Shown here piece by piece: positions 1-64,000 of a stretch of 64,000 bases of DNA. The DNA comes from Candidatus Krumholzibacteriota bacterium. GTDB taxonomy: Bacteria; Krumholzibacteriota; Krumholzibacteriia; JAJRXK01. The notes below the pieces were generated by a model. That model was not told where the DNA came from. It saw only the letters and a program-made list of their open reading frames with translations, and ran no database searches. A program made the position numbers and the translations under genes. The stretch covers positions 1-64,000 of the forward strand of contig JAJRXK010000040.1 of assembly GCA_024276305.1 (NCBI GenBank), read 5' to 3'. How positions within the stretch are numbered: the first letter of the stretch is position 1; each line of letters begins with the position of its first letter.

Positions 1-2
1 TC

Positions 3-245
3 TATTTGTTCACCGATCCTTCGGATCCAGATGGCAGCTGCCTGGTGGCGGCGGATGACGCCTTTGCCGGGGAGCCGGAGAGCGTGGTGTACACCAACGA
101 ATTCTTCGAAGCCGGCATGCGTGTGTATGTTGGTGTCGATAGTTGGGCCCCAGCGAGCACTGGAGAGTTCGTATTGGACATCAAGTGTGATTTCGTCGTG
201 GCGACCGAGTCCACGAATTGGTCCACGCTCAAGGCCAGCTGGTAG
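3..245 (+). CDS. C-terminal fragment of a secreted protein with a PPC-like domain and a short C-terminal tag
   Basis: The reading frame is open from the window edge to a TAG stop, so only about the last 80 residues are seen. They resemble the repeat unit of the protein at 43881-44858: a 'C-x-V-A-D' stretch, then 'YVGVDSWAPASTGEFVLDI' matching 'YFVVDGYAGNEGAFTLDF' there. This is the pattern of pre-peptidase C-terminal (PPC-like) beta-sandwich domains of secreted proteins. It ends in TNWSTLKASW, one of five copies in this window of a W-x-x-[LIV]-K terminal motif. The N-terminus, and so any signal peptide, lies outside the window. Function unknown; an extracellular or surface location is inferred from the domain type and from the signal peptides of the other tagged proteins. 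Confidence 0.7.
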   Translation, partial: YLFTDPSDPDGSCLVAADDAFAGEPESVVYTNEFFEAGMRVYVGVDSWAPASTGEFVLDIKCDFVVATESTNWSTLKASW

Positions 246-325
246 AGTTCAGGTGAGATCCCCGGGGGGACAAATCCCTGAGGCCGCACGACAGAGGCGG
301 CTTCGACAGTGGAGGATGGAGAATC

Positions 326-934
326 ATGATCAGCATTGATTTGGCGGGGTTCGGGCAATGGGCGCGGTTCCGGAGTGGAATCCTGGCTGCGGTCTTGGCC
401 GTTGTGGCGCTCGCCTCGACCTCCCATGCAGCGACGGTGTCGATCGCGGCTGAATCGTTCGTGTTCACGGGCGACACCGTGATCGACGTTCCAATCCGGC
501 TCGAGAACGCGACCGGAGCCGCGGGGGTGGATTTCGTCTTGGAATACGACCTCGCAGACTTCGCAGGCGGAGCGACGACGACCGACAGCGATGGCGGTCT
601 GCTGTCGTTGCTCCAGATCAACCACGACTTCTCCACCGATCTCGTTGCCGGCACGCGACAGATCAAGGTGGCCGCGGCGAGCGCTACGGGTCTGAACGTC
701 AGCAGCGGGGTTCTCTTGACTTTGCATCTGCCGGTGACCTGTGCGGGCTACGCCCAGGGATTTCCGGGTGGGCGCACGGTGACCCTCCGAATCTCGGCGG
801 TCCACGTCTTCGACGAGACTGGAACGGCGCTGACGGCGGATTCTCTCGACGGTCAGCTCGCCCTCAAATGCACGACCGTTGCCAATGATGCCTCGCAATC
901 CATGTCCACGATCAAGTTCCTGTACCGAAACTAG
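326..934 (+). CDS. Secreted cohesin-like domain protein with C-terminal W/M-x-x-I-K tag
   Basis: This protein of 202 residues has a Sec signal peptide (about 1-36, cleavage near 'TSHA-A'). One cohesin-like beta-sandwich follows (about 37-180): 'VIDVPIRLENATGAAGVDFVLEYD', shown here as VIDVPIRLEN then GVDFVLEYD, is the typical opening of cohesins, which bind dockerin domains or take part in surface protein assembly. It ends SMSTIKFLYRN, matching the short tag of four other secreted proteins here but with Met in place of Trp. A GGAGG-type ribosome site precedes the ATG. The stop lies 14 bases before the next gene, which also has a cohesin-like domain, so the two are probably cotranscribed. The partner and exact role are unknown. 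Confidence 0.75.
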   Translation: MISIDLAGFGQWARFRSGILAAVLAVVALASTSHAATVSIAAESFVFTGDTVIDVPIRLENATGAAGVDFVLEYDLADFAGGATTTDSDGGLLSLLQINHDFSTDLVAGTRQIKVAAASATGLNVSSGVLLTLHLPVTCAGYAQGFPGGRTVTLRISAVHVFDETGTALTADSLDGQLALKCTTVANDASQSMSTIKFLYRN

Positions 935-948
935 AGAGGAGGCCCGCG

Positions 949-2400
949 GTGCTACATCGAAGCTCGAGTTCATTCCATCATGCGTGCCACTCCCGATTCT
1001 CCAGGGTGCTCGCCAGGACCATCTTCGCGGTGGCGGTCGGCGCGATCTGCGCCACTTCCGTCTCCGCGGCCTTGGCTCCGCAATCGCTGACGCTCTCTGC
1101 TCCGCAACTCAGCGGATCACCCGGCGACACACTCACGGTGAACATTCAACTCTCTTCGGTGATCGGGGTCACAGATCTGTCCGTGATGAAGTTTGCCGTA
1201 AGGGTGGATACCCTCACCTTGCGACCTCTCGATGCATTCCGCGGCAGTGCGATCGCTTCATGGCCCGCGGCTGATTTTCACTATTTGGTCGATGGTGACC
1301 GGCTCAGCGTCAGTGCGATGACTGCAACTCCCCAGAGCGTGGGACTCGCGCCGGTTCCGGTCGGGCCCGGTGAACTCGTACGCATGAGGTTCGTGGTGCG
1401 CGACGTTGCACTCGATGCCGTGACGTCTCCTTTGGACATCACGGCGACCAACGACGAGCAATCGATCGTGATGTTGACCGATCCGGCTCAGTCGCCCCCC
1501 GGGGTGAAGACGGTCGACATCGATGGCAGTGTGGTCGTGACCAATGGCTTCACCTGTCTGGCCGGAGACGCCTCGGGAGATGGCCTCCTGGCCACCGACG
1601 ACGCGATTCTGGCTCTTCGTCTCGCGGGGGGGATGATCGCGCAGCCCACGGTCGAGGTGCTCTGCGGCGCAGATGCGAATCGAGACCGGGAATACAATGC
1701 CTTCGACGCGTCCTGGATTCTGAGCGCCGTCGTGGGACTGCCCTTGGCCAAGGAGCCCGGTCCGTCGGCGATGGTCCACGCCCGACTCCTTCGGAGAGAT
1801 GGCGAACTGTGGTTGGAGATCCGCGGCGCGGGTGGGATTCGGGCCGCCGAACTTCGTCTCGATGCCGGGGAATCCGCCCGGTGGCTGAAGCCGGAAGCGC
1901 CCCAGGGGTCCTGGTTGGCCAGTGATCAGAACGACGGCCAACTCCGTCTGGCTCTGGCTGCGACGCGATCGGTGGGGGAGGTGTTGGAGCTCCGGCTGCC
2001 CGTCCGAGGCGCGACCGAGGCCCAGTTGATTCATCTTCAGTTCTATGGATCCGCGGGAGAGCGTCTCCCCTTCGTGCTCGACGGTGCCGGGGTGGCGTGG
2101 AACAACGCTCCGCCCGCGATCTCGAGTCGACTGAAGCTCGAGAGCTATCCCAATCCCTTCAATCCGGCGACCACGCTTCGCTTCGACGTCGCGCGGGGCG
2201 GTCACGTGCGTCTGGAGATCTTCGATGCGGCCGGGCGCAAGGTCGTCACTCTGCTCGACGAAGAGGTCGCGGCGGGAACGCAGAGTGTGGAATGGCATGG
2301 CCTCGATGCGCGGGGAGGCCGCGTTTCCAGTGGAGTCTACTTCGCTCGGGTCATCGCCCGCGGGCAACAGGCGCGACAACGTTTGTTGCTGGTGAAGTGA
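949..2400 (+). CDS. Secreted cohesin/dockerin-like protein with FlgD-like C-terminal sorting domain
   Basis: The GTG start is chosen because AGAGGAGG lies just before it and a signal peptide follows (about 1-41). Domains in order: cohesin-like beta-sandwich (about 45-195); a dockerin-like pair of calcium loops (about 203-263) with 'DASGDGLLATDD' and 'DANRDREYNAFD'; a linker or second beta domain (about 270-390); and a FlgD-like domain (about 395-483) opening with SYPNPFNP and ending in the usual 'GVYFARV...LLLVK'. In Bacteroidetes and related phyla this last domain resembles type A signals for type IX secretion or surface attachment. Cohesin and dockerin in one chain suggest self-assembly or binding to its tagged neighbour. 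This is inference; no substrate is evident. Confidence 0.78.
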   Translation: MLHRSSSSFHHACHSRFSRVLARTIFAVAVGAICATSVSAALAPQSLTLSAPQLSGSPGDTLTVNIQLSSVIGVTDLSVMKFAVRVDTLTLRPLDAFRGSAIASWPAADFHYLVDGDRLSVSAMTATPQSVGLAPVPVGPGELVRMRFVVRDVALDAVTSPLDITATNDEQSIVMLTDPAQSPPGVKTVDIDGSVVVTNGFTCLAGDASGDGLLATDDAILALRLAGGMIAQPTVEVLCGADANRDREYNAFDASWILSAVVGLPLAKEPGPSAMVHARLLRRDGELWLEIRGAGGIRAAELRLDAGESARWLKPEAPQGSWLASDQNDGQLRLALAATRSVGEVLELRLPVRGATEAQLIHLQFYGSAGERLPFVLDGAGVAWNNAPPAISSRLKLESYPNPFNPATTLRFDVARGGHVRLEIFDAAGRKVVTLLDEEVAAGTQSVEWHGLDARGGRVSSGVYFARVIARGQQARQRLLLVK

Positions 2401-2405
2401 GCGAC

Positions 2406-3818
2406 TCAGCGATAGCTTCGCTGGTACAGGAAGCTATGCCTTCCACTCCAAACTTGCAGGTCTTCGATCTCGACACTTCGGGCCACATGGCCCGAAGTGT
2501 CGTAGAGCTCTACCCGAACGGTATAGCGACCTTCGGGTAGACGCAGCTTCGCCATCTGAAAGGTGTCGGGCAGCAGGGTCCAGCTGCGGGTGTCGGCGCG
2601 TTCGGTGGCCGAGGTGAAGAGATTCGCCAGGAACCCCTCGACCTTGTTCTCCTTGCCGTCCTTCTCGTTCTTCACCGCCTCGACCGCCAGGTACTTGGCC
2701 AGAGCACGGGCGATGGTCCGCACCATTCTCCTTCCCTCACCCTCTTCGAAGGTGAGGTCGAAGACTGCGGAGACATCGGAGACCATGGTGGTGTCCTCCG
2801 CTCGGTCTCCGACCAAGATGCGCGCGGCATGGATCTCCTCGTCGGTCCCCACGAGGACGGGCACGGCCACGCTCAGCCAGTACTCGATCTCGACTTCGCC
2901 TTCGGGATCGAAGTGTCCCCGGTGTCCGCGACGCCACACTTCTCGGGCGTAGCCCTGGTCCTCGGACGGGTCGTCGCTTTCGAGGATGGGAAAGTCCGTG
3001 CGCAGCTCTTCCAGATGGTCCACCCATCCGCAGGCGTAGATCAACACGATCTCACCCTCGTCGGAAGAGCGGGGAGCGGTCTCCACCCCGGGGAATCGCT
3101 CCGCCAGAGCCGCGGCTTCGTCATCGAAGCCAAACCGACGGGCCCAGTCGTAGTAGTCCTGGAGGAAGTCCTCGGGGATGGGGAGTTCCCATACCTCCGC
3201 CTCTTCTTCGAAAGCGGCGAGAGCCCGGCGACAGCTCACCAGGCAGGCATTGGGATCTCGATCGTCGGCGAAGAGCATCGCGGCCAGCCACTGCACGAAG
3301 GGGTCGTCATGATAGGCTTCGGCGTCGGCCCGGAGGTCCTCCAAGGCAGCGAGGCGCTGCCCGACCTTGCGAAACTCCACCAGAGCCCCCTGCCGATCTC
3401 CCAGTCCGAGGTAGGAAAGCCCCGCGTAGACGTTGAGCAACACCTGCTCGCTCGGATAGGGGACATAGGATCGGGTCGCATCGTTGGTGAGGAAGGCGAG
3501 GGCCTCCTTGGTGATGCTCTTGGTGAAGCTCTCGTCGAGGACGGTCTCGGCTCGGGCAAAGTCCGCGATCGCCGCGGCGTATTGGCCCTCCTCATAGTGA
3601 AGGAGGCCTCTCTGCAGGAGGGCGAGAAGGTCGAGATCGCTCTCGTCCTCTTTGTCGATCAATGCGATGGCCGCAGACCGATCCCCTTTGATCGCGGCGT
3701 CCCGCAATCGGAGTGAGTGATCCGCGTAGGTCGAGCACGCGCCAAGACCGATGCAGCAGATCAGCAGTGCTGCGCGCCCGACCGTCGCGGGTCGAGAGAA
3801 TCGAATGGAGGTGGGCAT
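2406..3818 (-). CDS. COG3014-type lipoprotein with TPR-like repeats
   Basis: A 470-residue protein with a lipoprotein signal: a hydrophobic segment ending in the lipobox LGAC-S near residue 28. The N-terminal half has repeated helical pairs of TPR type ('GLLHYEEGQYAAAIADFARAE', then 'VLLNVYAGLSYLGLGDRQGALVEFRKV' when read in parts). The C-terminal half is beta-rich and ends in a short basic tail. This matches the uncharacterised COG3014 family, which often sits beside LpoB/CsgG-like genes. Here its start lies 6 bases after the stop of the lpoB-like gene, so the two form an operon. A role in regulating peptidoglycan synthesis at the outer membrane is inferred from that pairing. It converges with the 949-2400 gene, with only 5 bases between the stops. 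Confidence 0.72.
   Translation of the reverse strand: MPTSIRFSRPATVGRAALLICCIGLGACSTYADHSLRLRDAAIKGDRSAAIALIDKEDESDLDLLALLQRGLLHYEEGQYAAAIADFARAETVLDESFTKSITKEALAFLTNDATRSYVPYPSEQVLLNVYAGLSYLGLGDRQGALVEFRKVGQRLAALEDLRADAEAYHDDPFVQWLAAMLFADDRDPNACLVSCRRALAAFEEEAEVWELPIPEDFLQDYYDWARRFGFDDEAAALAERFPGVETAPRSSDEGEIVLIYACGWVDHLEELRTDFPILESDDPSEDQGYAREVWRRGHRGHFDPEGEVEIEYWLSVAVPVLVGTDEEIHAARILVGDRAEDTTMVSDVSAVFDLTFEEGEGRRMVRTIARALAKYLAVEAVKNEKDGKENKVEGFLANLFTSATERADTRSWTLLPDTFQMAKLRLPEGRYTVRVELYDTSGHVARSVEIEDLQVWSGRHSFLYQRSYR
2471..2502. repeat. Perfect 14-bp inverted repeat with 4-base loop inside a coding region
   Basis: Arms CGACACTTCGGGCC and GGCCCGAAGTGTCG flank the loop ACAT. The repeat lies near the 3' end of the lipoprotein gene at 2406-3818 and about 70 bases beyond the stop of the convergent gene ending at 2400. 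It lacks a T-tract. It could still stop transcripts running through from the + strand gene, which has no other terminator before the convergent gene. Confidence 0.6.
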
Positions 3819-3824
3819 CGAGGA

Positions 3825-4436
3825 CTAGGCCTTGTACTTGCCCTTGCCGATGTACTTCTTGATCTCCTTCTGACCGATCCAGACTTTCTCGTTGGTCTGA
3901 ATGTCGTGCAGCTCGAGATCGATCTGGTAGTACTTCACGGAGTGCTTGCCCTTGGAATCGGTGATCGCATTGATCGTGCCCAGGAGCATGAAGTCTGCGC
4001 CCTGTTCCAAGCCGAATCTCTTGACAGTGTCCGGACTCGAGTAGTCCTGTTGGTCGGCCCGCTCGTCCCGAATTCCTTCGCGTTCGACACGCGAGGAGAC
4101 CACGCGAACCAGCCCCGAATTGACGAAGGCGCGCTCGATGTCCTTGGTGATGGTTTCGGTCGCGATGTGCTCGGCGGAGCGATTGCGGATCTGGCCCACG
4201 ATGACCGTGGGGCGTGCTTCGTCGTTGGCGGTCTGGTAGCGGGCCAACCAGGGGCGGGCCAAGACATCCGCGATCATCTCCTCGGAGACCAGGCGCGAGT
4301 CGGTGTCGTTCCAGTTGCCACTGACGTCCGTGGTCATGTCGGGATCGATGCGTTGGATGGTCTGGCCTCCGCAGCCGGCGAGGATGGCGACCGAGAGGAC
4401 CAGAGTCCAGCTGCGGGGCAGGGTCAGAGCGTTCAT
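3825..4436 (-). CDS. lpoB: LpoB-like penicillin-binding protein activator lipoprotein
   Basis: A 203-residue lipoprotein (lipobox LAGC-G near residue 22). After the signal come 'DTDSRLVSEEMIADVLARPWL' elements, 'VIVGQIRNRSAEHI', 'GADFMLLGTINAI' and 'YYQIDLELHDIQTNEKVWIGQKEI', the hallmarks of the LpoB fold (PF13036). In E. coli, LpoB sits in the outer membrane and stimulates the bifunctional peptidoglycan synthase PBP1b. The Lys-rich C-terminal tail (KKYIGKGKYKA) is also usual in the family. It is the first gene of a two-gene minus-strand operon with the COG3014 lipoprotein and is divergent from the enoyl-CoA hydratase gene. The family call is firm; the partner synthase is not in this window. 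Confidence 0.85.
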   Translation of the reverse strand: MNALTLPRSWTLVLSVAILAGCGGQTIQRIDPDMTTDVSGNWNDTDSRLVSEEMIADVLARPWLARYQTANDEARPTVIVGQIRNRSAEHIATETITKDIERAFVNSGLVRVVSSRVEREGIRDERADQQDYSSPDTVKRFGLEQGADFMLLGTINAITDSKGKHSVKYYQIDLELHDIQTNEKVWIGQKEIKKYIGKGKYKA

Positions 4437-4558
4437 TCGAGAAGACCTCCTTCGAGGGGGCGCCCCCAGGTGGGGTAGCTTGGCGGAACCGGGTCGATCG
4501 TGCTATCAGTCAGGGATCTTTAGTACGCGTAGCCCCTCTTTCAGGCAAGGAAAGAGCC

Positions 4559-5341
4559 ATGGAATTCCAGAATCTCGATTGGCAGGTCGAAAACCGGGTC
4601 GGAACGATCACCATCCAGCGCCCGAAGGTTCTCAATGCCCTGAATCTGGGGACCCTCCTCGAGCTGGAGACCCTGCTCGAGGAGGTCGTTCGCGACGATG
4701 AGGTCCGGGTCGTGGTGGTCACCGGGGCGGGGGAGAAGGCCTTCGTGGCCGGGGCGGATATCACCGAGCTGGCCGCTCTCAGCCCCCTGGAGGCCTCGGA
4801 ATACGCCCGATGGGGCCAGAGGATTCTGTCGCGGCTCGAGGGCCTGGGAAAGCCCTCCATCGCCGCCATCAACGGTTTCGCTCTGGGGGGTGGACTGGAG
4901 CTGGCCATGGCCTGCACCTTCCGGATTGCGGCGGATCACGCCAAGATGGGGCTGCCCGAGATCACTCTGGGCCTGATCCCCGGATTCGGCGGAACCCAGC
5001 GCCTCCCCCGCCTGATCGGGCCGGGCCGGGCTCTGGAAATCATCCTCACCGGCGAGATGGTGAGCGCGGAGAGGGCGGCGGAGATCGGATTGGTGCACCG
5101 AGTAGTTCCGGCGGCCGAGCTTCGGGCTGCGGTGGCCCGGTGGGCCGGCAAGCTCTGCCGATTCTCCTCGGCGACCCTGGGCCTGGCCGAGAGCGCGGTG
5201 CGCCAGGGATCCGAGATGCCCTTCGAAGAGGCTCTGGCCTTCGAGGCCGCCCAATTCGGGGTTGCCGTATCGACCGAAGACTCGACGGAGGGGATGGCCG
5301 CCTTCGTGGAGAAGAGGAAGGCGGAGTTCCGAGGCCGCTGA
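4559..5341 (+). CDS. Enoyl-CoA hydratase/isomerase (crotonase family)
   Basis: The length of 260 residues is normal for a crotonase. The oxyanion-hole segment 'GEKAFVAGADITEL' and the catalytic pair are present: Glu114 in GGGLELAMA and Glu134 in GLPEITLG. They are 20 residues apart, as Glu144 and Glu164 are in rat mitochondrial crotonase. The enzyme adds water across 2-trans-enoyl-CoA to give 3-hydroxyacyl-CoA, usually in fatty acid beta-oxidation or butyryl-CoA metabolism; the exact substrate cannot be read from sequence. AAGGAAAG before the ATG serves as ribosome site. It stands alone, followed by tRNA-Leu; no other beta-oxidation gene is near. Confidence 0.9.
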   Translation: MEFQNLDWQVENRVGTITIQRPKVLNALNLGTLLELETLLEEVVRDDEVRVVVVTGAGEKAFVAGADITELAALSPLEASEYARWGQRILSRLEGLGKPSIAAINGFALGGGLELAMACTFRIAADHAKMGLPEITLGLIPGFGGTQRLPRLIGPGRALEIILTGEMVSAERAAEIGLVHRVVPAAELRAAVARWAGKLCRFSSATLGLAESAVRQGSEMPFEEALAFEAAQFGVAVSTEDSTEGMAAFVEKRKAEFRGR

Positions 5342-5403
5342 TGGTCGCCACCCGCCTTGACCCTCGACATCGCTGTTCCTATCGTTAAAGGTTCGCGACT
5401 GAA

Positions 5404-5488
<85 letters not shown>

Positions 5489-5518
5489 CGGCCGCCGTGG
5501 CTCATTCTGGAGGAAAGC

Positions 5519-6895
5519 ATGGCGCAGGAGCAGGCAGCCCCGTCCGAGGGGCCGATCCGCGTTGATCTGGAGCGGGTGGAGAGTTGGAGGCAGGTCGCGC
5601 ACGTCGCGGTCGATCCGACCCACATGGAGAAGATCCGAGACCGGGTCGCCCGGAAATTGGCCAAGAAGGCCCACATCGATGGTTTTCGGAAGGGCAAGGT
5701 TCCGTCCAGCCTCATTCGTACGCGCTACGCCTCTCAAGTCGAGCAGGAGGCGCTCGAGGCCCTCGTGCCCGAGGCCTATCAGAAGGTCCTCGCCGACCAC
5801 GAGGACGTGCATCCGGTGGCGGAGCCCAACGTGGAGAACCTCGACCTGCCCGAAGACGGCGAGGTGAGTTTCGATCTGAACATCGAAGTGCGTCCGGAGA
5901 TCGAGATCCTCGGCCTCGATGAGATCGAGGCGACGCGCTACCTCCCTCCGATCACCGACGAGAGGGTGGATCAGGCTCTCGAGGAGTTCGTGGATCGCCA
6001 CTCGCACTGGGACGAGAAGGCCGGCGAAGGGGCGGTCGAGGGAGATGCGGTCATGATCGACTATGTCCCTCTCGATTCCGAGGGGGAAGTGCTCGAGGCG
6101 GAGGCCGAGACGGACCATCCCCTGCTGTTGGGGGCAGAGGGCGTCCTTCCCGAATTCAATGCGGCCCTGGTGGGGATGGAGCCCGGGGAGCAGACCGACA
6201 TCGAGGTGAGCTATCCCGTCGATTACCCGAATGAGGAGCTGCGGGGGCGCATCCGCACCCTGAGAGTGACGGTGAAGGAGATTCGGGCCAAGCACAGCCC
6301 CGTTCTGGACGACGCCTTCGTGGCGGAGCACACGCCCCACGCGACGGTGGACGAGCTGCGGGACGAGGTGCGGCGTCAGCTCGAGGCGGGGGCCCGCAAG
6401 GAGAGTGACCGGCAGCTGCGCGAGCAGCTCATCGAGGGGATCCTGCGGCGCAATGAGATTCCCGTGCTTCCGAGCCTCGAGGCACGGTACCTGCAGGCGA
6501 TGGTCAACGATGCCACGCGTTCCCACGGCGAGATCGGCGACGACCAGAAGCAGAAGCTGGCCGAGGCCTATCGTCCGGTGGCCCAGAGGGCCGTTCGCCG
6601 GATGATCATCCTCGACAATCTTCGACGCACCGAGTCCATCGAGGTGACGGAGGAGGAGCTCGAAGCCAAGCTGGTCGAGTTGGCCGAAGAGCAGGGGATG
6701 GAAGTGGCCGAATTCCGCCGTGCGGTCGAGCGGGCCCAGAATATGGACCGCCTCCGGAGTGATCTCGAAGAGGAGAAACTCTTTGCGATGCTGGAGGACC
6801 GTGCCAAGATCACGGCGAGAGAGGAACTTCCCGACTCCACGGACGTGGAAGGGGAGTCGGACTCAGCGCCGGAAGAAGAGCAGTCGAAGGAGTGA
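5519..6895 (+). CDS. tig: Trigger factor, ribosome-associated chaperone and peptidyl-prolyl isomerase
   Basis: The start is the ATG at 5519 behind TGGAGGAAAG; the longer open frame runs into tRNA-Leu and is not real. The 458-residue product has the N-terminal ribosome-docking signature GFRKGKVP (about residues 58-65). A FKBP-like isomerase domain follows (about 160-250, '[11 protein letters not shown]' and '[17 protein letters not shown]'). The C-terminal helical chaperone arms are acidic, ending in a Glu-rich tail. Trigger factor binds nascent chains at the ribosome exit. It heads the usual tig-clpP-clpX-lon order, and clpP starts 4 bases after its stop. Confidence 0.95.
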
Positions 6896-6899
6896 CAGT

Positions 6900-7496
6900 A
6901 TGCTCGTGCCGATGGTGGTGGAACAAACGGGTCGCGGGGAGCGCGCCTATGACATCTTCAGTCGTCTCCTGAAGGACCGGATCATCTTCTTGGGGTCCGC
7001 CATCGACGACAATGTGAGCAATCTGGTCATCGCCCAGCTGCTCTTCCTGCAGGCCGAAGACCCGGAGCGGGACATCTACCTGTACATCAACAGCCCTGGT
7101 GGCGTAATCACGGCTGGATTGGCCATTTACGACACCATGCAGTACATTTCCAATGACGTGGCCACGATTTGCATGGGGCAGGCCGCCAGCATGGGTGCGG
7201 TGCTCCTGGCCGCGGGGACCGCGGGCAAGAGGTCCGCATTGCCCCACAGCCGGGTCATGATCCATCAGCCTCTCGGCGGGAGCCAGGGGCAGGCCTCGAT
7301 GATCGAGATCTACACCAAGGAGATTCTCGAAGCCCGGGACCGCCTCTACCGGATTCTCGCCAACCACACCGGTCAGTCGGTGAAGAAGATCACCAAGGAT
7401 TGCGATCGGGACTACTTCATGGCGGCCAACGAGGCGGCCGACTACGGTTTGGTGGACAAGGTGATCGAGAAGCGCACCGAGATGGGCGACTCTTAA
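6900..7496 (+). CDS. clpP: ATP-dependent Clp protease, proteolytic subunit
   Basis: A 198-residue serine peptidase. The catalytic triad is visible at Ser97 (GQAASMGA), His122 (MIHQP) and Asp171 (RDYFM), matching the classical mature ClpP numbering. ClpP forms two stacked heptameric rings and degrades proteins unfolded by ClpX or ClpA. It starts 4 bases after tig and is followed after 33 bases by clpX. The N-terminus is short ([14 protein letters not shown]), so no long propeptide is expected. It ends with TAA, showing that TAA is a normal stop here. Confidence 0.97.
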
Positions 7497-7529
7497 CCAG
7501 CAAGCCCCTGGGGGGAGATCTGAGAATCG

Positions 7530-8786
7530 ATGAAGTCGCGTAAGGGAACGCCGCAGGTCATCAAGTGCTCGTTCTGCGGACGAGGCCAGGACGAAGTGGC
7601 CAAGCTCGTCTCCGGGCCCTCGGTGTACATCTGCAACGAGTGCATCAAGCTCTGCAACGACATTCTCGAAGACGAGCTTCCGGCTGTCAACGCGCTCGAG
7701 CCCAAGGACTTCCCCAAGCCGGCGAGCATCAAGGAGCTCCTCGATCAGTACGTGGTGGGGCAGGAGACCGCGAAGCGCACGCTGAGCGTGGCCGTCTACA
7801 ACCATTACAAGCGCATCAATCATCGTTCCGACACCGACCAAGTGGAACTCGACAAGAGCAACATCCTGCTCGTCGGTTCCACCGGCACCGGCAAGACCCT
7901 TCTGGCACAGACCTTGGCCCGGATTCTGAAGGTACCCTTCGCCATCGTCGACGCGACGGCCCTGACCGAGGCGGGCTACGTGGGCGAGGATGTCGAGAAC
8001 ATCCTGGTGAAGTTGCTGCAGGCGGCCGACTACAATCTGGCTGCGGCCGAGCGAGGGATCATCTATGTCGACGAGATCGACAAGATCAGTCGGAAGAGTG
8101 ACAACCCCTCGATCACCCGGGATGTGTCCGGGGAGGGCGTGCAGCAGGCGCTGCTGAAGCTCCTCGAAGGCACGGTGGCCAATGTCCCGCCGCAGGGCGG
8201 TCGTAAGCATCCGCAGCAGAAGTACCTCGAGGTGAACACTCGCGACATCCTCTTCGTATGTGGCGGAGCCTTCGAGGGCATCGATCGCGTCATCAAACAG
8301 AGGATGGGCGAGAAGGTCATGGGCTTCGAGAGGGCCGATGTGGCTCCCGACCGGGTGGACCGGGGTCGGACCCTCAAGAACCTCGACCCGAGCGATCTCA
8401 TGAAGTATGGGTTGATCCCCGAATTGGTGGGTCGACTTCCGGTGGCCTGCTCGCTCGAGGAGCTCGACGAGGAATCGCTGGTGAGGATTCTCACCGAGCC
8501 CAAGAACGCGCTGATCCGACAGTACGAGAAGCTCTTCGAGATGGAGGGCGTCGAACTCATCTTCGAGGAGGATGCGCTGCGCGCCATCGCGGGTCGGGCC
8601 ATCGCTCGCAAGACCGGAGCCCGGGGATTGCGTGCAATCCTCGAAGAATTGATGCTCGATCTCATGTACGAGATTCCGTCGACCAAGGACATTCTCCGAG
8701 TGGTGGTCACCAAGGACACGGTCCTGAATGACACCGCTCCCGAAGTCTATACCGACGGCGATCAACTGTACGTCAAGCAAGCCTGA
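7530..8786 (+). CDS. clpX: ATP-dependent Clp protease ATP-binding subunit ClpX
   Basis: A 418-residue AAA+ unfoldase of normal length. The N-terminal zinc-binding domain has CSFC and CNEC pairs (about 12-37), used for substrate and adaptor binding. Walker A is GSTGTGKT (about 114-121). The pore loop [11 protein letters not shown], Walker B '[10 protein letters not shown]' and a C-terminal small domain with '[11 protein letters not shown]' follow. ClpX hexamers unfold tagged proteins and feed them to ClpP, encoded just upstream. The short spacing suggests one operon with clpP and lon. Confidence 0.97.
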
Positions 8787-8803
8787 ACCCTGGCAGCCGC
8801 TCC

Positions 8804-11227
8804 GTGACCGAAGACAACCACATGGACGAAGAAGTGATGGTCTTGCCATCGGAGCTACCGTTGCTTCCGTTGCGCGACGTGGTGCTCTTTCCCCGCGCGG
8901 TGGTGCCTCTGTTGGTGGGGCGTGAGCGGAGCGTGAACAGTCTGCGGGCCGCTGCGGAGGCGGACAAGCTCCTGGCCGTCACCGCCCAACGCGAGGCGGA
9001 CATCGCGGAACCGCGAGAGGAGGACCTCTACGCGGTGGGGACCGTGGCCCGGGTACACCAGATGATGCACCTGCCGGATGGCACCACCAAGATTCTCATC
9101 GAGGGCCTCCAGCGGGTGCGCATCCCTCAGGTTCTCGAGCGCGACGATCACCTCGTGGCCGGATTGGCCCCTTTCGAGGCCGATTCCTTCGAGAACGCCA
9201 CCGAAATGGAAGCGCTCCACCGCAGCCTCGAAGAACTCTTCGGAGAATACGCGCGGCTGCAGCATCGCCTTCCCGAGGACCTCGCGACCACCGTGGACCA
9301 GATCCCCGATCTCTTGGTGAAGACGGACACGATCGCAGCGTATATCGCGGTCAAGGCGAATCAGAAGCAGCGGGTCCTCGACGAGCCGGATCCCGAGACC
9401 CGGGTCCGTCACCTCCTCGACATTCTCCACCACGAGATCGAGATCTTGAGGGTCGAGCAACGCATCGAGGGGGAGGTCAAGGGGCAGGTCGAGCAGGGCC
9501 ACAAGGAGGCCTATCTCAACGAGCAGCTTCGCGCCATCCGTCGTGAGCTCGGGTACAGCGACGACGATGACGAGATGGAGGAATACATCAAGAAGGTCGA
9601 AGAGGCGGAGATGAGTGAGGAGGCCCGCGAGGTCGGTCACAAGGAAATCTCCCGCTTGGCCAAGATGCCTCCGATGTCGCCCGAGAGCGCGATCATTCGA
9701 CATTATCTCGACGTGCTCACCAGTTTGCCCTGGCACAACCGCAGTGAAGACCAGCTCGACACCCGGCGAGTGTTGAAGCATCTGGACGCGGATCACCATG
9801 GGTTGAAGAAGGTCAAGGAGCGCATTCTGGAGTTCTTGAGCGTGGTCAAGCTCAGCGGAAACGTCCAGGGGAGCATCCTCTGCTTGGCCGGACCTCCGGG
9901 AGTGGGAAAGACCAGTTTGGGGCGCAGCATCGCCGAGGCGATGGGCCGCGACTTCGTGCGAGTGTCGCTCGGCGGGATTCGCGACGAAGCGGAGATTCGC
10001 GGGCACCGCCGGACTTATATCGGGGCACGACCGGGGCGTATTCTCGAGGGCGTGCGTCGGGCGGGAACGCGCAACTGCGTATTCTTGCTCGATGAGATCG
10101 ACAAGCTCGGCAGCGATTTTCGAGGCGATCCGTCGTCGGCTCTGCTGGAGGTGCTCGATCCGGAGCAGAACAAGCACTACAGCGATCACTTCCTCGAAGT
10201 TCCGTTCGATCTCAGTGAGGTCTTCTTCATCTGCACCGCCAACGCCGTGCATCAGATTCCGGCCGCGTTGGAAGACCGCATGGAGATCCTGCGTTTGCCC
10301 GGCTATCTCGAGCACGAAAAGATCGCGATTGCTCGAGATCATCTCATGCCGCGGCTCCGCGAGACGCATGGGCTGAGGCGCACGCGCTTCACGGTCACCG
10401 AGCCCGCGATCAGCGACGTGATCAGCCTCTATACTCGTGAGTCGGGAGTGCGAGATCTGGAGAGGCAGCTGGCCACGATCTGCAGGAAAGTGGCGCGCCG
10501 AAAGGCGGAGCGGCGGAAGATGCCCAAGAGCGTGGTCCGCACGAATCTCCACAAGTTCCTCGGACCACCCAAGTACCTGCGTCGCATGGTGGAGAAGGAA
10601 CCCGATGTGGGCAGTGTCACCGGCTTGGCCTGGACCAGCGCGGGGGGCGAGATCCTCGAGATCGAGGTGCTGCTGCTGCCGGGGACGGGCAAGCTCGTCA
10701 TTACGGGCAACCTCAAGAAGGTCATGGAAGAGAGCGCGAGAGCGGCTCTGAGCTACGCTCGCTCCATCGTTCCCGAGGAATCCATCGATCTCCGCAAGCA
10801 CGATGTCCACGTGCACGTTCCCGAGGGTGCGGTGCCCAAGGACGGACCGAGTGCGGGAACCGCAATGGCCACTGCCCTCGTGAGTCTCTTCACCGGGCGT
10901 CCGGTACGACGGGATGTGGCCATGACCGGAGAGCTCACTCTGCGGGGCAAGGTCTTGCCCATCGGCGGCTTGCCCGAGAAGGCGGTGGCTGCGGCACGCG
11001 CAGGGTGTACCCACATCCTCATTCCCGAAGAGAACGAGAAGGACTATCGGGAGTTGCCGCGCGACATCCGCAAGGGTTTGCAGTGGCATCTGGTCTCGCG
11101 GATGGAGGAAGTTCTGGAGCTCGCGCTTCTCCCGGCGTCGGAGCACTCTCGTCCCAAGCCCGCGGCGGATCGCAGTGGAGAGTCCCAGCATCCCGCAGAG
11201 ACTCCGCCGCCGGGAGCGCCGCACTGA
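8804..11227 (+). CDS. lon: Lon ATP-dependent protease
   Basis: An 807-residue LonA protease: an N-terminal substrate-binding domain ('LPLLPLRDVVLFPRAVVPL' read in parts), a coiled region, AAA+ with Walker A GPPGVGKT, and a C-terminal peptidase domain. The catalytic dyad is Ser683 (PKDGPSAG) and Lys726 (LPEKAVAA), with the usual 43-residue spacing. GTG at 8804 is used here; ATG at 8822 is an alternative six codons in. Lon degrades misfolded and regulatory proteins in the cytoplasm. Its stop overlaps the engB start by one base (TGATG). The protein ends in a loose Pro-rich tail. Confidence 0.96.
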   Translation: MTEDNHMDEEVMVLPSELPLLPLRDVVLFPRAVVPLLVGRERSVNSLRAAAEADKLLAVTAQREADIAEPREEDLYAVGTVARVHQMMHLPDGTTKILIEGLQRVRIPQVLERDDHLVAGLAPFEADSFENATEMEALHRSLEELFGEYARLQHRLPEDLATTVDQIPDLLVKTDTIAAYIAVKANQKQRVLDEPDPETRVRHLLDILHHEIEILRVEQRIEGEVKGQVEQGHKEAYLNEQLRAIRRELGYSDDDDEMEEYIKKVEEAEMSEEAREVGHKEISRLAKMPPMSPESAIIRHYLDVLTSLPWHNRSEDQLDTRRVLKHLDADHHGLKKVKERILEFLSVVKLSGNVQGSILCLAGPPGVGKTSLGRSIAEAMGRDFVRVSLGGIRDEAEIRGHRRTYIGARPGRILEGVRRAGTRNCVFLLDEIDKLGSDFRGDPSSALLEVLDPEQNKHYSDHFLEVPFDLSEVFFICTANAVHQIPAALEDRMEILRLPGYLEHEKIAIARDHLMPRLRETHGLRRTRFTVTEPAISDVISLYTRESGVRDLERQLATICRKVARRKAERRKMPKSVVRTNLHKFLGPPKYLRRMVEKEPDVGSVTGLAWTSAGGEILEIEVLLLPGTGKLVITGNLKKVMEESARAALSYARSIVPEESIDLRKHDVHVHVPEGAVPKDGPSAGTAMATALVSLFTGRPVRRDVAMTGELTLRGKVLPIGGLPEKAVAAARAGCTHILIPEENEKDYRELPRDIRKGLQWHLVSRMEEVLELALLPASEHSRPKPAADRSGESQHPAETPPPGAPH

Positions 11228-11841
11228 TGGCCGCCAAGGCCATTCGCTCCGTCGAACTCACCCACTTCTGCAGCAGCGTCGACGACTGCCCGTCGGGCCC
11301 ACGGCCGGATCTGGCCTTCAGCGGCCGGTCCAATGTCGGCAAGAGTTCCCTGATCAACCGGCTGACCAAGCGGAAGAAGCTCGCCTATACCAGCCGAAAT
11401 CCGGGCAAGACCCAGTGCTTCATCTACTATGAGGTCGATCAGAGTTGGAACCTGGTGGACATGCCGGGTTACGGTTACGCCAAGGTTCCGGTGGGAGAGA
11501 GGAAGAAGTGGGCTCGTGAAGCCGATCGCTACTTCCGCGAACGTCGACAGCTCCGCGGCATCTTGCAACTCATCGACTTCAAGGTGGGACCCACGGCCGA
11601 CGACCGGGAGCGGCTGGAGAAGCTGGTCGGGCTGGGGTTGCCGCTCTGTCTGGTCATGACCAAGGCGGACAAGATTCCCGCGTCGAAGCGGGAGAGGCGC
11701 CTGGTGGAACATCTGCGGGCCCTGGGAGGGCATCTCCCGGCGGACACCGGGGTGGTGGTGACTTCGGCCTCCAATGGCCAAGGGATGACCGAGATCTGGG
11801 CCTGGATGGAGAATGCGCTGGGCCGCGGGGAGCGGGATTGA
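11227..11841 (+). CDS. engB: Ribosome biogenesis GTP-binding protein EngB/YihA
   Basis: A 204-residue small GTPase. G1 is GRSNVGKSSLIN (about 34-45), G3 lies in DMPGYGYA, and G4 is TKAD, with the C-terminal 'VVTSASNGQGMTEI' as G5 region. 'TSRNPGKTQ' is the switch I signature of the EngB family. It helps assemble the large ribosomal subunit. Its start overlaps the lon stop by one base, so it is the last gene of the tig-clpP-clpX-lon-engB run. A TATACT box at 11872-11877 just beyond it may start a transcript towards the next gene. Confidence 0.95.
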   Translation: MAAKAIRSVELTHFCSSVDDCPSGPRPDLAFSGRSNVGKSSLINRLTKRKKLAYTSRNPGKTQCFIYYEVDQSWNLVDMPGYGYAKVPVGERKKWAREADRYFRERRQLRGILQLIDFKVGPTADDRERLEKLVGLGLPLCLVMTKADKIPASKRERRLVEHLRALGGHLPADTGVVVTSASNGQGMTEIWAWMENALGRGERD

Positions 11842-12051
11842 CCTGGGCGAGGCCGGATCTCTATACTTTACAGGTTCGAGGGTGCGTGGTAGGAAAGAAG
11901 GGCTTTCGTCTTTTCTTCGCATCTCTGGCCGACGTGCGCCCCGGCGGGGCGGCACATTTCGTGCGATCTCGAGTCGTTGGGCCGAGCCGAGGGTGGCATC
12001 GAACCCGCGATATGGATCGGATCCCGCAGCCTCGGAGGAGGAATCCGCGAA

Positions 12052-12492
12052 TTGCGCCCTTTGTCGTCCATCTTCCTTGGCGGTGCGGTCATCGTCTTGT
12101 TCTCCGGCCTGGTGTCCGTGCATGCGGCGAGGGCCACGGAGCAGGATGCGGCCAAGATTCCGCCCACGGACCTGGGATGCACGCTCTGTCACTCCGGACC
12201 GAGTGCCACCGTCGACTTCATTCCGCCTGGCGGGAGCGAGAGCCTGACCTCTTTCGGCCGGCAATGGCTTTCCCTGGGCGTAGCGCCCGGAGACCGACTC
12301 TGGTCCGAGATGGCGGGCCTGAATGCGGATACCGACGGCTGCAGCAACGGCTACGAGATGGGTGATCCGGATGGGGACTACCCGGCGGGGGCAACCCCGA
12401 AGCCCCGCTTTCTCGACCCCAGCGAGCAGGACTGCATCCTTCCCTTGGACGAGCAGAGTTGGGGTAACCTCAAGTCTCTGTTCGAGTCCTGA
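12052..12492 (+). CDS. Small secreted protein with a CxxCH heme motif, temptin-like region and C-terminal WGNLK tag
   Basis: The TTG at 12052 is chosen because CTCGGAGGAGG lies about 10 bases upstream and a clean signal peptide follows (about 1-29). The open frame extends further 5' without a signal, so this start is an inference. The mature protein has CTLCH, a single c-type heme site, then a region like temptin/EF-hand-type loops (NADTDGCSNGYEMGDPDGDY) with conserved Asp and Cys residues that suggest calcium binding and a disulfide. It ends EQSWGNLKSLFES, one of five copies of a short C-terminal tag in this window. 146 residues. Function unknown; an extracytoplasmic redox or adhesion role is possible. 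Confidence 0.68.
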   Translation: MRPLSSIFLGGAVIVLFSGLVSVHAARATEQDAAKIPPTDLGCTLCHSGPSATVDFIPPGGSESLTSFGRQWLSLGVAPGDRLWSEMAGLNADTDGCSNGYEMGDPDGDYPAGATPKPRFLDPSEQDCILPLDEQSWGNLKSLFES

Positions 12493-12644
12493 GTCTTCGG
12501 CGACCGCCTCGCAGCGGGCATCCCGGCTGTGAAGCGCGTCGCGACTGGACGTCCGACCCGGTTCTGGCTAAGCTGAGGGCCGTCGAAATCCGCCGTTCAG
12601 ACTGGATCAGCTGAACGGCCTTGTTCTGCCTCCGAGGTGTTGGC

Positions 12645-13928
12645 ATGCACAGCGCGAACGTGGTTCTCGGTTGCCAGTGGGGTGACGAGGGCAAGGGCAA
12701 GGTCGTGGATCGTCTCGCGGAGAGTGTGGACGTGGTGGTGCGCTTTCAGGGTGGCGCCAACGCGGGCCACACCGTGATGGTCGAGGGCGACACCTTCGTG
12801 CTGCACCTTCTCCCGACCGGGATTCTGCGCGAAAGCACCCGCTGTTTGCTCGGCCCCGGCATGGTCATCGATCCCTGGACTCTCCTCACCGAAATCGATG
12901 AGCTCAAAGGACGGGGACTCGAGGTGGAGGACCGGATCGCCATCGCCGGCTCCGCCCAACTGGTCATGCCCTACCACAAGCGCTTCGATGAACTACGGGA
13001 GAAGGCTCTGGCCTCGAAGAGCATCGGAACCACCGGGCGCGGAATCGGACCCTGTTACGAAGACAAGATGGCCCGCATGGGACTTCGGGTGGCGGATCTC
13101 GCTCGCGAGGACTCATCGCTTCGCCGAATGGCCATCGACAAGGTCTTGCGTGCGAATCGGCTGCTCGCCGAGCGTCATGATGCCCCGGCCATGGCCTCGG
13201 GAGCGATCGCCGATGAGCTGGTCGAGCTCGCGCAACGATTGCGCCCGATGATCGTTTCCGCCTACGAGTACTTGGCCCCCCTGAGATCGGGACAGTGGAG
13301 TGCTTTGCTCGAGGGGGCCCAAGGTGCGCTCCTGGACATCGATCATGGTGCTTTCCCCTTCGTGACCTCGTCGAATTGCACCATCGGGGGAGCTCTCACT
13401 GGGACCGGGATCTCCCCCCGAGATCTGGGTCGGGTCCTCGGGGTCTACAAGGCCTACAGCACGAGGGTGGGAAATGGCCCCTTCGTGACCGAACTCCACG
13501 GAGATGAAGCCGAAGATCTGCGGAGCCGCGGTCGGGAATTCGGCGCCACCACCGGGCGCCATCGACGTTGCGGTTGGTTCGATGCCGTGGCGGCGCGCTA
13601 TGCGGCAGACCTGAATGGACTCGATGAGATCATTCTCACCAAGCTCGACGTGCTGTCGGGGATCGAAACTCTACGGGTCTGCACCGACTACGAGATCGAC
13701 GGCAAGGGAGTGCGCAACTTTCCGGTCTGGCTCGAACAGCTGGAAAAGAGTCGCCCCGTCTACCGGGAACTTCCCGGCTGGACCGAGGACCTCTCCGGAA
13801 TGACGACTTGGGACCAACTGCCGGAGAACTGCCGACGCTATGTCGAGGCGATCGAGGCGGAGGTCGGGGTCCGAGTGGAGGTCGTCAGCAACGGCCCCAA
13901 GCGTTCGAATTGGATCGAACGCCCCTGA
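12645..13928 (+). CDS. purA: Adenylosuccinate synthetase
   Basis: A 427-residue PurA of normal length. The N-terminal GTP-binding loop is GCQWGDEGKGK with the catalytic Asp, followed by 'GGANAGHTV' with the catalytic His. 'GTTGRGIGPCYEDKMAR' and 'VGNGPFVTEL' (IMP/Asp binding) follow, and 'TTGRHRRCGWFDA' near residue 300 is the signature region. It joins aspartate to IMP using GTP, the first committed step to AMP. The ATG at 12645 lies just before the first conserved strand. It stands alone; a hairpin follows the stop. Confidence 0.97.
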   Translation: MHSANVVLGCQWGDEGKGKVVDRLAESVDVVVRFQGGANAGHTVMVEGDTFVLHLLPTGILRESTRCLLGPGMVIDPWTLLTEIDELKGRGLEVEDRIAIAGSAQLVMPYHKRFDELREKALASKSIGTTGRGIGPCYEDKMARMGLRVADLAREDSSLRRMAIDKVLRANRLLAERHDAPAMASGAIADELVELAQRLRPMIVSAYEYLAPLRSGQWSALLEGAQGALLDIDHGAFPFVTSSNCTIGGALTGTGISPRDLGRVLGVYKAYSTRVGNGPFVTELHGDEAEDLRSRGREFGATTGRHRRCGWFDAVAARYAADLNGLDEIILTKLDVLSGIETLRVCTDYEIDGKGVRNFPVWLEQLEKSRPVYRELPGWTEDLSGMTTWDQLPENCRRYVEAIEAEVGVRVEVVSNGPKRSNWIERP

Positions 13929-13950
13929 GGGGATCGTCGCTTCGATCCCC
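13929..13950 (+). terminator. Hairpin directly after purA, possible terminator
   Basis: Arms GGGGATCG and CGATCCCC surround a 6-base loop, starting at the base after the purA stop. There is no T-tract, so termination would be Rho-assisted or weak. Another perfect 8-bp repeat (GCGTTCGA/TCGAACGC, 13901-13922) lies in the last purA codons. Confidence 0.4.
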
Positions 13951-14027
13951 GCTCCCGCCGGCGAGATTCCGTGGCCTTTGATCCTTGCGGGATTCGCGAT
14001 TCCCGCCGAGACTGACCCCCGAATTGG

Positions 14028-14103
<76 letters not shown>

Positions 14104-14114
14104 ATCCGTCACGG

Positions 14115-14741
14115 TCAAGGTGCCGCCGCGTCGTAGAGGGCCTTCACCGCGGTCCAAGTGGGATTCGCGGTGGAGACCGGTCTGACGACTTCCACTCGAA
14201 TGTTGTCGAAGTAGACATCCCACGCCGGGAGGATGTGGTCCTCCAGCATGATCACGATCCGTCGATCCTCCGGGGTGAAGACGGCGTAGGGATCGAAGGA
14301 GACCGAGTAGGAGTGCCAGGTACCGTCGTCGATCAGAATGGGATCGGCACCGCTGATCGCAGTGGTGGCGACCAGCCACAACCCCTGAGAGGGTAGGTTG
14401 TCATCGGCGTATCCGACGAAGGCGCCGTGAAGGCCGGAAATGGAACCGGGGCGTGGAAAGCCGAGGTAGTCGAAGGTCAGCAGGATCTTCTGACCCGCGG
14501 CCACGGCGAAGTCCTGGCTGCAGATGTCGCCAAAACTGCTCGCCGCAGAGAAGGTCAGGGCGTGATTGGTGATGTCCAGGGGATCGGTCTGAATCTCTCC
14601 GGAATGGGTACCCGAATGTCTCCCCGTCCACGCCGAGAGATCCCCCTCGAAATCCTCCGTGAGGACGGTATTCTGCGGCTCGTCGGCCAGGGCTGGCCCG
14701 ACGACCGAGAGCATGCAGAGCGCTAGAACCTTCCATCTCAT
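14115..14741 (-). CDS. Secreted jelly-roll domain protein with C-terminal TWTAVK tag
   Basis: 208 residues with a clear signal peptide (about 1-19, cleavage at 'ALA-D'). The rest is a beta-rich carbohydrate-binding-module-like jelly roll: 'NTVLTEDFEGDLSAW' at the start, 'ILLTFDYLGFPR' in the middle and 'VYFDNIRVEVV' near the end are typical edges of such domains. The sequence then ends NPTWTAVKALYDAAAP, the fourth copy of the short tag shared with other secreted proteins here. The substrate is unknown; surface binding of glycans or another ligand is inferred only from the fold type. GGAGCAATTC precedes the ATG on the minus strand. Monocistronic, divergent from metK. Confidence 0.72.
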   Translation of the reverse strand: MRWKVLALCMLSVVGPALADEPQNTVLTEDFEGDLSAWTGRHSGTHSGEIQTDPLDITNHALTFSAASSFGDICSQDFAVAAGQKILLTFDYLGFPRPGSISGLHGAFVGYADDNLPSQGLWLVATTAISGADPILIDDGTWHSYSVSFDPYAVFTPEDRRIVIMLEDHILPAWDVYFDNIRVEVVRPVSTANPTWTAVKALYDAAAP

Positions 14742-14931
14742 GAATTGCTCCTTCGAATGAATGAATCGTACCCAACTCTTCGGAGGACCGCCCCGGAATC
14801 CCAGGATCCAGGGGCTCGGCCAGGCGCTGGGATGGGTTCGGATCCCGGGCGACGAGAGGCTGAACGCTCTTTTCCCCGAAAATCGTGGCCAGATGGCTGC
14901 GAAATCTCCGGAAATCGTCTATACTCGGTCC
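14742..14931. other. Intergenic region between the divergent secreted-protein gene and metK leader
   Basis: No gene is supported here. A TATACT box at 14920-14925 fits a -10 element that would start transcription near 14932 towards metK; no convincing -35 element is visible. Both strands have short open frames that look like chance. Confidence 0.4.
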
Positions 14932-15110
14932 GACTGTGGTGATTTGAAGCGACAGCTTGCACGCCACGTAAAAAAAGGTGCTAAAGCGTCTGGGCGAAGG
15001 TTGGTTCCAACTCACCGCGTCCCCCGCTCGCACCGCGTCGGGGGCTTTCTTGTGCCCAATCGGACTTCTTCTGCCGACGCGTGAACTCTGTTAGATATGG
15101 AGGCTCGAGA
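14932..15110 (+). promoter_or_regulatory. Structured metK leader with terminator-like hairpin, candidate riboswitch
   Basis: From the inferred transcript start the leader can fold into several helices. GTGG (14936) pairs with CCAC (14964), enclosing AAGC-GACA-GCTT (14947-14958). An A7 run is followed by GGTG (14977) pairing with CACC (15013), enclosing GTTG-GTTC-CAAC (15000-15011). Then CCCCCG (15021-15026) pairs with CGGGGG (15039-15044), followed by CTTTCTT, which looks like an intrinsic terminator. CACCGCGT occurs twice, at 15013 and 15031, so the 3' side could form alternative pairings. A terminator before a methionine adenosyltransferase gene suggests SAM-responsive attenuation. I do not recognise the consensus of SAM-I, SAM-II, SAM/SAH or SAH classes. 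GGAGG lies before the metK ATG. Confidence 0.5.
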
Positions 15111-16283
15111 ATGAGCGCATCCCACCCTGAATTGCCGGCCGGAGCCCACATCCTCTCTTCGGAGAGTGTCAGCGAGGGACACCCCGACAAGGTCTGTGAT
15201 CGCATCTCCGATGCGGTCCTCGATGCGAACTTGAGGGAAGACAGCGCAGCACGAGTAGCCTGCGAGACTCTGGTGAAGAACAACAAAGTCGTTCTCGCCG
15301 GCGAGATCACCTCTTCGGTGGCTCACGACCTCGACTACGACGCCATCGTTCGCGAGGCCGTGCGTGAGATCGGTTATACCTACGACGACCAGGAATTCGA
15401 GGCCACCAAACTCGAGATCATCAGCTTTCTCAGCCCCCAATCCCCCGAGATCTCGCAGGGAGTGACCGCCGACACTTCTCTGTCCGGAGAACAGGGCGCC
15501 GGCGACCAGGGGCTCATGTTCGGTTATGCCAGCAACGAGACCCCGGAGTTGATGCCTCTGCCCATCGCTCTCTCGCACCGCCTCACCCGAGGATTGGCCG
15601 AGGATCGCAAGGCGGGCAAGCTCGATTGGGTGCGTCCTGACAGCAAGAGCCAAGTCTCGGTGGCCTATGTCGACGGAAAGCCCCAGTTCGTGACCGCGGT
15701 GGTTCTGAGTACCCAGCACACGGCCGAGGTCAGTCGTGAGCAGATCGAAGCCTACGTTCGCGAGGAGCTCTTGCCGCGTTGTCTGGGTGAATGGAACAAC
15801 TCGGAATTCGTGCTCCACGTCAATCCCACCGGCAGCTTCATCCAAGGAGGACCCAGCGCCGACGCCGGCCTGACCGGTCGCAAGATCATCGTCGACACCT
15901 ACGGTGGTCTGGCTCGACACGGTGGAGGAGCCTTCAGTGGAAAGGATCCCAGCAAGGTCGATCGCAGTGCGGCCTATTTCGCGCGCTATGCGGCGCGTGA
16001 CATCGTGATGCAGAACATCGCAGAGCGGTGCGAAATCCAGGTGGCCTATGCGATTGGTCAGGCGGATCCCGTGTCCATCGCCGTCGACACCTTCGGCACC
16101 GGGAGTGCCGCCGAGGCGCGGGCCTATCTGAAGCAGCACTTCGATTTCCGCCCGGCCTCCATCGTCGAGACCCTGAATCTGCGTCGGCCCATCTTCGGCC
16201 AGACCACCAACTATGGCCATTTCGGTCGGGCCGGCCTGCCCTGGGAGGAGTCGCCGGTGCGCGCTTCGGCCCAGGCGAGCTAG
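15111..16283 (+). CDS. metK: S-adenosylmethionine synthetase (methionine adenosyltransferase)
   Basis: 390 residues. Begins with 'SSESVSEGHPDKVCD', the ATP- and methionine-binding signature with the catalytic His in GHPDK; 'GAGDQGLMFGYA' and the P-loop-like 'GGGAFSGKDPSKVDRSAAY' signature follow. It makes S-adenosylmethionine from methionine and ATP. The start is the ATG at 15111 after GGAGG; a longer frame beginning in the leader has no support. A structured, possibly SAM-sensing leader precedes it and a strong hairpin terminator follows. It ends with TAG, one of several TAG-terminated genes here. Confidence 0.97.
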   Translation: MSASHPELPAGAHILSSESVSEGHPDKVCDRISDAVLDANLREDSAARVACETLVKNNKVVLAGEITSSVAHDLDYDAIVREAVREIGYTYDDQEFEATKLEIISFLSPQSPEISQGVTADTSLSGEQGAGDQGLMFGYASNETPELMPLPIALSHRLTRGLAEDRKAGKLDWVRPDSKSQVSVAYVDGKPQFVTAVVLSTQHTAEVSREQIEAYVREELLPRCLGEWNNSEFVLHVNPTGSFIQGGPSADAGLTGRKIIVDTYGGLARHGGGAFSGKDPSKVDRSAAYFARYAARDIVMQNIAERCEIQVAYAIGQADPVSIAVDTFGTGSAAEARAYLKQHFDFRPASIVETLNLRRPIFGQTTNYGHFGRAGLPWEESPVRASAQAS

Positions 16284-16335
16284 TTCGTTCCATCATCCTC
16301 CCTGCCAGAGGGGGGCTCCGAAGGCCAACCGAAAG

Positions 16336-16369
16336 AGCCTGCGCCGATGTATCGGCGCAGGCTTTGTCA
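16336..16369 (+). terminator. Intrinsic terminator after metK
   Basis: A perfect 12-bp stem AGCCTGCGCCGA / TCGGCGCAGGCT with loop TGTA is followed by TTTGTC. It lies 52 bases past the metK stop and before the convergent gene ending at 16415. Confidence 0.8.
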
Positions 16370-16414
16370 TGAGGCGAGGAGAGATGAACACCGCTCGGGG
16401 TCACTCCGTATGGT

Positions 16415-17530
16415 CTAGTCCCTCTGGCCGTTCAGATAGATCCTGGTCATCCACCCGACGACTCCCAAGGCCACGACGAAGAGTCCCCCGAAGGCCAGGG
16501 CCATGGACCACTGAGGCATCACCTCCAGGTCCTGGAGGCGGAAGTGCGCCGCGAGGGTGTTGCGCCGGACCGCGTCGCGGGTGAGAACCATTCCGACCAG
16601 AGTCAGGCCCAGCAGCCAGGAGGAGAGGTGCACGAGCGGAAAGCTTCGCCGGGCCCGCAGGGCGAAGACCATGGTCACCATCGAGAGCAGGGGCAGAGTC
16701 ATGGCGACCATGAAGACGATGGTGGCCGGACGGTCTCCCCCCAGCAGGGGCATCATGACTTCCCTCGGCAGCGAAATCAGCCACCACAGACCGGTTACGA
16801 TCTGGAAGGCGGTGGGGAGGAGGTACCACAGTGCTCCGAGTTGGAGCCAGCGAGCGCCGTCGGGTTGCTCGCGGTCGAGGCGGCGGGAACCCACCATCGC
16901 GAGGATCATTCCGGTCACCCCCAGTGCTGCCACCATGAAGTGCAGAAGACGAGGCCAGAAGCTGGGGTCGTCCAAGTTGAGGTGAAGGCCGCTGGCGTTC
17001 GCGAAGTACTTGGCTGCCCAGGCCTCGGGCCGCAATCCGACGCCCATGTTGTTGGAGATGACGAATGCGATGAGCAGCAATCCTCCGACGACCTTGACCG
17101 ACTGGATCATCTGCCATCCGCCGAAGTCCTGTCCTTTCCACGAGAGGACGTAGGTGAGGGAATAGGTCACCAGGAGGAGGGGGATGATCCACAGCCAGGG
17201 CCAAGCCATGACCACGCTGCTGCTGTAGAAGAATGGCCCGTAGAGAGTCTGGAGGAAGAGAAGGGGGGCGACTCCGAAGGTCACGGTGAGGGCGAAGGCA
17301 GTGGGGAGTCTCTTCTCGAACCAACGGGCCAGCCGACGCGATTCGGCAGTTTCGGCCTCGTCCCCCGAACGCCAGGCCCGGGCTCTCTCGATCATCGAGA
17401 TCACCGCGCCCCCGACCAGAAAGTTCATGAGTACGAGATGCAAGGAAAAGGTGAGGTGCAGCAGAGACTCGAAGAGCCAGGCAGGGCCGGGAATCCCCAA
17501 GGGATCCGGACCGGGGACCAGACCGTTCAT
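16415..17530 (-). CDS. CydA-like polytopic membrane protein, second subunit of a bd-type-like respiratory complex
   Basis: 371 residues with about eight or nine predicted membrane helices and no cytochrome c motif. The N-terminal helices ('HLTFSLHLVLMNFLVGGAVIS', read in parts) and conserved His and Trp residues resemble the CydA fold of cytochrome bd oxidases, and its length is close to a CydA core lacking the Q-loop. Its start overlaps the stop of the upstream CydA-cytochrome c gene by four bases (ATGA), so they are translationally coupled and probably form one complex. Whether it binds heme itself or acts as a CydB-like partner cannot be read here. No canonical cydB is in the window. Confidence 0.6.
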   Translation of the reverse strand: MNGLVPGPDPLGIPGPAWLFESLLHLTFSLHLVLMNFLVGGAVISMIERARAWRSGDEAETAESRRLARWFEKRLPTAFALTVTFGVAPLLFLQTLYGPFFYSSSVVMAWPWLWIIPLLLVTYSLTYVLSWKGQDFGGWQMIQSVKVVGGLLLIAFVISNNMGVGLRPEAWAAKYFANASGLHLNLDDPSFWPRLLHFMVAALGVTGMILAMVGSRRLDREQPDGARWLQLGALWYLLPTAFQIVTGLWWLISLPREVMMPLLGGDRPATIVFMVAMTLPLLSMVTMVFALRARRSFPLVHLSSWLLGLTLVGMVLTRDAVRRNTLAAHFRLQDLEVMPQWSMALAFGGLFVVALGVVGWMTRIYLNGQRD

Positions 17531-19047
17531 CGTCCCACCTCTTTGGTCCGAGCCACGTTCTGCCCCAACCAGTCGGCGAGGAGCTGGCGTTCCCGGTCGC
17601 TTCCCGTGAAGGGAGGCATGTAGTCCGATTCCATGTACTCCATGAATTCGTAGATCTCCTCGCTTTCCATGCCCTCGATGTACTCACCCAAGTCGCGGAA
17701 TCCACCGAGAGAGTGGCAGGGAGAGCACCGGCGTTCGTAGGCCGCGCGCCCATCGGCGGGCAGGGCCACTTCGGAGGGGACCCCCGGCAGCTGGTGGAGG
17801 TACAAGGCGAGAGCTCGAGCCTCGTCGGCAGTTCCCACCCAGGGCGGCATGGGTCGGCGCAGGTATTCGATCCTCTTGATGAGCGCGGTGGTGTACTGCG
17901 GTTCCCATCCGCTCACGCGGGAGGCGAGCCCGTTGTAACCGCTGCGCGCGTGACAGTTCTGACAGGCCACGCGAAAGAGCTCGCGGCCCAGGGCCAGGGA
18001 ATCCGTGGCGGCGACGGATCGGGTCCATCGGGCGTTGGCCAGGATGCCGCCCTCCCGAAAGCGGTCGATCTCATCGGCCCGCAAGCCATTGACGTAGAGA
18101 TAGTCCTGAACGATCCAGGGCTTTCGCACGCCTTCTCGGACCCATTCGCCCAGCCCGAAACAGAAGAGTCCCAGACCCAGGACGAGGAGGGTCACCGGTC
18201 GGCCGCTGCGTCGAGGAAAGAGGAGGGGACCGAGGATCACGATCACCGCCAGGACGGCGACGGCGATGGGGGTCCATTGGGTGACGACGGTGGCGATGGG
18301 CATGTCTCCCCGAGTCAGTTCTCGAGCCGTCTCGGGGATCTTCCTCCACCACCAGAGGACCGCCAGACTGGCCGCGGCAATTCCCACCAGGGACCACACC
18401 GCGCTGTATCGCTGGAGCCAGATCCGTCGCGAGCCGGCCTCTCGGCCCGTGGCGGTCCAGAGTCCGAAGAGGCCTGCCAGACCGATGGCCCAGAAACTCC
18501 GGATGAACATCGAGGACCAGTAGGTGGGGTTGAAGAAGCCGTCGAAGACATTGCGGGTCGAGAGCCACGGTCCGGGAGTGAGCTGGAAACTGATGATTCC
18601 GTTGATCACCACGAGGGAGAACCAAGCGGCAATGAAATAGATCCAGCCCACGGTCTGGTGCTGACGAGCACTGAGGCGATCCCAGCCGTAGACGTAGACC
18701 AAGGCGGCGACGATCTCCATGAAGAAGAAGCACCACTCGATGGTCCAGGCCCAGACGAAGGTGTGGATGAGAGCACTGGTCCCGGTGGGATTGATCAGAC
18801 CGATGGTGAACCAGATTCCCACTCCGGTCATGGCTCCGAAGACCAGGCTCAGCAGAAGGAAGGCCCGCGAGTGCGACTGCACGATGGCAAGCAGCACCGG
18901 GTCTTGCCGCTGGCGGGCCAGGGTCTCGGTGACGATCAGGTAGAGTCCTCCACCCACGGCAATGTGGGCGATGAAGACGTGGATCACCGCGATGACTGCG
19001 ATGAGCAACCCGTGGGCGAAGGGTAGGTCCCAAACCGGATAGTGCAT
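17527..19047 (-). CDS. CydA-like membrane oxidase subunit fused to a di-heme cytochrome c domain
   Basis: The start at 19047 is preceded by CGGAGGACGTC; the 12 residues upstream in frame are not used. The N-terminal part (about 1-320) has eight or nine membrane helices of CydA type: His residues in the first helix ('IHVFIAHIAVGGG'), 'GAMTGVGIWFTIGLINPTG', and Glu residues in 'TIEWCFFFMEIVAALVY' that match heme-pocket positions. The C-terminal part (about 340-506) is soluble with two c-heme sites, CQNCH (about 357) and CSPCH (about 439). Known relatives are cytochrome bd-family proteins with fused cytochrome c that may take electrons from cytochrome c rather than quinol. 506 residues; coupled to the next gene. 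Oxygen reductase activity is inferred. Confidence 0.68.
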   Translation of the reverse strand: MHYPVWDLPFAHGLLIAVIAVIHVFIAHIAVGGGLYLIVTETLARQRQDPVLLAIVQSHSRAFLLLSLVFGAMTGVGIWFTIGLINPTGTSALIHTFVWAWTIEWCFFFMEIVAALVYVYGWDRLSARQHQTVGWIYFIAAWFSLVVINGIISFQLTPGPWLSTRNVFDGFFNPTYWSSMFIRSFWAIGLAGLFGLWTATGREAGSRRIWLQRYSAVWSLVGIAAASLAVLWWWRKIPETARELTRGDMPIATVVTQWTPIAVAVLAVIVILGPLLFPRRSGRPVTLLVLGLGLFCFGLGEWVREGVRKPWIVQDYLYVNGLRADEIDRFREGGILANARWTRSVAATDSLALGRELFRVACQNCHARSGYNGLASRVSGWEPQYTTALIKRIEYLRRPMPPWVGTADEARALALYLHQLPGVPSEVALPADGRAAYERRCSPCHSLGGFRDLGEYIEGMESEEIYEFMEYMESDYMPPFTGSDRERQLLADWLGQNVARTKEVGR

Positions 19048-19127
19048 GACGTCCTCCGTCGGTGCATCTCGACTCCGAGGCACACCGCCAGTCTAGTTTC
19101 GATGGGGGGGACTCACAACCACAGAGG

Positions 19128-19161
19128 AGCCCCCGCCGCATCTGCGGCGAGGGCTTTCTTC
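19128..19161. terminator. GC-rich hairpin, probable terminator of the DUF1579 gene
   Basis: 13-base arms AGCCCCCGCCGCA / TGCGGCGAGGGCT pair with one mismatch around a TC loop. It lies about 22 bases past the stop at 19178 of the minus-strand gene. The T-tract is on the plus-strand side (TTTCTT), so on the minus strand it is preceded by an A-tract; direction is uncertain. Confidence 0.45.
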
Positions 19162-19177
19162 GAGGGCCCGAGGAGCG

Positions 19178-19783
19178 TCACTTCACTCGGGAGTAAGTCA
19201 TCTCCATGCTTCGGAACCAGTTCTCGCCGTCCATGGACATCTCCATCGACCAGGTCACGGTGTCCTCGTCGACTCGAGTGCTGACGGTCCGAGTTTTCAT
19301 CTTCATGCCGTTTTCCATCGATTCACCCATCATCACCAATGCACCGTCGGCGTTGAAGTTGCCGTACATGGTGCTCATTCGCGCTCCCATGTTGTCGATC
19401 CACACCGATTCGAAACGCTTGGTCTCGCGGTTGTAGGTGGAATGGTCGATTCCATGGAAGGGCATGCCCATGATCTGACCTCGGAAGTCCATTCGTTGAG
19501 CGCAGCCGTCGAGGATCAGCTTGGACTCGGCCTGGGCCTGACTGACCTGCCAGTCCGCCTCGGGTCCCGGCCGAAACTTCATCTCCACATCCCACTTGCC
19601 CTGCATGAAGGCGATTTGGTCCATTTCGGAGGGGCGGCCCATGGGGGGCATGCCGGCTGGAGCGCCCTCTTCTCCGTGGTCGTCAGGTTGAGCCAGGGCC
19701 CTCCCCGTGGTGAGTCCGAGAGTGGCGAGCAGGGCCGCGCCCAGAGTGAATCGGCGCATCGGATGCGAAAGGGTGAGGATCAT
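19178..19783 (-). CDS. Secreted DUF1579 family protein
   Basis: The start at 19783 has GAAGGAGACCCC just upstream on the minus strand and gives a signal peptide (about 1-32, ending ALAQ); the longer open frame has no signal. The mature protein opens with 'FMQGKWDVEMKF', continues with 'GMPFHGIDHSTYNRETKRFESVWIDNMG' (read in parts) and repeats of aromatic beta strands, the pattern of DUF1579 (PF07617). That family is lipocalin-like with no established activity. 201 residues, rich in Met. It lies 62 bases after the start of the YchJ-like gene and could share its transcript. It does not carry the C-terminal tag of the other secreted proteins. Confidence 0.75.
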   Translation of the reverse strand: MILTLSHPMRRFTLGAALLATLGLTTGRALAQPDDHGEEGAPAGMPPMGRPSEMDQIAFMQGKWDVEMKFRPGPEADWQVSQAQAESKLILDGCAQRMDFRGQIMGMPFHGIDHSTYNRETKRFESVWIDNMGARMSTMYGNFNADGALVMMGESMENGMKMKTRTVSTRVDEDTVTWSMEMSMDGENWFRSMEMTYSRVK

Positions 19784-19845
19784 GGGGTCTCCTTCGTGGG
19801 ACGAGTCGTCCGGACGACCGAGGGTCGCCGTGGAGGTGTCGCGCT

Positions 19846-20364
19846 TCAGGCCGCGCGACCGTGGCACTTCTTGAATTTCTTTCCGCTCCCACAGTGACAG
19901 GGGTCGTTCCGTCCGATCTTGGGCTCTTCGCGCCGATAGGGCTCGCGGACCGCAGGTTCGCCGTCGAGGAAGTACCACCGGCCATCATCCTTCTTGAAGT
20001 AGCTTCGTTCGTGATGGTCGACGCTTTCGCCATCGGAGTTCTCGTAGTGGGCGATGAATTCGACCAACCCTTCGTCGTCGTCTTCTCCGCCGAGCTGGGT
20101 CTCCACGATCTCCAGTCCGAGCCACTTCGATTCTTCGGCCCAACTCCGCAGGCTCTCTTCGTCGAGGTCTTCACGGATGTCGGGGTGAGCCGTCTCGAGG
20201 AGATAGTCCACCTTGCCCTTGGCGAAGGCTGCGTAACGCGATCGCAGAAGCGCCTCGGCGGTGGGGGGCGGCCGGTGTCCGTCGTGCACCTGGCCACAGC
20301 ATTCGGCGTAGCTCTCCTCGCTTCCGCAGGGGCAGTGTTCTTTGGCGGTGGTGTCAGCGCTCAT
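19846..20364 (-). CDS. YchJ-like protein with two SEC-C zinc motifs
   Basis: The start at 20364 follows GAGAGGTC on the minus strand; the long upstream extension overlaps the next gene and is not real. 172 residues: N-terminal SEC-C ([14 protein letters not shown]), a central NTF2-like YchJ domain (about 35-135, '[22 protein letters not shown]'), and C-terminal SEC-C ([17 protein letters not shown]). SEC-C binds zinc and is known from SecA tails. YchJ proteins are widespread in bacteria but their role is not established. No partner is obvious nearby. Confidence 0.85.
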
Positions 20365-20408
20365 GATGACCTCTCGTCTAGGTGCTCGGGAATGAGAGTC
20401 GGGACGGA

Positions 20409-23400
20409 TCAGTCCGTGCCCTTCCAAACCGGGATTCTCCCGGGAGTCCAAGGACTGCCGTGCTCTTCCAGTCCTCGGTCGATCTCGGAGAGCTCGACTT
20501 CCACGAGTTCTCTCAACCGATCGAGGAAGTCGGGCAGAGCCTCGGCCACGATGTCGAAATTTCGCCTCTGGGTCTTGGTGGCGGCCGAGGACGAGGTCCA
20601 ATGTCCGCCCACGATCTGGCTCACCCGATTCAGGAGGCCGGGGAGCGTCGCTTCGCTGCGGCTCGATACCGTGGTGTCTCCATGGAGCTCGATCTGCAGG
20701 TCGGCGAGGCTGCGATCGAGACGGTCCACTTGTCCGAGGAGCCCGTCCACGTCCGGTCCCGGAGTATCGAGGAGTGCCTGACGAGCGTGGGCAAGATGGT
20801 TGCGGGCCTCGGAGAGCACGCGCGCCGCACCCAGGACCGCGCGCTGCATCCCCGCGGTTTCGCGTTGGAAGCGGACCAATGCCTGTCGATCGGGAGCGGG
20901 AAGGCTGGCCTGGGCCAGGGCTTCGCATTCGAAGGCCACCGGACCGGCGAGGCGGGTCCACTCTCCGTCGACCACCCGGTGGAGTTCGACCGTATATGTT
21001 CCCGGCATGGCCATCGGTCCCGCTTCGTCTTCGTCCCAAGGACTGCGCCACTTGGGGGGATCGAGGTCGGTGGGACGGACCGATGCATATCGGAAGTCCC
21101 AGGTGGCTCGGTGAATCCCCGACGAGGTACTGCCTGCGATGCGGCGGACCACCTCACCCCGTTGGTCGCGGATGGTGAGCCAGGTCTGCGGAGCGGCTTC
21201 CCGGTCTTCCTCGCGAAGCTTTTCCCAACTGGGATAGTGAATGGGTTTGCGCTGTTGCCACAGCTCTTTTTCCTCCGCGTGACGCAGCTCTTTCTTCGTC
21301 TTGAGTTCATCGCGGAGAAAATAGGTGATGGTGGCGCCGACCGGAGGATTCTGGGCGTAGAAATGCTGATGTCCCATGCTGCCCTGACCGGGGAGCCCGA
21401 GGGGGGCTCGCTCGAAGAACATCCAGGACTTCTTGACCGGGAAGATCAATCCCTCTTGGCCCTCGAGGCGAGAGGCTTCGACATGGCGCAGGACGGAATA
21501 GTCGTCGAGGACGTAGAAACCGCGTCCGAAGGTGGCCACCACGAGGTCGGTCTCTCGTCGCTGGATCTCCAGATCGCGGCAGGCCACAGTGGGAATGCCG
21601 CCCTCGAGTTGGATCCAGGTCTTCCCACCGTCGCGAGTGAAGAAGATCCCGAACTCGGTGCCGACGAAGAGCAGCTTCGGATCGACGTGATCTTCGACGA
21701 TGTCATGGACCTGGCCCCGCTCGGGAAGATTGCCGGCGATGCTCTTCCAGCTCTTGCCGCGGTTCGTACTTCGGAGAACGTAGGGGGTGAAATCTCCCTT
21801 CTTGTGATTGTCGAAGGTGGCGTAGACGACGTCGGGGTCGTGGCGCGAGGCGGTCAGCGCGGTGATGTAGCTCATCTCGGGCACGCCCGGGAAACGGTCG
21901 TGGCGGACCCAGTTCTCGCCGGCATCGGGCGTCATCCAGATCAGCCCGTCATCGGTGCCCGCGTAGAGAAGATCTTCCTGGATCGGAGACTCGTCGAGAG
22001 CGACGACATTTCCGTAGATCGACGTCGAGCGGTTCTTGGCCACGGTGTCGACACCCCAGACCCGCCCCATGACTTCCAATTCGTTGCGATCGAGTTGACG
22101 GGTCAGGTTCTGACTGATGCGGGTCCAACTGTCGCCGCGATCGTCGCTGCGGAAAAGGTAGTTGCCTCCGAAGTAGAGTCGGGTATGCGAGTGCGGACTG
22201 ACGATGAGGGCACTGCTCCAATTCCACACCAGAGCTTCGTCCTGGGGGCCGGGTTGGGGCTGGATGTCGATGATCTCCCCGCTCTTACGGTCGTAGCGGT
22301 GGAGATTGCCGTACTGCCACTGGGAGTAGACGATGTTGGGATCCTCGGGATCGATGGCCGGTTCGAATCCGTCCCCGCCGAGGGTGATGAACCAGTCCGA
22401 GTTCTGGATCCCATTGGCGCTGGTGTTGCGCACCGGACCACCGATGGTGTTGTTGTCCTGGGTTCCCCCGTAGAGGTGGTAGAAGGGGAAGTCCTCGTCG
22501 AGGGCCACCTTGTAGAATTGGGTGACGGGAAGGTTCTGTTTGAAGGTCCAGTGAGCGGCTCGATCGAAGCTCTCGTAGACTCCTCCGTCATTGCCGACCA
22601 CAAGGTGCGTGGGATCGGAGGGATCGATCCAGATCGCATGGTTGTCGACGTGCATGGTGCCGTCGTTGATGCGGGTCCAATTCGCCCCTCCATCCTCGCT
22701 CCGTCGCAGCCAGGTGTCGTTGGAATAGAGGACGTCGGCATCGGTGGGATCCACGACGAGCTCTTGGTAGTACTGGGGACTGCTGCTGAGATAGGAACTC
22801 CGCTTCTCGAAACTCACCCCCGCGTTGGTGCTGCGGTAGAGTCCGGAAGCGTCGCCGGCGGCTTCGATGATGGCATAGACGACATCGCCGTTGGTGGGAG
22901 CCACGGCGAGGCCAATGCGGCCGACATCTCCCTCGGGCAATCCTTTCTCGAGTTGGGTCCACTGCGCGCCGCCATCGGTGCTCTTGTAGATCCCCCCCTC
23001 GGGGCCGCCGTTGATGAGGGTCCACGTGTGACGGCGGCGCTGGTAGGCCGCGGCGTAGAGCACATCGGGGTCTCGGGGATCCATCACCACGTCGGTGATG
23101 CCGGTGTGCTCGCTGATCTCGAGGACGCGGGTCCAACTCTGACCGCCATCGGTGGTCTTGTAGAGGCCGCGGTCCCCTCCATCATTCCACAGGGGGCCTT
23201 GGGCGGCGACGTAGACCACGTCGCCATCGCGGGGATCCACGAGGATCTTGGCGATGTGTTGGCTGTCGCCGAGGCCCATGTTCTTCCAGCTGCGGCCACC
23301 ATCCATCGACTTGTAGACACCGTCACCATAGCTCACGCTGCGCTGGCTGTTGTTCTCCCCACTGCCCACCCAGACCACCAGCGAATTCGAGGGGTCATAG

Positions 23401-23693
23401 GTCACGCAGCCAATGGAGTAGGCCGACTGGTCGTCGAAAACGGCCTCCCAGGTGGTGCCGGCATTCTCGGTCCGCCAGACCCCTCCGGAGGCGGTCGCCA
23501 CGATCCAAGTGGAGGGGTCTCGGGGATCGACGGCGAGGTCGGCGATGCGTCCCGAGGTGAGAGCCGGACCCAGAGCCCGAAACTTCAGGTCGCTGAAGGT
23601 CGAGGACGAGAGGCCCGACGATGACGGATTCTTGGCGGCGGCCAGAGGGAGAGCCAGAACTCCCATCAGAACGACGAAGCACAGGCGGCGCAC
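20409..23693 (-). CDS. Large secreted BNR/sortilin-like beta-propeller protein
   Basis: 1094 residues with a signal peptide (about 1-20, cleavage near 'AAA-K'). From residue 30 to about 700 it has many BNR/Asp-box repeats ([29 protein letters not shown] and similar) with interspersed '[11 protein letters not shown]' strands, the layout of VPS10/sortilin-like and exo-sialidase-like propellers. The C-terminal third is alpha/beta and helical and has no family I recognise. Such proteins are often annotated as WD40/YVTN/BNR-like or glycosyl hydrolases, but catalytic residues cannot be assigned. A long open frame on the opposite strand is a GC-bias shadow. It is divergent from recC. Confidence 0.82.
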
Positions 23694-23793
23694 GGTGATC
23701 TCCTCGGGAGGGGATGGGGATCCGAACGGGGGTACGGATTCGAAGTGGGGGATGCACAGACCGAAAAGAGGCTAGGTCAGGATGCTCCGGGTG

Positions 23794-23822
23794 TCGACCC
23801 CGCAGCGCATCCCGCCTACAAT
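23794..23822 (+). promoter_or_regulatory. Candidate sigma-70-type promoter for the recCBD operon
   Basis: TCGACC (23794-23799) and TACAAT (23817-23822) are separated by 17 bases, close to the TTGACA/TATAAT consensus. It lies about 65 bases before the preferred recC start. Supporting only by pattern. Confidence 0.4.
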
Positions 23823-23886
23823 GCATCCGGCGGGGTTGATTGCTCGACCGCCGCCTGACCGACCGACCCACTGCGAGCGGATTCCG

Positions 23887-26800
23887 TTGCCGAAGAACCT
23901 CCGGATTCACACCAGCCCGCGTGTCGAGGAGCTCTTCGAGGTGCTCTGCGCGGATGTCGAAGTTTCGGGAGTGGATCCCCTCGATGCGCAGCCGATCGTG
24001 GTTCCCAGCCAGGGAATGGCGCGGTGGCTGCAGTTGCGGTGGGTGCGGCGGTGGGGGATCGCGGCTGGATTCGACTACCTTTTCCCCGGCCAGTGGATCC
24101 GTCGTCTGGGCCGGGAGCTGGGAGTCGATCCTCGGGCCGGAGCGGAGGGAGAGGATCCCGTCGACACTCCCGCTCTGAGTCTGCGGATCTTCGACCTCCT
24201 CCCAGAAGTCGCGGCCCGTTTCACATCGCTCTCGGACTACCTGGGTCAAGACCCGGACGGGCGGCGTCACCAACAATTGGCGGCGCGACTGGCCAAGTAC
24301 TTCGGAGAGTGGCAGCTCTTCCGGCCCGAAGTGCTCGTGGAGTGGGCCGCGGGCCGATGTTGCCCCGAGCTGGAAGGTCGTTATCCCCACGAAGAGTGGG
24401 TGAGCCACCTGTGGATGCTCCTGGGTGCCGCGCCGGTGGAAGGCATGCCGCTCGGGTCGCTCCTGATCGAAGTGCGGGATCGTCTCCGTCGATCCACGCT
24501 CCCTCCGCTCTCGGCAGTGAGAGTCTTCGGGGTGAATTCCCTGCCGCCTCTGGTGGTGCAGCTTCTACGGGGGGTCGCCGATCACCAAGAGGTGTCGATC
24601 TATTTTTCCTGTCCCACCCGCCACTACTGGACGGGATTGCGCAGCCAACGGCAGGCACGAAGGGATGTCCTGCGCCGCGGGGAGGAACCGGCGGCGGCAC
24701 TGGGGGAAGGGCCGAACCTGTTGGCGAATTTCGGCGCTCAGGGCCGCGATTTCTTCGCGCTGCTCTCGGCCATCGATGATCACGGTGCCGCCTGGAATGC
24801 CGTGGGAGAGGAGGATCTGCCGACCACCTCGGTTCTCCGACGGGTACAGGCCCAGGTCATCGAACTGACCGACCACCGCGACCGCGTCGCGCAACTCGAA
24901 CCCGGCGACGACTCGCTGCTCCTGCACGGTTGTCACTCTCCGCGCCGCGAACTCGAGGTCTTGCGAGACCGCCTGTGGCAGGTCTTCGCGCAGGATCCCG
25001 ACCTTCAGCCCTGCGATGTGTTGGTGCTGGTGCCGGACATGCGCCGCTACGCTCCCTTCGTGCGCACGGTCTTCGAGGAGTCGGTGGAGGGAGCTCCGCC
25101 GATTCCCTTCAGTCTCGCGGATCGCCGGTGGGAGGACGAGGAGCCTCTCCTGCGCAGCCTCCTTCGCATCCTCGATCTGGCGCCCCGTCGTCGCACTTCG
25201 CTCCAAGTCCTCGACCTTCTCGACACCCCGGCTCTCGCCCGGCGGCAGGGCCTGGACGAGGCCATGATCCTGCGGGCCCGAGAGCTCGTTCGGGAATTGG
25301 GAATCCGATGGGGGAGCGATCCCGAGCAGCGGGCCCAGGATTGGCAGTTGCCGGCCTTCGCTGGGGTGTCGTGGAGAGAAGGGCTCGACGCCGGCCTGTG
25401 GGGTGCGCTCAGTGGTGAGCTCGATGGTGTTGTGGCCGGTACCGCCCCGGCGGGAGAGCTCTCCTTCTCCACTCTCGAGGTCACCGCACGCCTGTCTCGT
25501 TTCGTCCGTGGCCTCTTCGATCTCTGGGAGGACATGAAGGAATCGCGGCGGCTCAGCTCCTGGTGTCGTCGGATGGAGCGCCTGCTGGACGAGTTCTATC
25601 TGGCGGAGTCGGATGGCGAAACCGAGGTGCTCGCGCAGCTGCGCCGGGCATTCGAGGACTTGGCGCAACGGGCCGAGGACTGGGATCTTCGGGAAGAATG
25701 GTCGGCGGTGGCCTTCGTCGCGATGCTGCGGGAGCGGTTGGAATCGAATGCGCCCACTCTGGGCTTTCTCTCGGGCGCGGTGACCTTCGCGGAAATGCGC
25801 CCTCTGCGGAGTGTGCCCTTCGAGTTCATCGCGGTTCTGGGCCTCGACGATGGAGTCTTCCCGCGTCTGGAGACCCGGGACAGTCTGGACCTCGTGGCCC
25901 TCGAGCGCAGGATCGGCGATCGCAGCCCCCGACAGGACGATCGCTATCTCTTCCTCGAGACCTTGATGGCCGCGCGGAAGCGATTGCACCTGAGCGCGGT
26001 GTCGCGGTCGGAACGCGACGGCTCGGACTGCGGCCGAAGCCTCGTCCTCGAGGAATTGGCCGACGTGCTTCGGCAGATCTTCGGCCATGCGGCCGAGGCT
26101 CTGGAGCTGCGTCACCATCTCCACGGTTTTCATCCGGCCTATTTTTCCGAGGAAGGTGGGGACTCGGCTCCTTCCCTCTGGTCGAGTCATGACACCCGGG
26201 CCGCCACCGCGGCCACCATTGTTCGCGGTCCGCGGACGGAGCTTCCAGAGTTCTGGGAGGGGTGCGAACTCGACGTGGAATTGCCGACCGAAGTCGACTT
26301 CGAAGATCTGCTTCGCTTCTGGAAGGATCCGGCGAAGTGGTTCTGCCGCCACGTGCTGCGGCTCCACTTTCATGGAGAAGGGGAAGCAGCCGAGGAGGAG
26401 ACCCTCCAACTCGATGGTCTCGCCAAGTGGAGAGCGCGAGACCTGGTGCTGCACTCGAAGCGAGTGCCTCCATCGGAAAGGGAGTGGAGGGCTCTGCATC
26501 GTCGGCTGGGATTGCCGGCGACGGAGATCCTGCGGTCGGAAGTGGACCGCGCGATCGTCGACGCGACGGAGGTCCGGACTTGGTGGGAAGCCACCGGACC
26601 CCACGAGGAGCGCCGTCTCCGACTCGAAGTCGGAGGACGGGTCGTCCTGAGTGGAACTCTGAGAGGGTGCAACTCCTCGGGGGTGCATTCCCTGAGTGCG
26701 TCGCGTCATTGCATGGCCCACGACCTGACCTCCCTCCTCGGTCTCGTGGCCCTGGCCGGCAGCGATCCGGAGGGTGCCGATTCGGTCCTGCAGGCCCACC

Positions 26801-27204
26801 ATCGCTGTGCGGACACTGAGATTCGGATGGAAGTCAACCAAAGCAGTTTCAAAGAGTTGGAGGAGTGGCTGCACAACATGGTCGAAGTCTATCGTCTCGC
26901 GCACCGGCGGCCGGTCTACCTGGTCCACGAGGTGGCCGAGACCATGATTTCCCGCCGCGACTTTGATCTGGGAGAGAGTCTCTCGGCCGAGAGAGTCGAG
27001 GAATTCCTGGGCTCCTCGGCGGGCCGGAAGTGCTGGACCGGAGATCGCTTCCAACCCGGCGTTCTGGGGAGAGAACAGTGGTCGGTGCTCCTGGGGCCGG
27101 CTGGCCGTCCCGTTCGGTTCATCGAGGACCTGGGTCGGTATTTCGATCTCATCTACCGACCGGTGATCGAATGCCGCCGCCGCGGGGTGGAGGCGGGCGC
27201 ATGA
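23887..27204 (+). CDS. recC: Exodeoxyribonuclease V subunit gamma (RecC)
   Basis: Start not certain. TTG at 23887 is preferred because the product then begins with the RecC-type strand 'LRIHTSPRVEEL' and a promoter-like TACAAT lies just upstream. ATG at 23821 would add 22 residues. About 1105 residues. It has the RecC opening 'SQGMARWLQLRW...GIAAGFDYLFP' region, a dead-helicase core ('EVLRDRLWQVF', 'DVLVLVPDMRRYAPFV'), 'PFSLADR' and a nuclease-like C-terminal domain lacking an evident active site. RecC recognises Chi and holds the RecBCD machine together. Its stop overlaps the recB start by four bases (ATGA). Confidence 0.92.
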   Translation: MPKNLRIHTSPRVEELFEVLCADVEVSGVDPLDAQPIVVPSQGMARWLQLRWVRRWGIAAGFDYLFPGQWIRRLGRELGVDPRAGAEGEDPVDTPALSLRIFDLLPEVAARFTSLSDYLGQDPDGRRHQQLAARLAKYFGEWQLFRPEVLVEWAAGRCCPELEGRYPHEEWVSHLWMLLGAAPVEGMPLGSLLIEVRDRLRRSTLPPLSAVRVFGVNSLPPLVVQLLRGVADHQEVSIYFSCPTRHYWTGLRSQRQARRDVLRRGEEPAAALGEGPNLLANFGAQGRDFFALLSAIDDHGAAWNAVGEEDLPTTSVLRRVQAQVIELTDHRDRVAQLEPGDDSLLLHGCHSPRRELEVLRDRLWQVFAQDPDLQPCDVLVLVPDMRRYAPFVRTVFEESVEGAPPIPFSLADRRWEDEEPLLRSLLRILDLAPRRRTSLQVLDLLDTPALARRQGLDEAMILRARELVRELGIRWGSDPEQRAQDWQLPAFAGVSWREGLDAGLWGALSGELDGVVAGTAPAGELSFSTLEVTARLSRFVRGLFDLWEDMKESRRLSSWCRRMERLLDEFYLAESDGETEVLAQLRRAFEDLAQRAEDWDLREEWSAVAFVAMLRERLESNAPTLGFLSGAVTFAEMRPLRSVPFEFIAVLGLDDGVFPRLETRDSLDLVALERRIGDRSPRQDDRYLFLETLMAARKRLHLSAVSRSERDGSDCGRSLVLEELADVLRQIFGHAAEALELRHHLHGFHPAYFSEEGGDSAPSLWSSHDTRAATAATIVRGPRTELPEFWEGCELDVELPTEVDFEDLLRFWKDPAKWFCRHVLRLHFHGEGEAAEEETLQLDGLAKWRARDLVLHSKRVPPSEREWRALHRRLGLPATEILRSEVDRAIVDATEVRTWWEATGPHEERRLRLEVGGRVVLSGTLRGCNSSGVHSLSASRHCMAHDLTSLLGLVALAGSDPEGADSVLQAHHRCADTEIRMEVNQSSFKELEEWLHNMVEVYRLAHRRPVYLVHEVAETMISRRDFDLGESLSAERVEEFLGSSAGRKCWTGDRFQPGVLGREQWSVLLGPAGRPVRFIEDLGRYFDLIYRPVIECRRRGVEAGA

Positions 27205-30200
27205 GAGGCGAGAAGAGGCCCGGCGGCTTCGAGGCCTTCGATGTGGTGACCACTCCCGTCGAGTCGGGGATCACTCTCATCGAGGCCAGCGCAGGGACGG
27301 GCAAGACCTTCGCGCTGACCACTTTGGCCGTACGCATGCTCTTGGGCGAAGAAATTCAGGAATTGCGGGAAGTGTTGCTGGTGACTTTCACCGAAAAGGC
27401 GACCGCCGAACTGAAGGCCCGTCTGCGCAGTCGGTTGGTCGAGACGATCGAAGTGCTGGAGGGGCGGCGACAGGACGAAGTCCTGCAGAGGATCTGCGAC
27501 CGGGCCGGTGCCCTCTCGGCGGGACCCGTGCGGGACCGGGCGGTGTTGCGGTTGCAGCTCGCCCTGAGCGCTTTCGACGAAGTGCGGGTCCAAACGCTCC
27601 ATGCTTTCTGCGGGCAGCTCCTGCGGGAGTCCGCCTTCGAATTGGGAGAGACCTTCTCTGCGGAGTTCGTGGAGTCGGCGATCGAGGTGGAAGCGCAGGC
27701 TCTGGTCGACACCTGGCGCAGCTTCGCCCTCGATGCCCCCGCGTGGTGGGCCGATCTGATCGCGAGCTCCGGCCTGAAGCTGGACCTTCTGAAGTCGGAC
27801 TTTCGAACGGTGCTCAACCATCGAGATGCCGACTTCGGCGACTCTCTCGAGACGGTTGCGGAATTCCAGCGTCGGGCCCGCGCTCTCTTCGAAGAGTTGT
27901 CCCGGACGGTGGACCGTCAGGAGATGATCCGGCGTCTGGATTCGGTGAAGAAGTGGTTGAAGTCCGCAAAAGAGAAGGGATTGGATCAGAGGATTCGGGC
28001 GAAGCTCGAAGGAGTGGAGCCCGTCGACACCTGGCTGTTGGGTCAAATGGGACCCCAGGGCTGGGTGCAGGAGAGTTCGGCCGCGGATCGACGGGAACTC
28101 CTTCCCTGGTTCGAGGAGGATCCGGTGGGGCGGCGGCTGGCGGCGTGGGCGGAGTTGGTGGCGGAGCTCCCGCGAGTGGGATCGATTGCCCTCTGGCGTG
28201 GGGCCCGAGAGCGCTACGCGACCATCAAAGCCCGGGACAATCTTCTCGACTACGACGATCTCATCGAGGGGGTCTACCGGAGCGTCCAAGATCCGGCGCG
28301 GTCGACCATGCTTCGGAGGCGGGTGCAGACCCAGCTGAAGGTCGCGCTCATCGACGAATTCCAGGACACGGATCGGCGACAGTGGACGATTTTCGAGAGT
28401 CTCTTCGCTGGACAGCGCTTGGTGTTGGTGGGCGATCCCAAGCAGGCGATCTATGCCTTTCGCGGAGCCGATGTTCGGACCTATCTGCGAGCGAGCCGCT
28501 CTGCGGGGTGCAGGACCACCCTCGAGCGCAATTATCGCAGCCACCCCGAGCTCGTGGCCGCGGTGGACCTCCTCTTCGGCCGCTTCGTTCCTTCCTTCGG
28601 CCATGAGGAGATCCGCTTTCCGCACACCACGGGAGCTCTCGATCCTCGCGAAGTTTCGTTGCGGGGCGACGATCGACCGCCATTTCTCTTCGACGTCCTT
28701 GGGAAGGACTTCGTCAAAGCACCCCAGCCGGTGGTGGAGAGAGAGATCCTTCACCGCGTGGTCCGCGAGATCTCGAGGATGGTCGAGAACCCGCCCCTGC
28801 TCGGAAGCTCTTGCCCGACCGAGGAACGGCCTCTGAATGCGGGAGATGTGGCCGTACTGGTCCGCAAGCGATCCCAGGGCATCGCGGTGGTCGAGGCCTT
28901 GCGACAGGCCGGAGTGTCTGCCGTCCTCGCCCAGCCCGGAGACATCTACGAGTCGGCCGAGATGCGCGATCTGGAACTCGTGCTGAGGGCCGTTCTCCAA
29001 CCCCGTCGAGCGGGTCTCCGCCAACGCGCGGCGGCCACCCTCCTGTGGGGTGCCACTCTGGAGGAGAGCTTCGAAGCGGTAGGTGTGGGCGAGGGCGCGA
29101 CCCGGGGCGGAGAATGGGCCGAACTCCTTCAACAGCTCCAGAGGCTGTGGCGAGAGAAGGGTTTCATTCCCATGTGCGGCGAGTTGTTGGAGCGCCGTCG
29201 AGTGCGCCAGAGATTGCTCTGTCTCGAAGATGGAGAGCGACGCTGGACCAATGTCCAGCATGCGGTGGAGATCCTCGACCGCGACGCTCTCGAGGGGCAC
29301 CTCGATGCCAACGCTCTTCTGAGATGGATCGGTCGACAGCGGGGACAGTCTCCCGACGACGATCGTCGCCAACTGCGTCTGGAGCGGGATCGCGAAGCGG
29401 TGCAGGTGGTCACCGTGCACAAGTGCAAGGGCTTGGAGTTCGAAGTGGTTCTCTGTCCTTTTCTTTACGGTGCGGTCGCGGCGCCCAAGACCCATCGAGT
29501 GGTCCTGCTGCAGTCGGATCGCGGCGACGCCTCGGGGCGATTCCTCCTGCGGGTTCCCTCGGTGGCCGCTCAGGCCAGGGATGCTGCCTTGCGAGCCCTT
29601 CTCGCGGAGGCGGAGTTCGAAAGCCTCGCCGAGGATCTGCGTCTGGTCTACGTCGCGGTCACGAGGGCGCGGCGTCGCTGTGTGGTGTGGACCGGGGCGA
29701 CCGGCAAGGATGCCTCGCGTTCCGCCCTGAGTTTCTTGCTTCACGCCTCGGATCGACCCGAGGGCATGAGCGCATCGCAGTGGTGGCAGCAGTGCCAAGA
29801 GGCTGCAGCTGCGGCGTGGGCCGATCCCGTGGGGGTGATGGAACGGCTCTGCGAGGAGTCGAGCGGGCGGTGGGGTCTGCTCGGAGAGAATGCCCAGGCC
29901 GGGCCTCGGGTCGAGGCCACCACGACCTCCGAAGCCGGCCGGCCGCTCCGGGCCGCGGCCTTTCCTCCCGGCCGTCGACTCGAACGGGAGCGGGTGGTCA
30001 GCTTCACGAGTTGGACTCGCGAGAGCGGTCATTTCGCGCTACGGGATCACCTCGACCCCTCGGAGGAGGAGGGCCGGGTTACGGTCTCGCCCCGAGGGAT
30101 CTTCGCCTTCTCTCGAGGAGCCCGGGCCGGTCTCTGTTTGCACGAGATCCTCGAGAGAGTTCCCTGGGCGGAATCTTCGACCGAGGATCGGCAGTCCTCG

Positions 30201-30878
30201 ATCCGGACGATTCTGCGGCGCTACGGCTTGGATCGGCCCGAAGCCCATTCGGCGGAACTGAGTCCGGTGGCCAGTGTGGAGGAGATGCTGGAGAGGGTCG
30301 CGAAGCTGCGAGTGCCGACCACCGCATTGCGTTTCGCCGATCTTCCGGCGGAGGATCGCCGGGCGGAATGGGCCTTCGATGCGGATCTCGGAAGAGTGGA
30401 CCGGGTCTCGCCTCGCCGATTGGCTCGGGTGTTCCGCACCCATGGCCAGGCGGGTTGGGTGGAGGAATTCACGGCGCGTCTCGACCGACTCCCACCGCGC
30501 CAAGTGCGCGGGGTCCTGACCGGTTTCGTCGATCTGATCTATCGAGTCGAGGGACGGTGGTGGGTCCTGGATTGGAAATCGAATCATCTCGGGAATGGAC
30601 TGGCGGACTACGATGCGGTGGCCTTGGAGCGCTCGATGCTCGAGCACGACTATTTCTTGCAGTCCCACCTCTATCTGGTGGCTCTGCACCGGCATCTGCG
30701 ACGTTGCGTGACGGACTACGACCCGGCCACCCACCTCGGCGGTTCGATCTATGTCTACCTACGGGGACTCGATGAGAGTGGAGAGTCGGGGTGCGTGGTC
30801 GAAGCCGCTTCTGCGAAATTGATCGACGCACTCGACGCCGCTCTCGATGGCGATGCCGATCGATCAGGAGCATCATGA
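27201..30878 (+). CDS. recB: Exodeoxyribonuclease V subunit beta (RecB), helicase-nuclease
   Basis: 1225 residues. A UvrD-type helicase has Walker A EASAGTGKT (about 26-34), motif Ia 'LLVTFTEKATAELKARLR', motif II 'ALIDEFQDTDRRQW', motif III 'LVLVGDPKQAIYAFRGAD', 'TLERNYRSHPELV', and motif V/VI 'VTVHKCKGLEFEVV' and 'RLVYVAVTRAR'. The C-terminal nuclease has VLDWKSNHLG (about 1120), with the Asp and Lys of the RecB motif, and the later QxxxY element in 'FLQSHLYLVAL'. RecB is the 3'-5' helicase and the only nuclease of RecBCD, acting on double-strand breaks. It overlaps recC and recD by four bases each. Confidence 0.95.
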   Translation: MRGEKRPGGFEAFDVVTTPVESGITLIEASAGTGKTFALTTLAVRMLLGEEIQELREVLLVTFTEKATAELKARLRSRLVETIEVLEGRRQDEVLQRICDRAGALSAGPVRDRAVLRLQLALSAFDEVRVQTLHAFCGQLLRESAFELGETFSAEFVESAIEVEAQALVDTWRSFALDAPAWWADLIASSGLKLDLLKSDFRTVLNHRDADFGDSLETVAEFQRRARALFEELSRTVDRQEMIRRLDSVKKWLKSAKEKGLDQRIRAKLEGVEPVDTWLLGQMGPQGWVQESSAADRRELLPWFEEDPVGRRLAAWAELVAELPRVGSIALWRGARERYATIKARDNLLDYDDLIEGVYRSVQDPARSTMLRRRVQTQLKVALIDEFQDTDRRQWTIFESLFAGQRLVLVGDPKQAIYAFRGADVRTYLRASRSAGCRTTLERNYRSHPELVAAVDLLFGRFVPSFGHEEIRFPHTTGALDPREVSLRGDDRPPFLFDVLGKDFVKAPQPVVEREILHRVVREISRMVENPPLLGSSCPTEERPLNAGDVAVLVRKRSQGIAVVEALRQAGVSAVLAQPGDIYESAEMRDLELVLRAVLQPRRAGLRQRAAATLLWGATLEESFEAVGVGEGATRGGEWAELLQQLQRLWREKGFIPMCGELLERRRVRQRLLCLEDGERRWTNVQHAVEILDRDALEGHLDANALLRWIGRQRGQSPDDDRRQLRLERDREAVQVVTVHKCKGLEFEVVLCPFLYGAVAAPKTHRVVLLQSDRGDASGRFLLRVPSVAAQARDAALRALLAEAEFESLAEDLRLVYVAVTRARRRCVVWTGATGKDASRSALSFLLHASDRPEGMSASQWWQQCQEAAAAAWADPVGVMERLCEESSGRWGLLGENAQAGPRVEATTTSEAGRPLRAAAFPPGRRLERERVVSFTSWTRESGHFALRDHLDPSEEEGRVTVSPRGIFAFSRGARAGLCLHEILERVPWAESSTEDRQSSIRTILRRYGLDRPEAHSAELSPVASVEEMLERVAKLRVPTTALRFADLPAEDRRAEWAFDADLGRVDRVSPRRLARVFRTHGQAGWVEEFTARLDRLPPRQVRGVLTGFVDLIYRVEGRWWVLDWKSNHLGNGLADYDAVALERSMLEHDYFLQSHLYLVALHRHLRRCVTDYDPATHLGGSIYVYLRGLDESGESGCVVEAASAKLIDALDAALDGDADRSGAS

Positions 30879-32581
30879 TGAAGTCTGCCAGGGAGTTCGC
30901 CCGCAGCCTCGAGGCCTTGGCCGCGGGGAGGGGGGACGCGGTGGTGGCGACCGAGACTGCGCTGCGCTGCTTCGAAGTCGAGACTGCAGATGACTCCGCG
31001 GTCGCCGAGGTGGTGGGCCTCTCGGTGTGGCTTCTGCTCCAACTGCGCGGCCGGGGTCATAGCTGCGTGCTTCTCGAGGAGTGGGCGGGACGCGTTCCTC
31101 TGGTGGGGGCGGTCGCAGAGCCGCCGGCTGCACATGCGACCTTGCCCGATCTCGAGGAGTGGGAATCGGCACTGGATCGGTCCTCCTTGGTGGGTCGGAA
31201 CGAAACCGGAGAGGGATCCTCCCTCTTGGTCCTCGACGGGAGAGGGCGACTCTATCTGCGACGAGACTTGGTGGCCGAGAATCGACTTGCCTTCCTGCTG
31301 GCCGAGCGCTTGCGCGAGGCCGCGCCCGCGCCCGCCGAAGGGGAGAGCGCCACGGAGATCGATCGCGTGGTGACCGCGGCGCGCCGGGGCGGTCTCACCG
31401 TGATCACCGGAGGGCCGGGGACGGGGAAGACCACTGCGGTGCGGACGGTGTTGCGGGCATTGGTCCGTGAGGATCCGGCCTTGCGAGTGGCCCTTGCCGC
31501 GCCCACCGGCAAGGCCGCGGCCCGCCTGGCCGAAGCCTTGGATCCGACCGAGGCGGTTCCGGTGCGCACCCTGCACCGTCTGCTGGCATTGCATCCTCTC
31601 TACGTCGACGCCGATCCCCCGCTCCTTCCCTACGATTTGGTGGTGGTCGACGAGGCTTCGATGGTCGACCTCCATCTGATGTTCGAATTGCTGCGACGTC
31701 TCGAACCGACCGCCCGGCTGATTCTGGTCGGGGACGCCCAGCAACTCGCCAGCGTGGATGCGGGTTCGGTCCTCGCCGATCTGCGGCGTGCGGCGATGTC
31801 GGAAGGGACACCTCCCCCGTTGCGGGCCTCCATGGTGGAGCTTCGCAGGAACTGGCGCTTCGAGGACCAGCCCGGGATCAGCGCGTTGGCCGAGGCCATC
31901 CGTGATGGAGAAGCAGATCAGGCGGTAGAAGTGCTCTGCTCCGGGACCCCGGACCTGGTGCACCACTCCACCGAGGAGGGTATGCGCCGACTCTGCGATC
32001 GTGCGGTCGCCGCTTGGCAAGCGGCGGTGGGGGGAGGCGATCTTCGCGACGCGGCTCGACTGCTCCGCGAGACGCGGGTGCTCTGCGCGTTGCGCGAGGG
32101 CCCGGTTGGAGTGGGAGGATTGACGCGGCGGATCGAGCGCAGCTTGAGGAAGGTGGGAGCTCGGGTGGACGATCTGGCCTATGTCGGTCAGCCATTGCTC
32201 ATCACCGAGAACTCTCCCGAGACGGATTTGGCCAATGGAGATGTGGGCATGGTGTGGGAAGTCGAGGGCCGTTTGGTGGGAGCCTTCGAGAGTGGGGATG
32301 GAGGATTGCGAAGCATTCCGGTCTCGCAGCTTCCGGCCCATGTCGACGCCTGGGCGATGACCATTCACAAGTCCCAGGGAAGCGAGTTCGACGAGGTATG
32401 GTTGGTTCTTCCTCCCGAGAGCCATCCTCTGGCCACCCGAGATCTGGTCTACACCGGGGTCACCCGAGCAAGGGGCCGCCTTCACCTCGTGGGCACCGAG
32501 GAAGCCCTGCGCGAGTGCATCCTGCGGGAAGACCCCCGGCGCAGCGGACTCAGTGAACGTCTGGTCGAGGCGCTGCGATGA
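30875..32581 (+). CDS. recD: Exodeoxyribonuclease V subunit alpha (RecD)
   Basis: 568 residues, close to E. coli RecD. The SF1B helicase has Walker A GGPGTGKTTAV (about 178), motif Ia 'LAAPTGKAAARLAEAL', motif II 'LVVVDEASMVDL', motif III 'LILVGDAQQLASV', 'ELRRNWRF' and motif V/VI 'TIHKSQGSEFDEVWL' and 'LVYTGVTRAR'. RecD is the fast 5'-3' motor of RecBCD. The ATG at 30875 overlaps the recB stop (ATGATG). Its own stop overlaps the next gene by four bases, which ties the following deacetylase to this operon. Confidence 0.95.
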   Translation: MMKSAREFARSLEALAAGRGDAVVATETALRCFEVETADDSAVAEVVGLSVWLLLQLRGRGHSCVLLEEWAGRVPLVGAVAEPPAAHATLPDLEEWESALDRSSLVGRNETGEGSSLLVLDGRGRLYLRRDLVAENRLAFLLAERLREAAPAPAEGESATEIDRVVTAARRGGLTVITGGPGTGKTTAVRTVLRALVREDPALRVALAAPTGKAAARLAEALDPTEAVPVRTLHRLLALHPLYVDADPPLLPYDLVVVDEASMVDLHLMFELLRRLEPTARLILVGDAQQLASVDAGSVLADLRRAAMSEGTPPPLRASMVELRRNWRFEDQPGISALAEAIRDGEADQAVEVLCSGTPDLVHHSTEEGMRRLCDRAVAAWQAAVGGGDLRDAARLLRETRVLCALREGPVGVGGLTRRIERSLRKVGARVDDLAYVGQPLLITENSPETDLANGDVGMVWEVEGRLVGAFESGDGGLRSIPVSQLPAHVDAWAMTIHKSQGSEFDEVWLVLPPESHPLATRDLVYTGVTRARGRLHLVGTEEALRECILREDPRRSGLSERLVEALR

Positions 32582-34398
32582 GGCGCGAGTTCTGGCATCG
32601 GACGTTGCGGGCCTGGTGGCGTCGACATCATCCCGGGGCCCAGCTCGCGGAAGTGCAGTGGATCTACAGCGACCGCTATCGCTTCGAGGATCACCTTCTG
32701 TCGGCTGACCTCTGTCGCGGGCAACGCATTCTGACCCACCTAGATCGCCTGAAGCTCATCGATCCGGGGGAGCTGCACCAACCACGACGGGCGTCGATGC
32801 GCAAACTTCTTCTCGTGCACACCGAGGACTACCTCAACACCTTGCAAGACCGCGCGGTGGTGTCCCGCATTCTGGGCGCGGAGGTCGATACGGCCACCGC
32901 GGATCGGGTGGTGCTGGCTCAGCGCTGCATGGTGGGCGGAACGCTGGTCGCGACTCGCTACGCCCTCGATCGGGGTTGGACCATGGTCAATCTGGGCGGG
33001 GGCTTGCATCACGCGGGACCCGCGAAGGGAGAGGGATTCTGTCTCTTCCACGATCTGGCGATTGCCATCGTCCATCAGCGCGGTCGGGGTTTTGATGCAC
33101 CAATCTTGGTGATCGACCTCGACTTGCACGATGGAGATGGGACGCGGGAGATCTTTCGCGAGGACCCCAGTGTTCTGACTCTCTCCATCCACAACCGCGA
33201 TCTGGGCCACGCAGATGCCGTCGCCGATGTCTCGGTCGCCCTGGGATCCGAAGTCGAGGACTCCACCTACCTCGAGGTGGTGCGGCGAGAGGTGGGTCGG
33301 GCCCTCGAATCTCATCGGCCCGAGTTGGTCTTCTTTCTGGCGGGGACCGACGTGGCAGCCGACGACAAGCTCGGAGACTGGCAGATCAGTGAGTCGGCGA
33401 TCTTCGAACGCGATCGCTGGGTGATCGATGCGGTCCGTTCCCGGGGAATTCCCTTGGTGATCACCTTGGCCGGAGGATACGGACAGCAGGCCTGGCGATA
33501 TTCCGCCCGCACCCTGGCCTGGCTCCGAGCGGGACGGGAGATGCCCGATCCGCCGGCGACCGACGACTTGCCGCTGGCCACCTACCGCCATTTGAGCCGT
33601 TATCTGTCGGTGCCGGCGCCATCGGCGCGGCAGGAGAAGTCCACCGAGGCAGGGGGCTTCGACCTCGACTTGTCGGTGACCGATCTACCGGGGATGTCCC
33701 GCGATCCCGCTGATCGACGTTTCCTGGGCCGTTACACGGTGCACGGAGTGGAACTGGCTCTGGAAAAAGCGGGAGTCCTCGAACGCATCCGAAAGCATGG
33801 ATATCCGTCGATCCATGTCGAGAGCGATGTGAGCACGACCACGGGAAGTACCATGCGCATCGTTTCGACCCAACCCGAGCGAGTGGTGCTCGTGGAGTTG
33901 AGGGCGCGGCGCGACGGGCAGACCATTCCCGGCCTCGAGTTGCTCTATGTCGATTGGCTCCTGAGTCAGAATCCCAAAGGAGAATTCCTGCTCCATCGCC
34001 CCGAGTTGCCGGGGCAGAGCTATCCGGGGCTGGGCTTGCTGCGAGATATCGCAAGTCTGCTCTGGGTGAGTTGTGAGACTTTCGACCTCGACGGCATCGC
34101 CTTCGTCCCCTCGCACGTAGCCCTGGCTGTGCAGTCGCGGAACTTCGGTCGATTCGTCGACGCGGACCTGCAGGCGCAGTTCGAAGGCGCCTTGGCCGCG
34201 ACTCGGAATCTCTCCACGGTCGAACGACTGCGCGCCCTGCACGAAGGACGGGTCGTGCGTTCGGAGGACGGAGCGACCTACCGGTACCAGCCCAGCCTCA
34301 TGTTGGCGGCGGTGAGCGATCGGGCGAAGGAGCACCTTGCGGCGTCGGCACCCGAGGTCGAGGTGCCCCGCTACCATCTGGTGAGCGATTCGCCATGA
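32578..34398 (+). CDS. Histone deacetylase-family amidohydrolase with a C-terminal extension
   Basis: 606 residues. The N-terminal part (about 1-340) is a zinc-dependent HDAC-type deacetylase: the charge-relay His pair in GGGLHHAGPAKGEGFC (about 142), zinc ligands Asp and His in DLDLHDGDGT (about 180), a further Asp in GTDVAADDKLGD (about 257) and the GGY motif near 300. The C-terminal 250 residues ('GRYTVHGVELALEKAGVLERI', 'VLVELRARRDGQTIPGLELLYV', 'LPGQSYPGLGLLRDIA') are not part of a normal deacetylase. I believe similar long bacterial deacetylases exist but cannot check. Bacterial members act on acetylated amines or acetyl-lysine. Its start overlaps recD by four bases, so it is made together with RecBCD. 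Confidence 0.82.
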   Translation: MRREFWHRTLRAWWRRHHPGAQLAEVQWIYSDRYRFEDHLLSADLCRGQRILTHLDRLKLIDPGELHQPRRASMRKLLLVHTEDYLNTLQDRAVVSRILGAEVDTATADRVVLAQRCMVGGTLVATRYALDRGWTMVNLGGGLHHAGPAKGEGFCLFHDLAIAIVHQRGRGFDAPILVIDLDLHDGDGTREIFREDPSVLTLSIHNRDLGHADAVADVSVALGSEVEDSTYLEVVRREVGRALESHRPELVFFLAGTDVAADDKLGDWQISESAIFERDRWVIDAVRSRGIPLVITLAGGYGQQAWRYSARTLAWLRAGREMPDPPATDDLPLATYRHLSRYLSVPAPSARQEKSTEAGGFDLDLSVTDLPGMSRDPADRRFLGRYTVHGVELALEKAGVLERIRKHGYPSIHVESDVSTTTGSTMRIVSTQPERVVLVELRARRDGQTIPGLELLYVDWLLSQNPKGEFLLHRPELPGQSYPGLGLLRDIASLLWVSCETFDLDGIAFVPSHVALAVQSRNFGRFVDADLQAQFEGALAATRNLSTVERLRALHEGRVVRSEDGATYRYQPSLMLAAVSDRAKEHLAASAPEVEVPRYHLVSDSP

Positions 34399-35927
34399 GA
34401 GCGGGGGGGATGGTTTGCACGGTGGGCTTGGTCTTGGTGGTGGGACTCTCGGCGGCCGCCCACTGGTCCAGTCTGAACCTCGGTCCGGTGGGCCAGGACA
34501 CCGTGATTCTCGCCGCGTCGAGCCGGGCCGACAGTGCGGGTGCATGGGGCCGGCGCTGGGGCCAGGAGCTGCGACAGTCGATCCGACCGTCGACCGCCTT
34601 CTACCGACCCCTGGTCAACTCGAGCTTCGCCATCGACCGCGTCGTGGATCACGACTCCTGGCGTCAGCTCCACCGGACTTCTGTGGCCTGGCACGCCGCG
34701 GCGACCGGGGCATTCTTTCTGCTGCTGCTGAGATTGGGCTTCTCTCCGCTCTGGGCTTGGGGGGGAGCCATCGCCTTCGGTCTGCATCCCCTGGCGATCG
34801 AAGTGGTCCCGGCTCCCGCGCGACGGGCCGAGTCGATGGTGGTGGCCCTGATCAGTTTGGCTTGCGTGGCGTGGCCGGAGGGATCCTCCCGCTCTCGCCG
34901 GATCATCGCGATCGCTTTGGCCGCGTTGGCTCCCCTGGCCAAGGAATGCGCCTTCGTCCTTCCCCTGTTGTGGGCAGCTCTCCCCTCGGGGTCGACCTGG
35001 TGGAGGCGAGCCGCGTGGGGAGTCGTGGCGGTCCTCCCCGCTCTCCTGCTCCGCACTGCGGTCCTGGGTGGGGGTGGGGGGTATGTGGGTTGGAGCCTGG
35101 AGTTTCATGGACTCTTCGACGCGATGCTCGATCTCTTCGACCCCTTTCGTCTCCTCTCGGGTTGGGGAGCGCGGATTCTGTGGGCGGTGGTCGTCGCGAT
35201 GGCGATCTGGTCGTGGCGGCGGCGGAGTCCTTCTTCGTCGGGGGTGCGTTTCGCGGGGGCATGGATCGCCGCCAGTCTCGCCCTGCTGACCCTCGCTGAT
35301 GGGATCGCGGCTTGGTATCTCTACATGCCTTTGGTGGGAGCGATCCTGCTGATGATGACTGCACTCCGAGGGGCATGGGAACTCCTGCCGGGGGGGCGAC
35401 GATGGGCAGTGGTGGCGGTGGGATTCACTTTGGTCTTCGTCGGTCTTCGTCCCTCGCCTCTGTGGACGGACTATCCCGAGTGGGAGTGGATCGGAGCGGA
35501 GAGTTCTCGGCTCCTCTCGGCGGCAAGCGGACTCGCAGTCGAAGGTTTGGATGCATTCCACGTCGCAGGTTTGCCTCGGGAGGCCTATGCATGGCCTCGG
35601 CGACGATTTGCCGTACGATCGGCCACTGGCGTGGTCGACGACACCCTGCGGTCCTGGTGGCGGGACCGAAGGGGAATCGATCTTCCGGTGGTCTCCTACG
35701 CCGATCTGGCGCTGCTCTCACCGCGGACTCGGCCCACGCGGGCGGTGGTCGATGAGCAGGGAACTCTTCGGCTGATGGCCCCACCGGGGTCGAAGTTGCT
35801 GCCTCCCAAGTGGCCCGCGGCCGCGACGGTGGAGTTCCGAGCCCACGGGAGCAGCGCCCGGGTGGTGAACGCCGGCGAAGGACTGTGGTTGTGGACCGGA
35901 GGCGAGTTCCTGTGGATCGAGCCATGA
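34395..35927 (+). CDS. Polytopic membrane protein, GT-C glycosyltransferase-like
   Basis: 510 residues with about ten hydrophobic helices and a C-terminal soluble tail. The first loop has the GT-C-like pattern 'FYRPLVNSSFAIDRVV' followed by 'LHRTSVAWHAAAT', seen in dolichyl- or polyprenyl-phosphate sugar transferases with TMTC/PMT-like layout. The exact donor-binding Asp is not clear. 'FGLHPLAIEVVPAPARRAESMVV' and 'LAPLAKECAFVLPLL' are also typical of this fold. It may glycosylate secreted proteins or envelope polymers. It is the fifth gene of the recC operon by a four-base overlap with the deacetylase, an odd partner for DNA repair genes. Confidence 0.68.
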   Translation: MRAGGMVCTVGLVLVVGLSAAAHWSSLNLGPVGQDTVILAASSRADSAGAWGRRWGQELRQSIRPSTAFYRPLVNSSFAIDRVVDHDSWRQLHRTSVAWHAAATGAFFLLLLRLGFSPLWAWGGAIAFGLHPLAIEVVPAPARRAESMVVALISLACVAWPEGSSRSRRIIAIALAALAPLAKECAFVLPLLWAALPSGSTWWRRAAWGVVAVLPALLLRTAVLGGGGGYVGWSLEFHGLFDAMLDLFDPFRLLSGWGARILWAVVVAMAIWSWRRRSPSSSGVRFAGAWIAASLALLTLADGIAAWYLYMPLVGAILLMMTALRGAWELLPGGRRWAVVAVGFTLVFVGLRPSPLWTDYPEWEWIGAESSRLLSAASGLAVEGLDAFHVAGLPREAYAWPRRRFAVRSATGVVDDTLRSWWRDRRGIDLPVVSYADLALLSPRTRPTRAVVDEQGTLRLMAPPGSKLLPPKWPAAATVEFRAHGSSARVVNAGEGLWLWTGGEFLWIEP

Positions 35928-36085
35928 GGTCGTTCCTTGGCCTTCGATTCTGGGGTGGAGGAAAACGAAGGCCAGGTGGCGAAGACTGCAGATGCGTTGA
36001 ATCGGATTGCGGAACCGGCTAGCCTTTCTGAGAAGAACCATCCTCACTGCGCCAGCCCACGGCCTTGCCCCGAGTCTTTGCCACC

Positions 36086-36913
36086 ATGGAATACCTGCCG
36101 CATTTGCCCCAGGCTCCTCCCCTCGCCCCTGCGGTGGAAGTCCTGTTTCACTTGAGTGGGTATCTGCCCGGCCACCGTCGAGAACGAATGATCCCCAGTG
36201 GTCGCATGCATCTGGTCATCGAATTGGATGGTCGCCCTCGGCAGGTCTATGACAACCACTCCGGTGAAGTCCTGCAGACCCTACGCTCGGCCTGGCTTTC
36301 GGGAGTCCACTCTCGCTATCTCACCATCGGAGACACCGATGACGAGAGCCGACTGGTCGCAGTCCAATTCGCGGTCGGAGGCTCGGTTCCCTTCACGCAT
36401 CGTTCGGCCGCGGACTTCGTCGACCGGGTGGTGCCGGCCGAAGAGGTCTTCGGTTCGGGAGTTCTTCATCTGCGCCAAGAACTGCTGGAACTGGGGGACG
36501 CGGAAGAGCGTCTGGGTCGGGTCGAGCGATGGTTGGTGGAGCGGTTCGAAGAAGGCTTCGCGACGGTCGACTATGTGCAGTCGGTGGTGGAGGAGATGCT
36601 GGCCGATCCGGGAACTGTTCGGCTCACCGAAACCGTCGATCGGGACGGGCGGGTTTCGTACCGCCATTTCTCCGATCGGTTTCGTCGCCAGGTCGGTACC
36701 AGTCCCAAGAGCCTCCAGCGCATCCTGCGCTTTTCGAGGATCTTCGAACAAGTGCAGGGAGCACAGACCGTGGACTGGGCCGGGTTGAGTCAGGAGCTGG
36801 GCTTTTCCGATCAGGCCCACCTGATTCGGGAGTTTCGGGAGTTCTCCGGCTATCGCCCGGGGGAATTCCAAGACCTCGACTCCGACCGTCTGAATTTCTT
36901 TCCCGAGGATTGA
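36086..36913 (+). CDS. AraC-family transcriptional regulator
   Basis: 275 residues from the ATG at 36086; TTG at 36065 is an alternative and neither has a strong ribosome site. The N-terminal half (about 1-125, 'PAVEVLFHLSGYLPGHRRERMIPSG') is the DUF6597-type sensor seen in many AraC regulators. The C-terminal half has the double helix-turn-helix, with the second helix region 'LGFSDQAHLIREFREFSGYRPGEF' matching the AraC signature closely. The ligand is unknown. The next gene on the same strand, 74 bases on, is a secreted SRPBCC protein that it may control. Confidence 0.87.
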   Translation: MEYLPHLPQAPPLAPAVEVLFHLSGYLPGHRRERMIPSGRMHLVIELDGRPRQVYDNHSGEVLQTLRSAWLSGVHSRYLTIGDTDDESRLVAVQFAVGGSVPFTHRSAADFVDRVVPAEEVFGSGVLHLRQELLELGDAEERLGRVERWLVERFEEGFATVDYVQSVVEEMLADPGTVRLTETVDRDGRVSYRHFSDRFRRQVGTSPKSLQRILRFSRIFEQVQGAQTVDWAGLSQELGFSDQAHLIREFREFSGYRPGEFQDLDSDRLNFFPED

Positions 36914-36987
36914 GGTCAGAAATCTTCAATCTTCGGCGGCCTCATCGATGCACACTCTCCGCAGTCGCCTACCCGAACGGAGTCTCC

Positions 36988-37563
36988 ATGAAGCTCATAC
37001 ATCGTCCCCTTTTCATTCTGACCGTTCTCTGCCTGGCCGCGGCCGCCGCGGCGGCCCCGAATGGGAACCAGGACATCCAGAGCCGGGTGCTTCGCACCGA
37101 GGCCGACGAATTGGTTCTGGTCCAGGAAGTTCTCGTCGAAGCTCCCGTTGCAGAGGTGTGGAAGGCCTACACCACCGCCGAGGGATGGATGGGCTGGGCC
37201 GTGCCCCTGGCCGAAGTGGATTTCCGCATCGGGGGGACGATCCGGACCCACTACGGATCCGGGGCCAAGATCGGAGATCCCGGAACCATCACCTTGCACA
37301 TCGTCAACTATGTCCCGGAGCGACTGCTGACCTTGCAGGCCGAACTCTCGGAGCATTGGCCGGAGGTGATGCAGGAGGATGCCGAACACCTGATGAACGT
37401 CATCGTCTTCGAGGCCATGGGAGAGAATCGAACGCGGGTTCTTTCCTATGGAGTGGGCTACCGGGACCAACCTGCCTACGAGAAGCTCATGGACTTCTTC
37501 ATCGGGGCCAATGAAGGCCTCTTCCAGAAATTGAAGGACTATCTCGAGACCGGGGGAGAGTAG
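36988..37563 (+). CDS. Secreted SRPBCC/AHSA1-like protein
   Basis: 191 residues with a signal peptide (about 1-23, ending AAAAAA-P). The mature part is a START/SRPBCC fold: 'LVQEVLVEAPVAEVWKAYTTAEGWMGW' and 'VDFRIGGTIRTHYG' match the opening of AHSA1-like ligand-binding proteins, and a long C-terminal helix ('YEKLMDFFIGANEGLFQKLKDYL') closes the cavity. Most AHSA1-like proteins are cytoplasmic, so an exported one is slightly unusual. The ligand is unknown. It follows the AraC regulator gene. A weak stem (TCCTG-TTTTT-CAGGA) lies just after its stop. Confidence 0.8.
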   Translation: MKLIHRPLFILTVLCLAAAAAAAPNGNQDIQSRVLRTEADELVLVQEVLVEAPVAEVWKAYTTAEGWMGWAVPLAEVDFRIGGTIRTHYGSGAKIGDPGTITLHIVNYVPERLLTLQAELSEHWPEVMQEDAEHLMNVIVFEAMGENRTRVLSYGVGYRDQPAYEKLMDFFIGANEGLFQKLKDYLETGGE

Positions 37564-37648
37564 GGGGGCAACAACGAGGGTCCTGTTTTTCAGGATCTTC
37601 AGGATGCTTCCACGCCAATCCAGCCTTGGTCAACGCACCGCGAAGCTT

Positions 37649-39142
37649 TCAAGCCGGCCAACTCATGTCCTGGTCCAACGGAAAAATGGGCCTGGGCACG
37701 TTCCGGTAGGGCAGACGTTCATAGTGCAGGGTGCAAAGAGCGCCGCTGTCGCAGATGATGATTTTCCCTGCGATGGGTTCGAAAGCCGCGCGAAAATGCT
37801 GCATCGACTTCAGGGCAATGACGTGCTTGCAACTGGGATCGATGCCGAAGGACTTGAACTGCTGCAGGTCGAGTATCTGTTTGGGAATCGTGACGATCAG
37901 GATCTCAATGCCACCCACCCGCACCACCGCGCTGGGACCGAAGGAGCGGGATAGTCCGCCGAGGATGGCTCCGTCTCCCACGTAGTGGCCGTCGCTGATC
38001 AAGAGCAATTCGCCTTCGAGGGTCAGTGGACCGCCGCCGAATTCGGGGTCGATCTTGCCTCCGAGAACAATCCGAACCTGTTCCCCGACCTTGGCCTTGT
38101 GGAGGGTCCGAGCCGCTTCCCCATCCACCATCGGCCCGAAACAAGCATTTTGCACCTTCGCCTCGAGGAGCGCGCCAAGCAATGCGGTGGAGTCGCCGTA
38201 GCCGCCTGCTCCCGGATTGTCGGCGTAGTCGGCAATCACGAGTGGTCCATCACGGGAGTCGAAGTCGGTGGCAGCGGCCGCGGCGGCCTCAACGGTGAGG
38301 TATTCGCTCAGCACCTCATGGCGTCGTGACCAGATGTCGTCGGCCAGGGTGTTGGCAAAGGCAAAATGCTGGTCGAAATCGCCCTGGCCGGTGACGAGAA
38401 CGGTGGGTCCGACATCCGAAACATCCGTACTCGCAAAGCCTGCGTTGATGCTGACCGCGAAGACGTCGTCTCGAGTTTCGTAGTTCTTGGCGGCTGCGAT
38501 GCGAGCGATCATCGGGCCGGCATCAGTGCGCCCTCCATTGGCTTCTTCCAGCATCGGGCGACTCACACAGATTGTTTTCGGTGTGATTTCTCCAGCCATC
38601 GTTCGCTGCAGAATCGCACCGGCCCGACGACCGGTTTCGCGCATGTCGATATGCGGGTAGGTCCGAAAGGAAACCAGAATGTTGGCGAGCGAACACATCG
38701 CTGAACCGACATTCGCATGGAGATCGAGGGTGACGGCGATCGGAACCTCGCTTCCGCACGAGGCTCGAACGCGGCGCAAGATTTCGCCGTCGCCGTCCTC
38801 ACAGAAATCAAGGACCATCGCGCCATGCAAGGCGAGGAGAATGCCATCGAAGTGACCACGCTCGATTGCGGCGACGATCGGATCACAAAGCCATTCGAAC
38901 GCGGCGCGTCTTACCTTGCCGCTCGGTGCCGCAGCCGCGCTGAGGACGTGTTCGATGTTCCAGCCGTGCTTCTGCCCCGCATCGAGGAATCCGGCCAGCT
39001 CGGTATTGGCCTCGCAGCGAGCGGCAATGGCATCCTCTCCGATCAGAACGTAGCGGTCCTCGAACGCCTGTCTGTCGGTCACCAGCCGACTGAAGGTGTT
39101 CGTCTCATGCGCGAGTTCTGCGGTGAGGACCCGAAATGTCAC
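37649..39142 (-). CDS. M81 family metallopeptidase (MlrC-like)
   Basis: 497 residues from GTG at 39142, which has CGGAG about 8 bases upstream and puts 'FRVLTAELAHETNTFS' at the N-terminus, as in the family. The longer open frame upstream has no support. Zinc-site regions are visible: AHETNTF near the start, 'VTLDLHANV' in the middle and 'HIDMRETGRRAG' later. MlrC of Sphingomonas degrades linearised microcystin; most members have unknown substrates. Family length is about 490-500. The reading frame seems richer in A and T than its neighbours, which may mark acquisition by transfer. It is divergent from dinB. Confidence 0.85.
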   Translation of the reverse strand: MTFRVLTAELAHETNTFSRLVTDRQAFEDRYVLIGEDAIAARCEANTELAGFLDAGQKHGWNIEHVLSAAAAPSGKVRRAAFEWLCDPIVAAIERGHFDGILLALHGAMVLDFCEDGDGEILRRVRASCGSEVPIAVTLDLHANVGSAMCSLANILVSFRTYPHIDMRETGRRAGAILQRTMAGEITPKTICVSRPMLEEANGGRTDAGPMIARIAAAKNYETRDDVFAVSINAGFASTDVSDVGPTVLVTGQGDFDQHFAFANTLADDIWSRRHEVLSEYLTVEAAAAAATDFDSRDGPLVIADYADNPGAGGYGDSTALLGALLEAKVQNACFGPMVDGEAARTLHKAKVGEQVRIVLGGKIDPEFGGGPLTLEGELLLISDGHYVGDGAILGGLSRSFGPSAVVRVGGIEILIVTIPKQILDLQQFKSFGIDPSCKHVIALKSMQHFRAAFEPIAGKIIICDSGALCTLHYERLPYRNVPRPIFPLDQDMSWPA

Positions 39143-39463
39143 TGGTGAGCTCCGTGAGGTGAGAATGCCGGGAGGTTCGAGACCTGGTGCTCCGATAGTA
39201 GTTTGTCCCTTGTCTGTGTCCAGACTTTCCCCTTCCCCTCGTCGTCCGAAGGTGCCCACACCGCAGGCCGGGGCCCATCGAGGTCGCTAACCTACATTGT
39301 GACAGCATATTCCATGGTTTTTCCCCGCCCCTGGCATCTTTGCCCTTGCCCCCCAAACAAATGACGCCTATCTTCTGCTCCAGACCAAACGCTTGTTTCG
39401 GTGACCCGAACTGGGACGGGTTCTCAGAGGCCCCACCGACGAGGAAGAAAAGGAGGATCGTCC
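39143..39463. other. Divergent intergenic region between the M81 gene and dinB
   Basis: About 320 bases without a supported gene. It holds a LexA-box-like palindrome (39386-39399), a second short inverted repeat GAACTGGGACGGGTTC (39408-39423, arms GAAC/GTTC, 8-base spacer) and the AGGAGGA ribosome site of dinB (39451-39457). The part near 39290-39330 is relatively A+T-rich and may hold the M81 promoter. Confidence 0.5.
39386..39399 (+). promoter_or_regulatory. Candidate LexA operator of the dinB-lexA operon
   Basis: CAAACGCTTGTTTC matches 12 of 14 positions of the B. subtilis-type SOS box CGAACRNRYGTTYC. Its core is the perfect inverted repeat AAAC-GCTT-GTTT. It lies 65 bases before the dinB start. 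The LexA encoded at the end of this operon has a helix-turn-helix close to the Gram-positive type, which makes this box type plausible. Confidence 0.55.
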
Positions 39464-40750
39464 ATGCGCGCACGTTACTTTGCCCACGTCGACATGGACG
39501 CCTTCTACGCTTCGGTCGAGGTCCTCGATCGTCCCGAGCTCTCGGGGCTTCCGGTGGCGGTGGGGGGCAAGCCGGGCGAGCGAGGGGTCATTGCAGCCGC
39601 CTCCTACGCCGCCCGCACCTTCGGTGTGCACAGCGCCATGCCCACCGCCCAGGCTCTGCGACTCTGCCCCGAACTGATCCTGCTCCCCGGGCGCATGGCC
39701 CGCTACCAGGAGCTGAGCGAGCAGATCATGCAGATCCTCCGCGATCAGTGTCCTGCGGTCGAGCCGCTCTCCCTCGACGAGGCCAGCCTCGACCTGAGTG
39801 GGTGCGCTCGGCTGCATGGGGTCGACGAAGCGGTCGACGGCGGCCACAAAGGATGGACCCGTTTCGCACAGGCGCTGCAGCACCGCATCCACACCGAGAC
39901 CGGTCTGTGGGCATCGGTGGGCTTGGGCGAGACTCGGCGCATTGCCAAGATCGCCAGTGACCACCGCAAGCCGGCCGGAGTGGTGGTGGTGGTGCGCGGG
40001 GAGGGCCGTGACTTCCTCGCCGACCTACCGATCGAGAAGCTTCGGGGAGTGGGCCCCAAGATGGCCGAGCGTCTGCGTAGGCAAGGCTTCCGACGCGCTC
40101 GGGACATCGCGTCCACTCCCCGAACCCAACTCCAACAGTTGTTCGGCAAGGCGGGATCGGCGCTGCTCGACATGGTCGAGGCCCGCGATTTGGGAGGGGT
40201 GCATCCCGATCGTCGCGAGAAGAGTGTGGGGCGCGAAACCACATTTGCGCGTGACCTCGTGGGCATGGCCGCCCTCGAGCCCGTTCTCTCCCGACTGAGC
40301 GAAAATGTCGCGCGGCGTCTACGCAAGCGTTCCCTGCAGGGACGCGTGATTCAGCTCAAGATTCGCGACCGCGGATTCCATACCTTCACCCGCCGGCATT
40401 CCATGACCACCCCTACGGATTCTGCGCCGCGGATCCGGGACGAAGCCCTGCGCCTGCTCCGTGCCATGCAGTGGGAACAGGTCCCAGTGCGTCTGATCGG
40501 AGTGACCGTCTCGGGCCTGACCGAATCCCGCGCGGTCCAGGGGGAGCTCTTCGCCACCGACGAAGAGCGCCGTCAACCGGGCATCGATCGCATCGTCGAC
40601 GCAATTCACGACCGATTCGGCTCGAACGCTTTTCTCCGGGGGCGAAGCCTGCTCGCCACTGGAGTGGACCGTACTCCCTGGGGAGCCACACTCTCCCCCT
40701 CCGGCCCTGGGTCCGGCCGACTGGATTCCTCCGAAAGGATTTCCCAATGA
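39464..40750 (+). CDS. dinB: DNA polymerase IV (Y-family, DinB)
   Basis: 428 residues from the ATG at 39464, directly after AAAAGGAGGATCG. Catalytic carboxylates lie in HVDMDAFYASVE (about 5-16) and SLDEASLD (about 103-110). A helix-hairpin-helix region ('LPIEKLRGVGPKMAERL') and the little-finger domain follow. Near residue 365 'QGELF' fits the beta-clamp-binding pattern QxxLF. The polymerase makes error-prone, lesion-bypass DNA synthesis and is normally under SOS control. Its stop overlaps the next gene by four bases, and that gene overlaps lexA the same way, so its repressor is made from the same transcript. The C-terminal 60 residues are extended and low in complexity. Confidence 0.94.
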   Translation: MRARYFAHVDMDAFYASVEVLDRPELSGLPVAVGGKPGERGVIAAASYAARTFGVHSAMPTAQALRLCPELILLPGRMARYQELSEQIMQILRDQCPAVEPLSLDEASLDLSGCARLHGVDEAVDGGHKGWTRFAQALQHRIHTETGLWASVGLGETRRIAKIASDHRKPAGVVVVVRGEGRDFLADLPIEKLRGVGPKMAERLRRQGFRRARDIASTPRTQLQQLFGKAGSALLDMVEARDLGGVHPDRREKSVGRETTFARDLVGMAALEPVLSRLSENVARRLRKRSLQGRVIQLKIRDRGFHTFTRRHSMTTPTDSAPRIRDEALRLLRAMQWEQVPVRLIGVTVSGLTESRAVQGELFATDEERRQPGIDRIVDAIHDRFGSNAFLRGRSLLATGVDRTPWGATLSPSGPGSGRLDSSERISQ

Positions 40751-42123
40751 TTTCCCGGTGCCCCACTCCTCTGGCCAATCTCGTCTACGTGCGAGCGAAT
40801 CACCCTCGCCTCCCGGAGCTTCTCCGCCAACGCCGTGGCGACGCTTTGGTGGTCGAATGCACGTCGAGTGGACGGGGAACCTACGCCCTCCTCGGCGCGG
40901 CGGAAGCGAAGCAGCGAGTCCTTTTTCCCGCTCGCTGGCTCTCCGCACGTCTCAGCTCCGCCCACGAAATCTCTCATGAGAGCCGGCTCCTCGCATTTGC
41001 CCGCGGGGACGCATCGCTGCAGCGCTTGCTCGACGAATCGGCCAATGAAGTTTCGACGGCGGGAATGGCACGCCCTGACGAACCCCTCGTGTTGCTGGGC
41101 GTTCCCTCGGACGTGATCTGGGGTTCGGGGAGCAATTCGCTCCACGAGACCCGCCGCCGCGCCGAAGTTTGGATCGATCGTTTGGGGCGAGACCGGGTAG
41201 CCCTGGCCGTTCCCGTGGGCGACATGGACCATCCTCTGGCCCAGCTTGCTCGTGAACGAGACCTGCCCTTGGTGACCTTGGTCGATGCCGATGATTCGAT
41301 GGTCGAGGAATTGCCTCCCGGTGGAGGAGATGTTCCTCTGCTGTGGACCGATTTCCACCTCGACCGTGAGCATCGACTTCCCGATGATGCCTATGTTCCG
41401 GGCCTACAGGATCTCTTGCGTCGCGGAAGTTTGGTTCGTGAGCGAAGGCTCTACGACCATCTACCGCAGGAGTGGCAGGAGCTTGCGGTGCACGAGTTGA
41501 GGGCCCTTCATCAGTGGCACCTCGGTCCGATGTTGCGTCGTCTAGCGGCATTGGTGCAGACCATGTCGCCGTTGACGGGAGCCGATGTGGCTCCGCTCTT
41601 TCCCTCTCTCGAGGGAGTGTGTGCGTATCTGCTCGGGCTCACGGACCGGCGACCCACTGCGCAACTCGATGCGGCCGTAAGTGCGCGGGCTCTGGCCTCT
41701 TCGCTGACCGCTTTCGATCGCCAGGTGGTGGTGAGTGTGACCCAAGCCGGACGTCGGGCTCTGCTCCAACGCCTGTCGACCTGGGCCGAAGGCGGGCATC
41801 TTGCGGTCTGTGGTCAGGAGACGGAAGGGGACGGGACCCTCCGCTTCTGCTTCAGTGGGCAGCCGCTCTGGTCCCGAGCTCGTCTGGAATTGGGAAGGGG
41901 GGGATTTCCCCGCGTGCATCTCGACCTCGATGATCGGCGGGCTTTGGGTTGGTTCGAACTGAGGGTCGTGCCGCAGGTCGCGCTGCACGAATCAGCCTCG
42001 TCGGCGACTTCCGCCGCGGAGGTCCACGAGCTCTTCGGGGTCAAGGATGCCCCCTCCCCGCAATTGTCCTTCGATCTCGAAACATCGTCCTTTTCCGCGG
42101 ATCGCGAAGTGAGGCAAGCATGA
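40747..42123 (+). CDS. Unknown protein between dinB and lexA with a clamp-binding-like tail
   Basis: 458 residues; not a family I recognise. The start (ATGA overlap with dinB) and stop (ATGA overlap with lexA) tie it to SOS genes on both sides. The N-terminal 200 residues look alpha/beta; parts such as 'SRLLAFARGDASLQRLL' and 'LGRDRVALAVPVGDMDHPLAQLARERDLPLV' recall the PHP domain of DnaE-type polymerases, but the HxH metal motif is absent, so this is a weak hint. Near the C-terminus 'PQLSFDLE' resembles the E. coli DinB clamp peptide QLVLGL. No signal peptide or membrane helix. By position it resembles ImuA in lexA-imuA-imuB cassettes, but I see no RecA-like Walker motif. Confidence 0.7.
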   Translation: MISRCPTPLANLVYVRANHPRLPELLRQRRGDALVVECTSSGRGTYALLGAAEAKQRVLFPARWLSARLSSAHEISHESRLLAFARGDASLQRLLDESANEVSTAGMARPDEPLVLLGVPSDVIWGSGSNSLHETRRRAEVWIDRLGRDRVALAVPVGDMDHPLAQLARERDLPLVTLVDADDSMVEELPPGGGDVPLLWTDFHLDREHRLPDDAYVPGLQDLLRRGSLVRERRLYDHLPQEWQELAVHELRALHQWHLGPMLRRLAALVQTMSPLTGADVAPLFPSLEGVCAYLLGLTDRRPTAQLDAAVSARALASSLTAFDRQVVVSVTQAGRRALLQRLSTWAEGGHLAVCGQETEGDGTLRFCFSGQPLWSRARLELGRGGFPRVHLDLDDRRALGWFELRVVPQVALHESASSATSAAEVHELFGVKDAPSPQLSFDLETSSFSADREVRQA

Positions 42124-42779
42124 ATGATCGCGTGCAGGAATTGAGTCCACGGGGGCGTGAGATCTTCGCTGCGCTCAGTCGGTGGATGCGGGACAACGCC
42201 TATCCCCCGACCATTCGGGAGCTGGGGGCAGAGGTCGGTCTGTCGAGCACCCGCACGGTTTCGGACTATTTGAAGACCTTCGAGAGTTTGGGGCTCATCC
42301 GTCGCCATCGGAATTCGTCGCGAGCGATCGAGCTTCTGGTCGATGCTTCAGAGGCCATTGGGCCTTCGGAGGTCGCCGAGGTTTCGTTCACCGATCGTGT
42401 GCAGATTCCGATTGTTGGGGAGGTGGCGGCGGGGAGCCCCATTCTCGCAGCAGAGAATCTGGATGGCTCACTCGAACTCGATGCGACGATGGTGCGAGAT
42501 TCACGGTCGTATTTTCTGCGGGTGCGGGGGGAGTCGATGATCGAGGCTCACATTTGCGACGGCGACTTGGTGCTGATCCAACCTCAACAGGAAGCCCGCA
42601 ATGGTGAGATCGTAGTGGTGATGATCGACGACGAAGTCACCCTCAAGCGCTTCTACCGGCGGGAAGGTTATCTCGAGCTGCGTCCGGAGAATTCCAAGAT
42701 GGCTTCGATCATCGTCACTCCGGAAATGGGGGAAGTCCGGGTGCTGGGTCGTCCGGTCGGGGTGTGGCGCACTCTCTAG
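42120..42779 (+). CDS. lexA: LexA repressor
   Basis: 219 residues. N-terminal winged helix-turn-helix: 'PPTIRELGAEVGLSSTRTVSDYLKTFESLGLIRR', close to the B. subtilis pattern. The self-cleavage site is Ala-Gly in GEVAAGSP. The catalytic Ser139 (RGESMIEA) and Lys176 (TLKRF) are 37 residues apart, as in E. coli LexA. It represses SOS genes until RecA filaments trigger its cleavage. It is the last gene of the dinB-unknown-lexA operon and so probably controls itself through the palindrome before dinB. tRNA-Glu follows. Confidence 0.96.
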   Translation: MNDRVQELSPRGREIFAALSRWMRDNAYPPTIRELGAEVGLSSTRTVSDYLKTFESLGLIRRHRNSSRAIELLVDASEAIGPSEVAEVSFTDRVQIPIVGEVAAGSPILAAENLDGSLELDATMVRDSRSYFLRVRGESMIEAHICDGDLVLIQPQQEARNGEIVVVMIDDEVTLKRFYRREGYLELRPENSKMASIIVTPEMGEVRVLGRPVGVWRTL

Positions 42780-42884
42780 ATGTCCGGCTCCTGCCCTCGT
42801 GCGGCGAATGCGGGTCGGGGCTTGCGAGATCGGGGGGGAGCCACTAGCCTTTGTGGCCACCCGGTTTGTCCTCCGGATTCTGGT

Positions 42885-42961
42885 GGCCCCATCGTCTAGT
42901 CAGGTCAGGACACCACCCTTTCAAGGTGGGTACACGGGTTCGAATCCCGTTGGGGCTACCA
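42885..42961 (+). tRNA. tRNA-Glu, anticodon UUC
   Basis: The acceptor GGCCCCA pairs with TGGGGCT (a G-U first pair). The D-arm has GTCTAGTCAGGTCAGGAC, the anticodon stem CCACC/GGTGG encloses CTTTCAA (anticodon TTC), and the T-arm is ACGGG-TTCGAAT-CCCGT. CCA is encoded. It lies about 105 bases after lexA. Confidence 0.95.
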
Positions 42962-43133
42962 CTCTACCTCTTGTTCATCCTCAGTATTATGGCGGGGAGG
43001 TCCGTGGCCTTGCCCGCGGATGGATGTCCTGCGCGCGGTTGCGGCCGCGGTACTGTGGATAGGTACATCCTGCGGTAGTGAGAATGGAAGGGGTCGGAGT
43101 CTTGACAAGAATGGAGCGCAGCACGGATGATCC

Positions 43134-43598
43134 ATGCCGTGCTTCTTCGGAAAGGGTGGCTCCCCCTTGGAAGAGACCATCGAATGGACGCCCGCCATGA
43201 GCGTGGGGGTCCCGTTGCTCGATGAGCAACACCAACGGATTGTATCCATCATCAACTACTTGGTGGCGGCCAAGGGTCCGCGCATCAGTGCGGATGCGGT
43301 CGATGTGGCGTTGGTGCAACTTCGACGCTTTGTCGATGAGCATTTCCGCGATGAAGAACTGATTCTGGAAGAATGCGGATATCCGGCTCTCGCGGAGCAC
43401 CGGCAGGAGCATCGGGAATATCGAGCCCGCCTGGCAGAGCACTCTCGACGTGCGCTGGGAGGAGAGGAGCTGATGTCCGATGAGTTGGTTCACTTCGTGA
43501 GGGAGTGGTGGGAAGGACACATTCTGGGAGAGGACCGGAAGTATTGCGCCTTTCTTTCGTCCACAGATGCGAAGAGCAGAGGGTCCGACTCCGGGTGA
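43134..43598 (+). CDS. Bacteriohemerythrin
   Basis: 154 residues. All seven ligands of the oxygen-binding di-iron site are visible: His33 (EQHQR), His70 and Glu74 (HFRDEE), His89 and His93 (EHRQEHRE), His129 and Asp134 (GHILGED), with the family's spacings. The protein should bind O2 reversibly in the cytoplasm and may serve oxygen storage, sensing or supply to oxidases. The ATG at 43134 gives a slightly long N-terminus; an internal TTG or the start of 'ETIEWTPAM' may be the true one. A TTGACA box at 43102 may be part of its promoter. It stands alone. Confidence 0.88.
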   Translation: MPCFFGKGGSPLEETIEWTPAMSVGVPLLDEQHQRIVSIINYLVAAKGPRISADAVDVALVQLRRFVDEHFRDEELILEECGYPALAEHRQEHREYRARLAEHSRRALGGEELMSDELVHFVREWWEGHILGEDRKYCAFLSSTDAKSRGSDSG

Positions 43599-43880
43599 AT
43601 GTCGCATCGTGGGCCGATGGCACGGGCAGGGAATGAGCGTTTTTCTACTGACAGATTCTCGACCAGTGTGCTAGTTTGGCGTCGAGGTGCCCCCTCCTCG
43701 ACAACGTTGGTCCCACTGAGACATTGGAATTGGGTTGCCTCCTGTCGGTCATTCCCTCGGATCCGTCGACTTCGGCCTGCGGGCGGGCAGCGCACCTCGG
43801 TCTGACATCTTCTTTTTGCGCCTCGAGCGGCTGTGGGTTGGAAATGCGGCGGACCGGTCCCCTGTCTGGAGGTTGCTTTC

Positions 43881-44858
43881 ATGCGAAAATTGATCCTGCT
43901 CAGTCTCTCTGCTCTGTTGTTGGGCCTTACCGCGGGCGCGGCGGTCGCGCAACAGAAGGGCGGCATTTCTGCCAGGAAGGATGTCGTGAAGGACATCAAG
44001 GCGCCGCCGGCGACGGTGAAGGCTTTTCTCGACTGCACCAATGCCACCCCGGTGGTTCTCGACGCCAGCTATAGTGGAGACACCACCGGTGGGGTGAACA
44101 ATGTTTCGGCCTACGGTTGCAGCACCTGGGACGAGTCCGGACCAGAAGCGGTCTTCGTGCTGAACCTGACCGGACCGACGATGTTCCATGTCGATCTCAC
44201 TTCGGTGGCCGACCTCGACCTCGTGGCTCTCGATTCCTGCGACGAAGACCTGGGATGCATTGTGGTCGCGGACACCGGCATCCTGACGAACTCTCCGGTG
44301 ACCGGAACCTTCTACTTCGTCGTGGACGGCTACGCGGGGAACGAAGGCGCCTTCACCTTGGACTTCGTGCAGGATCCGCTTCCGATCCCGGTGGATGCCT
44401 GTGCGGAAGTGATTCAGCCCCTTCCTGGGAACGAGGGGGACGTGGTGCCGCCGGGGACCTATGCCTTCAGCGGTGACACTTGTGCATCGACCAATCACTT
44501 GGAATACCTGGCCTGCGCCGACTACACCGAGGCGGGGCTCGATGAGTTCTTCGAGTTCACTCTTCAGCCCGGGGCCAGCATCGATGTGATGGTCACCAGC
44601 ACGGCCGATGGCGCATTGTGGATTGTCGACGCGTGCATGGAACCCTTCGGATGTCTGGCCTATGCCGATGCGTCCCTCACCGGATCCCCGGAGACGATCA
44701 GCTACATCAACACCGGTTCCACGCAGAAGACAGTGTTCTTGGTGGTCGACTCCTGGGGCGATTCTTCCTGTGGGACCTTTACGGTAAGCATCACCATCAA
44801 CGGCGGTGTGGTTGCCGTGGATTTGCCGAGCTGGGGAGCGTTGAAGACTCGGTTCTGA
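43881..44858 (+). CDS. Secreted protein with two PPC-like repeats and C-terminal WGALK tag
   Basis: 325 residues from the ATG at 43881 after TGGAGG. Signal peptide about 1-23 (ending AVAQ). Two related beta-sandwich repeats follow (about 45-175 and 176-310), each with a Cys pair and a 'YFVVDGYAGNEGAFTLDF' or 'VFLVVDSWGDSSCGTFTVS' strand, resembling PPC (pre-peptidase C-terminal) domains. The same repeat appears at the very start of the window. It ends LPSWGALKTRF, fitting the tag shared by five secreted proteins here. No catalytic domain is visible; a structural or adhesive surface role is likely. A terminator hairpin follows. Confidence 0.78.
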   Translation: MRKLILLSLSALLLGLTAGAAVAQQKGGISARKDVVKDIKAPPATVKAFLDCTNATPVVLDASYSGDTTGGVNNVSAYGCSTWDESGPEAVFVLNLTGPTMFHVDLTSVADLDLVALDSCDEDLGCIVVADTGILTNSPVTGTFYFVVDGYAGNEGAFTLDFVQDPLPIPVDACAEVIQPLPGNEGDVVPPGTYAFSGDTCASTNHLEYLACADYTEAGLDEFFEFTLQPGASIDVMVTSTADGALWIVDACMEPFGCLAYADASLTGSPETISYINTGSTQKTVFLVVDSWGDSSCGTFTVSITINGGVVAVDLPSWGALKTRF

Positions 44859-44891
44859 TCGCCGAATGGCAGAAGGACCGCTGTCCCCGAG

Positions 44892-44928
44892 GGGGCCTCG
44901 CGACTGTGCGGGGCCCCTTCTTTCTTGA
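44892..44928 (+). terminator. Intrinsic terminator after the PPC-repeat gene
   Basis: The stem GGGGCCTCGC / GCGGGGCCCC (one G-U pair) with a 6-base loop is followed by TTCTTTCTT. It sits 33 bases past the stop and before the convergent phosphoesterase gene. Confidence 0.78.
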
Positions 44929-44951
44929 GTGCAGGAAGGCCAGGGGCGGCT

Positions 44952-46895
44952 TCATCTGGAGGAGGGAACGCGGACCCGTCGGACGGCTCCGTATTCGTCG
45001 GTGATTTCGAATTCGGGAACCACCTGTTCCTTCCGGGCGGAGGATGGCAAGATTCCGGTCCACAGATGCGTGGTGGGGAGGGCTTCGATCCACTCCGGAA
45101 TCGAGTCGCGCTGCTGAGCGTAGATCGAACGCACACGGGGATCGACTCCTGGTTGCCGCTGAAGCTCTCGCAGAACGCCGTCGCCCCAATCCACCGCGAT
45201 GCGGCTACGGGGCCCTCCCGCATGGTAATTCACGATGGCGCGGCGTTCTTCCGGACCCGGGCCTTCGACTTCGGTCCAGTGCAGGGGAGGCGAGTTCGGT
45301 TCGGAGGCCGGGAGAAAGCGACTGCGGTAGCGAGGGCCTTCGAAGCTCAGCAGGACGGAACCGTTGGGGGACCCGTCTCTCTGGGTGGCCTGGGGAATGC
45401 CCCGGGAGTCGAGGTGTCCGGACCACCAACCACCGCAGGCGGCGGGGAGGGTGATCTGATGGACTCCGGCCTGCGGGTCGAGGCGACGATCGACCCCGAG
45501 GTAGAGTTGCTCGTTCTGGTGGAGGTGCCCGGCGAGGATGAGACGATGTTTGCGAGCGTGGAGGATTTCGAGAATGGCCGTCGCATCGAGAACATTCAGG
45601 GTGGGGTCGTGGGCGTCCACTTCGGTGCGCAGAGGGATGTGGACGCACAACACCACGAGCCAGTCGCCGGGAACGACCGCGAGATCCGCTTCGAGCCAAC
45701 GGATTTGTGGGCCGGTGAAAGCTCCCCGGTAACGGGCACGCCCGGTGTCGGGATCGATTCCTTCATAGACCACGTCGTCGAGGGCGACGAAGTGGACCCG
45801 GCCGGAGTTCCACGAATAGTTCGGAGGACCGAAGAGGCGCTGGTAGGTCTCGAGAGAGGTGCTGTCCTCCGGGGAAGCCAGATTGAGTTCGTGGTTTCCG
45901 GCGATGGGCCACCAAGGTCGATCGAGACTTCCCATCAATTGCTGGAGGCGGGGACCGAGATCGAGTTCGTCGTAGAGAAGGTCGCCACAAATGATGGCCG
46001 ATCGAGTGGGAATCGTTTTCCACTCCTCGAGGACGTCGTCTCGGAGGTAGTCGAATTCCAGTTCGGTCTTCGACTGGGTATCGGCCAAGCACACCACGTC
46101 GAAACTGTCGGAGGCCGCACCTTCCCACAGCGGAAAATCGATTCGATCAGGGAGGGGTCCGGTGGGATCGATCCCGGGATAGTCCAATCCTGAGGGACTT
46201 CCCTGGGGAAAGTACTGATAGTAGAAGGCGGGGCGTCCGTCAGGACCCGGAGGGCAACGGTAGGCGGAGGGCTGACTGATGAAGAGGGTGTCCCGGGGGC
46301 GGATGGGGATCTGCCATCGACCCTCTTCATCGGTGGTCACCACCGAGCGTCCATTGGACACCGCGACTCGGGCCACTCCTGCTTCTCCTGCGTCTCGGTG
46401 CCGATTGTGGTTGAGGTCGGCGAACACGCTTCCCCGGGCCATGAGAGGGCCTGCCACGCCTCGCAGCTCGGGGCGGCGGATGCTGCCTCCCCGGTGCGCG
46501 GTGAGAAGGCCCGAGGCCACCAAGAGGAGAAGGCCTCCGGCGAAGAGGATCTTTCGCCACGAGGCGACGCCATCCCGGAGGGCGCCGGAGAGAAGAGTCT
46601 GGAGGCCGAGAGCGCCCAGGCCGAGGGCGATGAGATAGAAGACGAGGGCGGCCTTGGCGTGGGCGTTGACGGCTCCCTCGGCGATGGCCCCGAGAGATTC
46701 CAGATGGGCCCGCGTGGGGGGGCCACTCTCATGGGCCCCTGCGGTCACGACCGCCAAGATGCCGACGACGATGCAGAGAGTGGACCACGCCTCCGAAGTG
46801 GAGCGCCGCCAGGCCCACAGACAGGTCCCGGCCGCACCGACCGCAGCGATGACGCTGAGGTGGACGATCAGAAGGTGGATCCAGAGGGCAAGCAC
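44952..46895 (-). CDS. Membrane-anchored calcineurin-like metallophosphoesterase with multi-domain architecture
   Basis: 647 residues. The N-terminus (about 1-125) has four membrane helices resembling DUF2231-like modules ('HESGPPTRAHLESLGAIAEGAVNAHAKAAL' in parts is a conserved His-rich loop). A small beta domain follows (about 128-200, 'GSVFADLNHNRHRDAGEAGVARVAVS'), like SdrD-B or MetallophosN. The phosphoesterase core (about 240-470) has 'VVCLADTQ', 'ICGDLLYDE', 'GNHELNL', 'VHIPL' and 'AGHLHQNE', which hold the two-metal ligands. A C-terminal beta domain (about 500-647) resembles the MetallophosC type. It is probably periplasmic or surface-facing, with an unknown phosphoester substrate. 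The link to a membrane module is unusual. Divergent from hemB. Confidence 0.8.
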   Translation of the reverse strand: MLALWIHLLIVHLSVIAAVGAAGTCLWAWRRSTSEAWSTLCIVVGILAVVTAGAHESGPPTRAHLESLGAIAEGAVNAHAKAALVFYLIALGLGALGLQTLLSGALRDGVASWRKILFAGGLLLLVASGLLTAHRGGSIRRPELRGVAGPLMARGSVFADLNHNRHRDAGEAGVARVAVSNGRSVVTTDEEGRWQIPIRPRDTLFISQPSAYRCPPGPDGRPAFYYQYFPQGSPSGLDYPGIDPTGPLPDRIDFPLWEGAASDSFDVVCLADTQSKTELEFDYLRDDVLEEWKTIPTRSAIICGDLLYDELDLGPRLQQLMGSLDRPWWPIAGNHELNLASPEDSTSLETYQRLFGPPNYSWNSGRVHFVALDDVVYEGIDPDTGRARYRGAFTGPQIRWLEADLAVVPGDWLVVLCVHIPLRTEVDAHDPTLNVLDATAILEILHARKHRLILAGHLHQNEQLYLGVDRRLDPQAGVHQITLPAACGGWWSGHLDSRGIPQATQRDGSPNGSVLLSFEGPRYRSRFLPASEPNSPPLHWTEVEGPGPEERRAIVNYHAGGPRSRIAVDWGDGVLRELQRQPGVDPRVRSIYAQQRDSIPEWIEALPTTHLWTGILPSSARKEQVVPEFEITDEYGAVRRVRVPSSR

Positions 46896-47095
46896 AGGGG
46901 TCCTCTCACCAAGGGAATCGGTTCGTCGAGGCTAACAGCCGGGCGGCACTCTGTCTGTGCCGGCTTGGGTCGGGATGGATTCGACCGCGATTTCGTGATC
47001 GAAGCGGGCCGGGGTGTCGACAGCTCCGCCCGGCGTTTCTACTCTCAGGGAGTCTTCAGAGTCTCTCCATGGATCGTTCGCAACGGAGGAAGTCG

Positions 47096-48076
47096 ATGTC
47101 CACTCCCATTCGCCCGCGCCGCAATCGCAAGAACTCCGTGGTTCGTGACTTTCATCGCGAGACCTGGATGAGCCCCCAGCACTTCGTCTATCCACTCTTC
47201 GTTCACGCCGGCAGGGGAGTGCAGCCCATCGCGAGCATGCCGGGCTCGATGCGTTACGATCTGGAGTCGCTGCGCCGGTAGTGCGAGGGGGCGTGGAAGG
47301 ACGGGGTCCACAGTGTCGTGCTCTTTCCGGCGGTCGAAGAGTCTCTCAAGAACCCTACCGGGGATGAGGCCAAGAATCCGGAGGGGCTCATCCCCACTGC
47401 GATCCGCCAGCTCAAGGCGGACAATCCCGAGCTGGTGATCTGTACGGATGTGGCGTTGGATCCCTACAACAGCGATGGCCATGACGGCATCGTGACCGAC
47501 GACGGCCGAATCCTGAACGACGAAACCATCGAAGTGCTCTGCGAGCAGGCCCGGGTCCAGGCGGAAGCGGGTGCGGACATCATCGCGCCCAGTGACATGA
47601 TGGACGGTCGGATTGGTGCGATTCGCTCCACCCTCGACGAGAGTGGGTTCACCGAAGTGTCACTCCTCTCCTACTGCGCCAAGTATGCTTCGGCCTACTA
47701 TGGACCCTTCCGCGACGCCCTCGAGTCCGCTCCCAAGGCCGGAGACAAGAAGACCTACCAGATGGATCCGGCCAATGTGCGCGAGGCGCTGCGAGAGATC
47801 GAGCTCGATGAGGAGGAGGGAGCGGACATCCTGATGGTCAAACCGGCCGGGCCCTACCTCGATGTGATCCGTTTCATGCGCGAGATGACCGCGCTGCCGG
47901 TGGCGGCCTATCAGGTCAGTGGTGAGTATGCGATGATCAAGGCTGCCTCGGAGAAGGGTTGGCTCGACGAAAGGGCAGTTGCTCTCGAGGCGATGACCTC
48001 GATCCGTCGCGCGGGTGCGGATATCATCTTCACCTACTACGCTCGGCAGATCGCGCAGTGGTTGGCCCAGTCCTGA
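47096..48076 (+). pseudogene. hemB: Delta-aminolevulinic acid dehydratase (HemB) with in-frame TAG at codon 62
   Basis: The ATG at 47096 follows CGGAGGAAG. The frame is open for 61 codons with the usual HemB start ('RPRRNRKNSVVRDFHRE', 'YPLFVHAG', 'IASMPGSMRYDLESLRR'), meets TAG at 47279-47281, then continues in the same frame as 'CEGAWKDGVHSVVLFP' to the normal end. Counted through, it is 326 residues, a normal HemB length. Catalytic Lys196 (CAKYAS) and Lys249 (MVKPA) and the Mg-type 'DVALDPYNSDGHDG' are intact. HemB joins two aminolevulinates to porphobilinogen for heme. The N-terminal arm is needed for oligomers, so restarting at GTG 47318 would give a poor enzyme. A sequencing error, recent mutation or readthrough are all possible. 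Confidence 0.85.
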
Positions 48077-48077
48077 T

Positions 48078-48500
48078 TCAGCTCTGTTGGACCACGAGAG
48101 CGGTGCGTCGGATCTCCTCGACCATGGAGAAGAATCCATTGCGCCGATTCGGGCTGAGGTGTTGTTCGAGCCCCACCCGACGGAAGAAGTCCTCCAGATC
48201 CACGGCCAGGATCTCTTCCGGAGTGTGTCCCGAATAAAGGATGCGCAGGACGGCGAAGAGACCCTTCACGATGGCGGAATCACTGTCCCCGAGGAATTCC
48301 AGACGCGGTGGATCTCCGTCGAGGACCACCGGACGAAGCCAAACTTGACTGATGCACCCTTCGACCTTGTGCTGATCATCGCGATACTCTTCGGGATAGG
48401 GCGGCAGTTTTGCTCCCAGCGCGATGAGGTAGTGGTATCGCTCTTCCCAGTCCTCGAAGAGACTCAGATTCGATTCGAGTTCGGTGGCATCCATCGGCAT
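48078..48500 (-). CDS. sufE: SufE-type cysteine desulfurase activator
   Basis: 140 residues of SufE fold. The sulfur-accepting Cys49 is in VEGCISQVW, with 'YHYLIALGAKLPPYPEEYR' before it and 'GHTPEEIL' after it, typical of the family. SufE takes sulfane sulfur from SufS and passes it to SufB. In this genome it lies 8 kb from the suf operon, one base after the aminopeptidase stop on the minus strand, so the two are probably cotranscribed. Its stop is one base from that of hemB on the other strand. Confidence 0.92.
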   Translation of the reverse strand: MPMDATELESNLSLFEDWEERYHYLIALGAKLPPYPEEYRDDQHKVEGCISQVWLRPVVLDGDPPRLEFLGDSDSAIVKGLFAVLRILYSGHTPEEILAVDLEDFFRRVGLEQHLSPNRRNGFFSMVEEIRRTALVVQQS

Positions 48501-48501
48501 T

Positions 48502-50040
48502 CTATTCCACGAAGGCAGCGGTGAGAGCTACGAGCGGCGCCGCACTGGGGCTTCCGTGCTGCCAGTCGTCGGCCATGCAGCCGCTGCCCGCGATATCGAT
48601 GTGCGTGAAGGGGAGGGGATGATCACTGCTCTTGGCGTGGGCGTCGAGACCTGCGGCCAGGACCAGGAAGGCCATGGGGAATTGGTGGCCGCGAACCGTC
48701 TGCGAGGACGGGGCATTGTTGCAGGAGAGAATGTCGTCCGCCTTGGTGCGGCCGCGGACGAAATCGTAGTCCTCACGGCGCGATCGCGAGATCGCGAAAG
48801 GGTCTCCCCACAAATCCCCGGCTGCGCTCAGAGAGCGAGCGATGGCCGCATATTCGGCCGGACCGTTTTCGATGGCAATGGTATAAGGGCCAACGGCCAG
48901 GCTCGCGTGGCCGGTGAGGGTGGCGACGGTCATCAGAGCCGGGTTTTCGGATTCGAGGGCATCGATCCGAAGGTGGGACAGCAGATCCGCCAGAACCAGT
49001 CGTCCCTCGGCATCGGTATTTCCGATGCGCACTCTCTTGCCGGCGTGGCTGGTGTGGATCTCGTCGCTCACGAAAGAGTCGGCGCCAATGCTGTTGCGGA
49101 CGACCCCCAGCTCTGCGATCACCCGCAATTTCGGGGGGGCGAGGAGGGCAACGGTCTTGAGGAATCCCGCAACTCCGGCTGCGCCGCCTTTGTCGCGGCT
49201 CATTCCGGCCATGTGGCCGCCGACTTTGAGATCGGCTCCTCCGGTATCGTAGACCACTCCCTTGCCCGCGAAGAGAAGGGTCCGTTCGATGGGACCATCG
49301 CCGACATATTCGAGGCGGACCACCCGCGGATGATGGCGTTCCACCGCGAGAGAAGCTCGACCCACGGCGAAGAGCAGGGGGTACTCCTTCTGGATTCGAT
49401 CGAGGTCGTCGATCACTTCCACGGTCACCGGAAGTCCCGTGAAGGCACGGGCGCATTCATCGGCAAACCGAGGAGGAGCCATGCGTTCGGGTTCGGTCCC
49501 GCCGAGGTCGCGGGCCAGGCGACGGCCGGCCTCGATGGCTTGGAGCCGTTGAGCGAGAGCCGGATCGCCTTCGAATCCGAGGGCGGTGATGCACTCTGGA
49601 TCCGGGACGAGTCCGCGCTCTCTGGCCTCGAGGGGCTGCCACAGGGCAGCTGCCGCTCCCAGCAGGGCCACTTCGCGGGCCTGGGCGAAGCGGGGATCGG
49701 AGGGAACACCGGTGACCAGCAGGAGGGGCCGCCGTGACCCCGCGTCTCGGGCGAGCAGGGTCGCCTCGGCCGCCGCTTCGGCGAAGCTCCGGACATCGTC
49801 ATAGTCGTGGTCGAGGGCTCCGGTGGGAGCCAGCACCAGACGTCCTCCCGCCAGCTCGGGCGCTACGTGGAGGCCGACGCGGTCGTTGATGGCAGCGTGA
49901 ACGCGGCGAATCCTCTCGATGGCCTCCTGAATCGTGGCGGGAAGCCGGGACTCTCCCCATCGGCCGATCACGAGGACTGCATCGAAGTCCGAAGTCGGTT
50001 CGCAGGCCGCCTCCGGGTCCTGGATGGGCCGAAACTCCAT
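48502..50040 (-). CDS. M17 leucyl aminopeptidase
   Basis: 512 residues from the ATG at 50040, preceded by GGAGAGGG on the minus strand. The C-terminal catalytic domain has the two-metal site: KGVVYDTGGADLKVGG, 'SRDKGGAAG' and the family signature NTDAEGRLVLAD (about 340). The stretch usually read as 'M-K-x-D-M-G-G' is 'MSRDKGG' here, a small departure near a ligand. The enzyme removes N-terminal residues from peptides in the cytoplasm. It lies just upstream of sufE and is divergent from a POT-type peptide transporter, in a locus rich in peptide-use genes. Confidence 0.88.
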   Translation of the reverse strand: MEFRPIQDPEAACEPTSDFDAVLVIGRWGESRLPATIQEAIERIRRVHAAINDRVGLHVAPELAGGRLVLAPTGALDHDYDDVRSFAEAAAEATLLARDAGSRRPLLLVTGVPSDPRFAQAREVALLGAAAALWQPLEARERGLVPDPECITALGFEGDPALAQRLQAIEAGRRLARDLGGTEPERMAPPRFADECARAFTGLPVTVEVIDDLDRIQKEYPLLFAVGRASLAVERHHPRVVRLEYVGDGPIERTLLFAGKGVVYDTGGADLKVGGHMAGMSRDKGGAAGVAGFLKTVALLAPPKLRVIAELGVVRNSIGADSFVSDEIHTSHAGKRVRIGNTDAEGRLVLADLLSHLRIDALESENPALMTVATLTGHASLAVGPYTIAIENGPAEYAAIARSLSAAGDLWGDPFAISRSRREDYDFVRGRTKADDILSCNNAPSSQTVRGHQFPMAFLVLAAGLDAHAKSSDHPLPFTHIDIAGSGCMADDWQHGSPSAAPLVALTAAFVE

Positions 50041-50292
50041 GGAATCCCTCTCCTTGTCCAAGTAATCCAACCTGACGACCGCTCGAAGCGGCAGCAACAT
50101 ACCGGATCTGTGGGGTCGGCGCAATCGGAGGCGATCGAACTGGCCTGGGATCCACACTTTCGCTGCCTTGGTTGCAGGCGTATGATGGCGGTCACGGCCG
50201 GGTGCCAACGAGACCCCGGCCGCAGTCGTGTGGAAGACACCCTTGCCGCGCGTTCGCCCCTTCTACCGGGGCCAGACATCAGGAGGAAGATT

Positions 50293-52068
50293 TTGTCGGA
50301 GCAGAAACCTGGGTTCATGGCCCAGATCAAGAGCTATCCCGCGCAATTCTGGGTGGCCAATACCATGGAGATCTTCGAGAGGATGTCCTGGTACGGTTGG
50401 TTCACCGTGATGGCCCTCTACGTCACCGGGTCTCCGGAGACTGGAGGCTTGGGTTTCAGCACCGAGACCCGTGGCGCGTTGCAGGGCATTGTGCCCTTCT
50501 TCCTCTATATGTTCCCCGTGGTCACCGGGGCCCTTGCGGACCGCTTCGGATTCCGGCGCACCTTCCTGTGGGCCTTCTCCATCATGATCGTGGCCTACTA
50601 CCTCTTGGGTCAGTTCAGTTCTCTGCCCACCTTCTTCCTCGCCTTCATGTTCGTGGCGGTGGGGGCTGCGCTCTTCAAGCCGGTGGTGGTGGGTACGGTG
50701 GCCAAGGTGACCAACGAGGGGAACTCGGCCACAGCCTTCGGCATCTTCTACATGATGGTCAACATCGGCGGATTCGTCGGTCCCATCGTGGCGGGAATCA
50801 TGCGCGGGATGGGATGGAATTGGGTCTTCGTGGCCTGTTCCGGATGGGCGGTGGTGAATCTGCTCATCGCGATCTTCTTCTACCGTGAGCCCGAGTACGA
50901 AGAGTCTCAGCGCCAGGGAGGCTTCTCGAAGATTTTCGACAACATGGTCGAGGTCCTCGGCAATGTCCGCTTCTTCATCACGGTTTTCGGGGTGCTCTTC
51001 GCTCTGATGTTCGCCAACCTGGACGTCGGCATTTTCTCCGGATTCGGATGGCGGGAATGCGGAATCTTCGTGGGGATCTGGCTCATCGCGAACTTCGTCT
51101 GGGATGCGCTGATGCCCCGTGGGAGCGGCGTTCCCGAGAGCAAGGGGGGGATGAAGCGCCCGTCGCTGATGCGGCGGATGTACTGCAGCAATTGGCGCTT
51201 CGCCTTGTTCCTGCTGATCATGAGCGGCTTCTGGACCAGCTTCAATCAGATCTTCTACACCATGCCCGAATACATCCGGGACTTCGTCGAAACGCGGCCG
51301 ATGATCGACTTTGCCGAGACGGTCTTCGGCGCCGAAGGAGTGGCGGAAAAGGTGGCCACGGTCAGCCCCCTCGAGCGCGACGAGATCGTCAGGGATCTGC
51401 GGGAGTTCGTAGCGGGCGAAGAGGACGCGGACAAGACGGCCCACGACCTGGTGTTGAGCAAGGTGCGTCGGACTTCGGCGCAGCTGGAGCAGTTGCGAGA
51501 ACAGTACGGGAGCGATGTCGAAGCGATGTCGGTGGCGGCCATCCGGGATGGAAGGCAGTTCAATCCCGAATACATCGTGAACATCGATGCTGGTGCGATC
51601 GTGATCTTTCAGGTCTTGGTCTCGTTCATGATGGCCCGTTTCCACCAGTTCACGACCATGATCGTGGGAATGATCATTGCCGCCGCGGGAATCGGCCTGT
51701 CCTTCTTCGCGGGCGGTGAGGGGACGATCGGGCTCGGGGGGTCGGTGTGGATCGTTGCTCTGGGGCTCTTCACTTTCGCCATCGGTGAAATGATGGCCAG
51801 TCCCACCAGTCAGGAATATGTCGGAAGAATCGCCCCGTCGGACAAGAAGGCCTTGTACATGGGTTACTACTTCGTGGCCGTCGCTCTGGGTAACCTCTTC
51901 GGAGGAATCCTCTCTGGCGAACTCTACGGCAAGCTGGCGCGGGACATGCAGCGGCCGGACCTGATGTGGTTGACCTTTGGGGCCATCATGCTGGCCACCG
52001 CATTGATCTTCCTCCTCTACGATCGCTTCGCATTGCCGAGGAATTCGAAAGAATCCCTTACCGGTTGA
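50293..52068 (+). CDS. POT/PTR-type peptide transporter (MFS), copy 1
   Basis: TTG at 50293 is chosen because AGGAGGA lies 7 bases upstream. 591 residues, about twelve to fourteen membrane helices. The first helix has MEIFERMSWYGWFTVMALYV, the POT-type ExxER-like motif ('E-x-F-E-R-x-x-W-Y-G'), and the later 'GIFYMMVNIGGFVGP' matches the POT signature on helix 5. A hydrophilic insert of about 90 residues lies mid-protein ('VEKVATVSPLERDEIV' region), longer than in copies 2 and 3. These proton-driven carriers import di- and tripeptides. It is divergent from the M17 aminopeptidase, with a hairpin after its stop. Confidence 0.82.
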   Translation: MSEQKPGFMAQIKSYPAQFWVANTMEIFERMSWYGWFTVMALYVTGSPETGGLGFSTETRGALQGIVPFFLYMFPVVTGALADRFGFRRTFLWAFSIMIVAYYLLGQFSSLPTFFLAFMFVAVGAALFKPVVVGTVAKVTNEGNSATAFGIFYMMVNIGGFVGPIVAGIMRGMGWNWVFVACSGWAVVNLLIAIFFYREPEYEESQRQGGFSKIFDNMVEVLGNVRFFITVFGVLFALMFANLDVGIFSGFGWRECGIFVGIWLIANFVWDALMPRGSGVPESKGGMKRPSLMRRMYCSNWRFALFLLIMSGFWTSFNQIFYTMPEYIRDFVETRPMIDFAETVFGAEGVAEKVATVSPLERDEIVRDLREFVAGEEDADKTAHDLVLSKVRRTSAQLEQLREQYGSDVEAMSVAAIRDGRQFNPEYIVNIDAGAIVIFQVLVSFMMARFHQFTTMIVGMIIAAAGIGLSFFAGGEGTIGLGGSVWIVALGLFTFAIGEMMASPTSQEYVGRIAPSDKKALYMGYYFVAVALGNLFGGILSGELYGKLARDMQRPDLMWLTFGAIMLATALIFLLYDRFALPRNSKESLTG

Positions 52069-52089
52069 GCGCAATTTTCAGCGACCTTG

Positions 52090-52121
52090 GCAACAGGCCC
52101 CGCTACGGCGGGGCCTGTTGC
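52090..52121. terminator. Perfect 14-bp hairpin between convergent transporter genes
   Basis: Arms GCAACAGGCCCCGC / GCGGGGCCTGTTGC around TACG, 21 bases past the stop of the plus-strand transporter and 18 bases before that of the minus-strand one. No clear T-tract, so it may act in both directions. Confidence 0.7.
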
Positions 52122-52139
52122 GTGGCCGATGCTGCCCTC

Positions 52140-53696
52140 TCAGCTCTCTCTGCGCGGGGATGCGGTCACGACGTGATTGTAGATGACCAGGCCGATGGCG
52201 GTGAGAGCGGCGAAGGCGCCGTAGATCCACCACAGAACCTCGGGAGTGTCCGCGCCCTTGGGGCCGAAGCGCTCGTAGGTCTGTCCGCTCAGGATTCCCC
52301 CGAAGAGGTTGCCCAAGGCCGTGCACCAGTAGAAGTAGCCCATGTACATGCCGACCTTCTCCGGGGGCGCGATCAGACCGGCGTATTGCTTGGACTTGGG
52401 GCTCGCGAGCATCTCACCCACGCTGAAGACCAGAATGCCCAGTACCACGAACCAGCCGTCTGCGCCGCCGAGGAAGACCAGGAAACTCAGAATGGTCACT
52501 ACGATGCCCGAAATAATGGTGGCGAGCGGACGAATGTTGCGCGCGAACCAGCTGATGAGTACTTGGAGACAGATGATTCCGAAGGCATTGAGGTTGATCA
52601 GGTACTCCGGCTTGATCTTGCCGTGGTCGAACCAGAAGGGGTCGCCGGTGTTGACGCTCTTGCCGAAGATGCCGGCCACCGAGTCGAGAGTGCTCGCGAT
52701 GCCCGAGGTGTCGGTATAGTCACGAATGTATTCGGGAACGGTGATGAACAGCTGGTTGAAGCTGGTCCAGAAGCCGGCCATCAGCAGGAGAAAGATCATG
52801 TACCGTCCTTCGCCGACTTGACTCACCGGCGAGAGGAACTTGGATCGGCCGCGCCAGTCCGAGATCACCGCCCGGAACACGAAGTCGAGAAGGAGGTTGA
52901 GACCGATCCAGGCGCCACCCGCGAAAATGGCGTCGATGGGATCGAGCCACTTGCTTCCGGCGACCATGATGATCAACGAGCCGAAGACTGTGGCGAAGAA
53001 ACGGAGGTTGCCGACGACTTCGACCATTCCGCGCAATACCGCCGCGATACTCTTGCGCTCCTCCGCCGCGGCAGATCGGGCCGGCTCGCGGTAGAAGAGG
53101 GCGCACCACACGAGATTCATTGCGGCCCAGCTGGCCGAGGCGTAGAAGACATAGTGCCATCCCCAGCCGCGAACGATCCCCGCCGCAATGGGTCCCAGGA
53201 ATCCGCCGATGTTGACCATCATGTAGAAGATCCCGTAGCCCATGGATCCGGTCTTCTCGTTGGTACTCTTGGCCACTGTGGCGATGACCACGGGCTTGAA
53301 CATTCCGTGGCCGATGGCGACGAGGGTGTAGACCAAGAGGAAGCTCGCGAAGGATTGGGCGTGTTGGAGGGCCAGATAGCCCGGAGCCATCACCAGGAAG
53401 CTGGCCATGAACATGCGCTTGAATCCATAACGATCTGCAAGAGCTCCGAAGACGGCGGGGAAGAGGTAGAGCAGGAAGGTGACGATGGCTTGAATCACCC
53501 CCCGATCGCTCGAGCTGAGGCCGAGCCCGCCTTCTTCTCTGGGCCCGGTGAGGTAGAGCGAGCTCACCGCGTAGAAGCCGTACCAGGCCATGCGCTCGAA
53601 GATTTCGAGGAGGTTGGCGGCCCAGAAGGGGCGAGGGAAGCCGAGCGGGCCGGTGCCCGGAGCGTCTACGGCGGCGGTGGGGTTCTCGGTCTGCAT
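52140..53696 (-). CDS. POT/PTR-type peptide transporter (MFS), copy 2
   Basis: 518 residues from the ATG at 53696; an upstream in-frame start overlaps the neighbour gene and is less likely. It has the same hallmarks as copy 1: LLEIFERMAWYGFYAVSSLYL in helix 1 and GIFYMMVNIGGFLGP in helix 5, with twelve or more membrane helices. It lacks the long insert of copy 1. Predicted to import small peptides with protons. It is the third gene of a minus-strand run pepT - transporter 3 - transporter 2; it follows copy 3 by 41 bases. Confidence 0.85.
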   Translation of the reverse strand: MQTENPTAAVDAPGTGPLGFPRPFWAANLLEIFERMAWYGFYAVSSLYLTGPREEGGLGLSSSDRGVIQAIVTFLLYLFPAVFGALADRYGFKRMFMASFLVMAPGYLALQHAQSFASFLLVYTLVAIGHGMFKPVVIATVAKSTNEKTGSMGYGIFYMMVNIGGFLGPIAAGIVRGWGWHYVFYASASWAAMNLVWCALFYREPARSAAAEERKSIAAVLRGMVEVVGNLRFFATVFGSLIIMVAGSKWLDPIDAIFAGGAWIGLNLLLDFVFRAVISDWRGRSKFLSPVSQVGEGRYMIFLLLMAGFWTSFNQLFITVPEYIRDYTDTSGIASTLDSVAGIFGKSVNTGDPFWFDHGKIKPEYLINLNAFGIICLQVLISWFARNIRPLATIISGIVVTILSFLVFLGGADGWFVVLGILVFSVGEMLASPKSKQYAGLIAPPEKVGMYMGYFYWCTALGNLFGGILSGQTYERFGPKGADTPEVLWWIYGAFAALTAIGLVIYNHVVTASPRRES

Positions 53697-53737
53697 GAGA
53701 GCCTCGAGTCGTAGAGTGGGAAGGCAAGAGGGACGGC

Positions 53738-55264
53738 TCAACTCCGCTCGGGGTTGACGCCTCCATCATGGACTGCGCTGAGCAACCAGCGGCGGGCGAG
53801 GACGAGTCCGATGGGGGTGACGCAGGCAATGAGTCCGTAGATGAGCCACATCGTGCCGGGATCCTGGGGCCCTTCTCGGGGAATGAAGATGCTCAGCATT
53901 CGGCCTGCATACCAGCCAGTGATCCATTTGGCCAGGAACCAGGGGATTCCGGCAACTCCCATGTAGATCCCGATGCGCTGGGCAGGAGCAATGTCGGCGA
54001 CATACTCCAGGAAACGGGAACTCCACATTGCCTCTCCGAAGGAGAAGATCACGATGTACAGGACGAGCAGAACGACGTCCAGGCGTTGGCCCAGGATCAT
54101 CGCATCTCCGTGGTACATGAGCATGAAGGAGGAGAGCGCACTCACCATGGTGCCCATGATCATCATGTCCACGACCTTGCGCCGCTGCGTATACATCGCG
54201 ACGAGGGGCACGAAGATCACGATCACCGCAGGATTGATCAGATTGAAATGCTCCCAGTTGGCCCCGACTTCCGGAGGATAGACCCGAGCCGTCATCTGAG
54301 GAAGGGTCAGCCACTGGTGGGCGAAGAGAGTGCGAACCGGCAGCAGAATGAAGATGAAGAATGCGAAGCGGGGGTCGTGGAGGATGGGCAGGTTCGCGAT
54401 CTTCTCGCGGAGCGAAGTCTGGGGGCCGTCGGGAGTCTCTTCCTTTTGGTAGACCTCGTCCCGTTCGGCGACCTTCTTGGTGAAGGCGAAGACATTGACC
54501 AGAAAGACGACCAGAGTCACTCCGATGAACAGCCAGAATGCGCCGGCCACTCCCGCGATGGGCTCCTCGAGGATGTTCTTGTGTTCGATCTCCAGCGCCC
54601 ACCACTCGCGGATTCGGGGAGACACGAACTCTCCCGCGACGATCCCCAGATTCATGATGGAGTAGAGGAAGGCGTAGCCCAGGGTCGCGGTTCGCGGGTC
54701 GGAGTATTTCTTGACCCCCGCGTAGAGTGCGGGTTGGAGAATGCCCTGGCCGATGGCCATGATCACCAGGGCCAATCCGGTCACCGGATTCAGGAGGAAG
54801 GCTCGGACGTGGATCGCACCCCAACCGAGAAAGCCGTCCAGGGCTCCGAATCCAGTGGTCGGCGAGGCGACCTCGACCCCCAGGGAGGACCCGAGCTCGG
54901 GACTGAGGACCAGGAGAGTCCGACTGACGACCATGATTCCCATGGCCAGGCTGAGTGCGTGCCTCACGCCAATGCGGTCCGAGACCCATCCCCCGCCCAG
55001 GGCCATGGTAATGGTGACCAAGGCGGTGAAGTCGGCGATCGCATTCGAAGTCAGGGTATCGGAGTAGCCCAGACGATCTTAGAAGAAGAAGGTCATCAGA
55101 GCCAACATGCCGAAATAGGCGATTCCGTCGCCGAAGTTGACGGAGTTGACCAGCCAGAATCCACGGGAGGCGCGGACCAATACCCGCATGCGCTCCCAGA
55201 GGGAGCCCTCCGCTTCCATGTCATCCAAGTTGTCGGGCCTCGAATCTGACGACACCGTCCGCAT
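53738..55264 (-). pseudogene. MFS/POT-type transporter, copy 3, interrupted by in-frame TAA
   Basis: Two pieces lie in the same frame. The first 61 codons from 55264 ('ASRGFWLVNSVNFGDGIAYFGMLALMTFFF' in parts) run into TAA at 55079-55081; the frame then continues without shift as 'DRLGYSDTLTSNAIADFTALV' to 53738, about 508 residues in all. The interruption falls at the end of the first membrane helix, so neither piece alone is a full transporter; ATG 55021 could start a product lacking helix 1. 'AFLYSIMNLGIVAGEFVSP' matches the POT helix-5 signature loosely. A single C to T change from CAA would explain the stop, or a sequencing error. It starts 6 bases after pepT. Confidence 0.75.
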
Positions 55265-55270
55265 GTCCTT

Positions 55271-56560
55271 TCAACTGACGCGCGTTGTCTCAGCGGAGTC
55301 TCGGGGGGACTGCCATGCCTGCGCGAGGTTGAGAAGAGTACACGCAGACAGGGCCATCACGCGAGCAGAGATCCACTCTCGAGGACCGTGGAAATTGACT
55401 CCGCCGGCGAAGAGATTCGGGCAGGGCAGACCCTTGGCGGTGAGCTGAGACCCGTCCGTACCGCCGCGAATGGGCTGCAGGTCCGCTTCGAGGCCGGCCT
55501 GCTCGATCGCTTCGGTCAGTTGGGTGCTGAAGTGGGGGTGTTGGGCGAGCACCTCCGCCATGTTGCGATACTGCTCCACGATCTCCACCTCCACCCTCAG
55601 TCGAGGCTCCTCGGCCCGCAGGGCCTCGGCCATCTGGCGCAGGCGCTCGCCGCGGGTTCTCAAGGTCTTGGTGTCGAAATCTCGGAGAATGAGGTCACAG
55701 GCGCAGGCCGCGGCGTCACCGCTCACTCCGGTGGGATGGAAGAATCCCTCTCGACCCTCGGTGCATTCGGGGGTCTCGGCCATCGGTAGTCGGGCCAGGA
55801 ACTTTCCCATCCAGGTGAGGGCGTTCACCATCTTGCCCTTGGCGGTCCCCGGGTGCACCGCGATTCCGGTGAAGCGCACCCGGGCCCGGTCGGCGGAGAA
55901 GGTCTCCACATTCATTTCGCCGGCGAAGCCGCCGTCGACGGTGATGGCCTCGGGGGCTCCGAAGCTGTCGAAGGGGAAGCGGTGGGCCCCTCTGCCGATC
56001 TCCTCGTCGGGATTGAAGCAGATGGCCAGGTCGGGAACTTCGATCTCGGGGTGGGACTGGAGGATCTCCAGCGCGGCCATGATCGCCGCGATGCCGGCCT
56101 TGTCATCGGCCCCCAGCAGAGTGTCGCCGCTCGCGGTGATGAGGGTGTCTCCGATGCACTGAGCCATCTCGGGATTGTCGGCCGCGGCGATGGTGACCCC
56201 GTGACCCAGCTCGAGGTCGCCTCCGGCGTAGTTCTCGTGGAGGCGGACCTGGACTCCGGTGCCGGAGAAGGCGGGAGCAGTGTCGAGGTGCGCGATCCAG
56301 CCCAGCGCGCCGGGCCGAGTTCCCCGCCGGTGAGCGATGACGTAGCCGTGTTCGTCGACCGAAGCATCGTCGAGGCCCAGCTCCCGGAGCTCTTCGACCA
56401 GGATCCTCGCGAGGTCGAATTGCTTCTCCGTGCTGGGGCAACTTTCGGACTCCTCGTCCGACTGGGTGTCGATGGCCACGTATCGCAGGAATCGTTCGAC
56501 GAGCCGGGTCCGGGTCAGGATCTGCTCGGGGTCCCGAAAGGGCTGCATAGTTTTCACCAT
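55271..56560 (-). CDS. pepT: Peptidase T (tripeptide aminopeptidase)
   Basis: 429 residues of the M20 family. The metal site is visible: His in WIAHLDTAP, Asp in LLGADDKAGIAA, Glu pair in NPDEEIGRGAH, a later Asp in 'TVDGGFAGEMN' and His near the C-terminus (VNFHGPREW). 'RGGTDGSQL' is the peptidase T substrate segment. It removes the N-terminal residue from tripeptides in the cytoplasm. It is first in a minus-strand run with two POT-type transporters, matching its substrate to theirs. Divergent from the suf operon, sharing an A+T-rich promoter region. Confidence 0.94.
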   Translation of the reverse strand: MVKTMQPFRDPEQILTRTRLVERFLRYVAIDTQSDEESESCPSTEKQFDLARILVEELRELGLDDASVDEHGYVIAHRRGTRPGALGWIAHLDTAPAFSGTGVQVRLHENYAGGDLELGHGVTIAAADNPEMAQCIGDTLITASGDTLLGADDKAGIAAIMAALEILQSHPEIEVPDLAICFNPDEEIGRGAHRFPFDSFGAPEAITVDGGFAGEMNVETFSADRARVRFTGIAVHPGTAKGKMVNALTWMGKFLARLPMAETPECTEGREGFFHPTGVSGDAAACACDLILRDFDTKTLRTRGERLRQMAEALRAEEPRLRVEVEIVEQYRNMAEVLAQHPHFSTQLTEAIEQAGLEADLQPIRGGTDGSQLTAKGLPCPNLFAGGVNFHGPREWISARVMALSACTLLNLAQAWQSPRDSAETTRVS

Positions 56561-56770
56561 TTATTCGAGTTCTTGCGGGGACACAACCCCGTCAGGCTAA
56601 GGCCGAGCGCTCGCCTCGCCTCCTCCAAAGTTGTGATACCAAAGACTTTAAATGTGTACTATTTAGTAGCAATTTAGCCGGTGGTGATTATGTTGGGCTC
56701 AGGTCCGGCGACCACCACCGCCGGCATTCCCGGCGCGGGGGATCTTGCGCACGACGAATCGGATCCGACC
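56561..56770. promoter_or_regulatory. Divergent A+T-rich promoter/operator region between pepT and the suf operon
   Basis: The stretch 56630-56675 is strikingly A+T-rich for this genome. It holds TTGTGA (56631), TACTAT (56657) and the perfect palindrome TACT-ATTT-AGTA (56657-56668). ACT-(4)-AGT resembles the core of IscR type 1 sites (ACT-(5)-AGT) but with one base less between arms. Binding by the adjacent Rrf2 regulator is a reasonable inference. The Rrf2 start used is 56771. Confidence 0.5.
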
Positions 56771-57268
56771 ATGATTCTCACCTCCCAAGAAGAGTTCGGC
56801 CTGCGCTGCGCCCTCACCATCGCGCGCCACGATCACTTGGGCTCGGAGGAGGTCTTGACTCTGGGGCGGATCGCCGAGACCGAGGGAATGACCACCGCCT
56901 ACGCGGGCAAGATCATGCGTCTGCTGGTGCAGGAGGGCATCGTCGAGAGCACCCGAGGGCGGGCGGGAGGCTATCGTCTGGCTCGGGATGCCCAGGAGAT
57001 TTCGGTTGCCCAGGTCCTGAGGGCGGCCGGGAGCAAGTTCTACGACGAAGAACTCTGCAGCACCGCCACTTCGTCCACCGGTTTGTGTGTGCACAACAAC
57101 GATTGCTCCATTCGCTCTCTGTGGTTCGGGATTCAGCGCACCATCGACAGCATGCTCCAGGAAGTGAGTTTGGCGCAGATGGTGTGCGACGAGGCCGCGA
57201 TGCACGAGAACGTCCAGCAATTGCGCCAAGGTCTCCAGACCGAATCGCTCACTTCGGAAGGACAGTGA
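56771..57268 (+). CDS. Rrf2-family Fe-S regulator of the suf operon (IscR/SufR-like)
   Basis: 165 residues from ATG 56771, where the Rrf2 domain starts ('[19 protein letters not shown]'); the frame upstream has no family resemblance. A winged helix-turn-helix with '[30 protein letters not shown]' is typical. Three cysteines at 96, 106 and 112 correspond to the cluster-binding Cys of IscR (spacing 9 and 5 instead of 5 and 5), so it likely senses Fe-S status. It is the first gene of rrf2-sufBCDS-sufT, with sufB 7 bases on, and probably represses or tunes the operon. Confidence 0.88.
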
Positions 57269-57275
57269 GACCGCG

Positions 57276-58721
57276 ATGTCGGATCAGAACAAAGAACTGC
57301 AGGAGTTGGCCTCGAAGGAATACGAGCACGGCTGGTCCACCGAGATCGAGGCCGAGCGGATTCCCAAGGGGCTCTCCGAAGAGATCGTTCGCATCATCTC
57401 GGCCAAAAAGGGCGAGCCGCAGTGGCTTCTCGACTGGAGACTGAAGGCCTTCGCGCATTTCCAGAAGCTCGAGGAGCCGCGATGGTCCAAGGTGAGCTAT
57501 CCCGCCATCGATCTTCAGGGCCTCTACTATTACTCCGCTCCCAAACAGGAGCCGCTGAAGGAGAGCCTGGACGAAGTCGACCCCAAGCTCCTCGAGACTT
57601 TCGACAAGCTGGGCATCCCCCTCGAGGAACAGAAGCAGTTGGCGGGAGTCGCAGTCGATGCAGTCTTCGACAGCGTATCGGTTCGGACCACCTTTCGTGA
57701 GAAGCTCGCCGAGGCGGGAGTCATCTTCTGCTCCTTCTCCGATGCGGTCCGCGAACACCCCGATCTGGTGAAGAAATACTTGGGGAGCGTGGTCCCCTAC
57801 ACGGACAATTACTACGCGACTCTGAACTCTGCCGTCTTCAGCGATGGGTCGTTTGTGTACATCCCCGAGGGCACCCGGTGCCCGATGGAGCTCTCGACCT
57901 ACTTCCGGATCAACGATCAGAAGAGCGGGCAATTCGAACGAACCCTGATCGTGGCCGAGGCCGGGGCCTATGTGAGTTATCTCGAAGGATGCACTGCTCC
58001 GCAGCGTGACGAGAACCAGCTACATGCGGCAGTGGTGGAATTGGTGGTCCTCGACGACGCCGAGATCAAGTACTCCACGGTGCAGAACTGGTATCCGGGG
58101 GACGAGGAGGGCCGCGGGGGGATCTACAATTTCGTCACCAAACGCGGGGCCTGTCGCGGCCGGAATTCGAAGATCAGCTGGACTCAGGTCGAAACCGGCT
58201 CCGCGATCACTTGGAAGTATCCGAGCTGTTTGCTCCAGGGCGACTACTCCATCGGAGAATTCTATTCGGTGGCTCTCACCCGTCATGCCCAACAGGCCGA
58301 TACGGGAACCAAGATGATTCACATCGGTCGAGGGACTCGTAGCACCATCGTTTCCAAGGGCATTTCCGCGGGCCGGTCTCAGAATTCCTATCGGGGTGAG
58401 GTGAAGGTGATGAAGGGCGCGATTGGTGCCCGAAACCACTCTCAATGCGACTCCCTGCTCATCGGAGATCACTGCGGGGCGCACACCTTTCCGTATATCG
58501 AGTCGCAAACGCCGACCGCGGTGCTCGAGCACGAGGCGACCACGAGCAAGATCAGCGACGATCAGCTCTTCTACTGTCGTCAACGCGGGATGAGCGAAGA
58601 GGATGCGGTCTCGATGATCGTCAACGGGTTTTGCAAAGAAGTATTCAACGAACTCCCCATGGAGTTCGCGGTGGAGGCGGGGAAGCTCCTCGCCGTGAGT
58701 CTTGAGGGAGCGGTGGGCTGA
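57276..58721 (+). CDS. sufB: Fe-S cluster assembly scaffold SufB
   Basis: 481 residues, normal for SufB. 'YKYGWSTEIE'-type start is '[20 protein letters not shown]'; the core beta-helix includes '[21 protein letters not shown]', '[26 protein letters not shown]' (in parts) and '[27 protein letters not shown]' (in parts), and near the end '[20 protein letters not shown]'. With SufC and SufD it forms the SufBC2D complex on which clusters are built from sulfur supplied by SufS/SufE. It follows the Rrf2 regulator by 7 bases. Confidence 0.97.
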
Positions 58722-58757
58722 AACCTCTCCCTGATCTGTACAAGGAGCACATCGAAG

Positions 58758-59513
<756 letters not shown>

Positions 59514-59529
59514 GAGCGAGGAGAGCTCG

Positions 59530-60819
59530 ATGCGGACGACCCTGACGACACCTTCTCTCCTCGAGGGCTTCGAAGCCTGGTTGGCAGGCCGGCCGGAGCG
59601 AGACCAGCCGCACCGGCGGGAGGCTCATGCCCTGCTTCGGGACGGGGGCTATCCTACGCGTCGGCACGAGGAATGGCGTTTCACCGCTCTGGGCCCTTGG
59701 GCGGAGTCACGGTCTCCCTCGGCCCCGTCGACGGTGGCGACCGCGGGTTTTCGTGCCTTCGACGTCGAGGGACTCGAGGCCATCGACCTCGAATTCATCG
59801 ATGGCCGGCTCGCGAGCGTCCCCGAGATTCCGGGAGTGAAGATCGTAGTCCTGGGTTCGGACCTGGGTCCGGAAGAACGTCCGGCGAACTCCTCGGACTC
59901 GCGAGGGGATGTCCCCGCGCTGGAGCTCTTGAACCGAGCGTGGTCGGATCGCGGCGTCCTCGTCGAAGTCGAGCCGGGAGTGAAGGTCAATCATCCCTTG
60001 CACTTTCGTTTTCTGTCGGCCGCCGGATCTTCGACCTTCACCCAACCGCGAGTGCATCTGCGCCTGGGAAGATCGAGCGAGGTGAAGGTGCTGGAACATC
60101 ATCGGTCGGCGGGAGAGTCGACAGCGACGAATCTGCACTTCGAAGTGGAGTTGGAAGAGGGCGCACGGCTCGAGCACGTCCAACTCACTCTCCTGGGAGA
60201 CAGTGCCGCTCACGCCACGAATCTGCGCGCCGAAGTGGGTCGTGATGCGACCTATTCTCATTGGAACTTCGTATTGGGTGGACGGTGGGTGCGAGATGAC
60301 CTCCATTGCCGGTTGGCGGGAGAACATTCCGAGATGCGCCTCATGGGCCTCGCCGTGGCCGGAGGTGAACAGATGATCGACACCCACACTCGGGTCGAAC
60401 ATGGGGCGGAGCACGCCCGCAGCATCGAGGAATACCGTCACGTGGTCGATGACCAGGCCCGAGTGGTCTTCGCCGGAAGAGTGGTGGTCGAGGCTCAGGT
60501 TCGTGACAGTGATGCCCGGCAGACCAATGCGAACCTGCTGCTGTCTCCCGATGCCCGGGTCAACGCTCTGCCTCAATTGGAGATCTACAACGACGATGTG
60601 AAGGCATCCCACGGCTCGAGCATGGGACAGCTCGACGAGGAAGCGCTCTTCTACTTGCGCAGTCGTGGCATCGACGAAGCTACGGCCCGTGGGCTCTTGC
60701 TCTGGGGTTTTGCGAACTCGGTGGTGGAACAGCTCGAGTGGCCCGCGCTGGCTCAGCTCATTCAGCATGAAGTCCAGGGCCACCTCGGAGAGATCCTGAG
60801 CCTGGAGGAGGAGTCGTGA
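59530..60819 (+). CDS. sufD: Fe-S cluster assembly protein SufD
   Basis: 429 residues from ATG 59530 after GGAGCGAGGAGAG. The N-terminus is helical with 'YPTRRHEEWRFTAL'. The core beta-helix ends in 'ARVNALPQLEIYNDDVKASHGSSMGQLDEEALFYLRSRGIDEATARGLL' (seen in parts), the hallmark C-terminal SufD region with the conserved His in KASHGSS. It pairs with SufB in the SufBC2D scaffold. Its stop overlaps the sufS start (GTGA). Confidence 0.95.
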   Translation: MRTTLTTPSLLEGFEAWLAGRPERDQPHRREAHALLRDGGYPTRRHEEWRFTALGPWAESRSPSAPSTVATAGFRAFDVEGLEAIDLEFIDGRLASVPEIPGVKIVVLGSDLGPEERPANSSDSRGDVPALELLNRAWSDRGVLVEVEPGVKVNHPLHFRFLSAAGSSTFTQPRVHLRLGRSSEVKVLEHHRSAGESTATNLHFEVELEEGARLEHVQLTLLGDSAAHATNLRAEVGRDATYSHWNFVLGGRWVRDDLHCRLAGEHSEMRLMGLAVAGGEQMIDTHTRVEHGAEHARSIEEYRHVVDDQARVVFAGRVVVEAQVRDSDARQTNANLLLSPDARVNALPQLEIYNDDVKASHGSSMGQLDEEALFYLRSRGIDEATARGLLLWGFANSVVEQLEWPALAQLIQHEVQGHLGEILSLEEES

Positions 60820-62081
60820 GCGAAGTGAGGCAGGCCAGGACATCGGCTCCAGCGCTCTGGACGGGTGCCCGGCTCGAGGAAGTCCGGAGCCAATTCCCGC
60901 TTCTGTCGGCTTCGGAGTCGGACGGGAGGCTCGTCTACTTCGACAGCGCTTCGACCAGCCAGCGTCCGCGATGTGTGCTCGATGCGATGGAGGACTACTA
61001 CACTCGGGCCAATGCCAATGTGCATCGCGGACTTTACGGCCTGGCGGTCGATGCCACTCGTCTCTACGAGGGGGCAAGGAAGAAGATCGCTTCGCTTCTC
61101 CGGGCGCCCCGCGTCGAGGAAGTGGTCTTCGTGCGTGGAGTGACGGAGGCGGTCAACCTAGTGGCACAGTCCTATCTCCGGCCTCGCGTGGGACCCGGTG
61201 ACGAGATCCTCATCACTCTGCTCGAGCATCATTCGAATTTCGTGCCCTGGCAGATCGTGGCCGAGCAGACCGGCGCGACCCTGCGAGTGGCCGCGATCAC
61301 GGATCAGGGCGATCTCGACCTCGAGGATTTTCGGTCCAAGTTGAGTTCCCGGACCCGCTTGGTGTCGGTGACCGCGACCTCCAATGCCATCGGCACCGTG
61401 GTTCCATTGGCAGAAGTGATCGAGGACGCCCATGCCGCAGGGGCGACGGTCTTCGTGGATGGGGCCCAGTCGGCGGCCCATGGAGATCTCGATCCGGTCG
61501 GCCTGGGCGCGGACTTCTACGCCATCTCCGGCCACAAGATGTACGGTCCCACCGGGATCGGCGTAGTCTGGGGCCGCTTCGACCTCCTCTCCGAGATGCC
61601 TCCCTATCAGGGGGGCGGCGACATGATCCGGGAAGTCCGGTTGGATGGGGTCGACTTCGCGGCGCCCCCCCAACTCTTCGAGGCCGGGACTCCCAATATC
61701 GCGGGGGCGGTGGGACTGGGCCGGGCCGTGGAATTCCTGGAAGAGCTCGGACCGCAGGCCCTGGTGGCTCATGAAAAGGCATTGCTGGAGGTCCTGGTCC
61801 GGGACCTGGAGAGCTTCGAGGGAGTGCGCATCGTGGGCTCGCCCACCCATCGCGCGTCGGTCCTCTCCTTCGTGATGGAGGGAGTGCACGCCCAGGATGT
61901 GGCCACCCTCCTCGATCACGAGGGGATCTGCATCCGGGTGGGACACCACTGCGCGCAACCTCTTCTGCATCGCCTGGGCGAGACCGCAACTCTCCGGGTG
62001 TCGGTGGCTGCCTTCAACGGGTCGGACGATGTGGATCGGCTTCTGCAGGGGCTCGAACGGGTTCAGCGAATCTTTCGGTGA
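60816..62081 (+). CDS. sufS: Cysteine desulfurase SufS
   Basis: 421 residues from GTG 60816, which overlaps the sufD stop. A group II class V aminotransferase: 'YFDSASTSQRPRCVLDAMEDYY' (in parts) opens the fold, His in 'LLEHHSN', PLP-binding Lys241 in SGHKMYGPTGIG, and catalytic Cys379 in RVGHHCAQPLL. It takes sulfur from cysteine as a persulfide and hands it to SufE. The SufE partner is encoded separately at 48078-48500. sufT follows 13 bases later. Confidence 0.97.
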   Translation: MSEVRQARTSAPALWTGARLEEVRSQFPLLSASESDGRLVYFDSASTSQRPRCVLDAMEDYYTRANANVHRGLYGLAVDATRLYEGARKKIASLLRAPRVEEVVFVRGVTEAVNLVAQSYLRPRVGPGDEILITLLEHHSNFVPWQIVAEQTGATLRVAAITDQGDLDLEDFRSKLSSRTRLVSVTATSNAIGTVVPLAEVIEDAHAAGATVFVDGAQSAAHGDLDPVGLGADFYAISGHKMYGPTGIGVVWGRFDLLSEMPPYQGGGDMIREVRLDGVDFAAPPQLFEAGTPNIAGAVGLGRAVEFLEELGPQALVAHEKALLEVLVRDLESFEGVRIVGSPTHRASVLSFVMEGVHAQDVATLLDHEGICIRVGHHCAQPLLHRLGETATLRVSVAAFNGSDDVDRLLQGLERVQRIFR

Positions 62082-62094
62082 TCGAGGAGGAAGC

Positions 62095-62637
62095 GTGGTC
62101 GGAGAAACGGTGGTCTTCAATCGGGATTGTCCCGCGGTCATGGTGCCCGATGGCGCTGCAGCGACTCTGTCCAAGGGGATGCACGCTCGTCTGACTCAGG
62201 CCCTCGGGACGAGTTTCACCATTGTCACTGGCTTCGGGCAGATGTTTCGGGTGGACGCGGAGCACGCCGATGCGATCGGCAAGGATCCGTCGGACTTCGA
62301 GATCGCGGTTCCGGAAGGGGAAGATATCGAGGCTCAGGTGTGGGCGCAGCTCAGCACTTGCTACGATCCGGAGATCCCCGTCGACATCGTCGAGCTGGGG
62401 TTGGTGTACAGCTGCCGGGTCGAACCCACGGCCTCGGGCGACGCCCAACGGGTGGAAGTCCGGATGACGCTCACCGCGCCCGGATGTGGGATGGGAGAGA
62501 TTCTCGTGGCCGAGGTGAAGGACAAGGTTCTGGCCCTGCCGGAGGTCGAGGAAGCGGACGTGGAGTTGGTCTTCGATCCGCCATGGGACAAGAGCATGAT
62601 GAGCGAGGAGGCTCGCCTCAAGGTGGGGCTGTTCTGA
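62095..62637 (+). CDS. sufT: Fe-S cluster assembly auxiliary protein SufT
   Basis: 180 residues from GTG 62095 after GAGGAGGAAGC. The N-terminal SufT-specific segment ('VPDGAAATLSKGMHARLTQALGTSFTIV', in parts) precedes a DUF59/MIP18 domain with 'YDPEIPVDIVELGLVY' and 'LTAPGCGMGEILVAEVKDKV'. SufT proteins aid maturation of Fe-S enzymes, notably lipoate synthase and aconitase. It is the last gene of the suf operon and completes rrf2-BCDST. Confidence 0.94.
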   Translation: MVGETVVFNRDCPAVMVPDGAAATLSKGMHARLTQALGTSFTIVTGFGQMFRVDAEHADAIGKDPSDFEIAVPEGEDIEAQVWAQLSTCYDPEIPVDIVELGLVYSCRVEPTASGDAQRVEVRMTLTAPGCGMGEILVAEVKDKVLALPEVEEADVELVFDPPWDKSMMSEEARLKVGLF

Positions 62638-62902
62638 GGCCCGCCGACCGGAGAGTGGACACTGATAGTGCCACTGCATCATCACACTCGAAGGAACGGG
62701 ATCTCAGAATCGTTGTGGGAATCGCGGCCAAGCCTGCTATTGTTGGACATGGACGGCGCGTCCCCGTGCTGTCGGCGCCGGACCCGAATCGAGGCTGCGC
62801 GGCTAGAATGCTCTGATCGGGGCTTCTGCCCTACCATGTGACCAGCGCGTCAGTATCTCCTTCGGGTCCGTCGCGCCCACCCGATCCCGTGGAGCGAGAG
62901 AG

Positions 62903-63415
62903 ATGGCAGCGGAGGCAGATCGCATTCCCCTGCCCTGGTCGCACTCCTGTTTCGTCTGCGGAGACCAGAATCCCCACGGCTTGCGCGCCCGGAGCTGGAT
63001 CGTGGGAGACACCATCGAACTTCCTCTCCGCATTCCTCCCGAATCTGTGGGTTGGCAGGGCGTCACTCACGGGGGCATCCTGGCCACCGTTCTCGACGAA
63101 GTCATGACTTGGGCCGCGATCGTTGCTCGGGAGCAGCCCTGTTTCGCGGCCGAGTTCACGGTGCGGCTCAAACGGCCTCTCCGTCCAGGATCCCGATGCG
63201 TGGTCCGCGGCCGTTGTGAGCGGCTCCGAAGGCGAGTGATCGACGCCGCAGCGGAGATCGTGGACGAGGCCGGCTCGGTCTTCGCGACGGCGAATGGTCG
63301 GTACATGGCCATGCCGCGTGATCATCGTGATGCGGTCCGGCACGACTTCGTGTCGGTCGAAGGTTGTTGGCCCGTGGAGAAGATTCTTGCAGAACCCACC
63401 CCCGAAGATCCCTGA
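62903..63415 (+). CDS. PaaI-like hotdog-fold thioesterase
   Basis: 170 residues. The central hotdog helix 'WQGVTHGGILATVLDEVMTWAA' (in parts) with HGG and the catalytic-type Asp/Glu in 'LDEVM' is clear, followed by 'FTVRLKRPLRPGSRCVVRG', the usual strands. The N-terminal CFVCGDQNPHGL with two Cys is common in one PaaI-like branch. Members hydrolyse acyl-CoA thioesters; the substrate is unknown. GGAGCGAGAGAG precedes the ATG. The 265 bases upstream hold nothing I can name; the gene stands apart from the suf operon. Confidence 0.82.
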   Translation: MAAEADRIPLPWSHSCFVCGDQNPHGLRARSWIVGDTIELPLRIPPESVGWQGVTHGGILATVLDEVMTWAAIVAREQPCFAAEFTVRLKRPLRPGSRCVVRGRCERLRRRVIDAAAEIVDEAGSVFATANGRYMAMPRDHRDAVRHDFVSVEGCWPVEKILAEPTPEDP

Positions 63416-63547
63416 GCCCGAGGGGGAATCGTGCCCCTTCGGTATTCTGTCCCGTTTCGATTCGCACAGGAGGAACGATGATCGTATGGCGTAGTCTGGG
63501 GGGAGCCGTGGCTCTCGTCCTATTCGACGGTGGTTGCAGGGGTTGGA

Positions 63548-64000
63548 GTGGCTGGGACCCGGGATCGGGCCGAGCTTCCCAACGAGGTGAAGTGGGATGT
63601 CACCCACATCTACGAGAGCCCACAGCAGTGGCAGGCCGCCTACGACTCCTTGGAAGAGATGATCGCCAGGACCGAGGCCATGCAGGGAACGATCTCGGAG
63701 GGTCCCGAAGTCCTGCTCGACTACTATCGCTTGCAGGACGAAGCGGGAAAGACCGCTTACAAGGTCTGGTACTATGTGAATCTGCAGCGTGATGTCGACC
63801 TGCGCAACAATGAGAAGAATGCTCAGAGGCAGCGCGTTCAGAGCCTCTTCGCCAAGTGGGAGACTGCATCTTCCTGGTTCACGCCGGAACTTCTGGAGAT
63901 TCCTCTGGACCGGGTCCAAGGGTGGATGGAGGCGAATCCGGATTTGGCTCTCTATCGTTTCGCGATCGAGGAGCAATACCGTCTCCAAGAGCATGTCCTC
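63548..64000 (+). CDS. pepF: Oligoendopeptidase F, N-terminal part (window edge), possible frameshift upstream
   Basis: The frame 'RAELPNEVKWDVTHIYESPQQW' and 'AYKVWYYVNLQRDVDLRNNEKNAQRQRVQSLF' (in parts) is the typical M3B PepF opening; it is cut by the window edge. Zinc-site HExxH would lie beyond. GTG 63548 has AGGGG 5 bases upstream and would give a cytoplasmic enzyme. However, ATG 63478 has a much stronger AGGAGGAACG and encodes a signal-peptide-like MIVWRSLGGAVALVL in another frame; joining them needs loss of one base near 63515-63527. So either a cytoplasmic start or a frameshifted exported PepF. PepF cleaves peptides of about 7-17 residues. Confidence 0.72.
   Translation, partial: MAGTRDRAELPNEVKWDVTHIYESPQQWQAAYDSLEEMIARTEAMQGTISEGPEVLLDYYRLQDEAGKTAYKVWYYVNLQRDVDLRNNEKNAQRQRVQSLFAKWETASSWFTPELLEIPLDRVQGWMEANPDLALYRFAIEEQYRLQEHVL

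Follow-up and report, generated by a model that had tools for sequence, protein, structure and literature searches.

The window, that is, the whole stretch of 64,000 nt analysed here, from a Candidatus Krumholzibacteriota bacterium, contains a metK gene whose identity is established by NCBIfam model TIGR01034 (482.9 bits, cut-off 309.4), in agreement with Pfam. Its ATG, at 15111, lies 105 bases past the match to a SAM-II aptamer, and a hairpin with a U-rich tail is found between the two. Past metK, on the opposite strand (16415-19083, -), a 518-aa frame with cytochrome bd subunit I-like and cytochrome c domains (PF01654, PF13442) adjoins a 371-aa frame without a Pfam match. The features of the leader and the gene are the following:

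14920..14925 (+), -10-like TATACT, with a putative transcription start near 14932; from the sequence, no -35 match
14926..15005 (+), SAM-II aptamer (RF00521, SAM_alpha); full-length covariance-model match
14935..14940 (+), 5' strand of P1, UGUGGU; covariance model, predicted fold and covariation in relatives
14941..14945 (+), segment GAUUU of the loop, conserved; identical in all 13 copies of alignment A1
14951..14953 (+), 5' strand of the P2 pseudoknot, GAC; covariance model, helix test and covariation
14963..14968 (+), 3' strand of P1, GCCACG; covariance model, predicted fold and covariation
14970..14976 (+), A7 run, A-rich segment joining P1 to the core; from the sequence
14977..14988 (+), aptamer core GGUGCUAAAGCG, including GCUAAA (14980-14985), with predicted alternative pairing to the terminator arm (putative antiterminator)
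14988..14990 (+), 3' strand of the P2 pseudoknot, GUC; covariance model, helix test and covariation
14992..14996 (+), GGGCG, partner of 15018-15022 in the two predicted folds
15013..15020 (+), CACCGCGT, first copy of a repeat; from the sequence, not above chance
15021..15044 (+), hairpin CCCCCG...CGGGGG of -14.5 kcal/mol, putative intrinsic terminator
15031..15038 (+), CACCGCGT, second copy of the repeat, in the terminator loop; its CACC is within the GCACC that pairs with GGUGC
15045..15053 (+), U-rich tail CUUUCUUGU
15099..15103 (+), GGAGG, Shine-Dalgarno-like, ca. 95 bases after the aptamer; from the sequence
15111..16283 (+), metK, methionine adenosyltransferase; Pfam and NCBIfam TIGR01034

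A SAM-II aptamer ahead of metK

A comparison of both strands of the 64 kb with Rfam 15 revealed that RF00521 (SAM_alpha), which is the SAM-II riboswitch according to PMC2258182, matches positions 14926-15005 (+) with 45.4 bits (gathering score 36; E 5.3e-7, far beyond chance), and over the full length of the model (positions 1-79 of 79). Only four matches in the whole window exceeded the gathering score, the other three being tRNAs. In a permissive scan of 14700-15300 no further Rfam family reached its cut-off around the leader, and the SAM-I, SAM-IV, SAM-V, SAM-VI, SAM/SAH and SAH families gave no match at E up to 1; RF01726 (SAM-II long loops), which belongs to the same fold family, scored 24.9 bits, below its gathering score of 44. 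Matches to CRISPR-DR20 and ZNFX1-AS1_2 in this interval, as well as one to Bp2_287, were below their cut-offs and were ignored. The original prediction had presented the leader as a candidate new class of SAM-responsive RNA; with RF00521 as the only SAM or SAH family to reach its cut-off, it belongs instead to a known class. Recognition of a known class by a covariance model was the outcome that the prediction itself had said would refute its novelty.

The metK leader is therefore a new example of the SAM-II class, in a lineage outside the one best known for it. SAM-II (SAM_alpha) was first described as the metA element. Besides the full-length match, the window element shares with RF00521 the helix P1 and, less clearly, the P2 pseudoknot, the GAUUU and GCUAAA segments, a terminator-type expression platform and a gene of SAM/methionine metabolism, whereas it differs in that its lineage is not Pseudomonadota, in that the gene is metK, and in its short P2, of three pairs only (P1 has six, 14935-14940/14963-14968). 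The SAM/SAH riboswitch of the Rhodobacterales (RF01727) also occurs before metK (PMC2864571); the location is thus alike, but RF01727 gave no match to the window at E up to 1. In the excerpts considered here of a Proteobacteria survey (PMC4239095), the SAM_alpha targets are metY, metA, metX, hom, metC and metW, without metK among them. Likewise, a non-exhaustive search of the SAM-II literature, covering parts of the sources, found no SAM-II element before metK, and a search for literature on Krumholzibacteriota and riboswitches found none.

Covariation in relatives and the expression platform

RF00521 matched 11 of 80 genomes of the phylum, all of one class and including the window's own genome, at E <= 0.001, and eight of the 80 (own genome included) over the cut-off; there was a single match in the own genome and none in 14 control genomes. 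A model built from 11 aptamers of the phylum (R1) matched 14 of the 80 genomes at E <= 0.01, again with the own genome included, and the three genomes that it added (G007, G011 and G034) each carry two copies in a row, of 39.2 to 45.2 bits. An RF00521 match in G007 (L009, 27.2 bits), without most of the loop and not refound in the phylum scan, was dropped.

The GAUUU and GCUAAA segments are invariant in all 13 copies of alignment A1, window included. Covariation, which the original prediction had named as a check, was evaluated in alignment A2, of 11 rows with the window included, from which L006 and the second element of L113 (L113b) were dropped for aligning poorly or being variants; L009 and L010, the latter with an aptamer identical to that of L008, were never in A1 or A2. 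The rows of A2 were trimmed by hand, and the P2 columns were assigned by hand from the alignment. P1 and P2 covary in these 11 copies from the phylum: together they have 92.4% of their cells paired and 19 cells changed on both sides, values that none of 500 shuffles reached, and slid partners paired in 32-50%. For P1 alone, 98.4% of the cells are paired, with changes on both sides at four of its six pairs. P2 is paired in 85.5% of the cells in relatives, although the window itself has only three pairs, which 10 of 12 swapped tails equalled or surpassed; a cruder helix test of P2 with 13 copies, in which 342 of 5000 permutations reached the summed score, was much weaker than the count in A2.

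Among the individual elements of the original prediction, the A7 run and the GC hairpin with its tail, which is interrupted, are present as described. Helix 14935-14940/14963-14968 is also there, but the leader as a whole (14926-15110) folds no better than shuffled sequences (z -1.00; 34 of 200 shuffles equally stable), and we discarded folding stability as evidence for the leader. The direct repeat of CACCGCGT does occur, at 15013 and 15031; nevertheless, an 8-base repeat arises in 301 of 2000 shuffles, and it was rejected as a designed switch, while its second copy, which lies in the pairing partner of the aptamer core, may take part. As to the promoter, TATACT resembles a -10 box, but a simple scan of the leader called neither a sigma-70 promoter nor a terminator. 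The apical region of the hairpin, of 12 nt, is larger than the loop limit of the scanner, which is 8.

In the unconstrained predicted fold of 14932-15056, GGUGC (14977-14981) pairs with GCACC (15030-15034) and AGCG (14985-14988) with CGCU (15025-15028), and these pairs, along with those of GGGCG (14992-14996) with 15018-15022, occupy the 5' arm of the terminator. When P1 was forced and the pseudoknot strands were blocked, most of the terminator stem formed (15023-15026 with 15039-15042). Since in the unbound fold the 3' part of the aptamer pairs with the 5' arm and the loop of the hairpin, the aptamer plus the terminator excludes the antiterminator, and both structures are mutually exclusive in the predicted folds. 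Only three of 100 shuffled arms reached the core-to-arm pairing of the window; this pairing was also above that of shuffled arms in L004 (7/100), L008 (6/100) and L113 (2/100), the last two being near-identical and so not independent, less so in L003 (11/100), and it was unremarkable in L005 (26/100), L011 (37/100) and L112 (79/100). A strong hairpin followed by a U-rich tail was found after eight of the 12 SAM-II copies examined (L001, which is the copy of the window, L004, L003, L112, L005, L008, L113 and L011); L007 has a terminator candidate of only -2.4 kcal/mol, and no terminator hairpin was found in L111, L002 and L006. The leader of congener G001 (L004) has the same layout as in the window, with GGUGC/GCACC and AGCG/CGCU recurring.

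Proposed control of metK

According to Corbino et al. (PMC1273637), SAM-II RNAs comprise P1 and P2, with a promoter lying a few bases upstream of P1 and, in many representatives, intrinsic terminators, and terminated leader RNAs were described in S. meliloti by Scheuer et al. (PMC9373788). The features found here make it highly probable that the SAM-II leader turns metK off by transcription termination when SAM is plentiful. For the window RNA we infer a transcription start a few bases before P1. With SAM scarce, the core GGUGCUAAAGCG would pair with CGCU and GCACC of the downstream hairpin, as in the predicted fold, and the resulting antiterminator would allow RNA polymerase to read into metK. 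Conversely, binding of SAM would let P1 and the P2 pseudoknot hold the core strand, so that the C5/G5 hairpin at 15021-15044 could form ahead of the U-rich tail and transcription would stop ca. 60 bases before the start codon of metK. From the mutual exclusion of the aptamer plus terminator and the antiterminator, high SAM is therefore predicted to stop transcription before metK, and the outcome would be product feedback on the SAM synthetase. The core of the original prediction, a SAM-responsive leader with two competing folds and a terminator before metK, is well supported.

It is unlikely that the riboswitch acts mainly on translation, like the compact SAM-II RNAs that cover the Shine-Dalgarno sequence with their pseudoknot: such translational RNAs are known (PMC9373788), and the three of 12 copies in the phylum without a terminator hairpin, plus the fourth with a very weak one, would fit them, but GGAGG in the window starts some 95 bases after the aptamer, with the -14.5 kcal/mol hairpin and the U-rich tail in between. 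Less probable still is a decayed aptamer that has lost its SAM response and precedes a constitutive terminator. The short P2 of the window, whose three pairs do not exceed those of swapped tails, and the ordinary folding energy of the leader would agree with decay; against it, the match is full length and above the gathering score, all the conserved segments are intact, and the layout is kept in the congener. We give practically no credit to a new SAM riboswitch class, which had nothing in its favour beyond the earlier failure to recognise a known one, against an RF00521 match above gathering, with RF01726, itself below its cut-off, as the sole further SAM or SAH family listed at E up to 1.

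Ancestry of metK and SAM-II elements elsewhere in the phylum

MetK matches were found once in the own genome (G000) and twice in congener G001. In a quick tree of 69 MetK rows (40 of 80 named loci, 28 from the phylum and the window MetK), the window MetK clustered with the SAM-II-linked copy of G001, a long branch (95*), and separately from G001 C142, G002 and G003, the remaining copies of the family of the window; the SAM-II-linked copies of G017, G054 and G079 formed another separate set (100*). Constraining the window MetK with G001 C142, G002 and G003 was rejected (p-AU 0.006), and a constraint that placed it with all 22 copies presumed to be vertical in the phylum was not rejected at 0.05 (p-AU 0.064), both constrained groups having been named after the tree was seen. 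The tree suggests that the window metK is a xenolog that displaced the ancestral copy; it is also possible that a second metK is absent from the assembly, which is 97.87% complete.

The SAM-II leader and metK of the congener are separated by a 445-aa frame (L104, G001:C89, 3193-4530, -), which is rich in cysteine close to its start and matches nothing in Pfam or PADLOC. Model R1 also detected a possible SAM-II element before metK in Proteobacteria bacterium SKS3.bin107 (L033, 1380-1438, +; 27.1 bits, E 1.7e-5), which Rfam did not recover at E up to 0.05; on the other 79 named metK loci, R1 gave nothing below E 0.05.

Three loci, L116 (G079:C59), L110 (G054:C70) and L109 (G017:C157), contain a cluster with a SAM-II element, metK, a SAM-II-like variant, a MoxR-like AAA+ ATPase, a VWA-like protein (DUF2201) and a divergent MetK (MetK2). 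The 3' end of the variant overlaps the Shine-Dalgarno sequence; Rfam listed none of these variants at E up to 0.05, and the one listed with R1 reached only 21.2 bits. MetK2 is ca. 29% identical to the window MetK and scores 135.8 bits with TIGR01034, below the cut-off of 309.4. In G017 there are extra genes between metK and the MoxR gene, and the contig ends within MetK2; each of the three genomes has another metK elsewhere. Additionally, a tandem of SAM-II copies precedes a 149-aa frame and metK in L109 (7158-7335, -), with a terminator hairpin after the first copy and none after the second, like the mixed tandem type of PMC9481103, where 44 tandem SAM-II pairs are on record.

Tandem SAM-II copies with Rfam scores below the cut-off also occur in L136 (G011:C7), L138 (G007:C250) and L137 (G034:C66). 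Those of G011 and G007 are followed by a gene that shares 41-48% identity with the MoxR-like ATPase of G079, and the G011 locus also has a VWA-like match; no match to either protein was found at the G034 locus. In L106 (G046:C98), L107 (G014:C58), L105 (G010:C12), L108 (G018:C38), L115 (G073:C173) and L114 (G075:C63), SAM-II precedes genes without a plain link to SAM: a double-AAA ATPase, with IetA as its best PADLOC match (8e-36), a gene with a weak TPR match, three without a Pfam match, and tilS, 637 bases past its SAM-II copy.

Taken jointly, these observations allow a reading that we offer tentatively and consider rather doubtful: SAM-II would have spread in this phylum beyond methionine genes and on acquired or duplicated metK copies, the window metK would have been acquired horizontally together with its riboswitch and would have displaced the ancestral metK, and in other families there would be a SAM-gated AAA+ operon, in which SAM-II elements, among them tandem and Shine-Dalgarno-overlapping variants, might control a MoxR-type AAA+ ATPase together with an extra metK, a strongly divergent MetK paralog and a VWA-like protein. 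The leader of the window itself adds little, as one more SAM-II element of familiar termination design, located before metK in a lineage other than Pseudomonadota. More useful is the context, with three relatives carrying SAM-II before or inside the cluster of metK, MoxR, VWA and divergent MetK genes, which provides a testable link between the SAM level and an AAA+ system; if true, an AAA+ system would be newly tied to SAM.

Follow-up and report, generated by a model that had tools for sequence, protein, structure and literature searches.

A LexA-linked operon of Krumholzibacteriia pairing DNA polymerase IV with a probable truncated, dead relative of the replicase DnaE

Inactive Y-family polymerases such as ImuB are well-known components of the SOS mutagenesis machinery. 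According to the available parts of PMC12926913, PMC3919608 and PMC6511836, known cassettes join an active DnaE2 to Y-family proteins that are either dead or active, and the C-family polymerases are sorted into the DnaE1, DnaE2, DnaE3 and PolC groups (PMC12926913, PMC3919608). The same portions of these three sources describe no inactive C-family group. Phrase searches of the literature for an inactive DnaE paralogue similarly returned no such family, an absence within the reach of the search and not a proof. Within these sources, dead C-family polymerases appear to have been undescribed until now.

The dinB-X-lexA locus and its putative operator

The window analysed is a 64-kb stretch of DNA (64,000 nucleotides) from a Candidatus Krumholzibacteriota bacterium of the class Krumholzibacteriia. 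Three ORFs follow each other on its plus strand: dinB (39464-40750; ATG at 39464, TGA at 40748-40750), a gene encoding a protein of 458 aa here called X (40747-42123; ATG at 40747, TGA at 42121-42123), and lexA (42120-42779; ATG at 42120, TAG at 42777-42779). The dinB/X and X/lexA junctions are both ATGA, a 4-base overlap, and the coordinates of the first-pass annotation, which had described a dinB-unknown-lexA series with such overlaps, are exact. That start and stop codons overlap does not imply the fixed stoichiometry of the products that it had deduced. The dinB start is preceded by a strong ribosome-binding sequence, AAGGAGG.

DinB and LexA are both typical of their families. DinB (428 aa) is a Y-family polymerase (Pol IV), matching Pfam IMS (2.7e-46) and IMS_C (9e-30) and NCBIfam DNA polymerase IV. 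D10 and the SLDEA acidic pair of the active site are present at the motif positions. A beta-clamp-type motif, QGELF (40538-40552, plus strand), is followed by a RecA-NT-like stretch at the tail, and reads QGDLF in the related genomes G001 and G003; the consensus QxxLF and the RecA-NT motif were taken from the available parts of PMC12926913 and PMC6511836. LexA (219 aa; TIGR00498, 2.1e-59; Peptidase_S24, 6e-34) features a DNA-binding domain, an Ala-Gly cleavage site and the Ser/Lys catalytic pair, residues 103, 137 and 174 corresponding to AAGSP, GESM and TLKRF. A tRNA-Glu(UUC) gene (42885-42961, plus strand) lies just 3' of lexA. The operon is flanked by a gene for a M81/MlrC-type metallopeptidase (37652-39259, minus strand) and by a bacteriohemerythrin gene (43134-43598, plus strand), and nothing points to either neighbour being a member of the operon. 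Elsewhere in the window (14926-15005, plus strand) a SAM_alpha riboswitch was identified (Rfam RF00521, 45.4 bits); the family is named for Alphaproteobacteria, and is found here in a Krumholzibacteriota genome.

The palindrome CCAAACnnnnGTTTC sits 65 bases 5' of dinB, where the putative LexA operator CCAAACGCTTGTTTC (39385-39399, plus strand) is an exact pattern match conserved in the family hosting the window (f1). CCAAACnnnnGTTTC has a single exact match within the window; its looser form has three matches in the 3.5-Mb genome, and a control pattern has none. CCAAACnnnnGTTTC or a one-base variant is found 5' of the operon in 4/4 genomes of the family. The looser pattern MCAAACnnnnGTTTS has 2-3 matches each in the window genome (G000), G001 and G002, and 19 matches in G003, versus 4 for the control. 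Sites of this type are also located 5' of the imuA-imuB-dnaE2 genes in G001 and 5' of recA in G003. The lexA-linked promoters read were those of families f1, f2, f3 and f4. Outside the window's family, loci with a link to this lexA have related promoter elements, placed between likely -35 and -10 boxes: CTATACnnnnGTATAG in f4 and one f3 genome (G026), CTGTACAAAnGTTTAG in two other f3 genomes (G035 and G047), and a more irregular form, CTAAAC..., in f2. The box is a candidate binding site for LexA, which would sit on the operator 5' of dinB and keep the operon off. Upon DNA damage LexA would cleave itself, and one mRNA would give active DinB, X and fresh LexA.

Nature of the middle protein

Searches of Pfam, NCBIfam, PHROGs and PDB sequences gave no match for X. 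When the profile of four X proteins was compared by hhalign to that of 49 DnaE-type sequences, a score of 53.3 was obtained (E 1.3e-5, 228 collinear columns). In 200 column shuffles the score reached at most 24.7, the reversed profile 23.2, and the decoys DinB, LexA and ImuB 17.8-23.6. Residues 75-307 of X (40969-41667, plus strand) are collinear with a DnaE region that runs from the latter half of PHP into the beginning of the palm. Taken separately, residues 110-200 and 200-310 also reach significance, at the right places and in order, with sub-region scores of 33.4 (shuffle maximum 23.7) and 51.7 (shuffle maximum 21.1). The N-terminal 110 residues and residues 305-415, separately compared by hhalign, are not significantly DnaE-like; the palm2 part falls at the correct DnaE position, is not significant, and is missed by a profile made only of the dead DnaEs described below. 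The AlphaFold2 model of X is of low confidence (pLDDT 57) and was built from four sequences only; its nine best PDB matches in Foldseek are all C-family polymerases (best E 2.4e-7). With the model of the G001 orthologue (pLDDT 51), PolIII alpha ranks first to eighth (E 3e-3 to 4e-2).

The catalytic motifs PD.D.DF and K.D.LGL are absent by eye at the collinear positions of X, in a tract where the alignment is weak. The fingers and HhH domains, for which no Pfam match was found in X, are missing; the protein is too short for them, its sequence stopping beyond the palm-like portion. Near its C-terminus X carries a hexapeptide, QLSFDL (42061-42078, plus strand), which reads QLPLGL, QLALGL and QLELDL in the other three genomes, QL being invariant and the surrounding tail variable. 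Hexapeptide beta-clamp motifs of this type are known from E. coli Pol IV. The chance of finding such a motif is about 0.002-0.003 per protein. X is a candidate clamp-binding protein. Its genetic context and its homology to DnaE/PolIII alpha are well supported. X is read as a truncated, catalytically dead homologue, and its biochemical role is surmised.

The middle protein, unknown to the first-pass annotation, is not ImuA. No NCBIfam ImuA or Pfam RecA match was found, hhalign scores to ImuA and RecA were 11.7 and 12.6, at noise level, and X scored 14.0 against the last 170 residues of the ImuB encoded by the same genome. An ImuA/RecA-type or ImuB-C-type protein would be in the expected genomic company, next to lexA and an active Y-family polymerase (available part of PMC6511836), but scores ranging from 11.7 to 14.0 already contradict this reading, which we deem barely conceivable. 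A degenerate RecA Walker-A fold, an idea arising from GGILEWGGQPQGL..., was similarly discarded: the RecA/ImuA comparison gave noise, the structure search led to DnaE, and no RecA fold is among the structure matches listed for X.

X could in principle be the decaying, functionless fragment of a dnaE pseudogene, open by chance inside a lexA operon, given its strong divergence and a length around half that of the dead DnaEs. Such a fragment would hardly stay open in four genomes from three genera, with a mean column identity of 59% and about 100 invariant positions, nor would it keep overlapping starts and stops and a clamp motif in a variable tail. Decay is very improbable, and X is, as judged from the aligned sequences, under constraint.

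Distribution of X and of longer dead DnaEs

Among the 98 relatives searched, X is confined to four genomes, all of the window's own family. The first-pass annotation had suggested looking for the three-gene order in relatives: dinB-X-lexA is found in three of the four genomes (G000, G001 and G003), and recurs in G001 and G003 with junctions that are either 4-base overlaps or a 1-base gap. The G002 locus retains X-lexA alone, and no Y-family gene was found in the whole G002 genome, which is 97% complete. Weak matches of the X profile in G036, G061 and other genomes (E 0.03-0.4) were judged to be fortuitous; scanning genome contigs with the X alignment retrieved two relatives, both already known.

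A PF07733 scan of the class revealed in many genomes a strongly diverged DnaE paralogue, additional to DnaE1 and DnaE2. In families f2, f3, f6 and f7 this protein, of about 930 aa, is encoded in the slot of X, beside the same lexA orthologue and/or the tRNA-Glu(UUC) gene, and lies directly 5' of lexA in f2, in part of f3 and in part of f6. PHP, palm, fingers and HHH domains are all kept according to Pfam. PD.D.DF and K.D.LGL are disrupted in all four families, the f6 proteins retaining the Asp of the second motif, and GPGRGS is missing in f3, f6 and f7. Most f3, f6 and f7 proteins end with a clamp motif (for example QISLFDEE, QLSLFDE or QLELPFE), and f2 proteins have an internal QLELGF/QMELPF. 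The dead DnaE was found in 16/20 f3 and 5/5 f7 genomes; f5 yielded only scores of DnaE1/DnaE2 level, and 18 genomes taken from other parts of the domain had no match above the DnaE1 level. Dead and active DnaEs split in the tree with support 95/97. The PHP metal-site pattern survives in part (HxH; TD.W and TNNDR altered) in f3 and f7 dead DnaEs (L074, L064, L071 and others), which may have a PHP nuclease role. No operator of the type described above was seen at the f3, f6 and f7 copies that have no lexA at the locus.

The tRNA-Glu(UUC) gene is located just 3' of lexA in f1, f2, f3, f6 and one f4 genome, and just 3' of the dead DnaE gene at loci without lexA, and thus trails the locus in f1, f2, f3, f6 and f7. 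LexAs linked to X, to dead DnaEs and to the dinB operon of f4 form one clade (support 91/94), separate from the LexA of imu cassettes and from other LexAs. Because of the shared tRNA position and the single LexA clade, X occupies the slot of the dead DnaE.

The f4 operon (L084, L085, L086, L087) has the order dinB-Y-lexA, with the same lexA orthologue. Y is a small protein of about 200 aa, with a CPGC motif and a clamp-like QTTLF/QTSLF/QIDLF near the N-terminus. No Pfam match was found in the two copies scanned, and the idea of Y as a further reduced X was abandoned, as profile comparison revealed no similarity to X or DnaE. In f3 and f7 (L121, L123, L126, L130) another type of LexA gene adjoins the gene of a Y-family polymerase, in some cases close to a DnaE gene; by its gene layout, this adds one more SOS cassette architecture to the class.

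Possible roles and comparison with known systems

The locus is plausibly a LexA-autoregulated SOS operon for an active Pol IV and a clamp-docked pseudo-replicase, and we regard this as the probable reading, with room for doubt. X would derive from the C-family replicase DnaE, having retained a diminished PHP region and some of the palm, lost catalytic aspartates, fingers and HhH region, and carrying a beta-clamp motif at its end. With this motif and a PHP-palm remnant of the replicase, it probably docks on the clamp. During the SOS response X would most likely occupy or remodel the clamp, where it would displace PolIII alpha or mimic it, and would thereby help DinB or another bypass polymerase to take over the primer end. 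A contact between X and DinB, and an effect on bypass or mutagenesis, are conjectural.

The partnership may be tighter, X being a structural subunit of a DinB mutasome that binds DinB and tethers it to the clamp; this is a tentative view, which we think rather unlikely. In that case DinB-X(-RecA) would be a multisubunit bypass polymerase resembling ImuA-ImuB-DnaE2, with the roles of the polymerase families swapped. In three genomes dinB and X are translationally coupled or one base apart, which would fit, as would the clamp-type motifs in both proteins, the RecA-NT-like tail of DinB and published models in which, in the available part of PMC12926913, the PHP domain of DnaE2 makes a main contact with ImuB. 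However, X persists in G002 without any detectable Y-family gene, and the dead DnaEs of f2, f3, f6 and f7 do not adjoin dinB. Since in these families the equivalent protein is found by lexA without dinB, and G002 has no Y-family gene, X need not work with DinB, and its being an obligate partner is doubtful; a role not confined to DinB is favoured. Of the initial proposal, what stands is that the three genes form a conserved operon of SOS type whose middle product is unusual, and that it is plausibly a distinct translesion module.

A lexA link steadier than the dinB link, along with the DnaE ancestry and terminal clamp motif of X, would also suit an SOS brake on replication: X as a decoy PolIII alpha would rival DnaE1 for the clamp and slow the fork, DinB being a mere neighbour. 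However, X lacks the C-terminal regions that connect PolIII alpha to the other replisome components, and we think the brake rather unlikely. A lexA-linked set of dead replicases, maintained in several families of a single phylum, would mean that cells can convert their replicase into an accessory of the SOS response, and X would be a small natural protein suited to probing the handover of the clamp from replicase to bypass polymerase.

X and the dead DnaEs are homologues of DnaE1, DnaE2, DnaE3 and PolC (PHP and palm, plus fingers and HhH in the long forms), but differ from them by the loss of the catalytic aspartates and by the terminal clamp motif of X and most long forms. Archaeal PolB2, an inactivated B-family polymerase (PMC2527604, PMC8764526), is likewise a polymerase paralogue whose catalytic residues are altered and which has been linked to bypass synthesis; it belongs, in contrast, to the B and not the C family, and, although predicted dead from sequence, proved active in vitro (PMC8764526). 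This caution weighs on the full-length dead DnaEs more than on X, because X has no fingers. The lexA-ImuB-C-PolY operon of the Geobacter sulfurreducens type differs in gene order, as far as the available parts of PMC6511836 and PMC3765255 describe it, and X resembles DnaE and has no similarity to the ImuB C-terminal region.

The closest parallel is the ImuA-ImuB-DnaE2 cassette, which dinB and X had been thought to replace. The same genome hosts on another contig (L021, G000:C54, 2224-8224) a complete, standard lexA2-ImuA-ImuB-DnaE2 cassette of consecutive genes (ImuA NF033429, 6.9e-6; DnaE2 PRK05672, 1348 bits), and the dinB-X-lexA operon is therefore additional, not a replacement. Both are LexA-linked operons featuring active and inactive polymerase homologues and clamp-binding motifs. 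In the cassette, however, the Y-family ImuB is inactive and DnaE2 active, whereas here the catalytic acidic residues of DinB are intact, and it is the C-family member that is dead, truncated and without catalytic regions, true DnaE2 being encoded on the other contig; a RecA-like imuA gene is absent from the operon. It is an evenly balanced proposition that Krumholzibacteriia host a new class of SOS factors, dead C-family pseudo-replicases that would have evolved once, carry a terminal clamp motif in most lineages, and be inherited beside their controlling LexA, with X as the minimal form partnering an active Pol IV, in a mirror image of ImuB-DnaE2.
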